Source: an uncultured Alsobacter sp. (GTDB lineage: Bacteria > Pseudomonadota > Alphaproteobacteria > Rhizobiales > Beijerinckiaceae). From it: a stretch of 64,000 bases of DNA. The DNA is taken from the NCBI RefSeq assembly GCF_945952055.1, contig NZ_CAMFHB010000008.1:1-64000 (forward strand). Reading direction: 5' to 3'. Position 1 is the first letter of the stretch. Each line of letters starts with the position of its first letter. The notes beneath the pieces are model-generated. The model was not told where the DNA came from. It ran no database searches and saw nothing but the letters and a program-made list of their open reading frames with translations. This document shows positions 1 through 64,000 of this stretch, piece after piece. A program made the translations under genes and the position numbers.

Positions 1-936
1 GCCCTGGTCGGCCTGCCCGGGGACGCCGGAGCGCGGGGCGCGCTGGTGGCCGCCGGCTGCGTCGGGCCCGGGTCGCCCGCCTGGCCGGCGCTCGAGACGG
101 CGCTGGTCGCGGTCATCGCAGCCGGATCCCTGACCGCGCGCCTGCGCGAGGATGCAGGGCGCATCCTGTCGCGGCACGGCGACCCGCGCGACCTCGACGC
201 CCTCGTGCCGGTGCCGGGCGGCTCCTTCACGATGGGGGCGCCCGCGCCCGCCAACTCCGCCCCGCCGCACCGGGCGACGGTCGGCCCGTTCCGCATGGGC
301 CGCTTTCCGGTGACCAACGGGCAGTTCGAACGCTTCGTCGCGGAGACCGGGCGGGCGTGGCGCAGTCCCGAACGCGGCAAGCCCGACCGACGCAGCGCAC
401 CGGCGACCGATCTCACCTGGCGCGACGCGCGAGCCTATTGCGCCTGGCTGACCGACCGCTGGCGGGCGGAAGGCCGGATCGGAGCGGGCGAGACGGTGCG
501 CCTTCCCACCGAGCCCGAATGGGAACGCGCCGCGCGCGGCGACCAGACCGGAACCGACGGCGCGGTGGTGTATCCCTGGGCGGGGCCCTGGAACCCGGAC
601 GCCGTGAACGGCGACGAGACGGGGTTCAACGACACCTGCACCGTGGGGATCTTCCCGGCGGGACGGGCGCCCTATGGCTGCCTCGACATGGCCGGCCAGG
701 TCTGGGAGTGGGTGAGCACGTTGTGGGGCGAGGACATGGGCAAGCCCTCCTTCGCCTATCCCTATCGCGATGATGGGCGCGAGGACGCCGACGCGGGCCC
801 CACGATCCGGCGTGGACTGCGCGGGGGCTGCTTTTCGAGCGGGCCGCCCAAGGCCTGCTGCACCTACCGCGGCAGCCTGGAGCCTGACGGGTTCTGGCGC
901 GGCAACGGGTTCAGGATCGTGGTTGCAGGCCCTTGA
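1..936 (+). CDS. Formylglycine-generating enzyme / sulfatase-modifying factor (FGE-sulfatase) domain protein, 5'-truncated by window edge
   Basis: Frame 1 is open to base 1. PGGSFTMG...RFPVTNGQFERF...RLPTEPEWERAARG...GQVWEWV...RGGCF...YRG...GFRIV motifs are typical of the FGE-sulfatase domain. Confidence 0.85.
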   Translation, partial: ALVGLPGDAGARGALVAAGCVGPGSPAWPALETALVAVIAAGSLTARLREDAGRILSRHGDPRDLDALVPVPGGSFTMGAPAPANSAPPHRATVGPFRMGRFPVTNGQFERFVAETGRAWRSPERGKPDRRSAPATDLTWRDARAYCAWLTDRWRAEGRIGAGETVRLPTEPEWERAARGDQTGTDGAVVYPWAGPWNPDAVNGDETGFNDTCTVGIFPAGRAPYGCLDMAGQVWEWVSTLWGEDMGKPSFAYPYRDDGREDADAGPTIRRGLRGGCFSSGPPKACCTYRGSLEPDGFWRGNGFRIVVAGP

Positions 937-1121
937 ACGGCGAGCCGCCGAGCCCGGAAGCGGGCCGTCGACCGTCGGGATCACGTCCCGAAAACAGCAG
1001 GTTTGCGAAACCGTTCGCTAACAATGACCGCAAGTGGGCTTCGGGTAAACGCAGTGGTTAACCTCGCAGCAGGCGTGCTCGTCTAGGTTACATTCACCTG
1101 CTTGAAGAGGAGAACCTGCAG

Positions 1122-1286
1122 ATGCTGAAGCGCTTCATGAACGACGAGTCCGGTGCCACCGCCATCGAGTACGGCCTGATCGCTGCGATCATCGCGGTCG
1201 GCCTGATCGCCTCGCTCCAGGCTCTGAAGACCAACCTCGTCACCACGTTCACGAACGTCGGCAACGCGGTCAAGGGCGCCAACTAA
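1122..1286 (+). CDS. Flp/Fap-type pilin component (54 aa, below the ORF-track cutoff)
   Basis: MLKRFMNDESGATAIEYGLIAAIIAVGLIASLQALKTNLVTTFTNVGNAVKGAN; canonical ExGATAIEYGLIAAIIAV prepilin segment; upstream purine-rich RBS (gaggagaacctgcag). Confidence 0.93.
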   Translation: MLKRFMNDESGATAIEYGLIAAIIAVGLIASLQALKTNLVTTFTNVGNAVKGAN

Positions 1287-1308
1287 GCGATTGCCTCGCG
1301 GCCTACTC

Positions 1309-1344
1309 GCAAAAGGGCTCGGCTTCGGCCGGGCCCTTTTTTTG
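1309..1344 (+). terminator. Rho-independent terminator downstream of the Flp pilin gene
   Basis: aaaagggctcggcttcggccgggcccttttttt: GC-rich stem with TTCG loop followed by a T-run. Confidence 0.8.
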
Positions 1345-1398
1345 TTCCGCCCCGTCGCCCGGCAGCGCGCTTCACAGGCCCCGCGGCCGCTGCTAATC

Positions 1399-1411
1399 TA
1401 TCGATATCGAT
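1399..1411. promoter_or_regulatory. Palindromic candidate operator TATCGATATCGAT upstream of the Rieske oxygenase gene
   Basis: ATCGATATCGAT is a perfect 12-bp palindrome about 30 bp before the start codon; a near-identical copy is at 8069-8081. Confidence 0.5.
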
Positions 1412-1441
1412 CTAAAAACGATCTCGACGGGGAAACGGGCC

Positions 1442-2593
1442 ATGGACAACAAGGCGGTCGCACGCGAACTGGTCAGGCGCGCCCTGGAACGGCAGTCGGT
1501 CCGCTCCACCGACCAGGCCGAGGCTCCGATGCCGCTGCCGGTGTCGGCCTATCTCGATCCCTACCGCTACCGGCACGAGATCGACCGCATCTTCAAGCGC
1601 CTGCCACTGGCGCTGGCGCTGTCCATCGAGATCAAGGAGCCGGGCTCGTTCCGGACCATGGAGATTCTCGGCGTGCCGGTGCTCATCACCCGCGCCGACG
1701 ACGGCAAGGCCCGCGCCTTCATCAACACCTGCCGTCACCGTGGCGCGCCCGTGTGCGAGGAGAAGCACGGCAAGTCGGACCGCTTCGTCTGCCGCTACCA
1801 CGCCTGGTCCTACGACCACTGCGGCAAGCTCGTCGGTATGTATGGCCAGTCGACCTTCGGCGACATCGACCGCAGCGCCTTCGGCCTCACGCCCCTGCCC
1901 TGCGCCGAGCGCTGTGGCCTCGTCTGGGTGGGCCTGCGCCCGGACGTGCAGTTCGACATCGACGAGTGGCTGGGCGACTTCGCCGAGCAGCTGAACAGCC
2001 TGAAGCTCACCGAGTGGTACATCTACACCCAGCGCGAGCTCGAGGGGCCGGGCTGGAAGGTGGCCTGGGACGGCTATCTCGAGAGCTACCACCACAACAC
2101 GCTGCACGCGAACACGGTGGGCAAGTTCACCATCGGCAACCTGATGCTGCACGACACCTACGGGCCTCACCAGCGCATCACCTTCGGCCGCAAGTCACTC
2201 ATGGACATCATGGGCAAGCCCGAGAGCGAGTGGGGCGACCCGGAGGAGCACGTCCGGCTCATCCACTCCGGCTTCCCCAACCTGTCGATCTCCGGGATCC
2301 TCGGAGACCATGCGCTGGTGAGCCAGGTGTTCCCGACGGATCGCCCCGACCGCACCATCACCCGCCAGACCGTGCTCGCGGCGCGCGAGCCCAAGACCGA
2401 CGCCGAGAAGGCCGCCACCGAAGGCTTCAGCCAGGTGACACTGACGGCGGTGAAGGACGAGGACTATGAGATCGGGCTCAAGATTCAGAAGGGCCTGGAG
2501 TCGGGCGGAAACCGCGAGTTCGTGTTCGGGCGGAACGAGCCGGCGCTCCAGCATTACCACAAGTGGGTGGCGAGGCTTTCGGCGGTGGATTGA
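1442..2593 (+). CDS. Rieske (2Fe-2S) aromatic-ring-hydroxylating oxygenase alpha subunit
   Basis: NTCRHRGAPVC...CRYHAWSYD (CxH...CxxH Rieske motif) plus C-terminal catalytic region (ESYHHNTLHANT). Confidence 0.93.
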   Translation: MDNKAVARELVRRALERQSVRSTDQAEAPMPLPVSAYLDPYRYRHEIDRIFKRLPLALALSIEIKEPGSFRTMEILGVPVLITRADDGKARAFINTCRHRGAPVCEEKHGKSDRFVCRYHAWSYDHCGKLVGMYGQSTFGDIDRSAFGLTPLPCAERCGLVWVGLRPDVQFDIDEWLGDFAEQLNSLKLTEWYIYTQRELEGPGWKVAWDGYLESYHHNTLHANTVGKFTIGNLMLHDTYGPHQRITFGRKSLMDIMGKPESEWGDPEEHVRLIHSGFPNLSISGILGDHALVSQVFPTDRPDRTITRQTVLAAREPKTDAEKAATEGFSQVTLTAVKDEDYEIGLKIQKGLESGGNREFVFGRNEPALQHYHKWVARLSAVD

Positions 2594-2700
2594 GCGGCTG
2601 GGGGTTGGTGCGTCCTTCGACTCGGCCCTTCGGGCCGGCTCAGGATGAGGACCTTTGTTGTTGAACACAAAGGGACTTTTTTCTCCAGCCACCTCTCAGC

Positions 2701-2795
2701 CGTCCTGCCCGGGCTTGGCCCGGGCATCCACGACTTTGCCGGGACCATGCTGAAGTCGTGGATGGCCGGGCCAAGCCCGGCCAGGACGCGGAGAG
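2701..2795. repeat. Dispersed palindromic intergenic element, copy 1
   Basis: cgtcctgcccgggcttggcccgggcatccacgacttt...aagtcgtggatggccgggccaagcccggccaggacgcggagag; nested inverted repeat related to 9119-9168 and 13643-13765. Confidence 0.75.
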
Positions 2796-2838
2796 GGTGT
2801 CGCAAGCTGGACCGGAGGCTCGTGCCGGCACCAACCGC

Positions 2839-3414
2839 TTACCTCTTCGCCGCCGACCGCCCATGCGCCCGGTCGAAATCCTTCCACGCCGCCAGCGTCT
2901 CCGGGTAATCGGCCTTCCGCCGCTCGGCCCCCACCGCCAGACGGTGCTCGTTGTTGAGGGCCGAGCCGTACTCGGTCACCGGCACGTAGTAGAGGAAGTG
3001 GATCGTCCGTTTGGCGAAGAGCCAGCGGCCCGCCTCGCGCCGGTAGACGTCCTCGTATTTCATCGCGGCGATGCTGACGACGTTGTTGGGCGTGGTCTCG
3101 GCGTGGGAGAGGACGAGGCCCGTGGCGCGGTCGGGGTCGGCGTCGTCGAAGGCGACCATGCGGTCGTGGGTCCAGTGGAAGGCCGGGCCGCGCACGTCGA
3201 AGAGCTTCACGAACATGGCGGCGATGGCGTCGCGCCCCTTGCCGACGAGGAGCCCGCTCGGCGAGGCGAACTCGGCATCGGCCGTGAAGAGGCTCGTCAG
3301 GCGTGGCATGTCGTGCTCGTCGCAGGCGATGGCATAGGCCGTCACCAGCTCGCCGATCTCGGCGCGGGCCTCGAGCCGGTCGATGCGGCGCAGAAGATCC
3401 TGGTCGTTCGCCAT
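2839..3414 (-). CDS. SnoaL-like / nuclear transport factor 2-like family protein
   Basis: ELVTAYAIACDEHDMPRLTSLFTADAEFASPSG...GKGRDAIAAMF...HWTHDRMV...YEDVYRREAGRWLFAKRTIHFLYYVP. Confidence 0.8.
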   Translation of the reverse strand: MANDQDLLRRIDRLEARAEIGELVTAYAIACDEHDMPRLTSLFTADAEFASPSGLLVGKGRDAIAAMFVKLFDVRGPAFHWTHDRMVAFDDADPDRATGLVLSHAETTPNNVVSIAAMKYEDVYRREAGRWLFAKRTIHFLYYVPVTEYGSALNNEHRLAVGAERRKADYPETLAAWKDFDRAHGRSAAKR

Positions 3415-3428
3415 GGCGTGTCCTCCGA

Positions 3429-4397
3429 TCACCTGGTCTTGCGGGCGAAGAGCCCGGACAGGGTTCCCACGACGCCGCTGCGCAGCAGCAGCACGAAGCC
3501 GACGAAGAGCGCGCCCTGGATGGCCTGGACCCAGGCCCCCGTCTTGGCGAGCGCGTCGAACATGGTCATCAGCACGGCGGCCCCGACGATGGGGCCGAGC
3601 GCGGTGCCGATGCCGCCGATGAGCACGGCGAGCAGCACCTCGCCCGACATCGAGAAGTGCACGTCGCCGAGATTGGCGAGCTGCAGCACGATGGCCTTGG
3701 TCGCCCCGGCGAGCCCGGAGATCGCGGCCGAAAGCGTGAAGGCGAGGAGCTTGAAGCGGCGCGTGTCGTAGCCCAGCGAGACGGCCCGGGGCTCGTTGTC
3801 GCGGATGGCCGTGAGAACCTCGCCGAAGGGGGAGTTCACGGCGCGGTTCACGATGGCGAAGCCCGCGAGGAAGATGACGAGCGTGACGACGTACATGCTC
3901 GTGTTGTCGGCCAGGCTGATGACGCCGAAGAGTTTTCCGCGCGGCCCCGTCTGGATGCCGTCCTCGCCCATGCTCCAGGGCGCCTGCACCAAGTAGAAGT
4001 AGACGACCTGGGCGAGCGCCAGCGTGATCATCGCGAAATAGAGGCCCGTCCGCTTGATCGCGAGCCAGCCGATGACGGCCCCCAGCGCGGCCGCCGCCGC
4101 CGTGCCGGCCAGGATGCCGAGCTCGGGCGTCAGGCCGACCACCGTGACGAGATGCGCGCAGACATAGGACGCCAGGCCGAAGAAGGCGGCGTGGCCGAAG
4201 GCGAGCAGCCCGAGATAGCCGAAGAGCAGGTTGTAGGCGCAGGCGAAGAGCCCGAAATACAGGATCTTCATCGCCAGCGTCGGGTAGACGACGAGCGGCA
4301 GCAGCGCCCCCGCCGCCGCCAGGCCGACGAGGTAGGCCAGTTCGCGGGCCCGCGGCGAGGCGAGCCAGGCCGGCGTGGAGGACGGTTTCCCGCTCAT
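3429..4397 (-). CDS. livM: Branched-chain amino-acid-type ABC transporter permease (LivM family)
   Basis: NLLFGYLGLLAFGHAAFFGLASY...IGWLAIKRTGLYFAMITLALAQ; adjacent to LivH/F/G. Start trimmed from the longer ORF to MSGKPSS. Confidence 0.88.
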   Translation of the reverse strand: MSGKPSSTPAWLASPRARELAYLVGLAAAGALLPLVVYPTLAMKILYFGLFACAYNLLFGYLGLLAFGHAAFFGLASYVCAHLVTVVGLTPELGILAGTAAAAALGAVIGWLAIKRTGLYFAMITLALAQVVYFYLVQAPWSMGEDGIQTGPRGKLFGVISLADNTSMYVVTLVIFLAGFAIVNRAVNSPFGEVLTAIRDNEPRAVSLGYDTRRFKLLAFTLSAAISGLAGATKAIVLQLANLGDVHFSMSGEVLLAVLIGGIGTALGPIVGAAVLMTMFDALAKTGAWVQAIQGALFVGFVLLLRSGVVGTLSGLFARKTR

Positions 4398-5317
4398 GTG
4401 CGCCCCATCAGGCCCTGCGGCCGCGCGAGCAGGATCAGCGCCATGAACACGAAGATCACCGTGGTGGAGCCCGGCGGGTAGACCACCTTGGTGAGCCCCT
4501 CGATGAGCCCCAGCAGGAAGCCGCTGACGATGGAGCCGAGGATCGAGCCCATGCCGCCGATGACGACCACGGCGAATACGATGATGATGAGGTTCTGCCC
4601 CATCTGCGGGCTCACCTGGTAGATCGGCGCGGCCATGACGCCGGCGAGCCCCGCGAGCGCCACGCCGAGCGCGTAGGTGAGCATCAGCATGCGCGGCACG
4701 TCGATGCCGAAGGCCTGCACCAGCTCCGGGTTTTCCGTGGCGGCGCGCAGATAGGCGCCGAGGCGGGTCCGCTCGATCAGGAGCCAGGTGCCGAAGCAGA
4801 TGATGATCGACGCGACGATGACCCAGGCCCGGTAGTAGGGCAGGAACATGAAGCCGAGATTGAACGTGCCCTGGAACTCCTTCGGCGTGCCGTAGGGCAG
4901 CCCCGCCGAGCCGAAGCGCACGTGCAAGAGGCCCTCCACCATCATGGCGAGGCCGATGGTGAGCAGGAAGCCGTAGGCGTGGTCGAGGTCGTAGACCCGG
5001 CGGATGAAGATCCGCTCGGTGGCCATGCCGACGACGCCGACGATGACCGGCGCCAGGATCAGCGAGGGCCAGTAGCCGATGGACGGCAGGCCGCTGCCGG
5101 GAAAGAGCTCGGGCAGGTTCAGAAGCGCCCAGGCGACGAAGGCGCCCAGCATGTACTGCGCCCCGTGGGCGAAGTTGGCGATGCGCAGCATGCCGAAGAT
5201 CACTGCCACGCCGAGGCTGAGCATGGCGTAGAACGAGCCGTTGATGAGCCCGATGAGCAGCTGCCCGAAGACGGCGGCCGAGTTGTAGGTCTTGCCCAGG
5301 ATCTCGATCGTGAACAC
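4394..5317 (-). CDS. livH: Branched-chain amino-acid-type ABC transporter permease (LivH family)
   Basis: LINGSFYAMLSLGVAVIFGMLRIANFAHGAQYMLGAF...GGMGSILGSIVSGFLLGLIEGL. Confidence 0.9.
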   Translation of the reverse strand: MFTIEILGKTYNSAAVFGQLLIGLINGSFYAMLSLGVAVIFGMLRIANFAHGAQYMLGAFVAWALLNLPELFPGSGLPSIGYWPSLILAPVIVGVVGMATERIFIRRVYDLDHAYGFLLTIGLAMMVEGLLHVRFGSAGLPYGTPKEFQGTFNLGFMFLPYYRAWVIVASIIICFGTWLLIERTRLGAYLRAATENPELVQAFGIDVPRMLMLTYALGVALAGLAGVMAAPIYQVSPQMGQNLIIIVFAVVVIGGMGSILGSIVSGFLLGLIEGLTKVVYPPGSTTVIFVFMALILLARPQGLMGRT

Positions 5318-5320
5318 CGG

Positions 5321-6023
<703 letters not shown>

Positions 6024-6031
<8 letters not shown>

Positions 6032-6785
6032 GGCCGGTCCCCATGTAGGCGTCGATCACGGCCGGGTTGTTGGCAATGTCGGCATAGCGGCCGGCGGCGA
6101 GCTGCTGGCCGTGCATCAGCACCGTGATCGTGTCGGACAGCGTTTCGACGACCGAGAGATTGTGCTCGACCATCAGCACCGTGCGGCTCTTCGCCACGGT
6201 GCGGATGAGCTCGGTGATGCGGGCGATGTCCTCCTGCCCGAGACCGGCCATGGGTTCGTCGAGCATCAGGAGCTCGGGGTCCAGCGCCAGGGTCGTGGCG
6301 ATCTCCAGCGCCCGCTTGCGGCCATAGGGCAATTCGGCGGCGGGCACGTCGGCGGCGTCGGAGAGACCGACCTGGTCGAGCAGCGCCTCGGCCTGGTCGT
6401 TCAGCCGGTCGAGCCAGGCCGACGACATCCAGAACCGGTAGGACACGCCGGTCGGCCGCTGCAGGGCCATGCGCACGTTGTCGCGCGCGCTCTTGCGGCC
6501 GAAGACGGCGGAGATCTGGAACGAGCGCACCATGCCGAGGCGTGCGACGTCCCATGGTCCGAGCCCGGTGATGTCGCGCCCCTTGAACACGATGCGGCCG
6601 CGGGTGGGCGGCAGCACCTTGGTGAGCAGGTTGAAGACGGTCGTCTTGCCGGCCCCGTTGGGGCCGATGAGGGCGTGGACGGTGCCGCGGTGGACGGTGA
6701 GATCCAGCCCCCGCACGGCGGTGAAGCCGCCGAACTGCTTCGACAGTCCGGAGGCCTCCAGAATGATCCCGGCGGATGACGTCAT
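6024..6785 (-). CDS. livG: ABC transporter ATP-binding protein (LivG family)
   Basis: IGPNGAGKTTVFNLLTKVLPPTRGRI; LPYGRKRALEIATTLALDPELLMLDEPMAGLG. Confidence 0.92.
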
Positions 6786-6821
6786 CGCGAGCCTTCGCCG
6801 GTTACCTGCAAGTCCCGATGG

Positions 6822-8021
6822 TCAGAGCTTGCAGCCGCTCTGATCGACCGGCAAGGGCGCACCCTGCTCCAGCGTCAGCTCGCGAGCCACCTTCAGGAGG
6901 TCCCACGGGCCCTTGCTCTCGGCCGGGCTCTTCACCTCGAAGACGTAGCGCTGCTTCACCACGCTGCCGTTCTCGCGCACCCGCCCGTCCTTGGTGTTGA
7001 AGTAGTTGATCGGCAGGGAGCGGACCTTGGCCATCACGGCGTCGCTGTCCGTGGTGCCGGCGGCCTTCACCGCGGCGAGGTAGTGCATGACCGAGGTGTA
7101 GACGTTGATCTGCTGCGGGGTCGGCGGCTTCTTGATCTTTTCCTCGAAGCGCTTGGAGAAGGCGCGCAGGTCGTCGGAGAGATCCCAGTAGGCCGAGTCC
7201 ACGAAGGTCACGCCCTGCGCGACCTCGAGGCCCAGCGCCTTCACGTCGGTGACGAACATGGCCGGGGCCACGATCTTCTTGCCCTGCTTGACGAGGCCGA
7301 ACTCGGCGAGCTGCTTGATGGCGTTGACGGTGTCGAGGCCGCCGGACGAGAGCGCGATCACCTTGGCCCCGGAGGCCTGGGCCTGCACGACGGCCGAGGC
7401 GAAGTCGGTGCTGCCCATGGGGAACAGCGCCTCGCCCAGGAACTTGCCGCCGTTCTTCTCGATCAGCGCCTTGAGCTGGTTCGCCATCTCGCGCGTGCCG
7501 GAATAGTCGGCGGTGATGTGGAACCAGGTGTCGCCGCCGGCCGCCACGACGCCGGCCGCGACGCCGTTCGTCTGGATGTGCGTGTCGGTGGACCAGTGCA
7601 CGGCCCAGGGCGAGCAGTACTGGCCGGTGAGCGAGGACGCGCCCGTCATCTGCCAGTTGATCTTCTTGCGCTCCTTGGCGACGCCCTGCACCGCGATGGC
7701 GACCGCCGTGTTCACGATGTCGAAGATCGCGTCGACCTTCTCCTGGTCGTACCACTGGCGCGCGATGGAGGAGCCCACGTCCACCTTGTTCTGGTGGTTG
7801 GCGCCCACGACCTCGATCTTGACGCCGGGCATCAGCTTCTGGCTGTCGGCGGCGGCCAGCTCGGCGGCGTGCAGCGAGCCGGGGCCATAGGCGTCGGCGA
7901 GCGGTCCGCTCATGTCCGACAGGACGCCGATCTTCACCTGCGTCAGGGGGGTCTGGGCCATCGCCGGCGCGCAGGCCAGCGCCAGCATCGCGGCGCCTGC
8001 GAGCATTGCTCTCATCAGCAT
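6822..8021 (-). CDS. ABC transporter substrate-binding protein (branched-chain amino acid / LivK-type)
   Basis: Signal peptide MLMRAMLAGAAMLALACAPAMA, then KIGVLSDMSGPLADAYGPGSLHAAELA; RBS (ggaga) before ATG at 8021; adjacent to livFGHM. Confidence 0.88.
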   Translation of the reverse strand: MLMRAMLAGAAMLALACAPAMAQTPLTQVKIGVLSDMSGPLADAYGPGSLHAAELAAADSQKLMPGVKIEVVGANHQNKVDVGSSIARQWYDQEKVDAIFDIVNTAVAIAVQGVAKERKKINWQMTGASSLTGQYCSPWAVHWSTDTHIQTNGVAAGVVAAGGDTWFHITADYSGTREMANQLKALIEKNGGKFLGEALFPMGSTDFASAVVQAQASGAKVIALSSGGLDTVNAIKQLAEFGLVKQGKKIVAPAMFVTDVKALGLEVAQGVTFVDSAYWDLSDDLRAFSKRFEEKIKKPPTPQQINVYTSVMHYLAAVKAAGTTDSDAVMAKVRSLPINYFNTKDGRVRENGSVVKQRYVFEVKSPAESKGPWDLLKVARELTLEQGAPLPVDQSGCKL

Positions 8022-8068
8022 GGTGCGTCTCCTCAGGGGCGCCGCCTCCTGGGTGGGACGGCTTTGTA

Positions 8069-8081
8069 TATCGATTTCGAT
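8069..8081. promoter_or_regulatory. Second copy of the TATCGAT(A/T)TCGAT candidate operator, between divergent genes
   Basis: TATCGATTTCGAT matches 12/13 positions of 1399-1411; lies between the divergent SBP (8021, -) and AhpD-like (8166, +) genes. Confidence 0.5.
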
Positions 8082-8165
8082 GAGTTTAATCTGAGCCTCC
8101 GCGGTCGTGCAACAGAGCCGGCTGCGTTTGGAGCCCGCCAGAGGCTCAACTGGGAGTGAGCGACC

Positions 8166-8756
8166 ATGGCCCGCCTGAAGCCCCTCGACCCCTCCGCGTT
8201 CAGCCCCGACCTGCAGGCCTTCCTCGGCCCCGCGGCGCTGGCCGATCCGGCAAAGCTCGGCGTGCTGCGGATCTGGGCGCAGCGTCCGGACATCGCGATC
8301 GCCTACCGCACCTTCATCCAGGCGATTCTCGCCAACGCGGTGCTGCCGCGCCGGCTGATCGAGCTCCTGCGCATCCGCATCGCCTTCCACAACCAGTGCC
8401 GCAGCTGCATGGCGATCCGCTATCGCCCGGGCGTGGAGGAGGGCGTCACCGAGGATCTGGTCTGCGAACTCGCCGCCCCGGAGGAAGCCACCGACCTCAC
8501 CGAACGCGAGCGCGCCGCCCTGCACTACGCCGACCTCGTGGCCACGAACCACCTCGCCATCTCGGACGCGACCTTCGACCGCCTGCGCGAGCACTTCACC
8601 GAGCCCGAGATCGTCGAGCTCGCCATGCACATCGGCTACTGCGTCGGCTTCGGGCGGATCGCGATGTCGTGGGACATGGTCGACGACCTGCCGGACCGCT
8701 TCAAGGACCGCTCCGGGCCGATCACGCCGTGGGGCGGCGACGCGACGGTGGTCTAG
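8166..8756 (+). CDS. Carboxymuconolactone decarboxylase / AhpD-like protein
   Basis: LIELLRIRIAFHNQCRSCMAIRY (CxxC helix), ERERAALHYADLVATNH...IVELAMHIGYCVGFGRIA. Confidence 0.85.
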   Translation: MARLKPLDPSAFSPDLQAFLGPAALADPAKLGVLRIWAQRPDIAIAYRTFIQAILANAVLPRRLIELLRIRIAFHNQCRSCMAIRYRPGVEEGVTEDLVCELAAPEEATDLTERERAALHYADLVATNHLAISDATFDRLREHFTEPEIVELAMHIGYCVGFGRIAMSWDMVDDLPDRFKDRSGPITPWGGDATVV

Positions 8757-8810
8757 TCGCCGGCAGACGAAGGCTTAACCGGCGTTGTCCAGAGTGTCCC
8801 CACACGAGGA

Positions 8811-9098
8811 GTGGCGGCGATGCGGCGGATCGAGATCGGAGAGGGGCTGGAACTCGGCTTTCCCGGGCGCTCGAAGGATTTTCGCGAAGGCGTCGAGATC
8901 GGCCTGCTGGCGGCCGCGCTGATCTACGGTGCGCCGAGCGTGACGCTCGCGGTCAGCGTGCGGGCGATCCCGCAGGCCTCCGAACTTGCCCGCAAGCTCG
9001 GTTATTCCATGACCCGCGCCCCGAACCAGACCCCGGAGCCCGATGCCATCCAGTTCGTGTTCAAGGATACGAAGCGGCTGCGGGTGGTGAAGGGGTAG
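8811..9098 (+). CDS. Hypothetical protein (95 aa)
   Basis: Complete ORF between AhpD-like gene and a palindromic repeat; no recognised motif. Confidence 0.5.
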   Translation: MAAMRRIEIGEGLELGFPGRSKDFREGVEIGLLAAALIYGAPSVTLAVSVRAIPQASELARKLGYSMTRAPNQTPEPDAIQFVFKDTKRLRVVKG

Positions 9099-9118
9099 GC
9101 TTCCCCCTTTCGACGCTC

Positions 9119-9168
9119 CATCTCTCCGCGTCATCCCCGGGCCAAGCCCGGGCATGACGGTGGAGAGG
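9119..9168. repeat. Dispersed palindromic intergenic element, copy 2 (single-unit version)
   Basis: catctctccgcgtcatccccgggccaagcccgggcatgacggtggagagg; inverted repeat sharing the CTCTCCGCGTC border with copies 1 and 3. Confidence 0.7.
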
Positions 9169-9190
9169 TTGAGCCTTTGAAAAGAAACAC

Positions 9191-10975
9191 CTAATCCGCC
9201 GCGATCAGCATCGGGTGGATCTCTCCCGTCGATCCGTCCGTCAGCCCCAGGTCCGTCAGGTGGGGCCCCGGGTTGCACGCCAGGCTCGCGCCGACGACAG
9301 CCTTGAACACGCGGTAGGGCGGCTTCCAGTTCACGATGGTGTCGGCCGCGGCCTTGATGGCGCGGAAGCCCTCGGCCACCTCGGGCGCGGGGGCATCCGA
9401 CAACAGCCCACAGACCGGGAGCGGCAGCACCGCCAGCAGCTTGCCGCCGCTGGCCACCGCCATGCCACCTCCGCAGTCGATCAGCGCGTTGGCGGCGAGC
9501 GCCATGTCGCCGGGGTCGCGGCCGAAGACGGTCAGGTTGTGGCTGTCGTGGGAGATCGTGGTGGCCAGCGCGCCCTTCCAGTCGCCCCAGTCCTGCAGGA
9601 TGGCGAGTTCGGGCGCGGCGGACCACTTGCCGTGGCGGTGGATCATGGCCATGACCGTCCCGTCCTCCGGCAGGCTGATGACGCCGTTGCGCACGGCCAC
9701 GCGCTCCTCGCCCCATTTGGTGAAGCGCGGCGTCACGATGGTGCGCACCCGCGCGGTGCCGTCCGGAACCTCGGCGAGCTTGATGACGAAGTCGTCGGCG
9801 GTCAGCGGGTCGACCTTCATCGTGTCGCGGAAGGGTACCGCTCCCTCGGCGGCCGCGATCGGCTGCGTCAGCGCGCCGTTCTCGGCAGCGAGGCGGCCGG
9901 AGACGAAGACCTTCTCGACACCGAGGCCCGCGAGGTCGGAGAGCACCATGAGATCGGCGCGCCGGCCCGGGCCGACGAGCCCGAGGTCGCGCCGGCCGAT
10001 GCGCATCGCGGCATTGAGGGTGGCGGCGCGCAGGGCGTCGATGGCCGGCAGGCCGTAGCGCACCAGCCGGCGCAGCACGTCGATCATGCCGCCCACCGAG
10101 ACGAGGTCGTCGGGAAAGACGTCGTCGGTGCAGATCGTCATCGTCTGCGGCAGGTGCGGCAAGGTCTGCAGCGCTGCGACAGCGCCCGGCAAGACGTAGT
10201 CGTGCGATCCGCGCAGCTCGATGGTGAAGCCGGCGCGCAGCTTCTCCAGCAGGTCGTCGCCGGAGACCAGCTCGTGGTCGGATTCGATGCCAGCGGCGGC
10301 GAAGGCCTGCAGGGCCTGGCCGGACAGCTCGCGCCCGTGGCCGCAGACGAGCTTGCCGCTCTCCAGCCCCGCCGTGACGATGCCGCTCATGCGCGGCGCG
10401 CGGTCGATGACGCCGCGCATGTCCATGACCTCGGCGACGCCCACGACCTCCGGCCAGGAGAGCATCTCCTGCATTTCCGGGCGCTGCACGTCGGCGCCGG
10501 CCACCTCGATGCCAGGGGCCGACGGCACGCAGGACGGCGCCAGCACGAGGATGCGCAGCGGCAGGGCGCGGCTCGCCTCGATGGCCCAGCGCACGCCCTC
10601 CAGGCCGCGCACGTTGCCGACCTCGTGCGGGTCCCAGCAGATGGTCGTGGTGCCCTGCGGCACGATCGTCTCCGCGTAGCGGCGCGGCGTCACCATCGAG
10701 CTCTCGATGTGCAGGTGCGTGTCGATCAGCGTCGGCGCCACGTAACGCCCGGCGATGTCGTGCACCGTCGCCGCGTCCGAGCGGCTGCCGCGCGGATGGA
10801 CGCTGGCGACGAGCGGGCCGACGAGGCCGATGTCGGCCTCGCGCAGTTCGCTTGTGGCGACGTCGACGAGGATGCCGCCGGTGAGCAGGACGTCGAAGGG
10901 CGCCTGGCCGCGGGCGGCGCGCACGGCGCGGTCGCGCAGGGCCTGGTCGTCGAGATCGTGCGGTTCGGTGGTCAT
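9191..10975 (-). CDS. ade: Adenine deaminase
   Basis: YVAPTLIDTHLHIESSMVTPRRYAETIVPQGTTTICWDPHEVGNVRG ... CGHGRELSG...ESDHELVSGDD ... TICTDDVFPDDL; typical adenine deaminase motifs. Confidence 0.93.
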   Translation of the reverse strand: MTTEPHDLDDQALRDRAVRAARGQAPFDVLLTGGILVDVATSELREADIGLVGPLVASVHPRGSRSDAATVHDIAGRYVAPTLIDTHLHIESSMVTPRRYAETIVPQGTTTICWDPHEVGNVRGLEGVRWAIEASRALPLRILVLAPSCVPSAPGIEVAGADVQRPEMQEMLSWPEVVGVAEVMDMRGVIDRAPRMSGIVTAGLESGKLVCGHGRELSGQALQAFAAAGIESDHELVSGDDLLEKLRAGFTIELRGSHDYVLPGAVAALQTLPHLPQTMTICTDDVFPDDLVSVGGMIDVLRRLVRYGLPAIDALRAATLNAAMRIGRRDLGLVGPGRRADLMVLSDLAGLGVEKVFVSGRLAAENGALTQPIAAAEGAVPFRDTMKVDPLTADDFVIKLAEVPDGTARVRTIVTPRFTKWGEERVAVRNGVISLPEDGTVMAMIHRHGKWSAAPELAILQDWGDWKGALATTISHDSHNLTVFGRDPGDMALAANALIDCGGGMAVASGGKLLAVLPLPVCGLLSDAPAPEVAEGFRAIKAAADTIVNWKPPYRVFKAVVGASLACNPGPHLTDLGLTDGSTGEIHPMLIAAD

Positions 10976-10986
10976 GCGGGCACCTG

Positions 10987-12012
10987 TCAGGGCTGGGCGA
11001 GCGGGGCGGCGGTGGCGAGCGGCAGGTCGAAGGGCACCGTGTCGCCGTTGGCGTAGCGGGTCTGGGCGGCCGGCGTCTCGGCCTTGATGGGGCCGAGCGA
11101 CGTGTCGAGAAGATACTCCACGGTCTGGCCGAGATAGGAGGCCCCGAGAACGCGACCCTGGTAGGCGCCCTGCCCGAGCGCAATGCCCTGCGGCCGCCAC
11201 GCGAGCGCCCGCGTTCCGGCGGGGACCGCGGAGGCATAGGCGACCGCCCCCGCGCTGCCAGTGAGCCGTCCGCCCTCCAGCCCGAAGGTGTTCTCGAACC
11301 CCATGAAGCGCGCGACGAACCCCGACGCCGGCCGTTCGTAGATCTCCTCGGGCGCGCCCATCTGCTCGATCCTGCCGGCCCGCATGACGACGATGCGGTC
11401 GGCGAGCGCCAGCGCCTCGGCCTGGTCGTGGGTGACGTAGATCATGGTGATGCCGAGCTCGCGCTGGAGCCGGCGCAGTTCCGAGCGCATCTCCAGGCGC
11501 AGCCGCGCGTCGAGGTTGGACAGCGGTTCGTCGAGAAGCAGGAGGCGCGGCTCCACGACGATGGAGCGGGCGAGTGCGACGCGCTGCTGCTGGCCGCCGG
11601 AGAGCGCCTTGGGGACACGCGCCTCGAAGCCGGTGAGCCCGACGCTGGCGATGGCCGCCCTCGCCCGCCGGTCGAGTTCGCCGGCCTCGACCCGGCGCAG
11701 CCGCAGGCCGAAGGCGACGTTGTCGTAGACGCTCATGTGCGGGAAGAGCGCGTAGGACTGGAAGACGAGCCCGATCTCGCGCTTGTTGGCCGGCACGCGG
11801 GTGATGTCGCGCCCGTCGAGCACGATGCGCCCGCCGGCGGGCTCCATGAGCCCGGCGATGGCGCGCATGGTCGTGGTCTTGCCGCAGCCGGACGGGCCGA
11901 GCAGCGCGATGAGTTCGCCGCGACGGACCGCGAGGTCGAGCTTGTCGACGGCGACCGACCCGCCATAGGCGAGCGTCAGGGCCTCGAGGGAGAGGAAGCG
12001 CGGATCAGACAT
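10987..12012 (-). CDS. ABC transporter ATP-binding protein, PotA/spermidine-putrescine type
   Basis: LLGPSGCGKTTTMRAIAGL, LSGGQQQRVALARSI, LLLLDEPLSNLDARLR, plus C-terminal TOBE-like region. Start trimmed to MSDPRF. Confidence 0.88.
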   Translation of the reverse strand: MSDPRFLSLEALTLAYGGSVAVDKLDLAVRRGELIALLGPSGCGKTTTMRAIAGLMEPAGGRIVLDGRDITRVPANKREIGLVFQSYALFPHMSVYDNVAFGLRLRRVEAGELDRRARAAIASVGLTGFEARVPKALSGGQQQRVALARSIVVEPRLLLLDEPLSNLDARLRLEMRSELRRLQRELGITMIYVTHDQAEALALADRIVVMRAGRIEQMGAPEEIYERPASGFVARFMGFENTFGLEGGRLTGSAGAVAYASAVPAGTRALAWRPQGIALGQGAYQGRVLGASYLGQTVEYLLDTSLGPIKAETPAAQTRYANGDTVPFDLPLATAAPLAQP

Positions 12013-12778
12013 AGCGGGACAGTCCGAGCAGCCGTTCGGCAACGACGACGACGGCGAGCGACAGGAGGGCGAGCAGGGCCGAGAGCGCCGCGACCGAGGG
12101 GTCGTAGTTGAACTCCATGTAGGAGAGCATCTCGATCGGCAGCGTGGTGACGCCGGGCCCGGACAGGAAGAGCGAGACCGGCACCTGGTTGAACGAGGTG
12201 ACGAAGCCCAGGATGAAGGCCGCCACGATGCCGGAGCGGATGTTGGGCAGCACGATGCGGAAGAAGGCCCCTGCCCGGCTGGCGCCCAGCAGGATCGCCG
12301 CCTCCTCGATGTCGACGCGCAGGTTGTTGAGGCTCGCCGAGACGATGCGCACCGCATAGGGGATGAGCAGCGCCGTGTGCCCGAGGAAGAGCCCCAGCAT
12401 CACGGGGAGGCCGAGCGGCACCAGCAGGAAGCGCAACAGCGCGAGGCCGACGATGATCCCCGGTACGATGATCGGCGCCGTGACGATGCTGCGCACCGCC
12501 TCTCCGCCCGGGACCTTGTAGCGGTCGAGCGCGTAGGCCGCCGGCACGCCGAGGACGAGCGCCACGAGCGTGGCGCCGACGCCGAGCAGCATGGAGACGC
12601 CGAAGGCGGCGCGGAAGCTCTCGACCTCGAAGACCTTGGCGACCCAGCGCAGCGACAGGCCGGGCGGCGGAAAGGCCAGCGTCTCGCCGCTCGACAGGCC
12701 GGCGATGACGATCACGACGAAGGGGCCGAGCAGGAACAGCATCACCAGCGCGAGGAGGACGGACCCGAGGCTACGCAT
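12005..12778 (-). CDS. ABC transporter permease (PotC-type)
   Basis: Hydrophobic membrane protein with EEAAILLGASRAGAFFRIVLPNIRSGI (EAA loop). Confidence 0.87.
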   Translation of the reverse strand: MRSLGSVLLALVMLFLLGPFVVIVIAGLSSGETLAFPPPGLSLRWVAKVFEVESFRAAFGVSMLLGVGATLVALVLGVPAAYALDRYKVPGGEAVRSIVTAPIIVPGIIVGLALLRFLLVPLGLPVMLGLFLGHTALLIPYAVRIVSASLNNLRVDIEEAAILLGASRAGAFFRIVLPNIRSGIVAAFILGFVTSFNQVPVSLFLSGPGVTTLPIEMLSYMEFNYDPSVAALSALLALLSLAVVVVAERLLGLSRYV

Positions 12779-13610
12779 GAGCGCCTCCGGCCCGGCGGCC
12801 CGCCGCGAGACGGCGCAGCAGCACGTTGGTGGCGATGCTCATGACGATCAGGATCACCGAGATGACGCCGGCTGAGACGAAGTCGTTGGCGACCGAGACA
12901 CGCTGGTACAGCAGCGTCTCCAGCATCAGCACCTTGGACCCGCCGAGCATGGCCGGCGTGATGTAGGCGGTGAGCGAGCCGACGAAGACGAGCGTTCCGC
13001 CCACGACCAGCCCCTCGCGCGTCAGCGGCAGGATGATCTGCCAGAAGACGCGCAGCCACGAGGCGCCGAGCACGCGGGCGGCGGGCACGACGTCGGCCGG
13101 CAGGTTTTCCAGCGCCGAGAGCAGCGGCAGCACCGCGAGCGGGAAGAAGAGCTGCACGAGGCCCAGGAACACCGCCGTCTCGGTGAAGAGGATGCGCAGG
13201 GGCTCGTCCGAGAGGCCGAGCTTCAGCACGAGCACGTTGAGGAGCCCCGTGCGCCCGAGGATCACCACCCAGGCATAGGTGCGCGCCACCGGCGAGATCA
13301 TGAGCGGCAGGATGAGCACGCCGACGAAGCGCCCGCGCGCTGCCGGCCCGAGCCCAGTGATGGCGAGCGCCGCCGCATAGCCCACCACGAGGCACACCGC
13401 CGTGACCGTCAGCCCGAGCCTGAGGGTGCGCAGGAAAACCGCCTGGTTCAGCGGGTCGGCGAAGAAGGTCGTGAAATAGGCGAGGCTCCAGCCCGCCGGC
13501 GTGCGGAAGCTCTCCGCCAACAGCAGCCCGACCGGCAGAAGGAACCCAAGCGCCACGAACAGTGCCGCCGGCAGGACGAGGGCAAGCCCGATGCTGCGCT
13601 TCTCGAACAC
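12771..13610 (-). CDS. ABC transporter permease (PotB-type)
   Basis: Membrane protein with VVPAARVLGASWLRVFWQIILPLTREG EAA-like loop; overlaps the next permease gene. Confidence 0.87.
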   Translation of the reverse strand: MFEKRSIGLALVLPAALFVALGFLLPVGLLLAESFRTPAGWSLAYFTTFFADPLNQAVFLRTLRLGLTVTAVCLVVGYAAALAITGLGPAARGRFVGVLILPLMISPVARTYAWVVILGRTGLLNVLVLKLGLSDEPLRILFTETAVFLGLVQLFFPLAVLPLLSALENLPADVVPAARVLGASWLRVFWQIILPLTREGLVVGGTLVFVGSLTAYITPAMLGGSKVLMLETLLYQRVSVANDFVSAGVISVILIVMSIATNVLLRRLAAGRRAGGAHA

Positions 13611-13642
13611 GGGGGTTTGATGCCTTTCCGATCGGGGCTCCC

Positions 13643-13765
13643 CCTCTCCGCGTCCTGGCCGGGCCTGGCCCGGCCATCCACGACTTTGCCGGGGCAGGGT
13701 TGCTCGTCCCCGCCGAAGTCGTGGGTGCCCGGGCCAGGCCCGGGCATGACGCGCGGAGAGAGGGC
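13643..13765. repeat. Dispersed palindromic intergenic element, copy 3 (double-unit version)
   Basis: ccctctccgcgtcctggccgggcctggcccggccatccacgactttgccgggg...gccgaagtcgtgggtgcccgggccaggcccgggcatgacgcgcggagag. Confidence 0.75.
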
Positions 13766-13794
13766 GCGCCTCTACTTCACCAGACGTCCGATCC

Positions 13795-14820
13795 TCACCG
13801 CGCGACCTTGCCGTTCCAGCCCGCGAGCCACTTCTCGCGGTTGTCCAGCAGGTCGGCGGGCTTGATGAGCTTCAGCGAGGCGACCGTGTCGGCGCCATAG
13901 GTGAGTGCCTGGGCCTTGTCGTCGGCGAGCTTCACGTCCTTGTTGGCGGGGCTGTCGACGAGGGCGTTGGAGATCTTGGTCTGGACCTCCTCGGAGAGCC
14001 AGTAGTCGATGAACTGGTGGGCGAGGTCGACCTGCTTGGAGCCCTTGACGATGGCGAGCACGTTCATGCCGCCGCCCATGCCCTCCGTGGGCGTGGCCCA
14101 GGCGATCGGCATCTGCACCTTGCGGATGCTCGGCCAGTCGAAGCGCCCGACCACGGCCGCGAAGATCTCCTCCTGCTCCATGAGCTGGGGCACCTGGGCG
14201 CCGCGGGCGTAGAAGGTGACGATGTCGCCCTTGTTGGCGGCTATGGCGTCGATCGCCTTGCCGTAGTCCGGCGTCGTGCCGCCGAGCGCCTTGTCGAGCA
14301 TGCTGAGCAGGATCGGCGCCTGGGTGGTGGCGATGTTGGGCAGCGCCACGCGGCCCTTCAGCGCCGGCTGAAACAGGTCCTTCCAGGACGCGATCTTCAC
14401 CTTGTCGGTGCGGTAGACGATCGACGTCGAGTAGAAGGTGTAGCCGACCGCCATCTTGTCGCCGAGCGGATCCTTGGCGATGTCGTAGAGCTTGCCGAAG
14501 TTGGCGAGCTTGCCCGTGTCGATGGGCTGCAGGAGGCCCTTCTTCGCCGCGTCGAGGGCCACGAAGTCGGCGATCGCGGTCACGTCGACGACAGGGTTGG
14601 CCTTGTTGGCCTCGAGCTTGGCCAGGCGCTCGCTGGCGTTGCCGGCCTCGATCACCACCGTGCAGCCGCACTTGGCCTCGAACGGGGTGTAGAGGTCGCG
14701 CTTGTAGACGTCCTGCGAAATGCCGAACACCGAGACGGTGAGGGTCGGCTTGTCGGCGGCGTGAGCGGTGCCGGTCAGCATCAGCGCGGCGGTCGCGCCC
14801 AAAATCGTTCGAACGAGCAT
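13795..14820 (-). CDS. ABC transporter extracellular substrate-binding protein (PotD-like, family 1)
   Basis: Signal peptide, LYTPFEAKCGCTVVIEAGNASERLAKLEANKANPVVDVTAIADF; upstream of the permease/ATPase genes. Confidence 0.87.
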   Translation of the reverse strand: MLVRTILGATAALMLTGTAHAADKPTLTVSVFGISQDVYKRDLYTPFEAKCGCTVVIEAGNASERLAKLEANKANPVVDVTAIADFVALDAAKKGLLQPIDTGKLANFGKLYDIAKDPLGDKMAVGYTFYSTSIVYRTDKVKIASWKDLFQPALKGRVALPNIATTQAPILLSMLDKALGGTTPDYGKAIDAIAANKGDIVTFYARGAQVPQLMEQEEIFAAVVGRFDWPSIRKVQMPIAWATPTEGMGGGMNVLAIVKGSKQVDLAHQFIDYWLSEEVQTKISNALVDSPANKDVKLADDKAQALTYGADTVASLKLIKPADLLDNREKWLAGWNGKVAR

Positions 14821-14844
14821 GATGGATCTCCTCGGTCAGGCCTT

Positions 14845-14887
14845 ATGCATGATCCTTGCCGAGACATGCACGATCCTGGCCGGGAAC
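14845..14887. promoter_or_regulatory. Imperfect 21-bp-spaced direct repeat upstream of the PotD-like gene
   Basis: tgcatgatccttgccgagaca followed directly by tgcacgatcctggccgggaac; repeat units start at 14846 and 14867. Confidence 0.4.
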
Positions 14888-14963
14888 GTCACCGGGGACG
14901 TGGGTTTCCCACCGATTTTACCGGTCTATGCGCCTTCGCGGCGGCGACCCGCAGCGCGGCGCC

Positions 14964-15794
14964 TCAGCGCACGATGGTGTAGAGCAGGTCCGACACGATG
15001 GGGGCCTGCGGCGTCGGCGCGCAGGCGGCCACCGCCTTGGCGCGGGCCCGGATGGCGGCCGAGAGTTCGGCCAGCGTCTTCGGCCTGCCGCTCTCGAACA
15101 GGTCGAGATAGCCGCACGGACTTCTCTCCGGCGCGACGGCGAAGGCGATGACGCGGCCCTCGCCCGGATCCGAGCTCGCCTGGATGCGGGCCGCGGCATT
15201 GTCGGGGACCATCACAGGCGTGCCGGCGGGGACGGCCGCGCCCTTGCCGCCGTCCGGCTTCTGGATGAGCGTGAGTTCGCCCGAGTGGTCCTGGTCGTAG
15301 ACGAACACCGCGGCGCGGATCCCAGGCGTGACCGTCAGCCGGATCGACGCGCCCGCCTTGACGCGGGGACCGCCCTCGATCGCCATGGCGACCGACGGCG
15401 TGCCGGTCGGGCCGGGCCTGCTGGAGCGCATGAGCACCCCACCGGCGACGCCCGACGTCTCGGCCATGGTCATGCCCTGGCAGGCCACGCGCTCGCGCTT
15501 GCCGACCGTGCCCGTGGTCTCGAGCCCCGCGAAGCTCACGTCGAGCTTGCCGCCGGAGATCTCGACCTTCACGCAGTTGCGGTGGTGGACGACCGTCACC
15601 TGGCTCCCGGCGCCGATCTCGATCGAGGTCGGGGCGTTGAAACTGGTGAAGGGCTTCAGCTTGGACCTGACGGGGCCGCTGACCGCGGTGACCGTCGCCA
15701 GGGCGAGGCCGTTGTCCTCGTCCTGGGCCTGCGCGAACGCGCCACTGGACATGGTCACCGCCAGTCCCAATGCTAGCCATCCCACTCGGGTCAT
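14964..15794 (-). CDS. Secreted FecR-domain-like protein
   Basis: Signal peptide MTRVGWLALGLAVTMSSGAFAQ, then LATVTAVSGPVRSK...IEIGAGSQVTVVHHRNCVKVEISGG (FecR-like beta segment). Confidence 0.65.
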   Translation of the reverse strand: MTRVGWLALGLAVTMSSGAFAQAQDEDNGLALATVTAVSGPVRSKLKPFTSFNAPTSIEIGAGSQVTVVHHRNCVKVEISGGKLDVSFAGLETTGTVGKRERVACQGMTMAETSGVAGGVLMRSSRPGPTGTPSVAMAIEGGPRVKAGASIRLTVTPGIRAAVFVYDQDHSGELTLIQKPDGGKGAAVPAGTPVMVPDNAAARIQASSDPGEGRVIAFAVAPERSPCGYLDLFESGRPKTLAELSAAIRARAKAVAACAPTPQAPIVSDLLYTIVR

Positions 15795-15866
15795 CGATAC
15801 GGCTCCAGCGCAGGTGATTCACGGATCCATCAGAAGCGGCGCGCCCGGCGGGCCGGGCAAACCATC

Positions 15867-17882
15867 ATGACACGCAGCCGCTACCCGTTCGTTGCTGCCG
15901 CCATGATGGCGCTTGCTATCACCTTTGCCTCGCCCTGGCTGTGCTGGCCCGCACTTGACGGACTGATCGACGACGCCGGCACCCTCGTCCGCTACGAGGC
16001 CGGCGCGGAGCATGCCCCCAGCACGAGCGTCGCCGTGCTCGCGGTCGACGGCGACAGTCTCGCCGCGCGGGACCTCAGGGGCACCCCTCGCCTCCTGTTC
16101 GGGCCCGTCTGGGGCGATCTCACCACGTCGCTGATCAAGGCCGGCGCCAAGGCCGTCGTGTACGACTTCATGTTCGCGCTGTCGGTCGACGACTGGCTGC
16201 GGCGGCAGAAGGTCGGCCAGGGCGGCGTCGACGGCCCCTTCCTCGAAGCCATCCAGGACCACGCCGACAAGGTGGTGCTGGCCCGCAGCGGCGGCCAGTT
16301 GCCCGCCATGCCCTACCGGCTGGCGCTCGATGCCGAGGCCCATCCCGAGCGGCTCGGCCTCGCCGAGATCGTGTCAGACCCCGACGGCGTGGCCCGGGAG
16401 ATGGCGGCACGGTTCCCCGGACTGGACGGGACCCTGCTCGCGTCCCTGCACGAGGCCGCCGTCGTGGCCGCCGGCGGGCAGGCGCGCCGGTCGGCTCCGG
16501 CCGGCACGCGCCCACGGCTCGACGGCCCCCTCGAGACGATGATCCCCACCATCGGGCTCGGCGCCTGGCGACGCTGCCTGGCCGCGGCTCCCGACGGAGG
16601 AGACCTGGCGCGCCGGGTGGCGGGGCGCGTGGTCTTCGTCGGCTCGGTCCTGCCGGAGGAGGACCGGCGCAGCGCGGGCGACAGGCTGGTCCTGCGCGCC
16701 TGGCCGCGTGGCCCGGCGCCGCCGCCGCCCTCCGAACCCTGCACCCTCGGCGAGCCCCGGCCATCCGCGCCGGCGACCGGATGGGTCCCGGCCGTCTACC
16801 TGCACGCGGCCGCCACGGCGGCCCGGCTGGAGGGACGGGCGCTGGCCCCGGCGGGCGCCATCCCCGTGGCGACGCTGGCCGGCATCACCGCCATGACGGC
16901 CGGCGGCATCGCCGTGGCCTGGTCGATCCCCGCCGTGATCGCGGGCCTCGCCGGCCTCGCCGTGCTGGTGCTGGCGGCGGCCGTACTGGCGCCCATGGCC
17001 TTCATCCACCTCACGGTGTCGCCGGCGCTGGCGGGGCTGGTCGCGACGGCGGCCTGCGTGCTCGCGTTCCGCTTCCTGGTGATCGAGCGGCGCGAAAGGC
17101 TCATCCGCACCGCCTTCGGCCGCTATCTCTCGCCCACGCTCGTGGCCGAACTCGCCGCACAGGAGACGCTGCCCGCGCTGGGCGGCGAGACGCGCCAGGT
17201 CACGGTGCTGTTCTCCGACATCGCCGGCTACACCCGCCGGGTCGACGGGCGCCCGCCCGACGAGGCGATCGCGCTCGTCAACCGCTGCCTCTCCACCATG
17301 GTGAGGGCGGTCGACGCGAACGGCGGCTATGTCGACAAGTTCATCGGCGATGCGGTGATGGCGCTGTGGAACGCGCCGGCGGCCCAGCCCGACCACGCCC
17401 GCAGGGCGCTCGCCGCCGGGCTGGAGGCCATGGCGGCCCTGGACGCCGAGGAGGCCGGCGCGCCCGATCCCATCCGCTTCCGCATCGGGATCGAGACGGG
17501 CGAGGCGTCGGTCGGCAACATGGGCACCGAGGGGCGCCTGTCCTACACGGCCATCGGGGACACGGTGAACCTGGCGGCGCGCCTGGAGGCGCTCGGCAAG
17601 CCCTACGGCGTGCCGGTTCTCGTGGGGCCGGGCGCGGCCGCCGCGATCGGCCTCGACCAGTTCCTGGCGCTGGACGACGTCGTTCCCGCCGGCATGAGCC
17701 GCCCGGTGACGGTCTTCCTGCCGCGGGCCTGCGTGCGGCGCGAGGAGGCCGATGCGTTCGCCGCCGCCCATGCGCTGGCGCAAGACGGCCACCCCGGCGA
17801 GGCGAAACAGGCGTTTGAAGCCCTCGCCCGCACGTCGACCGTCCTCGCCGCCGTGTCGCGGCTGCGGGCCGGCAAGCTTTAA
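15867..17882 (+). CDS. CHASE2-like sensor adenylate/guanylate cyclase (class III)
   Basis: Periplasmic N-terminal domain, membrane segments, then VTVLFSDIAGYTRRVDGRPPDEAIALVNRCLSTMVRAVDANGGYVDKFIGDAVMALWNAP...RIGIETGEASVGNMGTEGRLSYTAIGDTVNLAARLE. Confidence 0.93.
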   Translation: MTRSRYPFVAAAMMALAITFASPWLCWPALDGLIDDAGTLVRYEAGAEHAPSTSVAVLAVDGDSLAARDLRGTPRLLFGPVWGDLTTSLIKAGAKAVVYDFMFALSVDDWLRRQKVGQGGVDGPFLEAIQDHADKVVLARSGGQLPAMPYRLALDAEAHPERLGLAEIVSDPDGVAREMAARFPGLDGTLLASLHEAAVVAAGGQARRSAPAGTRPRLDGPLETMIPTIGLGAWRRCLAAAPDGGDLARRVAGRVVFVGSVLPEEDRRSAGDRLVLRAWPRGPAPPPPSEPCTLGEPRPSAPATGWVPAVYLHAAATAARLEGRALAPAGAIPVATLAGITAMTAGGIAVAWSIPAVIAGLAGLAVLVLAAAVLAPMAFIHLTVSPALAGLVATAACVLAFRFLVIERRERLIRTAFGRYLSPTLVAELAAQETLPALGGETRQVTVLFSDIAGYTRRVDGRPPDEAIALVNRCLSTMVRAVDANGGYVDKFIGDAVMALWNAPAAQPDHARRALAAGLEAMAALDAEEAGAPDPIRFRIGIETGEASVGNMGTEGRLSYTAIGDTVNLAARLEALGKPYGVPVLVGPGAAAAIGLDQFLALDDVVPAGMSRPVTVFLPRACVRREEADAFAAAHALAQDGHPGEAKQAFEALARTSTVLAAVSRLRAGKL

Positions 17883-17986
17883 GCACGTTCCTTCACGCTG
17901 TTGTCCCAAGCGCCTGTCGACGTGCCCTTGCGCACAGACTTTAAGGTGTTGGCGTTTAGCAATGTTGTATAGGTTGATGCACGACG

Positions 17987-19594
17987 TTGAGCTGGGGTTG
18001 TATTGCCGTGGTCCGCTACGCCGTTCTGTTCGTTCTCGTGGCCCTGGGACTGGCCACGCCGGCTTTCGCCGAGCGCAAGGTCGCGCTGCTCATCGGCAAT
18101 TCGGCCTACAGTTCGGTCGCGCCCCTGCGAAATCCAGCAAACGACGTCGCGCTGATGGCGCGGACGCTGCGAGACGCCGGCTTCGACGTCGTCGAGACCG
18201 CCCTCGACCTTGACGACCGCGGCATGCGCCAGGCCCTGCGCCGGTTCGAGGACAAGGCGGCCGACGCCGATGTCGGCGTCGTGTTCTATTCCGGGCACGG
18301 CATCGAGATGAACGGGCAGAACTACCTCGTGCCCGTGAACGCCCGCCTTGCCGCCGACGCCGACGTGAAGGACGAGGCGATCCCGCTGGACCGGGTGCTC
18401 GAGGCGGTCGAGCGCGTGAAGCGCCTGAAGCTCGTCATCCTTGACGCCTGCCGGGACAACCCGTTCATCGCCACGATGCAGCGCTCGGCCGGGCAGCGGT
18501 CGGCCGGACGCGGCTTCGCCCGGGTGGAGCCAGCCGCGACGGGCACCCTCATCGCCTATGCGGCCAAGGCCGGGACGACGGCGGCCGACGGGACCGGCGC
18601 GAACAGCCCGTTCACGATCGCCCTGGCCAAGCACGTCGCGCGGCCCGGCGTCGACATCCGCCTGGCGCTCGGCACGGTCCGCGACGAGGTCCTGGCGGCC
18701 ACGGGCCAGAAGCAGGAACCGTTCGTCTATGGCTCGCTCGGCGGATCGACGCTGACCCTGGGCCCCCTCGAGCCGCCCAAGGCCGCGGCGCCGCCGCCCC
18801 CGGCGGTCGCCGCCGTGCCCGCCCCCGGGCCGGCGCCCGACGCCTGCGGCTATGCCGGCGCCCACTGGGGCCAGGCCGAAAAGCTCGACCGGGTCGAGCT
18901 GTACGAAGAGCACCTGAAGCTCTTTCCCACCTGCCCCTTCGCGAGCTTCGCCCGCATCCGGATCGCGGAGAAGACGGCACCCGCCTCCCAGAAGGTGGCG
19001 AGCCTGCCCCAGGCCGTTCCCCCGCCGACCGCACTGCCGCCGACGGTTCCGACCCCCGCGCCACCCGCCCAGCGCAGCCTGTCGGAAGGCGAACTGGTGC
19101 GCTCCGTCCAGCTGGAACTGCAGCGGGTCGGCTGCGAACCCGGCAAGGTCGACGGATCCTGGAACGCCCAGACGCGGTCGGCGCTGACGCGTTTCAACAC
19201 CTTCGCGAAGACGACCCTCGACACGAAGGCGATTTCCGAGGAGGCCCTCGCGGCCCTGCGCGGCCGGGACGAGCGCGTTTGCCCTCTCGCCTGCGCCACG
19301 GGCCTGCGCGCCAGCGGCGACCAGTGCGTCCCCGTCGTCTGCGGGCCCGGCCAGCAGCTCTCGCCGCGGGGCGCCTGCGTCGCGGTCCCCCAAACCGCCC
19401 CCAAGCCCGCGCCGACGGCGAAGGCCGCGCCGGAGCCCGCGCCCGCCCAGGCGGCCGAACCGGCTCGGACGACCGGAGGCGGGGCGGCCGGTGTTTACGA
19501 CACCCCGCAAGCGGGCATGACCTGCAACAGGTTCGGTGGCGGGGGTGCCTTCAACGGCGGGCAACCTCAACGGCCGGTCTATTGGTGCAAGTGA
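17987..19594 (+). CDS. Secreted caspase-family (peptidase C14-like) protein, paralog 1
   Basis: ERKVALLIGNSAYSSVAPLRNPANDVALMARTLRDAGFDV...VVFYSGHGIEMNGQNYLVP...LKLVILDACRDNPF (His in SGHG, Cys in DACRDNPF). Exact start uncertain (possible GTG about 18008). Confidence 0.93.
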   Translation: MSWGCIAVVRYAVLFVLVALGLATPAFAERKVALLIGNSAYSSVAPLRNPANDVALMARTLRDAGFDVVETALDLDDRGMRQALRRFEDKAADADVGVVFYSGHGIEMNGQNYLVPVNARLAADADVKDEAIPLDRVLEAVERVKRLKLVILDACRDNPFIATMQRSAGQRSAGRGFARVEPAATGTLIAYAAKAGTTAADGTGANSPFTIALAKHVARPGVDIRLALGTVRDEVLAATGQKQEPFVYGSLGGSTLTLGPLEPPKAAAPPPPAVAAVPAPGPAPDACGYAGAHWGQAEKLDRVELYEEHLKLFPTCPFASFARIRIAEKTAPASQKVASLPQAVPPPTALPPTVPTPAPPAQRSLSEGELVRSVQLELQRVGCEPGKVDGSWNAQTRSALTRFNTFAKTTLDTKAISEEALAALRGRDERVCPLACATGLRASGDQCVPVVCGPGQQLSPRGACVAVPQTAPKPAPTAKAAPEPAPAQAAEPARTTGGGAAGVYDTPQAGMTCNRFGGGGAFNGGQPQRPVYWCK

Positions 19595-19818
19595 GCCAGA
19601 AGGTGGCATCCGCGCCGGCCGCAAAGCCTGAAGGGCCCGCCGAGCCGGCCGGCGGCCACGTCTGGACCGCAACCGCATCGCCCATGCCCAGGAACGCTCC
19701 GGTGCCCAGGACGACAGATTTTTTCTCGACAACCGGCGCAGGACAGGGTGGGCTCTTGGAGCATCATGCGACCGCCCTGCATTCGAGAGCCTGTCGTCGG
19801 AGGCGCCGTCAGACCGCC

Positions 19819-21423
19819 ATGCCCATCGTCCGCATCGTCCTGCTGCTTCTCGTCACGCTCCTGGCGGTCGCGTCTCCCGCGCACGCCGAGCGCAAGGTCG
19901 CCCTTCTCATCGGCAACGGCGCCTACAAGTCCGTGCCTGCGCTGCGGAACCCCGGCAACGACGTCGCGCTGATGGCGAAAACGCTCCGCGAGGCCGGGTT
20001 CGACGTGGTCGACACGGCCCTCGACCAGGACGAGCGCAGCCTGCGCCAGACCTTGCGGCGCTTCGAGGACAAGGCGGCGGATGCCGACGTGGGCGTGGTG
20101 TTCTACTCGGGCCACGGCATCGAGATGAACGGGCAGAACTACCTCATTCCCGTCGATGCCCGCCTGTCGGCGGATGGCGACGTCAAGGACGAGGCCGTGC
20201 CGCTCGACCGCGTGCTGGAGGCGATCGACCGGGTGAAGCGGCTGAAACTCGTCATCCTCGACGCCTGCCGCGACAATCCCTTCCTCGCCTCGATGCAGCG
20301 CAGCGTCGGGCAGCGGTCCGTCGGCCGCGGGCTGGCCCGGGCGGAGCCGGCCTCGACCGGCACCCTGATCGCCTATGCCGCCAAGGCCGGGACGGTCGCC
20401 CTGGACGGCACCGGCGCGAACAGCCCGTTCACGACCGCGCTGGCGCGGCACGTGGCGAAGCCGGGTCTCGACATCCGCCTGGCGCTCGGCACGGTGCGCG
20501 ACGAAGTGTTGTCCGCCACCGGACAGCGGCAGGAACCCTTCGTCTATGGATCGCTCGGCGGCTCGACCCTGACGCTCGGGCCCGCGGAAGCGGCCAAGCC
20601 GGCGGCCCCCGCGATTGCGGGCCTGGCGCCGCCGGTCGCCGTCGCTCCGGCTCCCGTCCAGGATGCCTGCGGCTATGCCGGCGCCCATTGGGCGCAGGCG
20701 GAGAAGGTCGACCGGGTCGAGTTCTACGAGGAACACGTCCGCCTGTTCCCCACCTGTCCCTTTGCCGGCTTTGCCAGGCTCAAGATCGTGGAGAAGACCT
20801 CCGGGGTCGCCGGCGCGGCCAGTGCATCGTCCGCGGCGTCGCAGCAGGTCGCCGCCCTGCCCCGGCCGCTCTCCCCGCCAGCCGTGCCGCAGACCACGCC
20901 GGAAGCCGCTCCGCAGCAGGCCCGCAGCCTCACGGAGGGCGAACTGACCCGTCTGGTGCAGGCGGAACTGAAGCGCGTCGGATGCGATCCCGGCCGCGCC
21001 GACGGCACCTGGAACGCGTCGACCCGATCGGCCCTGACGCGGTTCAACACATTCGCCAAGACGTCCCTGGAGACGAAGGTGGCTGCCGCGGAGACGCTGG
21101 AGGCCCTGCGCAGTCGCGAAGAGCGCGTCTGCCCGCTCGCCTGCGCGACGGGAACCAGGGCCAGCGGCGACGAGTGCCTCCCCATCGTCTGTGGCCCGGG
21201 CCAGCAGCTCTCGTCCCGCGGGGCCTGCGTCGCGGCGCCGAAGGCGGCCCCCGCCGCGGCCTCGGCCGCCAAGGCCGCCCCCGCGCCGGCCCGCAGCCCG
21301 GCCCGTCCCGCCACCGGCATGTACGACACGCCCCAGGCCGGGATGAGTTGCACGCTGTTCGGTGCGCCGCTGGTCGTCGGAGCCGCATCGGCTCCCGCCC
21401 GACCGACGTATTGGTGCAAGTAG
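19819..21423 (+). CDS. Secreted caspase-family (peptidase C14-like) protein, paralog 2
   Basis: ERKVALLIGNGAYKSVPALRNPGNDVALMAKTLREAGFDV...FYSGHGIEMNGQNYLIPVDARL...LDACRDNPF; co-linear with paralog 1 to the C-terminus. Start set at MPIVRIVLLLL (signal peptide). Confidence 0.93.
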   Translation: MPIVRIVLLLLVTLLAVASPAHAERKVALLIGNGAYKSVPALRNPGNDVALMAKTLREAGFDVVDTALDQDERSLRQTLRRFEDKAADADVGVVFYSGHGIEMNGQNYLIPVDARLSADGDVKDEAVPLDRVLEAIDRVKRLKLVILDACRDNPFLASMQRSVGQRSVGRGLARAEPASTGTLIAYAAKAGTVALDGTGANSPFTTALARHVAKPGLDIRLALGTVRDEVLSATGQRQEPFVYGSLGGSTLTLGPAEAAKPAAPAIAGLAPPVAVAPAPVQDACGYAGAHWAQAEKVDRVEFYEEHVRLFPTCPFAGFARLKIVEKTSGVAGAASASSAASQQVAALPRPLSPPAVPQTTPEAAPQQARSLTEGELTRLVQAELKRVGCDPGRADGTWNASTRSALTRFNTFAKTSLETKVAAAETLEALRSREERVCPLACATGTRASGDECLPIVCGPGQQLSSRGACVAAPKAAPAAASAAKAAPAPARSPARPATGMYDTPQAGMSCTLFGAPLVVGAASAPARPTYWCK

Positions 21424-21582
21424 CCGGCGGCAGGGCCGGCGCCTGTCGTGCGGCGGCCGAGACCGCCCATGATTTTCGACGTGCTGCGCATTGAAGGATT
21501 TCGGTCCTAACTGCAGCCCTTTCGCCGCTCGCGCGTTCTGACCTCCGACACCGTCGTGGCGGTGACACACAGGAGGCTGCGC

Positions 21583-21879
21583 ATGATCCGGCCTGCAGTG
21601 CTTGCCTTTATCCTTGTCGCTGGTCCCGCCCTTGCCCATTCCTGGTACCCGCTCGAGTGCTGCTCGGGCACCGATTGCGAGATGCTTTCGGTGCGGCAGA
21701 TGACCCGCGACGAGACGAGCTGGATCCTGCCCAACGGACAGAAGGTGCCGTTCGAGCAGGCCCGCCAGAGCCAAGACGACGAGTTCCACTGGTGCCGGCA
21801 CGACAAGCGGCCGCAGACGCAGATCATCGCACCCGGTGCGCTGCGCCCCTGCTTCTTCGCGCCGCGGGGCGGTGTCTGA
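21583..21879 (+). CDS. Small secreted Cys-rich hypothetical protein (HSWYPxxCCSGTDC motif)
   Basis: RBS aggagg before ATG; signal peptide MIRPAVLAFILVAGPALA; HSWYPLECCSGTDCEML. Confidence 0.75.
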   Translation: MIRPAVLAFILVAGPALAHSWYPLECCSGTDCEMLSVRQMTRDETSWILPNGQKVPFEQARQSQDDEFHWCRHDKRPQTQIIAPGALRPCFFAPRGGV

Positions 21880-22069
21880 AGCCTCGCATGGTGCGATGCG
21901 GCGGCTTGCGGGAGCCGGCGCAGCCCTGTGATCGCCTCAGGACGCCGTCGAGCGCATCTCCTCTCCGCAAGGGACGGATTGCGACGGTGCAGGCGCCGCG
22001 CCGTGGGCGCCGCGGGCGGTTTCCACTAATCTGGCCGCCGACACCCACCCGATCCACGGAGACCCCCCG

Positions 22070-22618
22070 ATGAAGATTCTCGGCCTGTCCGGCAGCCTGC
22101 GCAAAGGCTCCTACAACACGGCGGCCCTCCACGCGGCGCGCGAGTTGCTGCCCGAGGGCGTGGTGCTGGAGACCGCGGAGATCGGCGACCTGCCGCACTA
22201 CAACGACGACATCCGCCAGGCCGGCTATCCGGCCACGGTGCAACGCCTGCGCGACCAGATCGCCGCGGCCGACGCGCTGCTCATCGTGACCCCCGAGTAC
22301 AACTACTCGATCCCCGGCGTGCTCAAGAACGCCATCGACTGGGCCTCCCGCCCGCCCGAGCAGCCGTTCAACGAGAAGCCCGTCGCCATCATGGGCGTGA
22401 GCGGCGGCATCCTCGGCACCGCCCGCGCGCAGTACCAGCTGCGGCAGATGCTCGTCTTCCTCAACGCGCATCCGATCAACAAGCCGGAGGTGATGATCGG
22501 CCAGGCGCAGAGCAAGTTCGACGCGAACGGCAGGCTGACCGACGAACCCACACGCGAGTTCGTCCGCGCCCTCCTTGTCTCCCTGGTCGCCTGGACGAAG
22601 CGCATCCGGCAGGGGTGA
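22070..22618 (+). CDS. NADPH-dependent FMN reductase family protein
   Basis: KILGLSGSLRKGSYNTAALHAARELLP...LLIVTPEYNYSIPGVLKNAIDWASRP...PVAIMGVSGG. Confidence 0.92.
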   Translation: MKILGLSGSLRKGSYNTAALHAARELLPEGVVLETAEIGDLPHYNDDIRQAGYPATVQRLRDQIAAADALLIVTPEYNYSIPGVLKNAIDWASRPPEQPFNEKPVAIMGVSGGILGTARAQYQLRQMLVFLNAHPINKPEVMIGQAQSKFDANGRLTDEPTREFVRALLVSLVAWTKRIRQG

Positions 22619-22874
22619 GGGCGCCGCCGGTGTGCGAGGCCCCCACGGCGGCCGCCTCAGGCGGCCGCGCGACGCCCTTCGCAGGCGCGGTCCATCCCGG
22701 ATCGATCGCGCCGGCGAACGTGACGGCGCCTCCAGGGGGCAGCCTGGCGCGCCATGGGGGCGGGACGACAATCAGGGACGAAATCGGTTCAGGCAGACAA
22801 GTCGGAACGCGCCGACCGGAATCCGATCCGGCCGCGGCGGCGGATTTGCAAACCACTGATTTCCGAGAGGAAAG

Positions 22875-22924
22875 TGGCGCGAGAGACGGGGCTCGAACCC
22901 GCGACCTCCGGCGTGACAGGCCCG
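22875..22924 (-). other. 3' fragment of a tRNA-Asp(GTC) gene; putative prophage left attachment site
   Basis: Reverse complement GGGCCTGTCACGCCGGAGGTCGCGGGTTCGAGCCCCGTCTCTCGCGCCA contains the GTC anticodon loop, T-arm (GGTTCGAGCC), acceptor 3' strand and CCA; no matching 5' half (D-arm/acceptor) follows at 22925-22955. Confidence 0.8.
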
Positions 22925-23125
22925 AGTTTTAGTAGCGATTTCAACGGAGTTTGACACATTTTAGACCCAGGTTAGGGGTCCTTTCGGGCCCAAAGTGTCA
23001 ACTTTTCGGAGGCCGCCCGGTACCTCTTTCTTGCTCAATTCCGCAAGGGCTTTGTTCACGGTTCGTGCCCTTACACGTTTTGACAAGAGCAGCCATGTTC
23101 CAGGTGCTCAAACCAGGAACGTGCC

Positions 23126-23452
23126 ATGCGTGCCCCTGCCCTCGCTCTCGCCGCCCTCGCTCTCGCCGGCCCGGCCTATGCCCAAGCCCACTCGCCCCGC
23201 GACTACGCCGTGGCAGCCGTGGGCATGTTGGACCTTTATGGCCGCCGATGCGTCGCGCTGAAAGGCCCGCTCCCCGAAGGGCTGGCCGAGAAGGTCGCCA
23301 GCGAGGCAAAGGCGCTCGGCGTCGATGCCGCCCAGGACGCATGGACCCGCATCCGCATCCGCACGATGAGCGACGCGATGGACCGTGACAGTGCGGTCGA
23401 CTGGCCGGCGTGGTGCGACGGCGCGCTGGTGTTCCTGAGGACCCCGCGCTGA
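23126..23452 (+). CDS. Small secreted hypothetical protein (possible lysogenic-conversion gene)
   Basis: Signal peptide MRAPALALAALALAGPAYAQ; sits between the att-like site and a terminator convergent with the late operon. Confidence 0.6.
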   Translation: MRAPALALAALALAGPAYAQAHSPRDYAVAAVGMLDLYGRRCVALKGPLPEGLAEKVASEAKALGVDAAQDAWTRIRIRTMSDAMDRDSAVDWPAWCDGALVFLRTPR

Positions 23453-23463
23453 CCCCTGAAACG

Positions 23464-23500
23464 AAAAAAAGACCCCCACCGCCGCGAGGCGATGGGGGTC
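23464..23500 (-). terminator. Rho-independent terminator at the end of the late operon (minus strand)
   Basis: Minus strand GACCCCCATCGCCTCGCGGCGGTGGGGGTCTTTTTTT; strong hairpin plus T7 just after the last late ORF. Confidence 0.9.
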
Positions 23501-23504
23501 ATGA

Positions 23505-23888
23505 TCATTCTGCAAGGTAAGTCGCCACCGGCGGCTTCTTCTCTTGGTCCTTGCGCCAGTCGTCGCGCCAGCCGTCGAGCCGGGAGCGCTCCACCTCGTA
23601 GGCCACCCCGGCGTAGCCGGCGCCGTCGATGTAGTCGTCGGGATTGAATGAGCCGCTGTAGCGGCGCGCGATCTTCATCCCCTCCATCAGGTTCGCGACG
23701 TCGTGCCCGTTCAGGGGCCCGCTCAGCCCGTTTATGCGACGGGCCTCCAGGATCCCATTCCACACCGCGGCGATCGCCGCGAAGTTCTCGACCTTGGAGC
23801 CGTGCGTGGCCTCCCGGTCGCCGGCCACGAGCGCCGCGGCCCGGGTCAGCACGTCGCCGGCCCTCACCGGCTCGTTAGCGTCTCGCAT
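23505..23888 (-). CDS. Phage hypothetical protein, DUF6378-like
   Basis: VLTRAAALVAGDREATHGSKVENFAAIAAVWNGIL...NGHDVANLMEGMKIARRYSGSFNPDDYIDGAGYAGVAYE. Confidence 0.75.
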   Translation of the reverse strand: MRDANEPVRAGDVLTRAAALVAGDREATHGSKVENFAAIAAVWNGILEARRINGLSGPLNGHDVANLMEGMKIARRYSGSFNPDDYIDGAGYAGVAYEVERSRLDGWRDDWRKDQEKKPPVATYLAE

Positions 23889-24262
23889 TCGGTCAGCTCC
23901 GGATTGGTCAGGATGACGGGCTTGCCAGCCTGGATGAAGGCCTCGATCTCCTCGTCGACACCGCGCGACAGCTTCCAGCTCGGGAGCTTGGCGACGACGA
24001 GCGTGTGGGCCAGGTCGAGGAAGGCCGCGTTCTGGTAGGTCCAAATGTCGTAGGCCGCCGGGTCGACGCCGCCGTGGACGGCGACGGGATGGCTGTGCGC
24101 GACGGGGCAGAACACGCGGATGTTCTGGTTCACCAGCTCGCCCGCCACCCGGCTCGCGGCGAGGTACGCCGCGACGTGGCCGCTCGGGTACTTGGTGTAG
24201 GGCGTGGCCAGGTAGACGAAGCCCTGGCGCCCCGCCAGGGCGGTGATGAGGGGATGAGCCAT
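23864..24262 (-). CDS. DUF1937-like protein (deoxyribosyltransferase-like fold suspected)
   Basis: GFVYLATPYTKYPSGHVAAYLAASRVAGELVNQNIRVFCPVAHSHPVAVHGG...FLDLAHTLVVAKLPSW..SRGVDEEIEAF. Confidence 0.65.
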   Translation of the reverse strand: MAHPLITALAGRQGFVYLATPYTKYPSGHVAAYLAASRVAGELVNQNIRVFCPVAHSHPVAVHGGVDPAAYDIWTYQNAAFLDLAHTLVVAKLPSWKLSRGVDEEIEAFIQAGKPVILTNPELTECETLTSR

Positions 24263-25521
24263 CACCGCCGCTCCATGGCCGCCGGGATCCGCACGCGAGG
24301 CCGCGCCACCTGCTTTGGCGCCTCGAGCTGGATCGGCGCCCGCTCGCGAAGCCCCCACCGGCTGTGGAGCAGGTAAAGCCACTGCTGCGGCGGCTCGGCG
24401 ACGGCACGCAGGTCCGCCGCGTACTCGCTGTAGCCCGGGACCGAGCCGTTCCCCAGGACGCGGCCGTTGGCCGGGTTTGTGGTCCAGTGGTAGTGCCCGA
24501 ACTGGACGATGTCGTGGGTCCAGCCCACGGCCGCCTGCTGCTCCCTGACCTTCTTCGACCCGCGCACGATGGGCAGATCGGGCCCGGCGAAGCCCATGCC
24601 GCCCCTGGTCCCGATCTTGTCGCCGTGGGTCGTCAGGATCGTCCGGCCGAAGATCGGGGTGATCTGGTCGGTCGACTTGCCGTACTGCCAGGTCACGCGA
24701 TCGTCGCCGGCGAAGTGCTGCTCCAGCATCCTGGTGGCCAGGATGTCGTAGGACAGGTGGGCGTAGAGCTTGGCGGTGGGCTTGAAGGTCGTGCGGCCAT
24801 GGTTGCCCGGGACCGACACGACGTGGACCCGCGGATAGGCCTCCAGCAAGATCCGGATGCCGGCGACGAGCACGGCGACGACCGCGCCCACCTGGTCGTG
24901 CGAGGTCATCGCGTTGGTGATCCGCAGCTCCTCGTGGATGTCGCCGGAGATCAGGTCGCCGGCAAGCGCCAGCAGGACACCCTCGCACTCGGTGTCGGCC
25001 GACCAGCGGCCGCCCACCACGCACGCGGCTTCGAAGTACCGGCGCAGCCGCGCGGCCGCGATGTCGGGATCGAAGGCGTTGATGCCCAGGATCGCCTCGG
25101 CGCTGATGACCTCGCCCATGTGGACGTCGCTGATCAGGCAGCCGATGACGGACCGGCCCCTGGGACCGTCGTCTCTCGGCTTCGCCCAGGCGGGCACCAC
25201 CTGGTCGACGCCGTGCAGGCCCGAGAGCTGCTCCACGACGTGCTCGAGCTCGCTCGCTTCCTTCTGGAGCTTGGCGGCCCGGTTGCGCCAGAACCGGGCG
25301 TCCCGCTCCTCGATGCGGCTGGCCGGCGTCGACACCTCCTTGCGCCGGCTCATGAAGTCGCGGGGCACCAGGCCCAGCGACTTGGCCTCCGCGAGTCGGC
25401 CGTGGACGGCGCGCAGCGAGACCCCGAGCTGGACGGCGGCGTCAGGGCCGTTGCCCGACTTCTTGAGGACCTCGATGGTGTGCTGGAGGATCTTTCGCCG
25501 ATCCGGCGATGCCTTTCCCAT
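24262..25521 (-). CDS. Calcineurin-like metallophosphoesterase with N-terminal HTH-like region
   Basis: DVHMGE...AGDLISG...VPGNHGR...THGDK...FGHYHW phosphoesterase motif series; N-terminal 'NGPDAAVQLGVSLRAVHGRL' HTH-like. Confidence 0.85.
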   Translation of the reverse strand: MGKASPDRRKILQHTIEVLKKSGNGPDAAVQLGVSLRAVHGRLAEAKSLGLVPRDFMSRRKEVSTPASRIEERDARFWRNRAAKLQKEASELEHVVEQLSGLHGVDQVVPAWAKPRDDGPRGRSVIGCLISDVHMGEVISAEAILGINAFDPDIAAARLRRYFEAACVVGGRWSADTECEGVLLALAGDLISGDIHEELRITNAMTSHDQVGAVVAVLVAGIRILLEAYPRVHVVSVPGNHGRTTFKPTAKLYAHLSYDILATRMLEQHFAGDDRVTWQYGKSTDQITPIFGRTILTTHGDKIGTRGGMGFAGPDLPIVRGSKKVREQQAAVGWTHDIVQFGHYHWTTNPANGRVLGNGSVPGYSEYAADLRAVAEPPQQWLYLLHSRWGLRERAPIQLEAPKQVARPRVRIPAAMERR

Positions 25522-25530
25522 GATGCGGCC

Positions 25531-25881
25531 TCACGACCGGCCGGCGAGGACGCGGGTCCGCATCATCTGCCACATGGGCGGCATGATCGTGAGCGTGCCG
25601 CACACCTCCGAGCCGATCAGGAGCGCGATCGTCGCCCCGCCCCCTTCCTCGACGGCCATGGCGTCGTCGAAGGTGTCGCGCGAGGCGGGCGGTGTCAGGT
25701 TGAACAGCCGGGTGAGTTCCGGCAAGGCGGTCGGCGCCACCGGTTGGGCCTCGACGTTGTGCCTTGCCAGGCTGGCCTGGAAGTTGGGCAGCGGCCAGCA
25801 GTAGCCGGCACGAGCCGCGGCGGGGACGATGAGGGCGAGCGCCAGCGCGCCAGCCATGAGGCAGCGGTTGAAGCGGACCAT
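25531..25881 (-). CDS. Small secreted hypothetical phage protein
   Basis: Signal-peptide-like N-terminus MVRFNRCLMAGALALALIVPAAARA; within the lysis region. Confidence 0.5.
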   Translation of the reverse strand: MVRFNRCLMAGALALALIVPAAARAGYCWPLPNFQASLARHNVEAQPVAPTALPELTRLFNLTPPASRDTFDDAMAVEEGGGATIALLIGSEVCGTLTIMPPMWQMMRTRVLAGRS

Positions 25882-25901
25882 GGGATCCTCCAGAGATGGT
25901 G

Positions 25902-26285
25902 TCAGGTCGCGGCAGGATTGGGCTTGGGCCGCCTGCGCGACGGCACTTCGCGGCCAGCCTCCCTCAGGAGGCCCGACAGCGTTTCGACGTGATCGTTCAG
26001 GTCCTCGACCTCGCTCTTGAGGTCGCGGATCTCCTCACGCAGTTCGGTGATCTGCTGGGTTGCCCCATCCATCACCAGGCGCACGCTCGCCATGGCCTGC
26101 TCGTAGAACAGCTGCTCGCGCGACTTGGTCTCGGACGAGGCCTTCTTCGCCTCGGCCCGGATCTTGGTCATTTCAGCCTCGATCTTCCCCCGCTGCGTGA
26201 GCCAGGTGCCGAGAAACGTGAGGATCGCGGTCGCCAGGGCGACAGCGACGGGGGATTGCGCCAGTGCGACCAGCTCAGGAGGCAT
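25902..26285 (-). CDS. Small membrane protein with N-terminal TM and coiled coil
   Basis: MPPELVALAQSPVAVALATAILTFLGTWL followed by a long charged helical region; lysis cassette position. Confidence 0.6.
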   Translation of the reverse strand: MPPELVALAQSPVAVALATAILTFLGTWLTQRGKIEAEMTKIRAEAKKASSETKSREQLFYEQAMASVRLVMDGATQQITELREEIRDLKSEVEDLNDHVETLSGLLREAGREVPSRRRPKPNPAAT

Positions 26286-26526
26286 TCGCACCTCCGATGG
26301 CCCGGCAGGCCTTGCGCTCCTGGCCGTAGTCGGCGACCAGCTCGGCGACCGCCGACCCCGCCGGCAGGGCCTCCAGCTCGGCGGCGGCACGCTTCTGGAA
26401 CGCGGCCGAGTAGGACTTTTGGGGAGGGCAACGGGTCAGGTGGTCAGAACTGACTGTTCCGCATCCGGCCAACGACATCAGAGCGATCGACGCGCTCAGC
26501 AACGATAGCGCCCGTGACGGCCGCAT
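26275..26526 (-). CDS. Outer-membrane spanin-like lipoprotein (o-spanin/Rz1 candidate)
   Basis: MRPSRALSLLSASIALMSLAGC lipobox (LAGC); starts inside the upstream gene in a different frame. Confidence 0.65.
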   Translation of the reverse strand: MRPSRALSLLSASIALMSLAGCGTVSSDHLTRCPPQKSYSAAFQKRAAAELEALPAGSAVAELVADYGQERKACRAIGGANAS

Positions 26527-26677
26527 CTTTCGCCTCCTTGGTCAGGATCTCGACCTCGGTCGTCTTCTGGCCGAGCTTCTTCTGGTTTTTCAGGAGGGTC
26601 ATGACGACCCCGGCGATCCCCCCGCCCCCCACGAGGAGGGCGAGGAGCCACAGCGCGAGCTGGGTGCCGGTGCTCAT
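26444..26677 (-). CDS. Inner-membrane spanin-like protein (i-spanin/Rz candidate)
   Basis: N-terminal TM LALWLLALLVGGGGIAGVVMTLL then charged helical segment; overlaps the lipoprotein gene by about 83 bp. Confidence 0.6.
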   Translation of the reverse strand: MSTGTQLALWLLALLVGGGGIAGVVMTLLKNQKKLGQKTTEVEILTKEAKDAAVTGAIVAERVDRSDVVGRMRNSQF

Positions 26678-27183
26678 TTCGGGGCCGCAGGGACCGCCGC
26701 GTCGACGCGGGCCAGGATCATGGCCTCCAGCCGGTCAGGCGTGATGTTGAAGTGCTTGAGGGCCTGAGGCACCGCCTCGAGCGCATACTGCGCGGCATGG
26801 GCCACCAGCGTCGACTTGAGGTCGATGGTGGGCGAGGCACCCCCCATCCCCTTCACCTGGGAGAAGCCGTAGGCGATGGCCTTGTCGAGGGCATCGTTCA
26901 CGACCTGGCGCTGCTTGTCGTCGATCGACAGGCCGAGCGTCTTGGTGATGGCCGCGATCAGCCGGGCCGCGATCCACGCCGCCAGGGCCAGGACCAGCGG
27001 CTCGCCGTAGCTGATGGCGAGGTCGAAGAGCGGCCGGAGGTTGAGGACGGTCGTCGCGGTGGCATCCGCCGCGAACGCCGGCAGCGTCGAGAGGACGACG
27101 AGCAGCGCGATCAGGAGGAGGAAGATCGAGAACGCAACGCGGCCGAAGGTGATCGGCCGCTCGTAGGGGTAAGAGCGGATCAT
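26674..27183 (-). CDS. Holin candidate (LLH-family-like)
   Basis: Two hydrophobic segments near N-terminus, then VVNDALDKAIAYGFSQVKGMG...AAQYALEAVPQALKHFNITPDRLEAMILARV. Confidence 0.65.
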   Translation of the reverse strand: MIRSYPYERPITFGRVAFSIFLLLIALLVVLSTLPAFAADATATTVLNLRPLFDLAISYGEPLVLALAAWIAARLIAAITKTLGLSIDDKQRQVVNDALDKAIAYGFSQVKGMGGASPTIDLKSTLVAHAAQYALEAVPQALKHFNITPDRLEAMILARVDAAVPAAPK

Positions 27184-27219
27184 GGGAAGTCCCGTTCGAT
27201 GGAGGGCTTGGGGAAGTCG

Positions 27220-27717
27220 TCAGCCGACGCGCGCCGCCTGGAAGTGCATGGCGTCCACGCTGGTGCCAGCCCAGCGCCCGCCCCAGACCCAGCCGTGGGC
27301 CTCGAACGTGCTGACGACGACGTCGCCGGGCTGGAAGAAGTGCTTGGCGGCGTGGTGGCCGTTGCGGTCCACGTCGAAGTCGATGGCGCAGCCGTAGCTG
27401 TGCATGGAGAGCGAGGACCGGCCGCGCATCAGGCGGAACTCATAGGAGCCGCCGTAGTCGGTGATCCCGCAGGCATCGGCCTTGGTCTGGTCGTGCCCGC
27501 ACCTCTCCCAGATCTCGGCCAGGATCATGCGCAGATCGTCGGCGCACTTGCGGTGGATCCGCACCGAGCGGACCGGCGCGCCGCCGTAGAGCATCCGGAA
27601 CGGCGGCACGATATTGACGATGTTCTGGAGCTTCCAGACAGGGTTCTCCTGCCCGTTGGTGCCGCGCGGGTTGCCGTAGAAGCTGTCGCACTGCGACTGG
27701 AGGGGCCAGGTGGGCAT
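27220..27717 (-). CDS. Endolysin, peptidase M15-like (D-Ala-D-Ala carboxypeptidase fold)
   Basis: SMHSYGCAIDFDVDRN (SxHxxGxAxD) ... DAMHFQ. Confidence 0.85.
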   Translation of the reverse strand: MPTWPLQSQCDSFYGNPRGTNGQENPVWKLQNIVNIVPPFRMLYGGAPVRSVRIHRKCADDLRMILAEIWERCGHDQTKADACGITDYGGSYEFRLMRGRSSLSMHSYGCAIDFDVDRNGHHAAKHFFQPGDVVVSTFEAHGWVWGGRWAGTSVDAMHFQAARVG

Positions 27718-27727
27718 GGTCAGTCCC

Positions 27728-28666
27728 TCACAGACAGTTGCGGTCTTCGTTGCGGCTGCTGAAATAGGCGGTGATCGCCCGTTTCAGCTCGGGCTTGTTC
27801 CCGGCGAGCTCGAGCACGCCATGCAGGTTGCGCTTGAGATCCACGTCGGGATCGAAGCCGTGCTGCATGAGGATGTCCCAGCGGGAGATGTACTGGCGCG
27901 AGGCCTTCGTGCCGTGCCAGCCGTGCTCGATGGTGCCGGGCACGTAGCCGAGGTTGCCGGCGATGTGGTGCTGCGCCCGGTCCTGCCAGGCGAAGATCGG
28001 CCGCTCGTAGGCCTTCGAGATCCAGCCCGGCATGGAGTGCCGCGCCTTGTTCACCAGGGCGAGCGCCATGTGATGGTCGCCCGCGCCGAGCGCCGCGGTC
28101 TCGATCAGGCCGCCGACAGCCTCCAGCGCCCGGCGGGTCGCCGCCCAGGCGTAGCCCGGGTGGGAGAACTCGTAGGGAGCGCCGCGCCCGATGCACTCGG
28201 GCTTCTCGACCCAGTTGCGGCCGAATGACAGGTGATGCCCGACATGCTCGCCGTTGGGGCCGAGGTCGTAGCAGTCGGACCAGGGCTGGATCACGTCGTA
28301 GTGCTGCAGGGCGTAGACCGCGGCCTCGGCCCAATCCCGGCGCCGGAAGGTGATGTCGGCGTCCACCCACGCCACGTACTTCCAGCCCGCCGGCAGGTTC
28401 TGGAGCCCGATGTTGATCAGGTTCTCCTTGATCCACAGGTGGGTCTTGGCGTGGACCGCGACGTGCCGCAGGCGCTTGCCGGATGGATCGAGGCGGGCGA
28501 GATCCGCATGGAGGTGCGGGATGTCGCCGTAGGCGCACTCGACGATGGTGAGGTTCACACCGCTCTCGAGCATGTGGTGGACGAACTGGAGGAACAGCTT
28601 GTTCCGGGTCGCCCAGCGCATGGGGTTGTTGATCACGGTGACGACGTGAAGCAGGTCGGATCGCAC
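27728..28666 (-). CDS. Glycosyltransferase-like (GT-A) phage protein
   Basis: LHVVTVINNPMRWATRNKLFLQFVHHMLE...LQNLPAGWKYVAWVDADITFRRRDWAEAAVYALQHYDVIQPWSDCYDLGPN; DxD-type WVDADI. Confidence 0.7.
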   Translation of the reverse strand: MRSDLLHVVTVINNPMRWATRNKLFLQFVHHMLESGVNLTIVECAYGDIPHLHADLARLDPSGKRLRHVAVHAKTHLWIKENLINIGLQNLPAGWKYVAWVDADITFRRRDWAEAAVYALQHYDVIQPWSDCYDLGPNGEHVGHHLSFGRNWVEKPECIGRGAPYEFSHPGYAWAATRRALEAVGGLIETAALGAGDHHMALALVNKARHSMPGWISKAYERPIFAWQDRAQHHIAGNLGYVPGTIEHGWHGTKASRQYISRWDILMQHGFDPDVDLKRNLHGVLELAGNKPELKRAITAYFSSRNEDRNCL

Positions 28667-28688
28667 GGGGAGGCTCCGTGGCAGGGTT

Positions 28689-29177
28689 TCAGGTGAGGAT
28701 GAGGAGCAGGCCCCACAGCGCGCCGGTCAGGATCTCAGCGACGGGCACGAAGATGGCCGGCGGGGCGACGGCCTTGGCGAAGGCGTAGAGGGCGGTCTGG
28801 ACCCATCCCGCGAGCCAGGCCCAGGGATGCACCAGCCAGATCGGGGCGAAGGCGATCGTGTTGCGGATCGAGAACGCCAGGACGTGGTCGTCGCCGGCGA
28901 GGACCTCGACGGCGGCTTCGAAGGTGGTCGGCGGCCGGTCGGGGGTGACGGCGCCGAAGGTGTACCAGCGGCCCCAGGGCAGCAGGGACCAGTAGAGCCA
29001 GGCCGCGCCGAGCGCCGCCGCCGCCAGCGGGGGATGGTGCACGGCGGCAAGCCCGCCCATCAGGGGCGCGACCCAGAAGCGGGGATGGCCGGGAAGGCGG
29101 TCCCCGAAAAAGCCACCGCCGCGGACCCTGTTCAGGACCGCGGCGGCGAGGATGACCAGCCATGTGGATGCGCTCAT
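28689..29177 (-). CDS. Membrane hypothetical phage protein
   Basis: Several hydrophobic segments; intact ORF in the operon. Confidence 0.5.
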   Translation of the reverse strand: MSASTWLVILAAAVLNRVRGGGFFGDRLPGHPRFWVAPLMGGLAAVHHPPLAAAALGAAWLYWSLLPWGRWYTFGAVTPDRPPTTFEAAVEVLAGDDHVLAFSIRNTIAFAPIWLVHPWAWLAGWVQTALYAFAKAVAPPAIFVPVAEILTGALWGLLLILT

Positions 29178-29192
29178 GCGGGCGCCATGGCG

Positions 29193-29660
29193 TCAGAACT
29201 GCGCGGCGAGCGCCGCGGCCGCGGCCGGGACCGCCGGCCACTTCGCGTCGGCCGTGTAGTCGGGATCGCCGGCATCGGCCAGCGCCCGCCAGGTGGACCG
29301 CATCGACGCGATCCACTGGACGGCGCCCTGGAACGCGGCAACCTGCGCCTCCTCGGCCGACGACAGCGTGCCCTTGAGGCCCAGCAGCGCGAAGTAGGCG
29401 GACATGTTGCGCTGCGTGGCGTCGCTCGCGATCGCCTCGATCCGCCGTGCGCACTCGGCGCGGTAGGCGTCACGCGGGATCGCCGAGAGCTTCGTGAGAT
29501 CCAGCGCCGCGACGGCCGCGGCGAGATCGTCGGGCACCTTGAGGGTGCCGTGCCCCAGCTGCTCCCCGTTGCCGTCGACGGCGGGGAAGAACATGAGGCG
29601 GTGGGCGTCGGCGCCGAGGGCGGCGCCGATCTTGGCGACATCGTCGTTGGTGACTTGCAT
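29193..29660 (-). CDS. Tail-fibre-associated hypothetical protein
   Basis: Intact ORF directly downstream of the fibre gene in transcription order. Confidence 0.5.
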   Translation of the reverse strand: MQVTNDDVAKIGAALGADAHRLMFFPAVDGNGEQLGHGTLKVPDDLAAAVAALDLTKLSAIPRDAYRAECARRIEAIASDATQRNMSAYFALLGLKGTLSSAEEAQVAAFQGAVQWIASMRSTWRALADAGDPDYTADAKWPAVPAAAAALAAQF

Positions 29661-29669
29661 GGGGCGGCC

Positions 29670-31109
29670 TCACTTGCCGAGGAAGATCACGCTGAACCCG
29701 CACGGGGAGTTCTGCGTCTGACTGGAGTTCTGCGCGAAGCTCTGGAGGACCTTGTCGCCGACGTTGAGCTTGCGCACGACGCTGCCGGCCGAGAACGGGC
29801 CGGTCACCATGCCGCCGTTGCCGCCGTTCGAGCTGCCGCCCACCGAGGGGTAGGTGGAGCCGCCGTCCGTCGAGAGGCCGATGGCCTGCACCCAGCCATA
29901 GGGGTTGAGGGTGCTCGACGTGCCCGGGACCGCCAGGTTGGTGCCGAGCCAGCCCGAGATCAGATACCAGCCGTCCTCGCCGGTCCCGATGGTCAGGATG
30001 CCGCTCGAGAAGGTGGAGGTGCTGAAATTGTTGGTGACCGTGCCGTAGGTGCTGACCGTGACCGATACGCCGCCGCCTGCGACGTTGAACGTGGTCGCCG
30101 GCAGCGCCACCAGGCCGAACAGCGGCTTGTTGTTGACGATGTTGATGACCGACTGCGGCAGGCCGCCGCTGACCACACGGAAGCTGGTTCCGTCGTAGAC
30201 CGCGTCGAACACGCACGACGCCGGTAGGTCGCCGGCCACCAACGCCGTGCCGTCGGCGCGCACCAGCGTCTTGGCGCCCAGGCCGCTGACATTGAGCGTC
30301 GGGGTCGTGGTGGTGTTGGCCGCGGCCGACTTCTTGATCGTGAACCGCTGGTAGGCCGAATAGGCCGAGACCGCCGGCAGCGGGGTGATGACCAGCGCGT
30401 TCGCCGTGCCGCTGTCGGCGAAGGCCGTCACGGTCTGGTTCTGGATCAGCTGGGGGATGGTCCCCAGCTTAGCGAACAGGAACGGCGCGGCGGCGTACTG
30501 CGTGATGTTCGAGTTCAGGATCTGGGTCTGGCCGAAGGCGACCGTCACCACGAACAGACCGGTGTAGCCCGCGTCGGGCGTGGGCGTGACCTGCGATCCG
30601 GTGGCGGCCGCGGTGCCGGCCTTGGCCGAGTAGGCCACGCCGCCCTGGCGAACGGTGAAGTTCGACGTGCCCGCACCGCCCGGGCCCGAATAGGCCACCG
30701 AGGGGTTGGCGGCATTGTAGTAGGGCAGAACCGTCGACCCGCCGTCCGTCTCCGAGAACTGGACCTGGATCAGGTAGTTGATCGACTGGCCCGAGGTGCC
30801 CGGCGCCGCGCAGGCGAGGTTCACCGTGTCGAGCAGCAGGCCCTGCTTGACCAGGCTGTGGGTGGTGTCCAAGGCAAGCGAGCCATAGGCCGAGGCGTCG
30901 GTGCTCGTGTAGGTGTAGATCGCGCCGGCGGTGAGCTGCACCGTCAGGTTCGGGGCGGCCTGCTGGATGCAGGTGAAGCCGTCGACGACGGTGCTCGTTC
31001 CCAGGCAGGCCTGGGCCAGCCAGCCGAGGCCGATCATCGCGTACTTGTTGGTGTAGAGAAGATCCGTGTCGAGCGGGATCGCACCCGGATAGGTGATGAG
31101 ACGGTTCAT
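29670..31109 (-). CDS. Tail fibre protein
   Basis: MNRLITYPGAIPLDTDLLYTNKYAMIGLGWLAQACLGTSTVVDGFTCIQQ...; Gly/Thr/Ser-rich beta protein next to baseplate genes. Confidence 0.75.
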   Translation of the reverse strand: MNRLITYPGAIPLDTDLLYTNKYAMIGLGWLAQACLGTSTVVDGFTCIQQAAPNLTVQLTAGAIYTYTSTDASAYGSLALDTTHSLVKQGLLLDTVNLACAAPGTSGQSINYLIQVQFSETDGGSTVLPYYNAANPSVAYSGPGGAGTSNFTVRQGGVAYSAKAGTAAATGSQVTPTPDAGYTGLFVVTVAFGQTQILNSNITQYAAAPFLFAKLGTIPQLIQNQTVTAFADSGTANALVITPLPAVSAYSAYQRFTIKKSAAANTTTTPTLNVSGLGAKTLVRADGTALVAGDLPASCVFDAVYDGTSFRVVSGGLPQSVINIVNNKPLFGLVALPATTFNVAGGGVSVTVSTYGTVTNNFSTSTFSSGILTIGTGEDGWYLISGWLGTNLAVPGTSSTLNPYGWVQAIGLSTDGGSTYPSVGGSSNGGNGGMVTGPFSAGSVVRKLNVGDKVLQSFAQNSSQTQNSPCGFSVIFLGK

Positions 31110-31134
31110 GAAGGGCCTCGATGGGGAGGGAGCG

Positions 31135-31812
31135 TCAGACCAGCTTGGTCCAGGCGGTCGACCCGGCGGGGATGACCGAAGCGACGGCGGCGTAAATGTC
31201 GGCGTCCGTGACGGCGCCGACGATGTTCGACAGGGACCCGTAGGCCGCCCGGCTCGCCTGGCCGTAGCCGCCGGCGGGCTGGCCATAGCCGTTGATGAGC
31301 GGGATGCCCGAGGTGGAGGGCCGGTAGGCCGTGACGAAGAACTGGTTGGACAGCTGGAGCGAGCCGTAGCCGCCGGCCAGGCCGTAGGCGAGGCCCCGCG
31401 CCGTGGCTGGCGACAGGCTGCCATAGCCGCCCGTGTCGGTGGACAGCTCGGGCTCGAAGATCACCGGGGTGCGCCCGGTGAGGTCGATCAGCATCTGGCG
31501 CAGGCCCGCGCGCGTGGCGCGCACCCGCAGGATTTCCTTGGTGATCGTCAGCCGGAACGACGCGTCCGACTGGTTCACGCCCCGCTTGATGCGCCGGCCG
31601 AAGAAGTCGTAGGCGATCAGGTCCAGGTACGGCGCGGTCGCGGTCGCGATGCGCATCTGGAGCCGCGCGAAGGCGATCATCGTGTAGTAGCCGGCCGCCA
31701 CCGTCGCGAAGCCGGTCAGCAACGCGCTCAGGACCGGCGCGGTGTCGGGGAACCAGGGCGGCAGGACCTTCCGCAGCCGCGCCAGGATGTCGTTGGTGTC
31801 GCCGGTCGCCAT
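31135..31812 (-). CDS. Baseplate/tail protein (P2 gpI-like position)
   Basis: RLRKVLPPWFPD...ATAPYLDLIAYDFFGRRIKRGVNQSDASFRLTITKEILR; directly after the J-like gene. Confidence 0.7.
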   Translation of the reverse strand: MATGDTNDILARLRKVLPPWFPDTAPVLSALLTGFATVAAGYYTMIAFARLQMRIATATAPYLDLIAYDFFGRRIKRGVNQSDASFRLTITKEILRVRATRAGLRQMLIDLTGRTPVIFEPELSTDTGGYGSLSPATARGLAYGLAGGYGSLQLSNQFFVTAYRPSTSGIPLINGYGQPAGGYGQASRAAYGSLSNIVGAVTDADIYAAVASVIPAGSTAWTKLV

Positions 31813-31824
31813 CGATGAGGCTCC

Positions 31825-32952
31825 TCAGGAGATGGTGATCGTGCCGACCGAGCTGATCTGCTTCGCCGAGATGGCCACGTCGGCCGTCCCCGCGTTCAGG
31901 AGCAGCGAACTGACGTTCGTCACGCCAGGCGAGGCGTCGTAGGCGACCTGCGCCAGCTTGGTGTAGTTGATGGGCACGCCCAGGCCGCAGGCCCGGATGT
32001 AGGCCGTGATGGCCGTGCCCACGATGCCCTTCACGGTGTTGGCGTCGTAGCCGGTGAGGATCGTGAGCGTCATCGAGACGTTGATCGGCACCACCACCGG
32101 AGCGAACACCGCGAAGGTCGTGCCGACCGGCCGCACCGCGTCCACAGCCCCATAGACCTGGGTGAGTAGGGTCGAGCTCGGCGTGCCCGTGCCGTCGTCG
32201 ACGACCACGTAGAAGTAGCCGGGGTTCGGGGAGCCGTCGTAGTTGGCGTTCTCGGTGATCGTGTAGGACAGCCCGAGCTGCAGGCTGGACACGGCATAGC
32301 CGACAGCCGCCCGCGTGGCCTTGGACAGGGCCACGATGTAGGCCAGGAAGCGGGTGCGCAGCTGCACGTCGCTCTCGGCGTCCGCGCCGCCCGTCATCGT
32401 CGCGGCGTTGGTCACCGCGTCGACGCCCACGATCGTCGTCGTCATCACCGTGATGGTGCCGGCGAGCACGTTGGAGGCCAGCGACGGCGTGTTGGCCTTC
32501 ACCGGCACGTTCACCGAGGCGACGGTGGCGGCCATGGTGTAGCCGCCGAGCGTGGCCGAATATGCCGAGTTCGCCGTGTCGATCACCACCGTGAAGGACT
32601 GCGTGCCATCGGCGGTCTGGACGACCGCGCCCACGGGCACGAGCGCGGTCCCGGTCGCGGTCAGGCGGGAGAAGGTGACCGTGCCGGCGGAGGCGACCGA
32701 GCCGAGCCGGGACAGACCGAAGTCGGCCACCCAGCTATCCAGGTCGGTGCCGACCGAGGTCGAGGCCCGGGCCAGCGTGAGGACCTGGAGGATGAGCCCC
32801 TGGAGCCACAGGCCGATGGCCGCGTTCGCTTCGACCACGGCACGCAGGATCGATCCGATGGTGAAGTCGACGAGCGCGGTGGCGCGGGCCTGGATGGCCG
32901 CGGCCTGGGCCTGCACGAGCTGGGTGAAAGAGCGGGTGTTCAGGTTGGCCAT
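31825..32952 (-). CDS. Baseplate J / gp47-like protein
   Basis: GSILRAVVEANAAIGLWLQGLI...TDLDSWVADFGLSRLG...SDVQLRTRFLAYIVALSKATRAAVGYAV. Confidence 0.9.
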   Translation of the reverse strand: MANLNTRSFTQLVQAQAAAIQARATALVDFTIGSILRAVVEANAAIGLWLQGLILQVLTLARASTSVGTDLDSWVADFGLSRLGSVASAGTVTFSRLTATGTALVPVGAVVQTADGTQSFTVVIDTANSAYSATLGGYTMAATVASVNVPVKANTPSLASNVLAGTITVMTTTIVGVDAVTNAATMTGGADAESDVQLRTRFLAYIVALSKATRAAVGYAVSSLQLGLSYTITENANYDGSPNPGYFYVVVDDGTGTPSSTLLTQVYGAVDAVRPVGTTFAVFAPVVVPINVSMTLTILTGYDANTVKGIVGTAITAYIRACGLGVPINYTKLAQVAYDASPGVTNVSSLLLNAGTADVAISAKQISSVGTITIS

Positions 32953-32953
32953 G

Positions 32954-33319
32954 TCACACGCTCACGTCGAAAGAGAGGGTCAGCTGCTTGCCGGTCTCGG
33001 CGTCGGAGTAGACGATCCGCACCACGACCCCGTTGAGGATCGGCGAGACGGTGATGACCGGTTCGGGGGTCCGCGCGACGGCGGCCTCGAGGAAGATCTG
33101 GGAGCGGATGAGCGAGGTCAGCGCCTCGACATCCAGGGTCTCGCCGACCCAGCGCGGCAGGCCGGCCCCATATTCAGGATGCCAGATGTAATCGCCGGGG
33201 TTGGTGAGGAGGCGTCGCAGCACGCGCTCGAGGCCGCGCTGCGAGCCGTCGACGGCCAGAAGCCCGCCCGAGCCCGACGCCGTGAGGTCGGACCCGAACA
33301 GGTGGTCGATGTCGGGCAT
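32954..33319 (-). CDS. gpW/gp25-family baseplate protein
   Basis: DGSQRGLERVLRRLLTNPGDYIWHPEYGAGLPRWVGE. Confidence 0.8.
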   Translation of the reverse strand: MPDIDHLFGSDLTASGSGGLLAVDGSQRGLERVLRRLLTNPGDYIWHPEYGAGLPRWVGETLDVEALTSLIRSQIFLEAAVARTPEPVITVSPILNGVVVRIVYSDAETGKQLTLSFDVSV

Positions 33320-33327
33320 GGATCACC

Positions 33328-33888
33328 TCAGGTCGGGCCGCCGGTGTTCGACGGGCCAGGCTGGACGTTGGTGTGGACGTGGGTGGAGCCGACGTTGACG
33401 CCGTTGTGCTTGAGCTGGCCGGACGTGTTGATGTTCAGCGAGCCGGCCGTGATCGTCATCGCCCCCGAACCGCCGTTGATGGCGATGGGCTTGCCGTTGG
33501 TGGCGATCGACAGGTTCCCGTCCTTGTCGGCCTTGATGACGACGCCGGCCTGGGTCTGGATCACGATTTCGCCGGCCTGGGCGACCGGGGGCTGGTCCTT
33601 GTCGGAGAATACCCGGCCTACCGCGATGGCGCTGTCAGGGTCGTCCTCGTGGAAGTGGACCATGAACTGATCGTCGGGCTGGGGCCCGACCGCGATCCCG
33701 ACCCCATTGCCGACGTGCGCCGCCGCGATGGGGATCCAGCCGGTCTCGACGCCCTCCGGTTGGAGCTTAACCTTCACCGCGTGCTTCTGCGGATCGTAGG
33801 AGGTGACCGTGCCGATGCGAGGCGCCGAGCGCGTCTGCATCATGCGCGAGACCTCACGGCGGATCAGCCAGATCAGGTCCTCGCTCAC
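33328..33888 (-). CDS. Baseplate assembly/spike protein (gpV-like)
   Basis: GTG start; GTVTSYDPQKHAVKVKLQPEGVETGWIPIAAAHVGNGVGIAVGPQPDDQFMVHF...HVHTNVQPGPSNTGGPT. Confidence 0.8.
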   Translation of the reverse strand: MSEDLIWLIRREVSRMMQTRSAPRIGTVTSYDPQKHAVKVKLQPEGVETGWIPIAAAHVGNGVGIAVGPQPDDQFMVHFHEDDPDSAIAVGRVFSDKDQPPVAQAGEIVIQTQAGVVIKADKDGNLSIATNGKPIAINGGSGAMTITAGSLNINTSGQLKHNGVNVGSTHVHTNVQPGPSNTGGPT

Positions 33889-34940
33889 GAGCTGCTCCTG
33901 CCCTTGGCGGCGCTCTTGCCGCGGATCGACATGCGGTAGCCGCCGTCGGCCGACATCTCGTGGTCGATGCTGTCGATGGCGTAGGTCTGGTCGAGGGCGG
34001 TGCCGGTGCCGTTGAGCTCCAGGCTCATGCGGGCATCCACGGTGGGATCGCCCGGCATCTCGACCTCGATCGAGATCTCGTGGCGCGTGTTCTCGGAGAG
34101 CCGCTTCTCGGCGATCTTGTCGGCCTGGTCCTGGGTGAGGTTGGGCAGCCGGTACTCGTAGGTGACGCCCTCGCCCTTGCCCTCCAGCTCTTTCTTGGAG
34201 GTGATGGCCTGCTTGGTCTTGTGGTTCCACGACCGGACGTTGACGGTGGCCTTGCCCGAGAGCTTCACGTTGCGGACGTGGCGCAGGCGCAGGAAGTTGC
34301 CGGAGGCGTAGTCGGTCGCCGAAGGCGGCCGGTAGGTGACCCGCAGCGTGCCCTCGGACTTGTCCTCGCCGTCGATCCAGTAGAGCTTTTTGGCCTTGAC
34401 GTACCAGCTCTTGCCCTCGCGGTCGGCGAGGTGCTGCAGGAGCGTGGTCTCGCTCATCTGGTCGGTCAGCTTGGCGAAGTCGCTGCCATAGAGCTTGCCG
34501 GCCTTGCCGGTGCTCGAGGAGCCGCTGGTCACGACCGTGAGGCCATGCCGGCCCGCGATTGTGCGGACGATGTCCTCGGCCTTTTGGTTGAGGAACTTCT
34601 CGTTCGACTTCTTCTCCAGCGCCTCGGCGCCGTTGTCGCGACCCGAGATCTGGAGCGTCCCGCCGGCCCAGTCGAACTCGATCGAGGTCAGCTTGCCGTC
34701 GACGATGGTCTTGCGGTCGGAGCCGTCCGCGGTGAGCCCCATGTCCAGGGTGGCTTCGATTGGCGCGGTGTCCACGAAGTACCCGACCGACAGCCCGGCC
34801 CGGGCCAGCGCCGACATGGGGAGCGTCGCGTTGAAGGTGTCGGAGGACGAGAGCCGGTTCACATGGGCAGAGGCCTGCAGGCAGAGCACCGGGCGCCCGC
34901 CCAGGACGAGCCAGGCGCGCGGATATCGGACCTGGCCCAT
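33885..34940 (-). CDS. Phage late-control gene D-like tail hub protein
   Basis: DTFNATLPMS...LQISGRDNGAEALEKKSNEKFLNQKAEDIVRTIAGRHGL...LLQHLADREGKSWYVKAKKLYWI. Confidence 0.8.
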   Translation of the reverse strand: MGQVRYPRAWLVLGGRPVLCLQASAHVNRLSSSDTFNATLPMSALARAGLSVGYFVDTAPIEATLDMGLTADGSDRKTIVDGKLTSIEFDWAGGTLQISGRDNGAEALEKKSNEKFLNQKAEDIVRTIAGRHGLTVVTSGSSSTGKAGKLYGSDFAKLTDQMSETTLLQHLADREGKSWYVKAKKLYWIDGEDKSEGTLRVTYRPPSATDYASGNFLRLRHVRNVKLSGKATVNVRSWNHKTKQAITSKKELEGKGEGVTYEYRLPNLTQDQADKIAEKRLSENTRHEISIEVEMPGDPTVDARMSLELNGTGTALDQTYAIDSIDHEMSADGGYRMSIRGKSAAKGRSSS

Positions 34941-34947
34941 GGTGACC

Positions 34948-35163
34948 TCACTGGAAGAGAATGCCGCCGTTGCCGGCGTTGGCGTTGGCCGGCGGGATGC
35001 GCAGGGTGACGGTGCCGGTCAGGAAGGGGTCGGTGAGGCCGTTAAGCCTCGCGATCCGGTTCCACTGCGTGGCATCGCCGAGATACTGCGCGGCGATGGC
35101 GAACAGGGTGCCGCCGGTCACGGTGATGACCGTGTTGACGGCGGCCGTGACGATGTCGGCCAT
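34948..35163 (-). CDS. gpX-like / LysM-like tail protein
   Basis: VTGGTLFAIAAQYLGDATQWNRIARLNGLTDPFLTGTVTLRIPP. Confidence 0.75.
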   Translation of the reverse strand: MADIVTAAVNTVITVTGGTLFAIAAQYLGDATQWNRIARLNGLTDPFLTGTVTLRIPPANANAGNGGILFQ

Positions 35164-35171
35164 GGCTCTCC

Positions 35172-35933
35172 TCAGGCGCTGGCGTTGACGAGGTTGGCCT
35201 GCACCCGCCCGAGATAGGAGGCGCAGTCCTGCAGGGCGCTCTGCTGGAGCGTGGCGGAGGCCTGCGCGGACAGGGACGCGGCCAGGGCGGCCGGGTCGAC
35301 GCCGACGTTGTCGACCGTGGCGGCCAGCGTGGCGTCGATCGCATTGGAGGCGGTCGAGGCGATGGCGGCGATCGCCGGCACCGTGTTCGCGATCCCGGTC
35401 AGCGTGGACAGGGACGCGGTCGACAGCGTGCCGGCGGCATCCACGGCGGTCTCGAGCGTGCCCACCGCGGTGGAGAGCGCGGCCGAGCCGGCGGTGGCCA
35501 GCAGGGCGTCAACGCTCGACAGATCGCCCGACACCAGCGCATCGAGGGACGCGCCGATGGCGATGCTGGCCACGCCGGTCGGGTCGGACACGATGTGGCA
35601 CCCGATCCGGTAGGGGATCTGGTAGGCCTTCTCGTAGGTGACCTCGAACGTCGAGATGACGACCTGGAAGTAGAGGCCGCCCCAGGCCAGCGGGATCTGG
35701 GCGCCGGCCTGGCGCAGGCCGTCCAGCAGCCGCGCCCGGGCCATCGCGTCGGGACCGAAGAACAGGCCCGCCCAGCGCGGGTCGGCGTGATCGGAGCCCA
35801 TCGCGTCGACGATGCGCTCGCCCCCGATGAGGCGGTGGGTGGTCAGCATCTGCCGACCACCGAAGTTGATGTTCTCGGGGATCTCGAACGACTTGAAGAC
35901 GACCGGCCCGAGGATGAGGATCGTGTCGGCCAT
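35172..35933 (-). CDS. Phage tail/baseplate protein
   Basis: ILGPVVFKSFEIPENINFGGRQMLTTHRLIGGERIVDAMG...RWAGLFFGPDAMARARLLDGLRQAG. Confidence 0.7.
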   Translation of the reverse strand: MADTILILGPVVFKSFEIPENINFGGRQMLTTHRLIGGERIVDAMGSDHADPRWAGLFFGPDAMARARLLDGLRQAGAQIPLAWGGLYFQVVISTFEVTYEKAYQIPYRIGCHIVSDPTGVASIAIGASLDALVSGDLSSVDALLATAGSAALSTAVGTLETAVDAAGTLSTASLSTLTGIANTVPAIAAIASTASNAIDATLAATVDNVGVDPAALAASLSAQASATLQQSALQDCASYLGRVQANLVNASA

Positions 35934-35943
35934 CGGTCACCCC

Positions 35944-37683
35944 TCAGGAGAAGGCCACGTCGGGATCGGCCCACTGCCGGCGCCGGTCGATGTAGGCGCC
36001 CGACTGCGAGAAGGTCGCGTCCTCCGTGGTGTGCCGCATGACCGCCGAGGCGACCTTGCGGCCATCGATGTGGAGGTTGATGTCGCTGCGCTTCTCGCCG
36101 GCCGCCGGCGGCGGGACCGCGCTCCCCCTGCCCTGCCCACCAGGTGGCGAGCGGGTGTAGCGGTTGCCGCCGTTCTCGATGCCGCCGGAGTTGAACCAGG
36201 ACTTGACGCTGTCGAAGATCGAGGAGATGGCCGCACGGGCACTCTCGGACGCCGCGACAAGGGCCGTCAGGGCGGCCCCCAGCGCCGTAAAGCCCACGAT
36301 CAGCGCGCCTCCAGGGCCGATGACGGCCATGATCGCGCCGCCGATGAGGACGGCGCCGAGCGCGGTCAGGCCGGCGGCCAGGCCGACGAGAGCCACGCCG
36401 ATGATCTTGACCGCTTCCGGATTCGCGATGGCCCACTGCGTGACGCGGTTGATGGCGTCGGTGAGCATGTTCAGCATTTTCACGGCTGGCTCCACGAGTG
36501 GACCGCCGAGCGCGGTCATGAGGTTTTCGATGGCGGAGTGGAACTTGGTCATCGCCGTGTTCGGATCCTGCTTGAGGAACTGATCGGCGGCGTCGAGGCC
36601 CTTGGCGCCCGTGGTGATGCCGGCGTCCTTCTGCAGGCGGGTGTTCTGCAGGGACAAGACCGCCAGCATCCCGGCGGTGTTGCGGTTGCCGGTGATGCCC
36701 GAAAGGATCTCGAGGACCTTGTTGTCGTTGGCCTCGTAGCCCCGGCCGAGCTTCTTCTCGATCGCCTCGCGCAGCGTGGTCTGGGCCCAATCGAGCGGGT
36801 TCGCCATCAGGCCAGAGGTGTTGAAGAGCGCGCCTGGCAGGAAGCCGGTGGGGTCGCCGTGGGCGTTCTTGATGACCTTCTGGTGATCCTCGATCAGGCC
36901 CAGGTCGTCGAGCGCCTCGGTGTTGCGCTTGCCCGACTTGCCCTGCACGAAGGAGCCGTACAGCGACATGAGCGCGGTACCGGACTGCGAGGGCCCGAAC
37001 TCCTGGATGAGCGAGGGCAGGTACTTGGTGTAGAACTGCTCGCTCCAGCCCTGCGAGGCAATGCGGCCGTACTGCGTGGCCTGGACGAAGCCCTGGGGCG
37101 TCACCTTGCCGCCCGACGCGGTGATGGCCCGGGTCATGCCGTCGAAGTAGCGGACGAAGTCTTCGGGCTGCTGGAGGCCCTTGAGCTCGCCGGCGCGAGC
37201 CATCTCGTAGACGGCGTCGCGGGCCTTGTTGCCCGAGCCCTCGGTCACGCCGTTCAGGACGACGCGCATTTTCTCCAGCGGCTCGATGAACTCCATCGCG
37301 TGCTCGGTCGAGCCGAACACCATGCGGACTTCCTTGATGTCCTTGGCCACGTCGGAGACCTTGAGCCCGTACTTGAGGGCCATCTGCCAGGAGGTCTCGG
37401 TCGCCTCGTTGACGTCGCGCTGCGCGATGCCGGCGGCGATCATCTGCTGCTGGACGTGGACCAGCTCCTCGGCCTTCTTGACCATGGCGCCCATGGCCGA
37501 AAGGATGGCGCCACCAGTCAGAATTGCGGCAGCGCCAGCAAGAGCCGCGTGCCACGCCTTGAAACCGCCACTGACGTCAAGTACCTTCTTCTCGACGCCT
37601 AGTAGATCGCGCATGATCGTGCCGAGAACGGGGCTCACCCCGTTCTGCATCGACATCTCTACTGCGACCTTGTAGACCGACAT
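35944..37683 (-). CDS. Tail tape measure protein
   Basis: Long helical protein with central hydrophobic segments (IIGVALVGLAAGLTALGAVLIGGAIMAVIGPGGALIVGFTALGAALTAL) upstream of baseplate genes. Confidence 0.85.
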   Translation of the reverse strand: MSVYKVAVEMSMQNGVSPVLGTIMRDLLGVEKKVLDVSGGFKAWHAALAGAAAILTGGAILSAMGAMVKKAEELVHVQQQMIAAGIAQRDVNEATETSWQMALKYGLKVSDVAKDIKEVRMVFGSTEHAMEFIEPLEKMRVVLNGVTEGSGNKARDAVYEMARAGELKGLQQPEDFVRYFDGMTRAITASGGKVTPQGFVQATQYGRIASQGWSEQFYTKYLPSLIQEFGPSQSGTALMSLYGSFVQGKSGKRNTEALDDLGLIEDHQKVIKNAHGDPTGFLPGALFNTSGLMANPLDWAQTTLREAIEKKLGRGYEANDNKVLEILSGITGNRNTAGMLAVLSLQNTRLQKDAGITTGAKGLDAADQFLKQDPNTAMTKFHSAIENLMTALGGPLVEPAVKMLNMLTDAINRVTQWAIANPEAVKIIGVALVGLAAGLTALGAVLIGGAIMAVIGPGGALIVGFTALGAALTALVAASESARAAISSIFDSVKSWFNSGGIENGGNRYTRSPPGGQGRGSAVPPPAAGEKRSDINLHIDGRKVASAVMRHTTEDATFSQSGAYIDRRRQWADPDVAFS

Positions 37684-37945
37684 GGCTCAATCCTTTCACC
37701 ACGGCGAGCGTCGTGGCCAGTTGTACTACAATGAAGTGACAGGACGCTGGGAGGTCGCGCCCGTGCCACCGCCGCCGGGAAAGCCCCGGCGACCGCGTCC
37801 GACAGTGGAGCCGATGGCCGCGCCCCCCGCGCCTCCCCCACTGCGTCGCAACCCGCTTCACCTGGTGGGCGTCGGGATCGGCATGGTCTGGGTGTTCGTC
37901 GCGGTGTTCGCCGCGACGATCATCGTAGCCGCACAGTTTCGGTGA
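37682..37945 (+). CDS. Small Pro-rich, C-terminal TM protein on the opposite strand of the tail operon (moron candidate)
   Basis: MAQSFHHGERRGQLYYNEVTGRWEVAPVPPPPGKPRRPRP...NPLHLVGVGIGMVWVFVAVFAATIIVAAQFR; no convincing minus-strand gene in the same gap. Confidence 0.55.
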   Translation: MAQSFHHGERRGQLYYNEVTGRWEVAPVPPPPGKPRRPRPTVEPMAAPPAPPPLRRNPLHLVGVGIGMVWVFVAVFAATIIVAAQFR

Positions 37946-38408
37946 TCTTCGAGAACCAGAAGGCCCGGCCCAGCAGCTGCCGGACCGTCGTGGCGCCGAG
38001 CAGCTCCACGATCTCCTTTTCCTTGCGCACCGCGGCGCCGCCCAGGAACGACCGGGGCGGCATGTTCCTGGTGCCCAGCTCCTGGTAGACGGCCACGTCG
38101 TAGTTCGACCCGACCCAGGCCGTGTGGCCCTGCACCGTGTGCTCGATGCTGTCGCGCATCTTGCCGGTCTCGAGCAGCGGCGTGTCGCCGTTCCTCTTGC
38201 GCGCGATCGTGGCCGGTTTCAACGGCGCCCAGGCCGCGAAGGGGCCGGCGGCGCCCTGGTAGTTGCCCAGCTCGGCCTTGGCCTCGGCCTTGACCAGCAG
38301 AGCGGCCTGCTCGAGCGCCGTGTACTGGTCCTTGGGCATGGCGGCGATCGCGCTGCTCAGGAACCCGACGAACTGGGAGATCGAGGAGAAGCTTCGCGTC
38401 TCGCTCAT
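37920..38408 (-). CDS. Virion protein, HK97-gp10/neck-like
   Basis: LLETGKMRDSIEHTVQGHTAWVGSNYDVAVYQELGTRNMPPRSFLGGA. Confidence 0.65.
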   Translation of the reverse strand: MSETRSFSSISQFVGFLSSAIAAMPKDQYTALEQAALLVKAEAKAELGNYQGAAGPFAAWAPLKPATIARKRNGDTPLLETGKMRDSIEHTVQGHTAWVGSNYDVAVYQELGTRNMPPRSFLGGAAVRKEKEIVELLGATTVRQLLGRAFWFSKITETVRLR

Positions 38409-38946
38409 CGCCTCTCCCTCCAGGTGAGGCTATCCCAGTTGAACTCGGCGCCGTCGAACTCCCCGAAGGTGACGACGGCGGCAAGCCGCCAGGCCGGATC
38501 GGCAGCAAAGGCGACGTCGAAGGGTACGCCGTTCTTCACGAGGTAGAGCGCCTCGCGGAACGACCCGTCGCCTTTCAGTTTTTTGCCTGCTCGATGACCT
38601 GCTCGCGGGTGCTGGCGACCTTCTGCAGGGCTTCGCCGGCGGCCGCCAGGCCCTCGTAGCCGAGCCGCTGGAGCACGGCCTCGATCTCGCGCTCCGTGGA
38701 GGGCGGCGACACCGGCTCCCCGCCGATGGCGATGACCGAGCACGCGGACATCGCCATGTTCATGGTGGCCTGGTTGGACGAGAACGCGCCCAGCACCTTG
38801 GTGAGGCGATAGAGCTCGACGGGCCCGATCACCTTCACCTTGATGACGCGCCCGTTGGCGTCCGTCGCTTCTGCGACGTTCTGCGCGGCCTTGACGATGA
38901 CCTCCGATGCGGTCTCGCCGGCCTCGCCGATGCGGACCTCGGTCAT
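38405..38946 (-). CDS. Tail assembly chaperone G-T product, via putative programmed -1 frameshift
   Basis: 0-frame ORF (MTEVRIG...) reaches GCA AAA AAC TGA; -1 slip at A_AAA_AAC continues as LKGDGSFREALYLVKNGVPFDVAFAADPAWRLAAVVTFGEFDGAEFNWDSLTWRERR*, overlapping the next start codon. Confidence 0.75.
38575..38946 (-). CDS. Tail assembly chaperone G (0-frame product)
   Basis: MTEVRIGEAGETASEVIVKAAQNVAEATDANGRVIKVKVIGPVELYRLTKVLG...; between tube and tape measure. Confidence 0.75.
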   Translation of the reverse strand: MTEVRIGEAGETASEVIVKAAQNVAEATDANGRVIKVKVIGPVELYRLTKVLGAFSSNQATMNMAMSACSVIAIGGEPVSPPSTEREIEAVLQRLGYEGLAAAGEALQKVASTREQVIEQAKN

Positions 38947-39383
38947 CAGACGACCCTCTTGCGGGTGGAGGCGGCCCAATCGAGCTTCATCTTGACCGAC
39001 GCGTCCGCCTTCCAGCTGCCGGCGTCGGTCAGCTTGAACACGGCCTTGTCGAAGCGATACTGCTTCGTCGTGCCGTCAGGCTCGGTGATGGTCTGGGTGA
39101 TCGAGGCGGCCGCCACGTTGCCGCCGGAGTAGTAGGCCGTCTCCAGGGAGGCGATCCAGTCGTCCAGCACGCCGTCGGCGCGCTCGACCTCCAGCGTGCC
39201 CTCCCAGCCCTGCGGCAGCTCGAGGAAGCGCGGCGGCCCGTCGAGCGGGCGCACGTCGATGCGCTTGGTCATCTGCTTCGCGTCGAAGCCCGTGACCGCG
39301 TTGATCTTGATGATGGCCTGCGAGGTGCCATCGTAGAGGTCGATGCTCGCGTCTGCACCGACCGAGAAGTTGTTGACCGGCAA
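38946..39383 (-). CDS. Tail tube protein
   Basis: MPVNNFSVGADASIDLYDGTSQAIIKINAVTGFDAKQMTKRIDVRPLDGPPRFLELPQGWEGTLEVERADG; follows the sheath gene. Confidence 0.8.
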   Translation of the reverse strand: MPVNNFSVGADASIDLYDGTSQAIIKINAVTGFDAKQMTKRIDVRPLDGPPRFLELPQGWEGTLEVERADGVLDDWIASLETAYYSGGNVAAASITQTITEPDGTTKQYRFDKAVFKLTDAGSWKADASVKMKLDWAASTRKRVV

Positions 39384-39400
39384 GGTCGCCTCCTGAGACG

Positions 39401-39426
39401 AAAAAGGCCGGCGCGAAGCCGGCCTT
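39401..39426 (-). terminator. Intra-operon terminator/attenuator between sheath and tube genes
   Basis: Minus strand AAGGCCGGC-TTCGC-GCCGGCCTTTTT hairpin. Confidence 0.75.
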
Positions 39427-39451
39427 GTCTGGGTTTACTGAAGGGTTCGGG

Positions 39452-40993
39452 TCAGTACGCGGTGTTCAGCGTGGTGGACTGGCGGGAGATTTGGACCGAC
39501 TGGCCACCCTCCAGGTTCACGATGAAATATTCGATGACCGAGAGGTACACGACCTTGACGTCGGCCTGCATGTAGCCGAGCGCCACACGGGTCTGCGGGT
39601 TGTTCGTGGTGTCGAGCACGGTCTGATAGGGCACCGTGCCGTCCGCCGTCCCGATGAGCCCCTGGTCGGCCAGCGCCTGCAGGAAGCTGTCGAGGGTGAT
39701 CTTGGCCCGCCGGCGGGTGTCGGGGGACTGGAGTTCACCGACGTAGATGCCCATGCCGGCGTTGAGCGTGGCCGCGATGTAGTTGGTCATCCGGGTGTAG
39801 TTGTCGCCGTGGATGACCGCGTTGGACGAGGTGTTGCGGCCGAACCGGCACCCGAACACGGCGCCGCGCGGCAGCGGGTTGGTGATGACGTCGATGCCCG
39901 CCTGCGCCAGCGTCTGGAGTTCGGCGCTGGAGTAGTTCTGCGAGGCGATCGACTTCTGGGTGCCCACCACGCCGTAGATCGGCTTGTTGAGCGTCGACTG
40001 GTGCGGGGCCTGGTTGCCCATCAGGCCGACGACGAAGCCCTGCGGCGAGATCAGCCGCTGCACGCCGTTGACCGTGTCGAGGAACATGACCCAATCGCCA
40101 AGCATGAGCTTCATGGCGTAGCTGTCGATGCCGGCCGTCGACTTGACCGAAACCGCGTTGGCGATGGTGTCGCCGGCGGGCCCGGTCGCCACCATGTAGA
40201 TGCCTTCCGACAGGCCGAAGGTGACCTGGGTCGACCAGGTGGTGCTGTCGTCGCAGTCGACCAGGGCCGCGACGGAGATGCCCTGCCCGCGCATCGCGTA
40301 CATGCCCTTGCGGGGCACGGTGTCGAGGCCGACGAGGACCGAGCCGGTGATGGTCGTGGCGCCGTCCGTGCCGCCCGAGAGCGTGTAGGTCGTGGTCGTC
40401 GGCGCCGTCACGCCCGCGCCCGCCGAGGCGGTGACGAGCTTGGAGGGACCGCGCAGCGCCGACTGGCCGCCGTTGATGGCCGCGGCCATGTTCACCCACA
40501 GGGCGTTGCCGGTGCCGGTGATGTTGTCGAAGATCTCACCGACGACGCCCGGCAGCGAGATCGAGACCTTGTACGAGCTGGCGGCCGAGCCGGGCCCGAT
40601 GGACACGGACAGGGTGTTGCCGCGCGTGCCGGTGTACTTGGCGGTCAGCGTGATGCAGCTCGTCTGCACCACGACCGAGGCCGCCACGTCGGTGCCGTCC
40701 GTCACCCGGATGCACCGGAAGCCGATGGCGGCGCCCTGGAGCACCGCCGCGGCGAGCGCGGTGCCCATGTCGTACTTGCGGTTCTGGATCGCGCCGAACT
40801 GCGCCGTGTAGTCGGCGAGGCCGGCGACGATGGCGGGCGAGTTCGTCGGCCCCCAGGTCGCCGTGCCCACCAGGCCCACCACGTTGGTCGGCACGCCGTT
40901 GAGCAGGTAGATGGAGGGGGTGACGATCTGGACGTAGAGATCCGGCGTCACGAGCGCGGTCGTGTTGATCTGACCGCTCTGGGTGATCGGCAT
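39452..40993 (-). CDS. Contractile tail sheath protein
   Basis: VTPSIYLLNGVPTNVVGLVGTATWGPTNSPAIVAGLADYTAQFG...KYDMGTALAAAVLQGAAIGFRCIRVTDGT...; GRNTSSNAVIHGDNYTRMTNYIA. Confidence 0.88.
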   Translation of the reverse strand: MPITQSGQINTTALVTPDLYVQIVTPSIYLLNGVPTNVVGLVGTATWGPTNSPAIVAGLADYTAQFGAIQNRKYDMGTALAAAVLQGAAIGFRCIRVTDGTDVAASVVVQTSCITLTAKYTGTRGNTLSVSIGPGSAASSYKVSISLPGVVGEIFDNITGTGNALWVNMAAAINGGQSALRGPSKLVTASAGAGVTAPTTTTYTLSGGTDGATTITGSVLVGLDTVPRKGMYAMRGQGISVAALVDCDDSTTWSTQVTFGLSEGIYMVATGPAGDTIANAVSVKSTAGIDSYAMKLMLGDWVMFLDTVNGVQRLISPQGFVVGLMGNQAPHQSTLNKPIYGVVGTQKSIASQNYSSAELQTLAQAGIDVITNPLPRGAVFGCRFGRNTSSNAVIHGDNYTRMTNYIAATLNAGMGIYVGELQSPDTRRRAKITLDSFLQALADQGLIGTADGTVPYQTVLDTTNNPQTRVALGYMQADVKVVYLSVIEYFIVNLEGGQSVQISRQSTTLNTAY

Positions 40994-41019
40994 GGCTGGC
41001 CCTCAAGGGTTGCGGTGGT

Positions 41020-41217
41020 TCAGGACTTGGAGGCCGGCGCAGGGGCCGGTTCCGGGGCCGCCTCGGGCTCGGGAGCAGGCCCCGGGTCCGGTGCAGCGAT
41101 GGGCGTGACGAACGCCGCCTGCGGGCCGCCCAGATAGGCAGCGACGCTGTCGGCGTCCGTGATGTGATCGCCCACCTGGTAGTGGGCGAACGGCGAGATC
41201 ACGACGAGGTGTCGCAT
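41020..41217 (-). CDS. Small phage protein with Pro/Ala/Glu-rich tail
   Basis: MRHLVVISPFAHYQVGDHITDADSVAAYLGGPQAAFVTPIAAPDPGPAPEPEAAPEPAPAPASKS; intact small ORF upstream of the sheath gene. Confidence 0.6.
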   Translation of the reverse strand: MRHLVVISPFAHYQVGDHITDADSVAAYLGGPQAAFVTPIAAPDPGPAPEPEAAPEPAPAPASKS

Positions 41218-41224
41218 GGCTTCC

Positions 41225-43117
41225 TCACAGGACGAGCAGGATCCCCGCCGGCAACGCGGCGGCGACGAGGGTGGCAGTGGTCGCGGAGACGATGTCGGCG
41301 GCGTAGGCGGCCTCCACGACCTGCGCGAGGGCAACGATCTGCGAGGCCGACAGGTCGGCCGGCAGGACGCCATCGGCGATGACCGCGTTGAGCGCCTGCT
41401 GCACGACCGCCGCATCGGCCGCGTTCGCGCTCTCGACGACCACGGCACCCCGCACGAGCGAGACCGTGAAGCTGTCGAGGGCGCTGGCGACTTCGGTGGC
41501 CGCGACCGCGAGGACGAGGCCGCCCGTGGCACTGTCGGTCGCCGGGGCGGCTTCCGTGGCCGATGCGGAGGCCGCGAGAACCGCGGACGCCATGTCGCCG
41601 GTCGTCGCCGCTTCGCTGGCGGCCGCGCCCATCTGGGCCGTGGCCGTGGCGTTGTCGGCGGTGGCAGCGGCTTCGGAGCGCGCCGCCGTCGCCAGCAGGC
41701 TCGAAGCCTGGCTGTCGGCGGTGGACACGGCCTCGAACGCCGAGACCGCCCCGTTCGGGGTGGACGCGTCCGCGCTGTCGGTTGCGGTGGCCGGCTCGGT
41801 GACGCTGGCCGTGCCGGCGAGCGTGGCCGCGAGCTGGTCGACCGCGCCGGCGGCCTCAGTGGTGGCCGCCTGGGCCGTGAGGGCGGTCGTGGCGGCATCG
41901 CCGGGGCTGGCCGCCTCCGTGGCGCTGGCGACCGCCTGGAGCCCCGCCACGCCGCTGTCGGCGATGGATGCGGTCTCGGAGGTGGCCGCGATGGCCGCAA
42001 GCGCCGACGCCGCGCTGTCGGTCGCGGTGACGGTCTCTGTGGTCGCGCCGCCCGGGTTGGCCGTCGCGGACACGCTGTCAGTCGCGCTGGCGGCCTCCGT
42101 GGCGGCAGCGGCGGCGCCCAGGGCTGCGGTGGCCGCGTCGGCGGGCGAAGCCGTCTCCGTGGTCGCTGACGCGGTCTGGAGGCCTGCGATGCTGGTGTCG
42201 GTCGCAGCGGCGGCCTCGGAGGTCGCCGCGAGGGCAACCAGGGCCGCGTCATTGGCGTCGGCGATCGCGGCGGCTTCGGTCGCGGCAGAGACCGCGACGA
42301 GAACGGCGACGGCGCCGTCCGTGGCCGATGCGGCCTCGCTGTCGGCCGCCACGGCGACGAGGCTCGCGTCCATGCCATCGGCGGCGATCGCCGCGTCCGT
42401 GACGGTGTCGTTGTAGGTGGAGCCGGACACCGCGGCGAGCGCGCCGACGCCGGAGGGCGGCGTGTAGAGCCAGCTGCCGGCTGCGAACGCGATGGTGACC
42501 GGGATGTAGGAGTATTTCGAGCCGACCGCGACGTAGAGCACCGTCCCGATGGACGAGATGTTGATGCCCCCGACCTCGGTGACGGGGTCGGCGGTGCCGC
42601 TGTTGTTCCAGTTGCCCGCGTTCAGGCGGACATAGATCTTTCCGTTCTTGACGACCAGGCAGATGCGGTTGCCGCTGGCCCCTGCGGCCCCGTACTGCGA
42701 ATACACCGGGACGTTGTCGGAGTAGTAGAAGCCGGTGTCGTCGGCCTGCACGCCCTTGTTCGGCGAGACGTCGGTCAGCGTGGCGAGGACCTGGGTCGCG
42801 TTGGTGATCGCGATGATCTGGTTGCCAGAGCCCGAGCTGCTGCCGCAGAGCAGCTCGCAATAGAACGGGCTGGAGCTGCCGATGGTCGAGCGCGCCCACT
42901 GGACGGTGCCGTCCACCGAGGTGGCGATCGTCAGGTTGCCGTTGGACAGGGTCGGCGTACCCGACACGTCCGAGGGGTTGAGCGTGGTGGGCGGGATGAC
43001 GACGGCGACCGTGTCGGTCACGGTCGCGGCCTCCGTGGCCGCGCTGCTGTAGGTGGTCCCGACGACCCAGGCCTGGTCGAGGCCGGCGGCGATGAGCCTC
43101 TCGAACGAGGTGCGCAT
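41225..43117 (-). CDS. Large repetitive virion-associated protein (N-terminal beta-rich domain plus tandem 20-aa repeats)
   Basis: 630-aa ORF in the structural operon; about 16 tandem repeats of pattern x[TS]E[AT]xxxxDxxxxxLxxxAx. Confidence 0.75.
   Translation of the reverse strand: MRTSFERLIAAGLDQAWVVGTTYSSAATEAATVTDTVAVVIPPTTLNPSDVSGTPTLSNGNLTIATSVDGTVQWARSTIGSSSPFYCELLCGSSSGSGNQIIAITNATQVLATLTDVSPNKGVQADDTGFYYSDNVPVYSQYGAAGASGNRICLVVKNGKIYVRLNAGNWNNSGTADPVTEVGGINISSIGTVLYVAVGSKYSYIPVTIAFAAGSWLYTPPSGVGALAAVSGSTYNDTVTDAAIAADGMDASLVAVAADSEAASATDGAVAVLVAVSAATEAAAIADANDAALVALAATSEAAAATDTSIAGLQTASATTETASPADAATAALGAAAAATEAASATDSVSATANPGGATTETVTATDSAASALAAIAATSETASIADSGVAGLQAVASATEAASPGDAATTALTAQAATTEAAGAVDQLAATLAGTASVTEPATATDSADASTPNGAVSAFEAVSTADSQASSLLATAARSEAAATADNATATAQMGAAASEAATTGDMASAVLAASASATEAAPATDSATGGLVLAVAATEVASALDSFTVSLVRGAVVVESANAADAAVVQQALNAVIADGVLPADLSASQIVALAQVVEAAYAADIVSATTATLVAAALPAGILLVL
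41381..42343 (-). repeat. Degenerate 60-bp tandem coding repeat (about 16 units of 20 aa)
   Basis: DSEAASATDGAVAVLVAVSA / ATEAAAIADANDAALVALAA / TSEAAAATDTSIAGLQTASA / TTETASPADAATAALGAAAA / ATEAASATDSVSATANPGGA / TTETVTATDSAASALAAIAA / ... Confidence 0.85.
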
Positions 43118-43135
43118 GGGGCTGTCCTCGCTGGA

Positions 43136-43591
43136 TTAGGTCACCTGCCAGATCTCGAAGCAGAACCCGCCGAAGGCGTCGTTGGCGGTGGTGTTGTTCG
43201 GGCCGCCGTACTTGATGCCGGTCGAGGCGACGATGGTCTCGACGCTGTAGGCCGCGTCCCACGTCAGGCTGGCGCCTGGCGTGAGGCCGGTGACCAGGAA
43301 GCAGGCCTCGACGGGCACGAAGGTGGTCGCCACGGCGGTGCCGGCCAACGCCGCCGGAGGCGCCTGCCGCCCCATGACCGTGGAGCCCTGGAGCACGCCC
43401 AGCAGCACCTGCGGCATGGTCGTGGCGCCGTGGATCGTGCCCTTGAGGCGCACCATGACCGTGCCGGATGCCGGCACGGTGAAGGACAGGCGCAGGTTCG
43501 TGGTGTCCAGCGCCGTCATGGCGATGAGGGTGGCGCACGATGCCGTGACCGCCGTCGCCGGATCGTAGTTCTTGCCCGCGAGCAGCGGCAT
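43136..43591 (-). CDS. Phage structural hypothetical protein
   Basis: Intact ORF MPLLAGKNYDPATAVTASCATLIAMTALDTTNLRLSFTVPASGTVMVRLKG...; structural operon. Confidence 0.6.
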   Translation of the reverse strand: MPLLAGKNYDPATAVTASCATLIAMTALDTTNLRLSFTVPASGTVMVRLKGTIHGATTMPQVLLGVLQGSTVMGRQAPPAALAGTAVATTFVPVEACFLVTGLTPGASLTWDAAYSVETIVASTGIKYGGPNNTTANDAFGGFCFEIWQVT

Positions 43592-43617
43592 GGCGGTCCC
43601 TCTCGGTCAGGCGGGCC

Positions 43618-43881
43618 TTACTGGCCGGCGGGCGTCTCGGCCTGCGTGGTCTCGGTGGTGGCCGCCTCCGCCGCGGCCGCGCTGACCGCGTCGTTGCCCG
43701 GGCCCTTGACCAGCTCCAGGTCGCTTTCGAGGAAGTCGCGCTCGACGACGTTGCCGTCCTTGTCGGTCCAGCGGACGTTGTAGCGAAGCTGGAGCTTCTC
43801 CTCGTCGACGCGGGCGCCGACCACGAAGCCCTCGATCACCGGGGTGACGACCCGGACGTTTTCGCCCTTTGCGAACGGCAT
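43618..43881 (-). CDS. Small phage hypothetical protein
   Basis: MPFAKGENVRVVTPVIEGFVVGARVDEEKLQLRYNVRWTDKDGNVVERDFLESDLELV. Confidence 0.6.
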   Translation of the reverse strand: MPFAKGENVRVVTPVIEGFVVGARVDEEKLQLRYNVRWTDKDGNVVERDFLESDLELVKGPGNDAVSAAAAEAATTETTQAETPAGQ

Positions 43882-43891
43882 GTGGCTCTCC

Positions 43892-44605
43892 TCAGGCCTG
43901 AGCGGTGTAGGTGACGTTGAGCGTGTCGCCCGACGACACCGCGCGGTTGCCGCCCGTGAACGAGCCGGCGCTGTAGAGCGTCCCGGTCGTGCCCGACTTG
44001 GTCGAGACGGTCGTCAGGAAGCAGCCGGCGATGGTCGCGGTGGCGTTGATCGTGAACGAGGTGGCCGAGGTCGCCTTCGACCCGGTGCCGGCGGTGCCCG
44101 AGCCGCCGCCCGATGCGGTGGCCGAGTTGAACGCCGCGGCCGGCCGGGTGGAGTTCGAGTAGGCGGCGCTCTCGCTCCAACCCGCGTGCGACGCCATCGT
44201 GTCGGCGGCGTTGTAGGTCGGCGTGGAGCCGCCGTCGACGAGGCCGAGATAGAAGGCCGCCGTGTAGGCCGACCCCGACAGGTACTTGTCGAGGAGGTCG
44301 ATCTTGCCGACGTTGGTGACGAGGTTGTCGAACTCGTCGACCCACTTCACCTCCTCCATCGCGCGCATCTGATCGCGGATGAAGCCGGCGGTCGGCAGGT
44401 CGTCCATCAGGACGGCGTGCTCCCACAGGCTGCGCAGCTTGAGGTAGTCGTCCCGGCACTCCTCGCGCGGCCCGGTGAGGGTGGCGACGTAGCGGCCGAC
44501 GACCTCCATGGTCTCGTCGGCCTCGCCGGTCTTGACGATGCCGGCGGCCGCAACGGCGTCGGCGACGAACGCCTGGCCGGCGCTCGCCTGAATGTTCTCA
44601 GCCAT
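43892..44605 (-). CDS. Phage structural hypothetical protein
   Basis: EECRDDYLKLRSLWEHAVLMDDLPTAGFIRDQMRAMEEVKWVDEFDNLVTNVGKIDLLDKYLSGSAYTAAFYLGLV... Confidence 0.6.
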   Translation of the reverse strand: MAENIQASAGQAFVADAVAAAGIVKTGEADETMEVVGRYVATLTGPREECRDDYLKLRSLWEHAVLMDDLPTAGFIRDQMRAMEEVKWVDEFDNLVTNVGKIDLLDKYLSGSAYTAAFYLGLVDGGSTPTYNAADTMASHAGWSESAAYSNSTRPAAAFNSATASGGGSGTAGTGSKATSATSFTINATATIAGCFLTTVSTKSGTTGTLYSAGSFTGGNRAVSSGDTLNVTYTAQA

Positions 44606-44621
44606 GAAGTGCTCCCGAAGG

Positions 44622-45836
44622 TCAGGTGAAGGCGGAGTAGGCGCCGCCGATGAAGGTGACGAGCGTCGAGGTCGCCCCGAGCTCGATGACGACCAGGTCC
44701 TTGGCGTTGGGCGTGGCCGAAAGGCCCGGGACCAGGCCCGAAGCCGACTGCGAGCCCGCCGGCCAGGCGGTGCGCTGGATCTGCCGGTTGCCGACGTTGT
44801 CCTGCTGCACGACCAGCTCGATGCGTCGGTTCGTTCCGGCGAGCGGCCGGTTGAGGAACACGAGGCTGGTGATGTCCGTGGTGAGCGGGCCGACGTTGAA
44901 GGTCTGGCCGAGCGCCAGATCGATGGTCAGCACGCCGGCCACCGGCGTGATGTTCACCTGGGCGTAGGTCGGCGGCACGTTGCCGGCGGCCTGGCGCTGG
45001 GTGTTGAGGGTCGCGGTCGGCGCGTTCGTCGTCGCGCTGCCGAGGTCCGGCACGACCGTCTCGTTCAGCGTGACGTTGCCGATCTCGTACTCGGTTTCGG
45101 TCTGGTTGGTGCCATATTCCACCGTGAAGTGGATGTCGCGGCGGTAGATCCCCTCCAGCTCGGGCGTGTCGATGCTCGACGTCCCGAAATACAGGATGCG
45201 GGCGCCCGACCCGTCCGGCATGGACAGGAAATTCAGCGCGGCCAGGCCGGCGTCCACCGCGCTCCCGATGGCCGCGCGCTGCGCGGGGGAAGTCGCCCAG
45301 ACGGACACCTGGAAGCGCTGCTCCTGCCGGCGGATCTCGCGCAGCGCCTGCCCTGCCCCGCGGATCGAGGCCGCGACCCTCGTGCTCGAAGACCAGGACA
45401 CGGCGGCGCCGGCCGAGGAGCCGCCGGTGAGCGTGGCGATCGCCGTGGCGATGGTGGCCAGCGTGTCGCCGGCCTGGACCGCGTAGACGAAGGCCGTGCC
45501 GTTGACGGTGAGGTGGACGTTCTGCGGCACGGAGACCGTGCCGCCCAGCGTCAGGCCCGCGCCCGCGACCGTGACGGTCAGCGTGGTGGTCGGGCCCGTG
45601 ATCTTCTTCCACTCGCGCGGCAGGCGGGTGGTGCGCCGCGAGGCGCCGGCGACCGTGTAGACCGAGACGTTGACGATGCCCTGCGGGATGTCGCGGTTGA
45701 GGTCGTTGGGCTTGGGCCAGCCGGCGAAGATGCGGGCGCTGTCGCCGGTCAGCGAGGGCTGGCCGGTGCCGTTGGGGTAGAGGATGGCGGCGATCTGGCT
45801 GACGAGCGTGTTCTCGACGTCATGGATGTCGGCCAC
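44622..45836 (-). CDS. Phage tail/structural hypothetical protein
   Basis: MADIHDVENTLVSQIAAILYPNGTGQPSLTGDSARIFAGWPKPNDLNRDIPQGIVNVSVYTV... Confidence 0.65.
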   Translation of the reverse strand: MADIHDVENTLVSQIAAILYPNGTGQPSLTGDSARIFAGWPKPNDLNRDIPQGIVNVSVYTVAGASRRTTRLPREWKKITGPTTTLTVTVAGAGLTLGGTVSVPQNVHLTVNGTAFVYAVQAGDTLATIATAIATLTGGSSAGAAVSWSSSTRVAASIRGAGQALREIRRQEQRFQVSVWATSPAQRAAIGSAVDAGLAALNFLSMPDGSGARILYFGTSSIDTPELEGIYRRDIHFTVEYGTNQTETEYEIGNVTLNETVVPDLGSATTNAPTATLNTQRQAAGNVPPTYAQVNITPVAGVLTIDLALGQTFNVGPLTTDITSLVFLNRPLAGTNRRIELVVQQDNVGNRQIQRTAWPAGSQSASGLVPGLSATPNAKDLVVIELGATSTLVTFIGGAYSAFT

Positions 45837-45837
45837 G

Positions 45838-46188
45838 TCACGCCTCCAGCTGCTTGCACCGGCAGCGGTAGCCGAGCGAGTTCCAGTAGGCCGCGCCGAC
45901 CTGGTAGCGGTTGCCCAGCTCGTCCACGATGACGTCGCGGTTCTGGATCTGGCCGTTGGTGGCGTCGGGGATGAAGATGGACCAGTTCGCCCCGCCCTCG
46001 GTGTCGGCGGGCAGCGCCAGGTCCATGCGCGACGCCTTGCCCTTTTCTTGGATCGAGGCGCGCAGGCCCGACAGGATCACGGTTTCGTTATCCGACAGCG
46101 TGCCCTGGTAGGCGATGGCCCCGAACCCCGACGAGGGGACCGGCCGCCGCACCGAGACGGTGCGCGGGTAGATGAAGCTCCCGGCCAT
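45838..46188 (-). CDS. Head-closure / tail-joining type protein
   Basis: IYPRTVSVRRPVPSSGFGAIAYQGTLSDNETVILSGLRASIQEKGK...VIVDELGNRYQVGAAYWNSLGYRCRCKQLEA. Confidence 0.6.
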   Translation of the reverse strand: MAGSFIYPRTVSVRRPVPSSGFGAIAYQGTLSDNETVILSGLRASIQEKGKASRMDLALPADTEGGANWSIFIPDATNGQIQNRDVIVDELGNRYQVGAAYWNSLGYRCRCKQLEA

Positions 46189-46199
46189 GCCAGTCTCCG

Positions 46200-47111
46200 T
46201 CAGATGAAGGCGCGGATCCGGAAGGGATCGAGGCTGGCCTTGGTGTCGGTGTCGAGCAGCGTGTCGGAGAAGCGCCGGATCTCGGTGTCGCCGGCCCGGT
46301 AGAGCTGGATGTTGCCGGAGATCTCGCTGATGCTCTGGAGCTGCGAGACGATCTTGGCCGTGGCCGACTTGACCGCGGCGGGGATCTGGGTGTCGGGGAA
46401 GCCCGCCAGGTAGCGGACCTTGGCGTCGGTCCAGGGCGCCAGCATCATGCCGACCGGCAGGAACACCTGGGCGGCCTGCGCGTCGACGCCGCACTGCGTC
46501 ACGTCGATCGCATTCCAGACCGGCACGCCGCCGACCTGCTGGACCATGGAGATGAGCGCATAGTCGCTGCTCACGCCGTAGAGGCTCTCGGAGCGGCGCG
46601 GGTAGCCGTAGCGGCCCATGGCCGACATGACGCGCACCAGCGGGGAGCGCATGACGGGCACGATGTTGCGCCGCGCCGGTAGCACGCGGACCTCGGTGAT
46701 CGTCAGGCCGAACTCGGCCGTGACGCCCGCGGCGTGGGCATTGACGACCTTGGCGAGGGTCACGGTCGTGCCGGAGACGGCCGACACGATGCAGGCCTCG
46801 GCCTTGCCGCTCACCCCGCGCTCGAGGACGATGACATCGCCGACGAGGTCCTGGGTGCAGAGCCAAGCGGGCATGTTCGCCAGCGCGACATTGGTCCCGG
46901 CAGCGATGGCGCCTGGAAGGGCCACGGAGGCGGACGGATCCGCTCCGGTCATCCAGCCCGGCGAGCCATCGCTGCCGGCCGTCCACAGCACGCCCTCCGG
47001 TCGCCCGATGGCCGCGTCGACGATGACGGAGGCCTGCACGACCTGCTGCGCCGTGGCATTCGGGATGCCGTAGGTCGCATAGTCGCCGGGGGCGAGATAG
47101 CTGGAGGGCAT
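46200..47111 (-). CDS. Head-tail connector-like phage protein
   Basis: MPSSYLAPGDYATYGIPNATAQQVVQASVIVDAAIGRPEGVLW...; between capsid and tail genes. Confidence 0.6.
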   Translation of the reverse strand: MPSSYLAPGDYATYGIPNATAQQVVQASVIVDAAIGRPEGVLWTAGSDGSPGWMTGADPSASVALPGAIAAGTNVALANMPAWLCTQDLVGDVIVLERGVSGKAEACIVSAVSGTTVTLAKVVNAHAAGVTAEFGLTITEVRVLPARRNIVPVMRSPLVRVMSAMGRYGYPRRSESLYGVSSDYALISMVQQVGGVPVWNAIDVTQCGVDAQAAQVFLPVGMMLAPWTDAKVRYLAGFPDTQIPAAVKSATAKIVSQLQSISEISGNIQLYRAGDTEIRRFSDTLLDTDTKASLDPFRIRAFI

Positions 47112-47118
47112 GGGGACC

Positions 47119-47514
47119 TCACGCGGCGTTCATGAGGAACGCGAAGTTGGCGATGGTGGCGACCGACCCGGCCGAGTTCGCGATCTGCACCCGGAAGTAG
47201 GCGAAGGGCAGGTTGTCGGTGATGTTGAGGGTCGCCTGCGTGTTCGCGGTGATGGCGACCGACGAGGGCGCGCCCTGCGGCAGAGCGCCGGCCGCGTCGA
47301 GGTAGCGGGTGATGGTCAGCGTGCCGGCCTGGTTCATCTTGATCGCGGCGCCGATCGCCTTGAAGCCATCGGCGCACAGGATGCCGCTGTCATAGCTCGA
47401 GGACGCGGGGATCGAGGCGCCCGGCGCGACGGCGGCCGGGTAGCACTGGACGACGGGGCCGTATGCCCCCGGTTCCCAGAACCCGGAAAGCTGCTGGCTG
47501 GAAACGAAGGGCAT
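47119..47514 (-). CDS. Phage structural hypothetical protein
   Basis: Intact ORF MPFVSSQQLSGFWEPGAYGPVVQCYPAAVAPGASIPASSSYDSG... Confidence 0.5.
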   Translation of the reverse strand: MPFVSSQQLSGFWEPGAYGPVVQCYPAAVAPGASIPASSSYDSGILCADGFKAIGAAIKMNQAGTLTITRYLDAAGALPQGAPSSVAITANTQATLNITDNLPFAYFRVQIANSAGSVATIANFAFLMNAA

Positions 47515-47527
47515 AGGGGTCTCCCTG

Positions 47528-47812
47528 TCAGAAGGCGAGGACGGGCTGCTCGATCTCGGGCTCCGGGTAGAGGAGCGAGGTCTTGCGGGCGAGCTTGGTC
47601 TTGAGGAGGTAGCGGCCGATTTCGTCGTCCACCTCGGCGGCCCCGTCGATGAACGTGACGACGAAGTTCAGGGGGCGATTGTTGCTGTCGACCCAGGACG
47701 CGGGAACGTCGGTCTCGCCGAACAGCTCCTGGGTGTGGGCGGCCGGGCAGATGCTCATGAGGTGCGTGGGCTGCACCGGGCGGCTGCCGTCGTGGGGAAG
47801 ATAGACCTTCAT
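47528..47812 (-). CDS. Phage hypothetical protein
   Basis: MKVYLPHDGSRPVQPTHLMSICPAAHTQELFGETDVPASWVDSNNRPLNFVVTFIDGAAEVDDEIGRYLLKTKLARKTSLLY. Confidence 0.6.
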   Translation of the reverse strand: MKVYLPHDGSRPVQPTHLMSICPAAHTQELFGETDVPASWVDSNNRPLNFVVTFIDGAAEVDDEIGRYLLKTKLARKTSLLYPEPEIEQPVLAF

Positions 47813-47843
47813 GGGGGCGGGGTCCTATCGCAGGCGTTGAACG

Positions 47844-47874
47844 AAAAAGGCCCCGGCGGTGAAGCCGGGGCCTT
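47844..47874 (-). terminator. Intra-operon terminator/attenuator after the capsid gene
   Basis: Minus strand AAGGCCCCGGC-TTCACC-GCCGGGGCCTTTTT. Confidence 0.8.
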
Positions 47875-47905
47875 CGGTGGGGGTAGGCGTAGGCTCAGTC
47901 AGCGA

Positions 47906-48913
47906 TCAGGGCCGCTGGACCGCGACCACCGCGTGAGCGTAGGACGGGGCCTTGGCGATGATCGCGCTGAACTGGATGCCGACGTACTGGCCGAGCAGGT
48001 TGGCCAGCAGGCCGAGCTGGAAGATGCGCGGGTTCGGGTTGCCGTCGCCATTGTGGACGAACGGCATCTCGACCTGGCTCTCCGAGAGGATGACCGCGTA
48101 GTAGTTCTTGTTGCCGGCGGCCGGGGCGGAGAAGCCATAGGCGGCGCCCGAGCTGGTCGGCACGAACGGCTCGGGGATGATCGGCAGCGGGCCGGCCTGG
48201 GTGTTGATCGCCGGGACGGTGACGCCCGGGACGACCTCGACGGTGGCCATGGTGACGTTGCCGGCCTTCGCCTCGCGGTCCAGGTAGTCGCCCAGGATCG
48301 GGTTGACGACGATGACCGAGGGGCGGACGGCGTAGGTCACGTTGGCGACCATCGCGGCGACCTGCGCCTTGAGGCCGTCGACGATGGACGCGCCGGGCGC
48401 GATGGTCGACTGCAGGGTGATCTGCGTGAGCAGGCCGACATACTGGATGGTGGTGGGCGTCGACAGCGAGGTGTCGTTGCCGCTCCAGATGTTGGAGGCC
48501 TGCAGGAGCAGGATCGAGTTGACGATGTCCTGGATGTCCTTCGCCTCGAGCGAGGCGAAGTTGCCCTGCATGCGCGTCACGTCCACGTCGAACAGGGAGA
48601 AGTTCGTCTGGTTCGTGAGGGCCTTGATCATGGCCGAGCGCTCGACGCGGGTCGGGCTGGTGGGCGTCGGCGCGATCGTGCGGGGATCCGTGAACGCGGC
48701 GGTCGCGATCGCGGTCTGCTCGAAGTAGCGGTGCGGGTGGCCGGTGGCCGGCACCTTGTTGATGCGCTGCAGGACGGGGGACGAGCGGCGGACGAGATCG
48801 AGGATCTCGCGCTCGTACATGTTGACCTCGATGGCACCGTTGCCGAGGAAGTCGGCAGCGGCCTGGAGGGTCGCGAACTGCGCCGGCGTACCGGCGATCG
48901 AAGAGCCACGCAT
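47906..48913 (-). CDS. Major capsid protein
   Basis: EVNMYEREILDLVRRSSPVLQRINKVPATGHPHRYFEQTAIATAAFTDPRTIAP...; position after protease/scaffold, followed by a terminator. Confidence 0.8.
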   Translation of the reverse strand: MRGSSIAGTPAQFATLQAAADFLGNGAIEVNMYEREILDLVRRSSPVLQRINKVPATGHPHRYFEQTAIATAAFTDPRTIAPTPTSPTRVERSAMIKALTNQTNFSLFDVDVTRMQGNFASLEAKDIQDIVNSILLLQASNIWSGNDTSLSTPTTIQYVGLLTQITLQSTIAPGASIVDGLKAQVAAMVANVTYAVRPSVIVVNPILGDYLDREAKAGNVTMATVEVVPGVTVPAINTQAGPLPIIPEPFVPTSSGAAYGFSAPAAGNKNYYAVILSESQVEMPFVHNGDGNPNPRIFQLGLLANLLGQYVGIQFSAIIAKAPSYAHAVVAVQRP

Positions 48914-48965
48914 GGCGGGCGGTCCTTTCAGGTGAGTGCGGTGCGGGCGAGATGACCGGCTGGGA

Positions 48966-50282
48966 TCAGCCGATCAGGCCTTCGCGCGACAGGGCCGTCT
49001 TGGCGGCGATGCGCTGCTCGGGGTTGAGGTTCGCCTTGGCGAGGACCTCGTCGAGCTTGGCGACGCTGATCTTCTCGCCATCGGCGAGGCTCAGGTCAGC
49101 GCGGGCCAGGATGGCGGTGATCGCCGGCGGCAGCGTCTTGCGCTCGGGAGCCGGGGCGGCCTTGGCGGCGGCAGCCGTCAGGTCCGCGATCTTCGTGTTG
49201 AGCGGCGCGACGGCAGCGTCCACGGCGGCCTTGACCGCAGCGGCGATGTCGGCGTCGGTCTTGGCAGCCGGCGCGGCCTGAGCCTGGACCGGGGCAGCCG
49301 GGGCACCGCGCAGGCTGGCCGCGGTGGCGCGGAGCTGCGAGGCGGCGTCCTTGAGGCCTTCCTTGTCGAGCTCCGCGGCCTCGGCCTCGAGCTTGTCGGC
49401 GCGGGCGAAGCGGGCAGCGGCGGTGGCCGCGGCGGCGTCCTGGGAGGCCTTCACGGCGGCGATGTCGGCCTCGACCTTGTCGAAGCGGGTGCCGAGAGCG
49501 CCGATGGCGTCGGCGATTTCCTTGAGATCCATGGGATCATACTCCTGCGTCTCCGCCTTGGAGGCGGCGAGCGAGGTTGAGGTGTAGGCGGCCTTGTCCT
49601 TGCGCAGGATCGAGGCGCCGGTGAACACGAGAGCCGTGATGGTCAGAGGGTCGGCCACCGGGTCGGCCACGTAGATGTTCTGGGCCTCGAACGAGAACCC
49701 GAGCGCATCCTTGAAGGCGCGAATGGCGTCCGCGGTCTCCGGAAAGTCGGCCGCGTAGATGAAGCCCTCGATGACGATCGCCCCGTCGACGATGTCGGCC
49801 CCGGTGATGAGGCCGACCTTGTTCTGGGGGTAGTGCCCGTCGAAGTCGAAGGTGGTGTTGACCGCCATGCCGAGCAGCGAAGGCAGCGCGGCGCGGGCGG
49901 CGTCGGAGGACAGGATGATGCGCCGGCCGCCCGACCCGCCAGGAGCGTTGTCGGAGGGCTCGTCGAGGCGCACCAGCACGCCCGAGAAGGGCATGCGGTT
50001 GGGGTGGTCGTCGGCCGGAGGCAGCTCCAGCGACATGGCCTGCACGGCCAGCGTCGGGAGGCGGTTCCAGCCGGCGGTGTCGACCTTGTGGGTGGCGGCC
50101 GCCGCGAGGATGCGGCGGCGGGCCGTGGCGCGCTCGGCGTCGGACAGGCCCTTGGCGGTGGAGACCGCCGTCCAGGCCATGCCCACGTGCTTGGCGTCGT
50201 GCAGCGGCAGGAGGCGCTTGCCGGGCACCGCGAAGGCGTCGGCCGGAAGCGCGTCCCGCTCGGCCTTGGTCAGTCCCGGCAT
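48966..50282 (-). CDS. Prohead protease with C-terminal scaffold-like coiled coil (fusion)
   Basis: N-terminal ALPADAFAVPGKRLLPLHDAKHVGMAW domain, central PFSGVLVRLDEPS...VGLITGADIVDGAIVIEGFIYAADFPE...LGFSFEAQNIYV, C-terminal long Ala/Lys/Glu helical region. Confidence 0.75.
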   Translation of the reverse strand: MPGLTKAERDALPADAFAVPGKRLLPLHDAKHVGMAWTAVSTAKGLSDAERATARRRILAAAATHKVDTAGWNRLPTLAVQAMSLELPPADDHPNRMPFSGVLVRLDEPSDNAPGGSGGRRIILSSDAARAALPSLLGMAVNTTFDFDGHYPQNKVGLITGADIVDGAIVIEGFIYAADFPETADAIRAFKDALGFSFEAQNIYVADPVADPLTITALVFTGASILRKDKAAYTSTSLAASKAETQEYDPMDLKEIADAIGALGTRFDKVEADIAAVKASQDAAAATAAARFARADKLEAEAAELDKEGLKDAASQLRATAASLRGAPAAPVQAQAAPAAKTDADIAAAVKAAVDAAVAPLNTKIADLTAAAAKAAPAPERKTLPPAITAILARADLSLADGEKISVAKLDEVLAKANLNPEQRIAAKTALSREGLIG

Positions 50283-50292
50283 GGCGATCTCC

Positions 50293-50718
50293 TCACAGGC
50301 CGTTGCAGATGCCGTTAATCAGCTCGCGGGCCGGGCCCGTGGCTGCGTCGCGCGCCGAAAGGCAGCAGCGCCGCACGTCGATGAGCGCGTTGTGGACCGT
50401 GGTCAGCAGCGCCGCGTTGGCGCTGTCGCCGTCGCTCTCCAGCCCGGCGATGGTCTTGTCGATCAGCGCCAAGAAGCCCGAGGCTTCGGAGGACGACACG
50501 GTCTCGCTCGCATCGCTCGTGGTGACGGTGACGTCCGCCCCCTCGGTCGAAGCGCCGGACGTGTCGGCGGCGCCGCCCTCGACGGTCGTGGCCGTCTGGT
50601 CCGCAGCGCCCGCGTCGGCGGCCTGCTGCGTGGCCGTGGCCTGGTCGGCGCCGGCCTGGTCGGCGGGGGCCGTGGTGTCGGCCGCCGCAGCGGCCTTGCT
50701 CTTGGGCGATCCGCTCAT
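50293..50718 (-). CDS. Acidic Ala/Thr/Asp-rich phage protein
   Basis: Intact ORF MSGSPKSKAAAAADTTAPADQAGADQATATQQ... Confidence 0.5.
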   Translation of the reverse strand: MSGSPKSKAAAAADTTAPADQAGADQATATQQAADAGAADQTATTVEGGAADTSGASTEGADVTVTTSDASETVSSSEASGFLALIDKTIAGLESDGDSANAALLTTVHNALIDVRRCCLSARDAATGPARELINGICNGL

Positions 50719-50725
50719 GGATGCC

Positions 50726-51037
50726 TCACGCGAAGACGGTCACGTCGAACGTGCCGGCTGCCAGGGTGTTGGCGGCCAGACGCGGCGCGAGGTTGACGGT
50801 GAAGCCCGTGGTGGTGCGGGCGGAGATCCACCAGGTGCAGTCCTGCCCGGGCGTGACGTGGACGGTGTAGGCCGCCGGCAGCGGCTCGTCGAAGGCGACG
50901 GCGGTGGCGACCGACTGGCCCGCGCCGCCGCCGATGGCGTTGGCGACGGCCTTCTTGATGGCGCAGATGAGCCGGTCCTGCTGGGCGAGCGCCTGCGCAG
51001 AGCCAGTCATCTCCACCCGCTGGATGGGAAGAGGCAT
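50726..51037 (-). CDS. Phage hypothetical protein
   Basis: MPLPIQRVEMTGSAQALAQQDRLICAIKKAVANAIGGGAGQSVATAV... Confidence 0.5.
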   Translation of the reverse strand: MPLPIQRVEMTGSAQALAQQDRLICAIKKAVANAIGGGAGQSVATAVAFDEPLPAAYTVHVTPGQDCTWWISARTTTGFTVNLAPRLAANTLAAGTFDVTVFA

Positions 51038-51050
51038 GAGAGGGTTCCTT

Positions 51051-52382
51051 TCAGTTGCCGAGGGCTCGGCTGTTCGCGCGTTCGGCCTGTTGCGCGGCCT
51101 GGTTGGCCGCCTCCTGCGCCACTTGGGCGTTGGCCTCGATCAGGAGCATGTCGGCAAACGGGCTGAGCGACGGCGCCATGCCGTTGAGCGCCCGGTGCTC
51201 GTTCGGGGTGATCGCGTTGGAGGCGTAGAGGGTGGCGTAGACGTTGGCCGCCTGCATCTCGTCCTCGCGGTCGAGGCCCAGCCAGGCGAACTCGAGCTGC
51301 GAGAAGCCCATGAGCCCCTGCACCGTCTCGCGCGTCAGGTAGGCCGCGATCATGTGGGCCATCGGCTTGATGGCCGACACCCAATCCCGGTCCTCGCCGA
51401 CTTCGGCGGTGTTCCGGTTCACGTCCCGCTCGACGCCGAGGTTCTGCGGCGACAAATCGAACGCGATGGCGATCTCGCTCTTGAGAAACTCCTGCCATTT
51501 CAGGAACAGGGCGTTGTCGCCGTCAGGGAAGAGCTTGAGGACCGAGTAGCCCCTGCCCTTCTCGCCCGAGGACTGCGAGCCGAAGATGGGCATCTGGCCC
51601 TGGCCCTCGACCTCGTGACGCCAGTAGTTGCGGAAGGCGGCCAGCGTCTCGGCGCTGGCGCTGTCGCCGATGTCGATCGCGATCGAGGGCCGTGCGTTCG
51701 ACGCGACGTTGCCGGCGAACTCGCCGACGCCCAGGATGCGGCTGATCGACTGGAAGGCCACCTCCAGCGGCCCGAGCCCGAACGGCGAGGCCGTCGAGGG
51801 GTTGGGCTTGAGGTAGATCAGCTCGTCGGAGCGCAGCAGGATCGACTTGCCGGCCGTGTAGGCCGCGTTGTAGCCGATGGTCTGCTGGTAGCGCGCCTCG
51901 TTCGGATCGCCGGTCCAGGCCGGGAAGAGCTGGATCGACAGGCCGTCGACCGGCCACATCCAGAGCGGCCGGATGGGATCGCCGCCCAGGCGCTGCTCGA
52001 TGGCGCCGGCGCCGCAGCAGATGTCCTCGATCACCTGCTCGATGAGGCTGTGGAAGCTGTCATCGTTGTTGGGGTTGCGCAGGCAGCCGGTGAGGAGGTC
52101 GATCTGGCGCTGCAGCTCGGGGTTGACGTCGATGCCCTTGACCGGCCGGATCTCCCAATCGAGCAGCTTGATCGGGTTCTTGAGCGCGTTGATGGCGCGC
52201 CGCGCGTAGGGCGTGCGGGAGAAGGCCCGCAGGTTGCGGGGCGTGGGCTTGAAGGCGGCGCGCTTCTGGTTGATCGGGCCGAGGCCGACCTGGTTGAAGA
52301 GCGGGTAGGCCGAGGTGTCGCGCTCGGGCGCAGCGCGGCGCCGGCCAGCGCCTCGCCGCTTGAAGAAGTCGAGGATTGCCAT
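51051..52382 (-). CDS. Portal protein
   Basis: TPRNLRAFSRTPYARRAINALKNPIKLLDWEIRPVKG...EQRLGGDPIRPLWMWPVDGLSIQLFPAW...AIAFDLSPQNLGVERDVNRNTAE. Start trimmed to MAILDFF. Confidence 0.85.
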   Translation of the reverse strand: MAILDFFKRRGAGRRRAAPERDTSAYPLFNQVGLGPINQKRAAFKPTPRNLRAFSRTPYARRAINALKNPIKLLDWEIRPVKGIDVNPELQRQIDLLTGCLRNPNNDDSFHSLIEQVIEDICCGAGAIEQRLGGDPIRPLWMWPVDGLSIQLFPAWTGDPNEARYQQTIGYNAAYTAGKSILLRSDELIYLKPNPSTASPFGLGPLEVAFQSISRILGVGEFAGNVASNARPSIAIDIGDSASAETLAAFRNYWRHEVEGQGQMPIFGSQSSGEKGRGYSVLKLFPDGDNALFLKWQEFLKSEIAIAFDLSPQNLGVERDVNRNTAEVGEDRDWVSAIKPMAHMIAAYLTRETVQGLMGFSQLEFAWLGLDREDEMQAANVYATLYASNAITPNEHRALNGMAPSLSPFADMLLIEANAQVAQEAANQAAQQAERANSRALGN

Positions 52383-52393
52383 GAGCGGTCCTG

Positions 52394-53935
52394 TCAGCCG
52401 AACAGAGGTTTGCGTGAAGGCGCCGCGAGGGCGTTGTAGGCGTCGGAGGTCGCGTCCACCTGGTCGTCGTGGCGCCCCTTCGGGAACACCTTGAGCTCGT
52501 CGAGGTAGTCGCGGTTCCAGGGCCCTTCGAGCAGCCGCACGTTGCCGGCCTCGGCCTGCGCCGAGAACGGCCGCGCACGGACGTCCTTCGCGCCGGTCGG
52601 GGCGACGATGCGCACGTCGAAGCCGGCCAGCAGGCGGACCAGCGACTGCGCCCAGGCCTTGCCGGCGGCGCCGGGGTCCTGCGGCAGCGTGATGGTCACG
52701 TCGTAGCCGTCGGTGATGGCGGTCTGCTTCATGACCGCCTCGACCTCGAGCGCGGTGCCGCGCAGGCGCACGACGTGCTCGACGGTGACGAAGCCCAGCG
52801 CGTCGATGGCCAGCAGCGCGCCGACCGTCCAGTCGGGATCGGTGCCCTGCTTTTCCTCCGAGCTGGCGAGGTCCCACGCGCGGACGCGGCGCACCGGGAC
52901 CGGCGCGGCCTTGATGATCGGGAACCAGGCGAGCTTGAAGAAGCCGCCCTCGCGCGGCGCCGGGCGCTGCTGCACCTGGCCGGCGAAGGCGTAGGAGCCG
53001 AGCCGGGTGAGCCACTCGCCCAGCACGGTCGCGGGGTAGCGCTCAGGCCACAGCGGCTCGCCCTCGACGGTGCGAGGGTCGGCCCAGAGCTTGCCCTTGT
53101 CGGCGCCGTAGCGGTGCCTGACGGTCGTGGTGACGGGCGTCGGGTGCTTCGTCTCGTACTCGCCCGGCAGGCACAGATGCGTCCAGCCGGTCTCGCTGGC
53201 CAGGATGTGGCCGCACATGTCGTTCTCGTGGACGCGCTGCATGATCACGATGAACGCGCCGTTGATCGCGTCGTTGAGACGGGTCGGGACGGCCTCGGTC
53301 CACCAGGTCAGCACCGCCTGGCGCTGCACGTCGCTCTCGGTGTTGACCACGTTGTGCGGGTCGTCGATCACGAAGATGTCGGCGCCGTGGCCGGTCAGCA
53401 CGCCGTCCGAGGACGTGGCCAGGCGCGCGCCGCCGCGCGTGTTCTCGTAGTAGGTCTTGGTGTTCTGGTCGGCCGCGAAGGTGACGCGGCCGAGACCGCC
53501 CGGGCCGTTGCCCCAGTTGTTCTGGTACCACTCGCTGTCCATCAGGCGACGCGCCTTGACGTTGTCGCGGATGGTCAGGTCCTTGTTGTAGGACGCGAAG
53601 ATGAACTTCACGCCCGGGCCGCGCCAGGTGCCCGGCCGGATCGGCAGGTTGTGGCCGACCTTGTCGGGATCGGGGTTCTGCGCCCAGCTCCAGGCCGGGA
53701 AGAACACGCCCGCGCCCAGCGACTTCATGTGCCGCGGCGGGATGTTGATGATGAGCCGCTTGATCTCCCGGTCGGCCACGGCCGCCAGGTGATCGGTGAT
53801 CGCGTCAACGTGCCAGTTCGACGCGAACGGGTTCGTCTCGACATGGCGCCAGCCCTGCCGGATGAACTCGGGCAGGTGCTGCTCGGCCTGGACGCGCCGC
53901 ATCTGGCGCAGCTGCTCGTCGAGCATCCCGGCCAT
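52394..53935 (-). CDS. terL: Terminase large subunit
   Basis: IINIPPRHMKSLGAGVFFPAWSWAQNP...GHGADIFVIDDPHNVVNTESDVQRQAVLTWW...RVRAWDLASSEEKQGTDPDWTVGALL. Confidence 0.93.
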   Translation of the reverse strand: MAGMLDEQLRQMRRVQAEQHLPEFIRQGWRHVETNPFASNWHVDAITDHLAAVADREIKRLIINIPPRHMKSLGAGVFFPAWSWAQNPDPDKVGHNLPIRPGTWRGPGVKFIFASYNKDLTIRDNVKARRLMDSEWYQNNWGNGPGGLGRVTFAADQNTKTYYENTRGGARLATSSDGVLTGHGADIFVIDDPHNVVNTESDVQRQAVLTWWTEAVPTRLNDAINGAFIVIMQRVHENDMCGHILASETGWTHLCLPGEYETKHPTPVTTTVRHRYGADKGKLWADPRTVEGEPLWPERYPATVLGEWLTRLGSYAFAGQVQQRPAPREGGFFKLAWFPIIKAAPVPVRRVRAWDLASSEEKQGTDPDWTVGALLAIDALGFVTVEHVVRLRGTALEVEAVMKQTAITDGYDVTITLPQDPGAAGKAWAQSLVRLLAGFDVRIVAPTGAKDVRARPFSAQAEAGNVRLLEGPWNRDYLDELKVFPKGRHDDQVDATSDAYNALAAPSRKPLFG

Positions 53936-54082
53936 CAGATGCCCCGCGAGTCCACTTTGCCGCCTTGTTCGTCAGAACGAACGGGCTTGTTGCGCTTTTC
54001 GGCGTCGAGGCGGTTCCAGTGTGGTCTCCCCAACTAGGCGATACGACCACACCCGCGGACTGAAATACCGGACGATGCGGCA

Positions 54083-54529
54083 TCACTCCGCAGGCGCGGC
54101 GTCGGCGGCCTGCCGCTCCAGGTCCGCGATGATCGCGGCCTGCGTCTCGGCGGACAGCGAGGCGAACATGCTCTCGTCGAAGCCGGGCGCGCCGACGACG
54201 GCCACCGGCACCGCGCCGCCGTTCGGGCCGGTCTGCTCGACCCGCTCGGTGTAGCCCCGGTGCTTGCCCTGCGTGCGCAGGTAGAAGCGGATCTGGTCCT
54301 TGTCGCCGTCGCGGATCTGGCCGAGCAGCTTGGCCTCGGCGAGGTCGATGACCTCTTCCTTGATGTTGGCCACGGCCTCGCGCAGCGCGGCGTCGTCGTT
54401 GATCCAGCGGTGCAGCGTGACGCGGTGGATGTTGAGCTTCTGAGCCGCGACGGCGAGGACGCCGCCGGACGCCTCGAGCGCCGCGATGACGGTGGCGGTC
54501 GGGTGCTTGCGGTCGGAGGGAGATGCCAT
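54083..54529 (-). CDS. terS: Terminase small subunit-like HTH protein
   Basis: ALEASGGVLAVAAQKLNIHRVTLHRWINDDAALREAVANIKEEVIDLAEAKLLGQIRDGDKDQIRFYLRTQGKHRGYTER; immediately upstream of terL. Confidence 0.75.
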   Translation of the reverse strand: MASPSDRKHPTATVIAALEASGGVLAVAAQKLNIHRVTLHRWINDDAALREAVANIKEEVIDLAEAKLLGQIRDGDKDQIRFYLRTQGKHRGYTERVEQTGPNGGAVPVAVVGAPGFDESMFASLSAETQAAIIADLERQAADAAPAE

Positions 54530-54606
54530 GGTTCACGTGCGTGCGCGCGACTGTTGCACGCGCAGCGCCTCCTCTGCGGCCTTCGAAGCGGCCAATGGGC
54601 GGGATT

Positions 54607-55119
54607 TCAGGGGGTTTTTGCGGTTTCGGCAGGGGCGCCGAAGCGGACGAAGAAGGGCGGCACGTAGAAGTGGCCCGGGTAGGCGAGCTTCATGCGCTTG
54701 CCGTTCAGCAGCTCGATGAAGCGGTGCATTCCGGCCTCGTCGAGGTGGTAGAAGTAGAACTTGCTCGTCTCGGTCGGGCCCTCGGGCGAGGGGTTCACCC
54801 AATGGGGGCCGTCGCCGTAGGGCTTCCACCCGTACTGTTCGCACACCTCGGGGGTCGCCTCGATCCAGTCCGACGCCACCTGGAAATTCGCACTGGACCG
54901 GATGGTCATCTGGCCCGCGAGCGGGTTGGGGTGCCTGACGTAGACCTTGTAGTTCTTGTCGGTCGGGACGAGCTCGTTGCCGGCCTCGACGCACTCGAAG
55001 AACCGCTCGGGCGTCATGGAGCCGCAGTAGGAGCAGGTGCCGTTGTCGCGCCAGGTGGCGGGGCCGCCCAGGTAGAAGCCATCGGCCTTCTGGCGCGGGC
55101 AGATCGTCTCGGCGGTCAT
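54607..55119 (-). CDS. Phage hypothetical protein with CSYCG motif
   Basis: MTAETICPRQKADGFYLGGPATWRDNGTCSYCGSMTPERFFECVEAGNELVPTDKNYKVYV... Confidence 0.65.
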   Translation of the reverse strand: MTAETICPRQKADGFYLGGPATWRDNGTCSYCGSMTPERFFECVEAGNELVPTDKNYKVYVRHPNPLAGQMTIRSSANFQVASDWIEATPEVCEQYGWKPYGDGPHWVNPSPEGPTETSKFYFYHLDEAGMHRFIELLNGKRMKLAYPGHFYVPPFFVRFGAPAETAKTP

Positions 55120-55871
55120 GCGGCTTCCCTCTTGCTGGGCTTCGCGTCGGCCTCGGCCTTGGCCTGCTCGCCCTCGATCTGGTCGAGGCGTTCGGTGGCC
55201 AGCTCGATGAGGGCGCCGATGGCGATGGCGTCGTTGGTGATGTCGAGGACGTCCTTGGTGCGGATGAGCGTGCCGAAGAAGGCCTCGTAGTCGGCGTAGC
55301 GGGCGTGGATGACCTTGGCCTTCTTCGCCCGCTCGGCCAGCTTCTCGAACTGCGCCAGGAACTCCTGTTTGTCCTCGGGCAGGAACGAGAGCAGGACCTC
55401 CTCGTATTTCGGCATCCCGATGCGCAGCTTTTCGAGGTCGGGATCCTGCAGGAGCCCGAGATCGGTGTCGGTGATGCCGGTGTAGCGCTGCTCGAGGACG
55501 TCGAGGCTCTCGTAGAGCTCGCGCAGGAGGTTCGGGTCGTCCTGGCCGACGAGGGCGTTCTGGGCCAGCTGGATCGCCACCTGGCGCTCGGCGGGCAGCT
55601 CGCCCACGATCTTCATGACCTGGATGGTGGCCAGGCCGGCGGCGATCGAGGCCTTCGTGCGGTGGTTGCCGGAGAGGACCTTGAGGCGCCCGCCGTCCAT
55701 GATGACGAGGGGCAGCGAGGTCAGGCAGCCGTCGCGCCGGAGGTTGTCGACGAGCGTCTTGAACTGGCGCTCGGGCATGAACCGCGCGTTCCTCTCCAGC
55801 AGGTAGAGGTCGCGCGGGTCGACGGTGATGATCTCGGTCTCAAGCTGCTGCGTCTGGGGCTGATTTTGCAT
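55116..55871 (-). CDS. ParB/sulfiredoxin-like (ParB-like nuclease) domain protein
   Basis: ERNARFMPERQFKTLVDNLRRDGCLTSLPLVIMDGGRLKVLSGNHRTKASIAAGLATIQVMKI. Confidence 0.85.
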   Translation of the reverse strand: MQNQPQTQQLETEIITVDPRDLYLLERNARFMPERQFKTLVDNLRRDGCLTSLPLVIMDGGRLKVLSGNHRTKASIAAGLATIQVMKIVGELPAERQVAIQLAQNALVGQDDPNLLRELYESLDVLEQRYTGITDTDLGLLQDPDLEKLRIGMPKYEEVLLSFLPEDKQEFLAQFEKLAERAKKAKVIHARYADYEAFFGTLIRTKDVLDITNDAIAIGALIELATERLDQIEGEQAKAEADAKPSKREAA

Positions 55872-57264
55872 AGCTCGTGGTGACCTTGCGGGTGCGGTCG
55901 TCCTTGAAGTGGCGCTTCCACCACTCGGCATAGATGGCCTGGACGTCCGCGGTTCTGGGGGCGGAGGCGTAGTTGACGATGAACTTGGATCCGGACCGCT
56001 CCTCCGGGCCCGGTTCCTTGCGGCCGATGACCTCGTAGATGCCCCGGTATTTCATGCTCACCGGGTTGTTCGAGCGCACCGTCGTGACGACGGCCTGCAC
56101 GGGGCGGTGGGTCAGCCGCTTCTGGGCGGTGTGGAGCACCAGCTCGCTGGTGGCGAGCATGGCGATCAGCTTGGAGATGCGGCCGAAGCGCGTCGTCGCG
56201 GTGTCGGAAAGCAGGTAGACGTACTCGCCCTTCTTGTAGGGGCCGATGTTCGACTTCGGCGGCGAGAACGACAGGATGCCGGCCAGCATATCGTCGAGGT
56301 AGATCAGGAAGTTGAGCGGCGCCGAGGTCCAGGCGATCGTCTCTTGCAGGTAGAGGCTCTTGATGTAGTCGGCATAGCCCGCCTTGACGCGGGCGATCTC
56401 GACTTTCGTGCCCGGGCCGAGGCGGCCGATGTCCACCGCCTTGAAGGCGAACGGCGTGCCGCGCTCGGTCGAGTTCCGGTCGACCGTGGAGGCCTTGCCG
56501 GCCCGGCCATAGACATAGAACGGTGGCTTCATGCCGAGCCGGTGGTAGGCCAGCAGCTTGCCGTTCTCGATGCGGTCCTTGTAGGCGGCGACGTAGGGCA
56601 CGCCCGATGCGTCGATCTTGTCGATCAGCTCGGGGAAGTCGTCGGGATCCCACATCCGATAGGTGGGCGGGGTCCACTCGACGTTCTCGTTGATGAACCG
56701 GTACCAGCTCTCGTACCAGCCCTCGATGAAGGGCGCCGAGACGACGATGCCGGCGCCGGTCTCCATCGCCTTGTCGAGGTGGTCGCGGAAGTCGCCGGCG
56801 TAGTAGCTGTCGAGGCGCACGCCGGCGACCAGGGCCGCGGCCTTCGCCCGGCACAGCGCCACGTAGTCGTCGAAGCGGTTCTCGTAGTAGGCCCAATGCC
56901 GCTCGGCGTAGCGGCTCGGGCCGTTGAACATGCGGCCGAGGAAGAGGCCGAGGATGAGGGCGCCGACGCGGTCGGCATAGCCCTTGCCGGCCAGGCGCTC
57001 CTCGTAGCCGGCGAGCTTGCCCTTGAACGTGAAGGGCAGCGGCTCGCCGCGCACCAGGCCCGCCAGGGCTCCCGACAGGATCGACACGTCGTTGCCGTGG
57101 AGCCGGATCGCGGGGTTGGCGCGGCCGATGGCGCTCTCGAACGAGAACATGCCCGAGCAGCCGACATAGGCCTCCGGCCAGGTCGAGAAGTCGATGGAGC
57201 GCAGGATCTGCGCGAGGCAGACCGGCGGGATCGAGCCGTTGAAGATCTCGTTCGTCTTGAACAT
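55840..57264 (-). CDS. Putative phage DNA-modification/antirestriction protein: N-terminal methyltransferase-like domain plus C-terminal GNAT/Mom-like domain
   Basis: MTase-like motifs YVGCSGMFSFESAI (motif I-like), RLHGNDVS, DSYYAGDF, GIVVSAPFIEGWYE (degenerate (D/S)xPF catalytic-type); C-terminal LNFLIYLDDMLAGILSFSPP...SKLIAMLATSELVLHTAQKRL GNAT-like. Overlaps the ParB-like gene. Confidence 0.5.
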   Translation of the reverse strand: MFKTNEIFNGSIPPVCLAQILRSIDFSTWPEAYVGCSGMFSFESAIGRANPAIRLHGNDVSILSGALAGLVRGEPLPFTFKGKLAGYEERLAGKGYADRVGALILGLFLGRMFNGPSRYAERHWAYYENRFDDYVALCRAKAAALVAGVRLDSYYAGDFRDHLDKAMETGAGIVVSAPFIEGWYESWYRFINENVEWTPPTYRMWDPDDFPELIDKIDASGVPYVAAYKDRIENGKLLAYHRLGMKPPFYVYGRAGKASTVDRNSTERGTPFAFKAVDIGRLGPGTKVEIARVKAGYADYIKSLYLQETIAWTSAPLNFLIYLDDMLAGILSFSPPKSNIGPYKKGEYVYLLSDTATTRFGRISKLIAMLATSELVLHTAQKRLTHRPVQAVVTTVRSNNPVSMKYRGIYEVIGRKEPGPEERSGSKFIVNYASAPRTADVQAIYAEWWKRHFKDDRTRKVTTSYAKSAPDAAA

Positions 57265-57269
57265 GGGCG

Positions 57270-57337
57270 GCGCTTTTCTGGGGCTGGAAGGCGCTTTTTT
57301 CTGTACGTATTGCTTATTTCTGCTAGTCTGAATGTAT
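57270..57337 (+). promoter_or_regulatory. Early-region hairpin/T6/promoter module, copy 1 (divergent intergenic)
   Basis: Hairpin GCGCTTTTC-TGGGGCT-GGAAGGCGC, T6, then CTGTACGTATTGCTTATTTCTGCTAGTCTGAATGTAT. Confidence 0.7.
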
Positions 57338-57364
57338 CGAGTTCACCAGCCGCGAGAGACGCCG

Positions 57365-57670
57365 ATGACCACCCACCGCATGCTCCAGAGCGACCTGACG
57401 GCCGAAGCCCTGCGCTGCGCTCACACGTTCCAGCTCCAGACCCTGGCCCAGATGCTCCAGGGCGGCTGGGTGGTGAAGTCGGTTCGCCGGCAGGGCGGCG
57501 TCACGGTCATCACCGTCGATCACCCGCACGGCGGGTTCGGGCTGATCGCCCCGAACGGCATGTTCCAGCGCCCGCTCAAGGGCTCGAAGTCCGTCACGTG
57601 GTGCTGGAGCAAGATGGCCGATCTGGCGAAGGCCACGGTGCCGTTCTGCAACGCGCCGAAGGCCGCCTGA
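57365..57670 (+). CDS. Phage hypothetical protein (early operon)
   Basis: MTTHRMLQSDLTAEALRCAHTFQLQTLAQMLQGGWVVKSVRRQGGVTVITVDHPHGGFGLIAPNGMFQRPLKGSK... Confidence 0.6.
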   Translation: MTTHRMLQSDLTAEALRCAHTFQLQTLAQMLQGGWVVKSVRRQGGVTVITVDHPHGGFGLIAPNGMFQRPLKGSKSVTWCWSKMADLAKATVPFCNAPKAA

Positions 57671-57698
57671 TCCTCACATTCCACGGCAGGAGCCGATC

Positions 57699-57926
57699 AT
57701 GCTGACCCCCTCTCAGATCCGCTGGGCGGCCTCTCACGACTGGTTCGTTGCCGCCACGAAGGCCGGCGACGGCCGCGACGGCGTGACCGTCCTTGAGGTC
57801 GCTGTGTACGCGCCGGGGGTCACCCCTGACGACACCGTCCGGTTCACCGAGGAGGGCCGGGCCGTCACCGAGCGGACGATGGACTTCTTCGACTACCCCA
57901 GCCTGCGCGATTGGGCGGGCTACTGA
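57699..57926 (+). CDS. Phage hypothetical protein (early operon)
   Basis: MLTPSQIRWAASHDWFVAATKAGDGRDGVTVLEVAVYAPG...; RBS ggcaggag upstream. Confidence 0.65.
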   Translation: MLTPSQIRWAASHDWFVAATKAGDGRDGVTVLEVAVYAPGVTPDDTVRFTEEGRAVTERTMDFFDYPSLRDWAGY

Positions 57927-57964
57927 CCACCCCACCACCCCTCCCCTACCACGGAGACAGAGCC

Positions 57965-58504
57965 ATGAAGCTCACAGACATCGGTCGAGTGCAGCAGCTC
58001 GCCAACGCACGAAACGACGCGGTCCGACTCCATGCCGAAGTACGCGCCGGGCACGGCCTCAGGATCGCGCTAAACGGCATCTGGCTGGACACCGGCATCG
58101 TCACGCACTGCCGGCCAGTCGTGCTCGCCTACTTCCGCGAGCAGGTCGAGGTAGCCGAGCGCGGCCTGCGCGAGCTGGGCATCGAGGTCGAGCCCGCCTT
58201 GCCGCCCGCCGGGCCGATCGCCATCCAGGCGCTGCGCGAGCGCGGCTACGCAATCCAGCAGACCGGCGGCGGCTGCACGGCGTGGGTCAAGAGGATCGAC
58301 CGCGAGGACGTCGTCGTGACCGATCTCAGCGGGACGCACGAAGCCACGCCCGACGACTGGATCGTCGGCCGCTACCCGGCTGACGACTGGGGCAGCAACC
58401 GGATGTTCTGCATCACCTCCGACGAGGCGAACGCCGAGCGCGGCCTGTTTGCCACCCTCGACCTCGTCGAGAGCCGCACCGTGGCCGAACTGAGGGACAT
58501 GTGA
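57965..58504 (+). CDS. Phage hypothetical protein (early operon)
   Basis: MKLTDIGRVQQLANARNDAVRLHAEVRAGHGLRIALNGIWLDTG...; leader ccctaccacggagaca. Confidence 0.65.
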   Translation: MKLTDIGRVQQLANARNDAVRLHAEVRAGHGLRIALNGIWLDTGIVTHCRPVVLAYFREQVEVAERGLRELGIEVEPALPPAGPIAIQALRERGYAIQQTGGGCTAWVKRIDREDVVVTDLSGTHEATPDDWIVGRYPADDWGSNRMFCITSDEANAERGLFATLDLVESRTVAELRDM

Positions 58505-58821
58505 TGGCAACCGCCCTGCCCCTGCGTTGGCTGGAAGCCGACAGCGACCACGACAGCCTCGATGTGCGCTGCCACGAGCTGACCATCTGCGATGCGCTCC
58601 ACAGCGACATCGCGAACGTCCACCACGACGAGAACGCCACCGGGCCCAAGCAGACCTTCGAGGAGGCCTGCGCCTACGCCAGGTTGTTCGTGGCGGCGCC
58701 CGAGCTGCTTGCGGCGGTAAAGCTGGCGAAGGAAGAGATCGAGTACGAACTCTGCGGGCGCCGTTCACCGGCTCTCGACGCCATCGACGTCGCCCTTGCC
58801 AAGCTGGAGGGCCGGTCGTGA
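58501..58821 (+). CDS. Phage hypothetical protein (early operon)
   Basis: (M)MATALPLRWLEADSDHDSLDVRCHELTICDALHSDIANVHHDENATGPKQTFEEACAYARLFVAAPELL...; start at 58501 or 58504, overlaps neighbours. Confidence 0.65.
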   Translation: MMATALPLRWLEADSDHDSLDVRCHELTICDALHSDIANVHHDENATGPKQTFEEACAYARLFVAAPELLAAVKLAKEEIEYELCGRRSPALDAIDVALAKLEGRS

Positions 58822-59186
58822 GACAGATTACCGTCGACCAGTTCCGCGCCGAGCTCGTCGCCCAAGGCGTCAGCAGCCACGAGCACTTCGCGTTCCGCTG
58901 CCCGATGTGCGGCACGATCCAGTCCGGCCAGGATCTCATCAAGGCCGGCGCCGGCAAGACCTTCGCGGAGGTCGAACGCTACATCGCCTTCTCCTGCGTC
59001 GGTCGCTGGACCGGCGCGGGAGCGCCACGCAAGAAGCCGGACGGCAAGCCGTGCGACTGGACGCTCGGCGGGCTGTTCGCCCTGCACAAGCTGGAGGTCG
59101 TCACGCCTGAGGGCCAGACCTGCCCGCGGTTCGAGCCTGCCACGCCCGAAGAGGCGCAGGCGCACGAGAAAGGCCAGATGCCATGA
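58818..59186 (+). CDS. VVA0879-like small phage protein with CPMCG motif
   Basis: GTG start overlapping upstream TGA; RQITVDQFRAELVAQGVSSHEHFAFRCPMCGTIQSGQDLIKAGAGKTFAEVERYIAFSCVGRWTGAGAPRKKPDGKPCDWTLGGLF. Confidence 0.65.
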   Translation: MRQITVDQFRAELVAQGVSSHEHFAFRCPMCGTIQSGQDLIKAGAGKTFAEVERYIAFSCVGRWTGAGAPRKKPDGKPCDWTLGGLFALHKLEVVTPEGQTCPRFEPATPEEAQAHEKGQMP

Positions 59187-59653
59187 TCGCCTCGATCTCT
59201 TTTGACTGGTCGAGCATCGACCGCGTGAAGTCCTTCACCCGCGAGCAGTACGCCCAGCTCAGGGAAGTCCTGCCCGCGATGGACGAGTGGCAGGAGGGCA
59301 AGGAGAGCGCGCCCCCGTTCTACATGCACCGCGACACGCTCATCGATCTTGCGACCGATGGGCCCACCCTGGCCAAGCTCGGCCTGCCGTTCACCGTGAA
59401 GCGCTTCAAGGGCGCCTATTTCGCCGACAAGCGGCCCGAGGCCGGATCGACCGTCAACATCCAGATCGCGATCCCGGCCATCGGCCTGCTCGCGATGGAC
59501 GAGGTCATGGTGCTCGAGGACGCCTGCACGGACATCCTGCGGGGCCATCTGGAGGACGGCTGGCGGATCATCGCGGTCTGCCCGCCCGACGCGCAGCGCC
59601 GGCCCGACTACGTGCTCGGGCGCTCGTCGGCGGGACGGGAGGGCAAGCGATGA
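59183..59653 (+). CDS. Phage hypothetical protein (early operon)
   Basis: MIASISFDWSSIDRVKSFTREQYAQLREVLPAMDEWQEGKESAPPFYMHRDTLIDLATDGPTLAKLGLPFTVKRFKGAYF... Confidence 0.65.
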   Translation: MIASISFDWSSIDRVKSFTREQYAQLREVLPAMDEWQEGKESAPPFYMHRDTLIDLATDGPTLAKLGLPFTVKRFKGAYFADKRPEAGSTVNIQIAIPAIGLLAMDEVMVLEDACTDILRGHLEDGWRIIAVCPPDAQRRPDYVLGRSSAGREGKR

Positions 59654-59898
59654 TGCAGGGCCCCGAATGGTGGCGCGAGGCCGAGAACGATCTCGACATG
59701 CTCCACGGTCGCGGCCGGCACGCGCACCCCGGCAACGTCTGCTGGAACGACGGGATCTACGCCAGGTCGCTGGAGCAGAAGTGGCACATGCGGCTCCCCG
59801 ACCTGGAGAAGCGGATCGCGGACGCGAAGATCCGGCCCGCGCTCGACGACCCCGACCTGGACGCGAAGGTCCAGGCCTTCGTCGAAGGCCGGTCCTGA
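59650..59898 (+). CDS. Phage hypothetical protein (early operon)
   Basis: MMQGPEWWREAENDLDMLHGRGRHAHPGNVCWNDGIYARSLEQKWHMRLPDLEKRIADAKIRPALDDPDLDAKVQAFVEGRS. Confidence 0.6.
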   Translation: MMQGPEWWREAENDLDMLHGRGRHAHPGNVCWNDGIYARSLEQKWHMRLPDLEKRIADAKIRPALDDPDLDAKVQAFVEGRS

Positions 59899-59903
59899 CA
59901 GCG

Positions 59904-59978
59904 AGGCGGCGCGATTTTCATCGTGCCGCCTTTGCTTTTTTCTGTACGTCTCGCTTATTTCTGGTAGATTGAAGGCAT
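59904..59978 (+). promoter_or_regulatory. Hairpin/T6/promoter module, copy 2
   Basis: 12-bp stem AGGCGGCGCGAT-TTTC-ATCGTGCCGCCT, then ttgCTTTTTTCTGTACGTCTCGCTTATTTCTGGTAGATTGAAGGCAT. Confidence 0.75.
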
Positions 59979-60005
59979 CGGATTTCCCTACCACGGAGAC
60001 GAGCG

Positions 60006-60329
60006 ATGACCCACCCCACCTTCACCTTCCTGACCGAAACCGGCCGCTACGACCGCGCGGCGATCATGCGTGCCGCATGGGCGCGGGTGAAGGCCGCCCC
60101 GAACAACAACCGGGCCCGGCGCCTGTCGATGGCCCTGGGTCTGATCTGGGCGCAGGCGAAGGACCAGCGCGAGCAGTTCGGCCTCAACGCGGCCGAGCGC
60201 GAGCTGCACGACGCCCGCACCGCGCTGGCGGCAGCCGACCTCATGCACGACAGCACCCGCGACTGGCGCGCTGCCCGCTCGGCCGCGGAGGCCCGGATCG
60301 CGGCCCTGAGCGCCCCAAAGCAGGGCTGA
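60006..60329 (+). CDS. Phage hypothetical protein (early operon)
   Basis: MTHPTFTFLTETGRYDRAAIMRAAWARVKAAPNNNRARRLSMALGLIWAQAKDQREQ...; leader ccctaccacggagac. Confidence 0.65.
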   Translation: MTHPTFTFLTETGRYDRAAIMRAAWARVKAAPNNNRARRLSMALGLIWAQAKDQREQFGLNAAERELHDARTALAAADLMHDSTRDWRAARSAAEARIAALSAPKQG

Positions 60330-60345
60330 TGACTGCTTTTTTCTG
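60319..60345 (+). promoter_or_regulatory. Partial hairpin/T6/CTG module, copy 3 (lacks the downstream promoter-like part)
   Basis: AGCAG-ggctgatga-CTGCT TTTTT CTG, then directly caacaggagacgaccgATG. Confidence 0.5.
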
Positions 60346-60361
60346 CAACAGGAGACGACCG

Positions 60362-60502
60362 ATGTTCGTGACCTACTCCGGTACCCGCGACGGGCGCCAT
60401 TGGGGCCGCTGGCTCGACGACCTCTGGATGGCCTCGGCCAGCCACCCGGTGTCCAGCTGCTGCTGGATGATCCCCGGCACCGCCGACCCGAACGAGGACT
60501 GA
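60362..60502 (+). CDS. Small phage protein (46 aa)
   Basis: MFVTYSGTRDGRHWGRWLDDLWMASASHPVSSCCWMIPGTADPNED; RBS aggagac. Confidence 0.5.
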   Translation: MFVTYSGTRDGRHWGRWLDDLWMASASHPVSSCCWMIPGTADPNED

Positions 60503-60588
60503 GCGCGCTTGCCGCCCTCCATCGGGTCGCTCCGCGCGGCCCGATCCGGGGATGCACCTGCGCTCCCGCCCCTCCACAGGAGAGATCC

Positions 60589-62553
60589 ATGATCAAGACC
60601 GCGAATGCCAAACCGGCGCCGAAGGCGAAGGCCAAGCCGCCGAAGGTCGACAAGCCGAAGGTCGAATTCACTCCGGCGCCGACCGGGCCGACCACCCTGC
60701 CGCTCTGGCAGATCCGGTCGGGCCACGACGACAACGAAGTCACGATCAACGTCCGCCAGATCGGGCGCGGCGAGGGCATCGCCGGCCTTGCGGCCAGCAT
60801 CGAGACCCACGGCCTCATCCAGCCGCTCCTGGTGCGCCAGCTCGCGCACGAGAACTTCCAGGTCGTGGACGGCAACCGCCGCTTCACCGCGCTGCTCGAC
60901 ATGCGCTCGCGCGACGTGATCCCTCACGACTTCCCCGTGCCGGTGCTGGTCCGCGACCTGAGCGACGAGTACGCCCGCGAACGGTCGCTGGCCGCCAACG
61001 TGGTGCGTCTCCAGATGCACGGCGCCGACGAGGTCGAGGCCTTCCTGCGCCTGGCCCAGCAGGGCTTGAACACGGCCGAGATCGCCAACCGGTTCGGCAT
61101 CCTTGAGAGCCAGGTGGTCCAGCGCCTCGCGCTGGCCAGCGTGGCCCCCGAGGTCATGGCGGCATGGCGCGCCGGCCAGATCACGCTGGAGCACGTCAAG
61201 GCCTTCACCCTGCGCGACGACCACGACCGGCACCGAGAGCTGCTCGAAACCGTGCTCAAGTCCCACAAGACCGCGTGGAGCTACGAGCCACGCTGGATCC
61301 GCGAGCAGATCACCGACGAGGCCGTGCCCACGACCGACCGGCGCGTGCGCATGATCGGCGGCATCGAGGTCTACACCGAGGCCGGCGGCACGATCACCTC
61401 CGACCTGTTCGGCGACAAGGCCTGGATCGAGGACGTGGCGCTGCTCGACAAGCTGGCCGACCAGAAGATCGCGGCCGTGATCGCCGAAGTCCGCGCCGAA
61501 GGCTGGAAAGAGGTCCTGACGGACCATCCGAGCTGGTGGTGGAGCCGCGACCGGATCAAGTCGTCCGAGGCGCCCCCGGAACCGGAAGAGCTGGTAACCC
61601 TGCGCGACGAGGTCCAGAAGCTCGAAGACGAGTGCGAAGGCTTCTACCAGGACGAAGGCGTCGAGACGGACGACGACGGCGATCCGATCCTCACCCCCGA
61701 GCAAAAGGCGCTCGAGGACAAGATCCAGCAGCTCCAGATGCGGATCCGCACGCTGGAGGCGGAGCACGCCAAGGCAACGGCCGAGGTGCAGTTCACGGCG
61801 GCCGACAAGGCCAGCGCGATGGCGTGCGTCAAGGTCGGCTACAACGGCGAGATCGAGATCGAACGCGGGTTCCGCGAGCCGGCGCCCCGCGAGGGCGACA
61901 GCGGTGGTTTCGGCAGCAAGCCGAAGGTCGCGCCCGAGGAGGCCGATCTCAGCCAGGCCATGCGTGACGACCTCCAGCGCGTCATGACCAACGCCTTGCA
62001 GCACGCGGCGCTCGACAACCAGCGCGTCACGCTGGCGATGCTGGCGGCCACCATGGCCCACAAGGCCCATTCGCTGGGCGGCGGCACGCAGCCGATGCGC
62101 ATCACGCTGACGCAGCCGGCAAACAGCCAGGACGCCGGGATCGTGGAGAAGCGGTCGGCACTGCCGCAGGGCAGCTACGCCGAGCTGCTGGAGATGTTCC
62201 TGTCGGGCTCGCCGAAGGCCTCGATCGACGCGATCGCCGCGTGCGCCGCGCTCGTCATCGATGTGACCGGGATCACCTCGACATGGCAGGGCGCGCTGCA
62301 GGACGCGGACGTGAAGGCGGTGCGCAACGCGCTCGCGCCCGACGTCCGCAAGACCTGGACCCCGACCGTGGAGAACTTCTTCGGCCGCGTCGGCAAGTCG
62401 GTCATCCTCGACGCGATCAAGGACATGGGCGGGACCGCGGACGCGAGCGGCAAGAAGGCCGACCTCGCCGCCACGGCCGCCGCGCTGGCGGCCGAGAGCA
62501 ACTGGCTCCCGCCGGCCCTGCGGACCTCGACCTACGCCGGCCCGAAGGCCTGA
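60589..62553 (+). CDS. ParB/KorB-like nuclease-domain protein
   Basis: GIAGLAASIETHGLIQPLLVRQLAHENFQVVDGNRRFTALLDM...LQMHGADEVEAFLRLAQQGLNTAEIANRFGILESQVVQRLALASVAPEVMAAWRAGQITLEHVKAFTL (ParB domain plus HTH). Confidence 0.88.
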   Translation: MIKTANAKPAPKAKAKPPKVDKPKVEFTPAPTGPTTLPLWQIRSGHDDNEVTINVRQIGRGEGIAGLAASIETHGLIQPLLVRQLAHENFQVVDGNRRFTALLDMRSRDVIPHDFPVPVLVRDLSDEYARERSLAANVVRLQMHGADEVEAFLRLAQQGLNTAEIANRFGILESQVVQRLALASVAPEVMAAWRAGQITLEHVKAFTLRDDHDRHRELLETVLKSHKTAWSYEPRWIREQITDEAVPTTDRRVRMIGGIEVYTEAGGTITSDLFGDKAWIEDVALLDKLADQKIAAVIAEVRAEGWKEVLTDHPSWWWSRDRIKSSEAPPEPEELVTLRDEVQKLEDECEGFYQDEGVETDDDGDPILTPEQKALEDKIQQLQMRIRTLEAEHAKATAEVQFTAADKASAMACVKVGYNGEIEIERGFREPAPREGDSGGFGSKPKVAPEEADLSQAMRDDLQRVMTNALQHAALDNQRVTLAMLAATMAHKAHSLGGGTQPMRITLTQPANSQDAGIVEKRSALPQGSYAELLEMFLSGSPKASIDAIAACAALVIDVTGITSTWQGALQDADVKAVRNALAPDVRKTWTPTVENFFGRVGKSVILDAIKDMGGTADASGKKADLAATAAALAAESNWLPPALRTSTYAGPKA

Positions 62554-62563
62554 ACGACCCGGC

Positions 62564-62636
62564 GGGGCGGCCATAACCGCCCCTCCAGACTGCTTTTTTC
62601 TGTACGTCCCCAGCCACTTCGGCGAGACTGAATACT
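62564..62636 (+). promoter_or_regulatory. Hairpin/T6/promoter module, copy 4
   Basis: GGGGCGG-ccataa-CCGCCCC hairpin, then gactgCTTTTTTCTGTACGTCCCCAGCCACTTCGGCGAGACTGAATACTGCCC. Confidence 0.65.
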
Positions 62637-62667
62637 GCCCTAAACCCCTGCCACAGGAGAGAATATC

Positions 62668-63006
62668 ATGGCCAGCATTGGCGTGAACGTTCACGGCCCG
62701 CGCTTCTATTTGAGCAGCGCGATGGAGCACAACAGCGGCACCGTCTCGGTGTGCATCAAGGTCTTTGAAGAGGATAAGCCCGGGCGCGAGCTTCTGGACC
62801 TCGGCCTGTTCGGGCGGACCCTGATCGACATCCAGAAGATCCAGCGGCTGGCAGAAGCCATCCACGCGATCTGGGGTGACAACCCGGCGCCAGGCTGCGC
62901 GCGGGACGCCCCCAACACGTTCGCGGTCCTGGCCCGCAACACCGCGCCGCGCGGGTGGGGCGAGGCGGGCGGCCCGACCGACCAGATCCACGACGCGGCG
63001 GAGTGA
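62668..63006 (+). CDS. Phage hypothetical protein (early operon)
   Basis: MASIGVNVHGPRFYLSSAMEHNSGTVSVCIKVFEEDKPGRELLDLGLFGRTLIDIQKIQRLAEAIHAIW...; leader ctgccacaggagag. Confidence 0.65.
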   Translation: MASIGVNVHGPRFYLSSAMEHNSGTVSVCIKVFEEDKPGRELLDLGLFGRTLIDIQKIQRLAEAIHAIWGDNPAPGCARDAPNTFAVLARNTAPRGWGEAGGPTDQIHDAAE

Positions 63007-63010
63007 GGAG

Positions 63011-63238
63011 ATGAGCGGATGCCCACCCTTCCCCACCGGCAACGATGGCGCAGACCGGTTCCGGATCGCCGTCGAGGAGACGCGCCACGTCGTCTACGAG
63101 ATCGAAGCCGACAGCGCGGATGCCGCGCTCCGCGCATTCATCGAGTGCGGCGCTGGTCAAGAGGTGTCCAGCACAGTCCTGACAGTGTCGTTGCGGGCGG
63201 ACCCGAAGCGGACCCAGGACATCCCCGAGATCGCCTAG
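63011..63238 (+). CDS. Phage hypothetical protein (early operon)
   Basis: MSGCPPFPTGNDGADRFRIAVEETRHVVYEIEADSADAALRAFIECGAGQEVSSTVLTVSLRADPKRTQDIPEIA. Confidence 0.6.
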   Translation: MSGCPPFPTGNDGADRFRIAVEETRHVVYEIEADSADAALRAFIECGAGQEVSSTVLTVSLRADPKRTQDIPEIA

Positions 63239-63266
63239 CCGTGTCTTGCGTATAGGCGAAGTCGAG

Positions 63267-63347
63267 AGCAGTCACAGCGGGAATTATTCTTGTGCTGTGA
63301 CTGCTTTTTTCTGTACGTATCGCTTAATTCTGGTAGCCTGAATGTGT
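63267..63347 (+). promoter_or_regulatory. Hairpin/T6/promoter module, copy 5
   Basis: Perfect 12-bp stem AGCAGTCACAGC...GCTGTGACTGCT TTTTT, then CTGTACGTATCGCTTAATTCTGGTAGCCTGAATGTGTT. Confidence 0.8.
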
Positions 63348-63373
63348 TGGATCCCTACCACAGGAACACCACC

Positions 63374-64000
63374 ATGAACGACCTGTTCTCCGGGCCTTCG
63401 CCCGTCGATGCCCTGCGCGCCGTCCTCGACCAGCTCAGCCCCAAGGACCGCGCCTTCGGCGAAAGCCTGATCGCCTCCGTCGAGCGCGCCCGCGGCCGCG
63501 CGTCGGACAAGCAGCTCTACTGGCTCGCCGAGCTGGCCAAGCGCGCCAGCGCGCCCAAGCCCGAGCGCACCAGGACCGAGATCGGCGACCTCGCCGGCGT
63601 CATGGCCCTGTTCGACAAGGCCCGCGAAAAGCTCAAGCGCCCGGTCGTCACCCTGCGCTTCGACGGCGTGGGCGACGTGCGCCTCGACGTGGCCGGCACC
63701 ACCGCCCGCGTCCCGGGCTCGATCAACGTGTCCAGCGCCGGGCGCTGGGGCGAGCGGACCTGGTACGGGCGGATCCTGCAGGACGGGACGTTCGAGGCCT
63801 CGCCCCGCGTCCATACGCCCGAGCAGCTTGCCGATGGCCTCAAGGCCTTCGCCTGCGATCCCGCCGGGGTGGCATCGGCCCAGGGCCTCACCACCGGCCG
63901 GTGCCGCTTCTGCGAGATCGAGCTGACCGACGAGCGCTCGGCCGCGGTCGGCTACGGCAAGACCTGCGCCGCCAATTGGGGCTTGCCGTGGGGCGCTCGC
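63374..64000 (+). CDS. Phage hypothetical protein with DUF6011-like Cys motif, 3'-truncated by window edge
   Basis: MNDLFSGPSPVDALRAVLDQLSPKDRAFGESLIASVERARGRASDKQLYWLAELAKRA...GRCRFCEIELTDERSAAVGYGKTCAANWGL; open to the end of the window. Confidence 0.7.
   Translation, partial: MNDLFSGPSPVDALRAVLDQLSPKDRAFGESLIASVERARGRASDKQLYWLAELAKRASAPKPERTRTEIGDLAGVMALFDKAREKLKRPVVTLRFDGVGDVRLDVAGTTARVPGSINVSSAGRWGERTWYGRILQDGTFEASPRVHTPEQLADGLKAFACDPAGVASAQGLTTGRCRFCEIELTDERSAAVGYGKTCAANWGLPWGAR

Follow-up and report, generated by a model that had tools for sequence, protein, structure and literature searches.

A T-rich 11-mer dispersed through the early region of an alphaproteobacterial prophage is a candidate operator of its CI-like repressor

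Results

The T-rich 11-mer GCTTTTTTCTG occurs nine times in a 6.62-Mb genome and never outside a single prophage, and we propose that it is the operator of that prophage's CI-like repressor, dispersed among the early genes. Judged on sequence and on the comparison of related prophages, we give this reading a probability of about 0.72. The whole-genome exact search placed all nine copies on the + strand of contig C8, from 57,293 to 79,595, and a reversed-pattern control had no matches in the genome. All nine are intergenic and precede the start of a rightward gene; the genes downstream include those for ParB-like, DUF6011 and DUF2786 proteins and for the sliding clamp. Copies 1-5 lie in the window, by which we mean the whole 64,000-nt stretch that was analysed (G000:C8:1-64000). 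The reading was continued beyond its end, where copies 6-9 follow (C8:65693, 67435, 76221 and 79585, all +). A sequence-only reading of the window had described a set of five sites sharing CTTTTTTCTG. These five are exact (57294, 59935, 60336, 62593 and 63304, all +), but they belong to the larger set of nine.

Allowing up to two mismatches and applying a weight matrix added seven weaker copies (57270, 57312, 59953, 63322, 67394, 75193 and 79614), each at or near an exact copy or at the repressor gene. A matrix scan of 120 kb returned 15 sites of at least 16.5 bits, with the next best at 13.1 bits, and CTTTTTTCTG with at most one mismatch gave 8 matches where 0.56 were expected. The 16-mer GCTTTTTTCTGTACGT is identical in five copies, and outside the core the sequence of different copies is unrelated. 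A 15-mer of the repeat was absent from 297 other genomes of the family, and the full pattern CTTTTTTCTGTACGTN{15,18}AGNNTGA from the viral contigs. The single match of this pattern among GTDB genomes (a Chitinophagales MAG) was taken as chance, and so were the matches of an exact 14-mer in viral contigs (at least 120, about one per contig).

The prophage spans C8:22,866-88,086 (about 65.2 kb). It is bounded by a 57-bp exact direct repeat (22866-22922 and 88030-88086) that overlaps tRNA-Asp (gtc); the two repeats are probably attL and attR, in which case about two thirds of the prophage, its left part, would fall within the window. Late genes, among them terminase and a tail-sheath-like protein, run leftward, and the early genes begin at 57.3 kb and are oriented rightward. 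At 86.7-88.0 kb is an integrase-like gene with no more than a weak Pfam match. The CI-like repressor gene (C8:75382-76152) has HTH_31 and HTH_3 matches and an S24-like domain just below its cut-off, and no homologue of the repressor was found in phages or viral contigs. The 11-mer flanks this gene on both sides: a near copy, TTGCTATTTTCTGCAAG, lies at 75193 in the divergent gap upstream, and the exact copy at 76221 is just downstream. In one alignment, the lysine of the VKRL segment in the S24-like domain of a related prophage repressor (G051, below) is an arginine here (TIRRL). By analogy with LexA and CI, the catalytic lysine may be lost, and induction may not proceed by self-cleavage.

Within the window, copies 1, 2, 4 and 5 were found by both search and matrix (57293..57303, 59934..59944, 62592..62602 and 63303..63313, all +) and are proposed as operators, that of copy 1 over the -35 region. 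Most copies are followed by a promoter-like box, as the sequence-only reading had said. Four of its five sites continue as CTGTACGT, and in copies 1, 2, 4, 5 and 6 CTGTAC is followed at 17 or 18 bp by TAGNNT or GAGACT. By sequence inspection, the putative promoter of copy 1 (57301..57329, +) consists of CTGTAC (57301-57306), a 17-bp spacer and the extended -10 TGC-TAGTCT (57324-57329). That of copy 2 (59942..59970, +) ends in TGG-TAGATT and that of copy 5 (63311..63339, +) in TGG-TAGCCT, both with CTGTAC and a 17-bp spacer. At copy 4 (62600..62629, +) the spacer is 18 bp and GAGACT would be a weak -10 with no TG. The extended form TGN-TAGNNT is thus present in copies 1, 2, 5 and 6, with TGC-TATTCT in copy 7. 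A generic sigma-70 scan of 50-64 kb returned no matches, and promoter activity at most copies is what the boxes suggest. Copy 3 (60335..60345, +; found by search) is the only exact copy lacking such a box. A ribosome-binding site and an ATG (60362) come directly after it, and its right half, TTCTGCAA, is complete.

In copies 1, 2 and 5 a second operator-like copy lies 19 bp past the first. The scan identified these proposed second operators adjoining the -10 box as GCTTATTTCTG at 57312..57322 (1b, +, one mismatch) and at 59953..59963 (2b, +), and as GCTTAATTCTG at 63322..63332 (5b, +, two mismatches). In copies 7 and 8 the exact 11-mer itself is directly ahead of TATTCT or TAGATT. The T-run had been read as primarily the tail of a terminator, and this placement against the -10 box, at one or two mismatches in 1, 2 and 5, does not support that.

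The hairpins were the other half of the earlier description, which gave all sites one layout. For each copy we compared the best hairpin ending at the T-run with 60 dinucleotide shuffles. A clear hairpin abuts the T-run in two of the nine copies. The one before copy 2 (59900..59936, +; -26.1 kcal/mol) and the one before copy 5 (63267..63305, +; -24.9 kcal/mol, 12/12 pairs) were matched by 0/60 shuffles, and the strong stems reported at 59904 and 63267 are real. The former probably terminates the gene that ends at 59898, and the latter the gene upstream. Copy 1, in a divergent gap, is marginal: its hairpin (57269..57295, +; arms GGCGCTTTTC/GGAAGGCGCT, three G-U pairs) was equalled in stability by 3/60 shuffles, and it overlaps a degenerate operator copy, GCGCTTTTCTG, found at 57270-57280 (+) by the mismatch and matrix scan. 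At copies 3, 4, 6, 7, 8 and 9 the hairpin at the T-run is no better than in shuffles (39/60 as good for copy 3). The hairpin search placed the copy 4 stem, GGGGCGG/CCGCCCC (62564..62583, +), so that it ends 10 nt ahead of the T-run; at copies 6 and 9 there is no such hairpin. Inspection by eye showed a perfect 10-bp stem at copy 7, which stops six bases sooner and ahead of a preceding T-run, and a terminator at copy 8 that carries its own separate T6.

Copies 2 and 5 clearly show the arrangement of an intrinsic terminator, a stable hairpin directly followed by a U-run. Copies 7 and 8 probably do, with the earlier T-run, and copies 3, 4, 6 and 9 do not. Each strong hairpin comes after a gene end, and those before copies 2, 5, 7 and 8 resemble normal terminators for the genes ahead of them. 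Since the T-run is also conserved in copies that no hairpin adjoins, the simplest reading would be that terminators happen to abut it. It had also been suggested that each unit would terminate one transcript and initiate the following one, which is plausible at copies 2, 5, 7 and 8, all with a terminator-like hairpin. The proposed selection on structure does not follow, since stems of unrelated sequence cannot reveal covariation. Nor is there support for a hairpin that travels with the promoter, given the marginal hairpin of copy 1 and the lack of any at copies 6 and 9.

Comparison with relatives connects the motif to the repressor. Two collinear prophages were reached via terminase: G051, of the same genus (terminase 66-67%), and G112, of the same family. 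The 11-mer is absent from both. In G051, whose repressor is 43% identical with a near-identical HTH, TGCAWWATTCTGT occurs three times in a 5.1-Mb genome, always in the prophage and on one strand: one copy directly behind the repressor gene, one ahead of the sliding-clamp gene and one ahead of the DUF2786 operon. After each comes a further site, containing TTCTGCAA or TTCTGCAC, and the half-site TTCTGCAA is common to G051 and the prophage studied here. In G112 the repressor HTH differs, and the repeat is GATGTANNNTTACATCA, with six exact copies in a 7.3-Mb genome, all in the prophage; an unsupervised palindrome count recovered the same six. Two of them flank the HTH repressor gene, others precede the DUF6011 and DUF2786 orthologues, and several have a -10-like box in their centre.

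Across these three phages, which are all that the comparison holds, the motif changes with the repressor HTH: G051 has a similar HTH and shares TTCTGCAA, and in G112 both differ. This match between motif and HTH is why we assign the motif to the repressor. The orthologues with a module at the same place are DUF6011, DUF2786, the sliding clamp and the gene after the repressor. As a separate observation, the gene for the sliding clamp, DNA polymerase III beta (C8:79661-80764), lies behind copy 9, and its G051 counterpart likewise lies behind an operator-like site. Four further terminase relatives (L226-L229) had no clear repeated palindrome. Relatives found via a 654-aa ParB-like protein and a methyltransferase were set aside as too distant and without such a repeat; Rhizobium phage RHph_TM3_3_3 has only the methyltransferase in common. 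In one viral contig with a methyltransferase relative, a 12-bp unit resembling GTGGCGCTGTCC is repeated in tandem about 26 times (L145:3688-4143).

Discussion

We favor a dispersed repressor regulon. The wider operator, TTGCTTTTTTCTGYA, would be an imperfect dyad of the form TTGC-N4-TTCTGYA(A), and GCTTTTTTCTGTACG is a candidate duplex for repressor binding. Copies over the -35 region, often repeated next to the -10 box, would cover about seven or eight early promoters within 22 kb. Repressor in the lysogen would occupy all copies and keep the scattered early operons shut, and upon induction these operons would fire together. The copy at 60335, which has no promoter, could act like a stoperator and prevent read-through. 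At copies 2 and 5 the U-run of the upstream terminator would be the operator's own T-run. What is seen agrees with such a plan: a single short site is present many times, within the phage only, at putative early promoters and at the repressor gene, with the same layout in G112 and the downstream site in G051.

Several observations weigh against the repressor reading. The operators of HTH/S24 repressors are usually palindromes, and this motif is strikingly asymmetric for such a protein. The TACG that flanks copies 1, 2, 4, 5 and 6 is more conserved than the dyad would require, so that some of this conservation may belong to the promoter. The G112 gap before the ParB gene contains no palindrome, and the leftward operon at 68-75 kb has just one site, the shared one at 75193. 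The motif comparison itself covers three phages.

An extension of the repressor reading gives the T-run two roles at once, as RNA terminator tail and as DNA operator. Repressor bound in the lysogen would then also be a roadblock, reinforcing termination and shielding each early unit from read-through, and 60335 would be only a stop. We regard this extension as doubtful.

A different factor might instead bind the 11-mer to switch the early genes on: a phage activator, an altered sigma factor or RNA polymerase for which the 11-mer is the site, or an unusual -35 element. The invariance of the 16-mer in five copies would suit such a factor, as would CTGTAC, which matches TTGACA poorly and is separated from the -10 box by 17-18 bp. 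CTGTAC is missing from copies 3, 7 and 8, though, and copies flank the repressor gene while the motif of the relatives follows the repressor HTH, all of which makes such a factor improbable.

The sequence-only reading had suggested a mobile or amplified cassette that brings small genes into the phage ("moron" units). The PeSL of T4-type phages, attributed to Arbiol et al. 2010, is reportedly an early promoter adjoining a stem-loop, placed between small genes. A cassette of this kind would end and start transcripts and would itself move or be copied with small genes, and it accounts for the strong hairpins before copies 2, 5, 7 and 8 and for the promoter-like boxes after most copies. It does not account for copies 1, 3, 4, 6 and 9, where the hairpin is missing, weak or out of place, nor for an 11-mer adjoining the -10 box with no hairpin (7, 8, 1b, 2b and 5b). 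The unrelated sequence outside the core indicates no recent copying. Orthologous genes in G051 and G112, two relatives only, carry the module at the same places although they lack this motif, and the repeat diverges with repressor type while the sites stay with the genes. We therefore think a mobile cassette quite improbable. The likeness to PeSL (as cited in PMC4503421) is in an early promoter adjoining a stem-loop between small genes. The differences are that the stem-loop is no constant part here (two of nine clear, one marginal, where PeSL would have a stem-loop terminator at every promoter copy), that the two relatives give no sign of shuffling, and that this is a temperate phage with a repressor-linked motif.

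An RNA-level signal, a boxA-like antitermination site read in upstream transcripts, has very little to commend it: all copies are in the sense orientation and TGCTTTTTT loosely resembles boxA, TGCTCTTTA, but most copies are upstream of or inside their own promoter and so not in the transcript to be served, an Rfam search gave no family matches, and in the relatives the same position is occupied by a DNA palindrome.

The operators of phage 434 are clustered at two promoters. The aligned repressors match the HTH of 434 CI in sequence (PDB 1per and 2or1), whereas the operator-like sites here are dispersed. A parallel in plan is phage P1, with 22 dispersed asymmetric 17-bp C1 operators, ATTGCTCTAATAAATTT (PMC8546580). 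In both, one repressor would serve many asymmetric sites spread across the phage genome at early promoters, if our assignment of the repressor is right. The prophage differs from P1 in the sequence of the site, in its HTH and S24-like repressor, in the imperfect dyad and in T-runs that are in some cases shared with a terminator. Cluster A mycobacteriophages such as L5 and Bxb1 have 20-30 sites in one orientation (PMC6550527, PMC9283540). The present sites resemble theirs in being short, asymmetric and intergenic, in keeping one orientation to transcription, and in a motif that diverges with the repressor. Most L5 sites are away from promoters, as stoperators that would block elongation, whereas most sites here are at promoters and only 60335 is without a promoter-like box; there are also fewer of them (about 15), and none in the late operon.

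If the repressor reading is right, a group of temperate phages, presumably of alphaproteobacteria, uses one CI-like repressor over dispersed early promoters, which is an arrangement described mainly in P1 and the mycobacteriophages. The three relatives, with matching and different repressors, would be a natural test of co-change between repressor and operator at many sites. By analogy, the system may also suggest who regulates multi-copy promoter elements such as ESAS. In Adephagia the repressor region lacks the ESAS-type element, which has no known regulator (PMC3203893, PMC11373665), unlike the sites here, which flank the repressor gene and point to its product.

The cluster K SAS/ESAS system (PMC3203893, PMC11373665) pairs a multi-copy intergenic promoter-like element with a separate conserved pre-start sequence, and the prophage has a counterpart to the latter. 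The sequence CCCTACCAC has 10 exact copies in the right arm, all + (C8:57944, 59986, 63353, 65749, 67481, 68636, 76695, 79641, 83065 and 84138 by exact search), nine of them just before an ATG. Two examples are 59986..59994, ahead of ATG 60006, and 63353..63361, ahead of ATG 63374 of the DUF6011 gene. It occurs with or without the operator module, and G112 has four copies on the early strand. Like SAS/ESAS it is short, conserved before start codons, limited to the sense strand and rare in the host; in sequence it is unlike GGGATAGGAGCCC, the cluster K element. Elsewhere in the right arm, a perfect 12-bp palindrome, GCAGAATTCTGC, lies between convergent genes at C8:68766-68777 and corresponds to the proposed operator half-site made symmetric.
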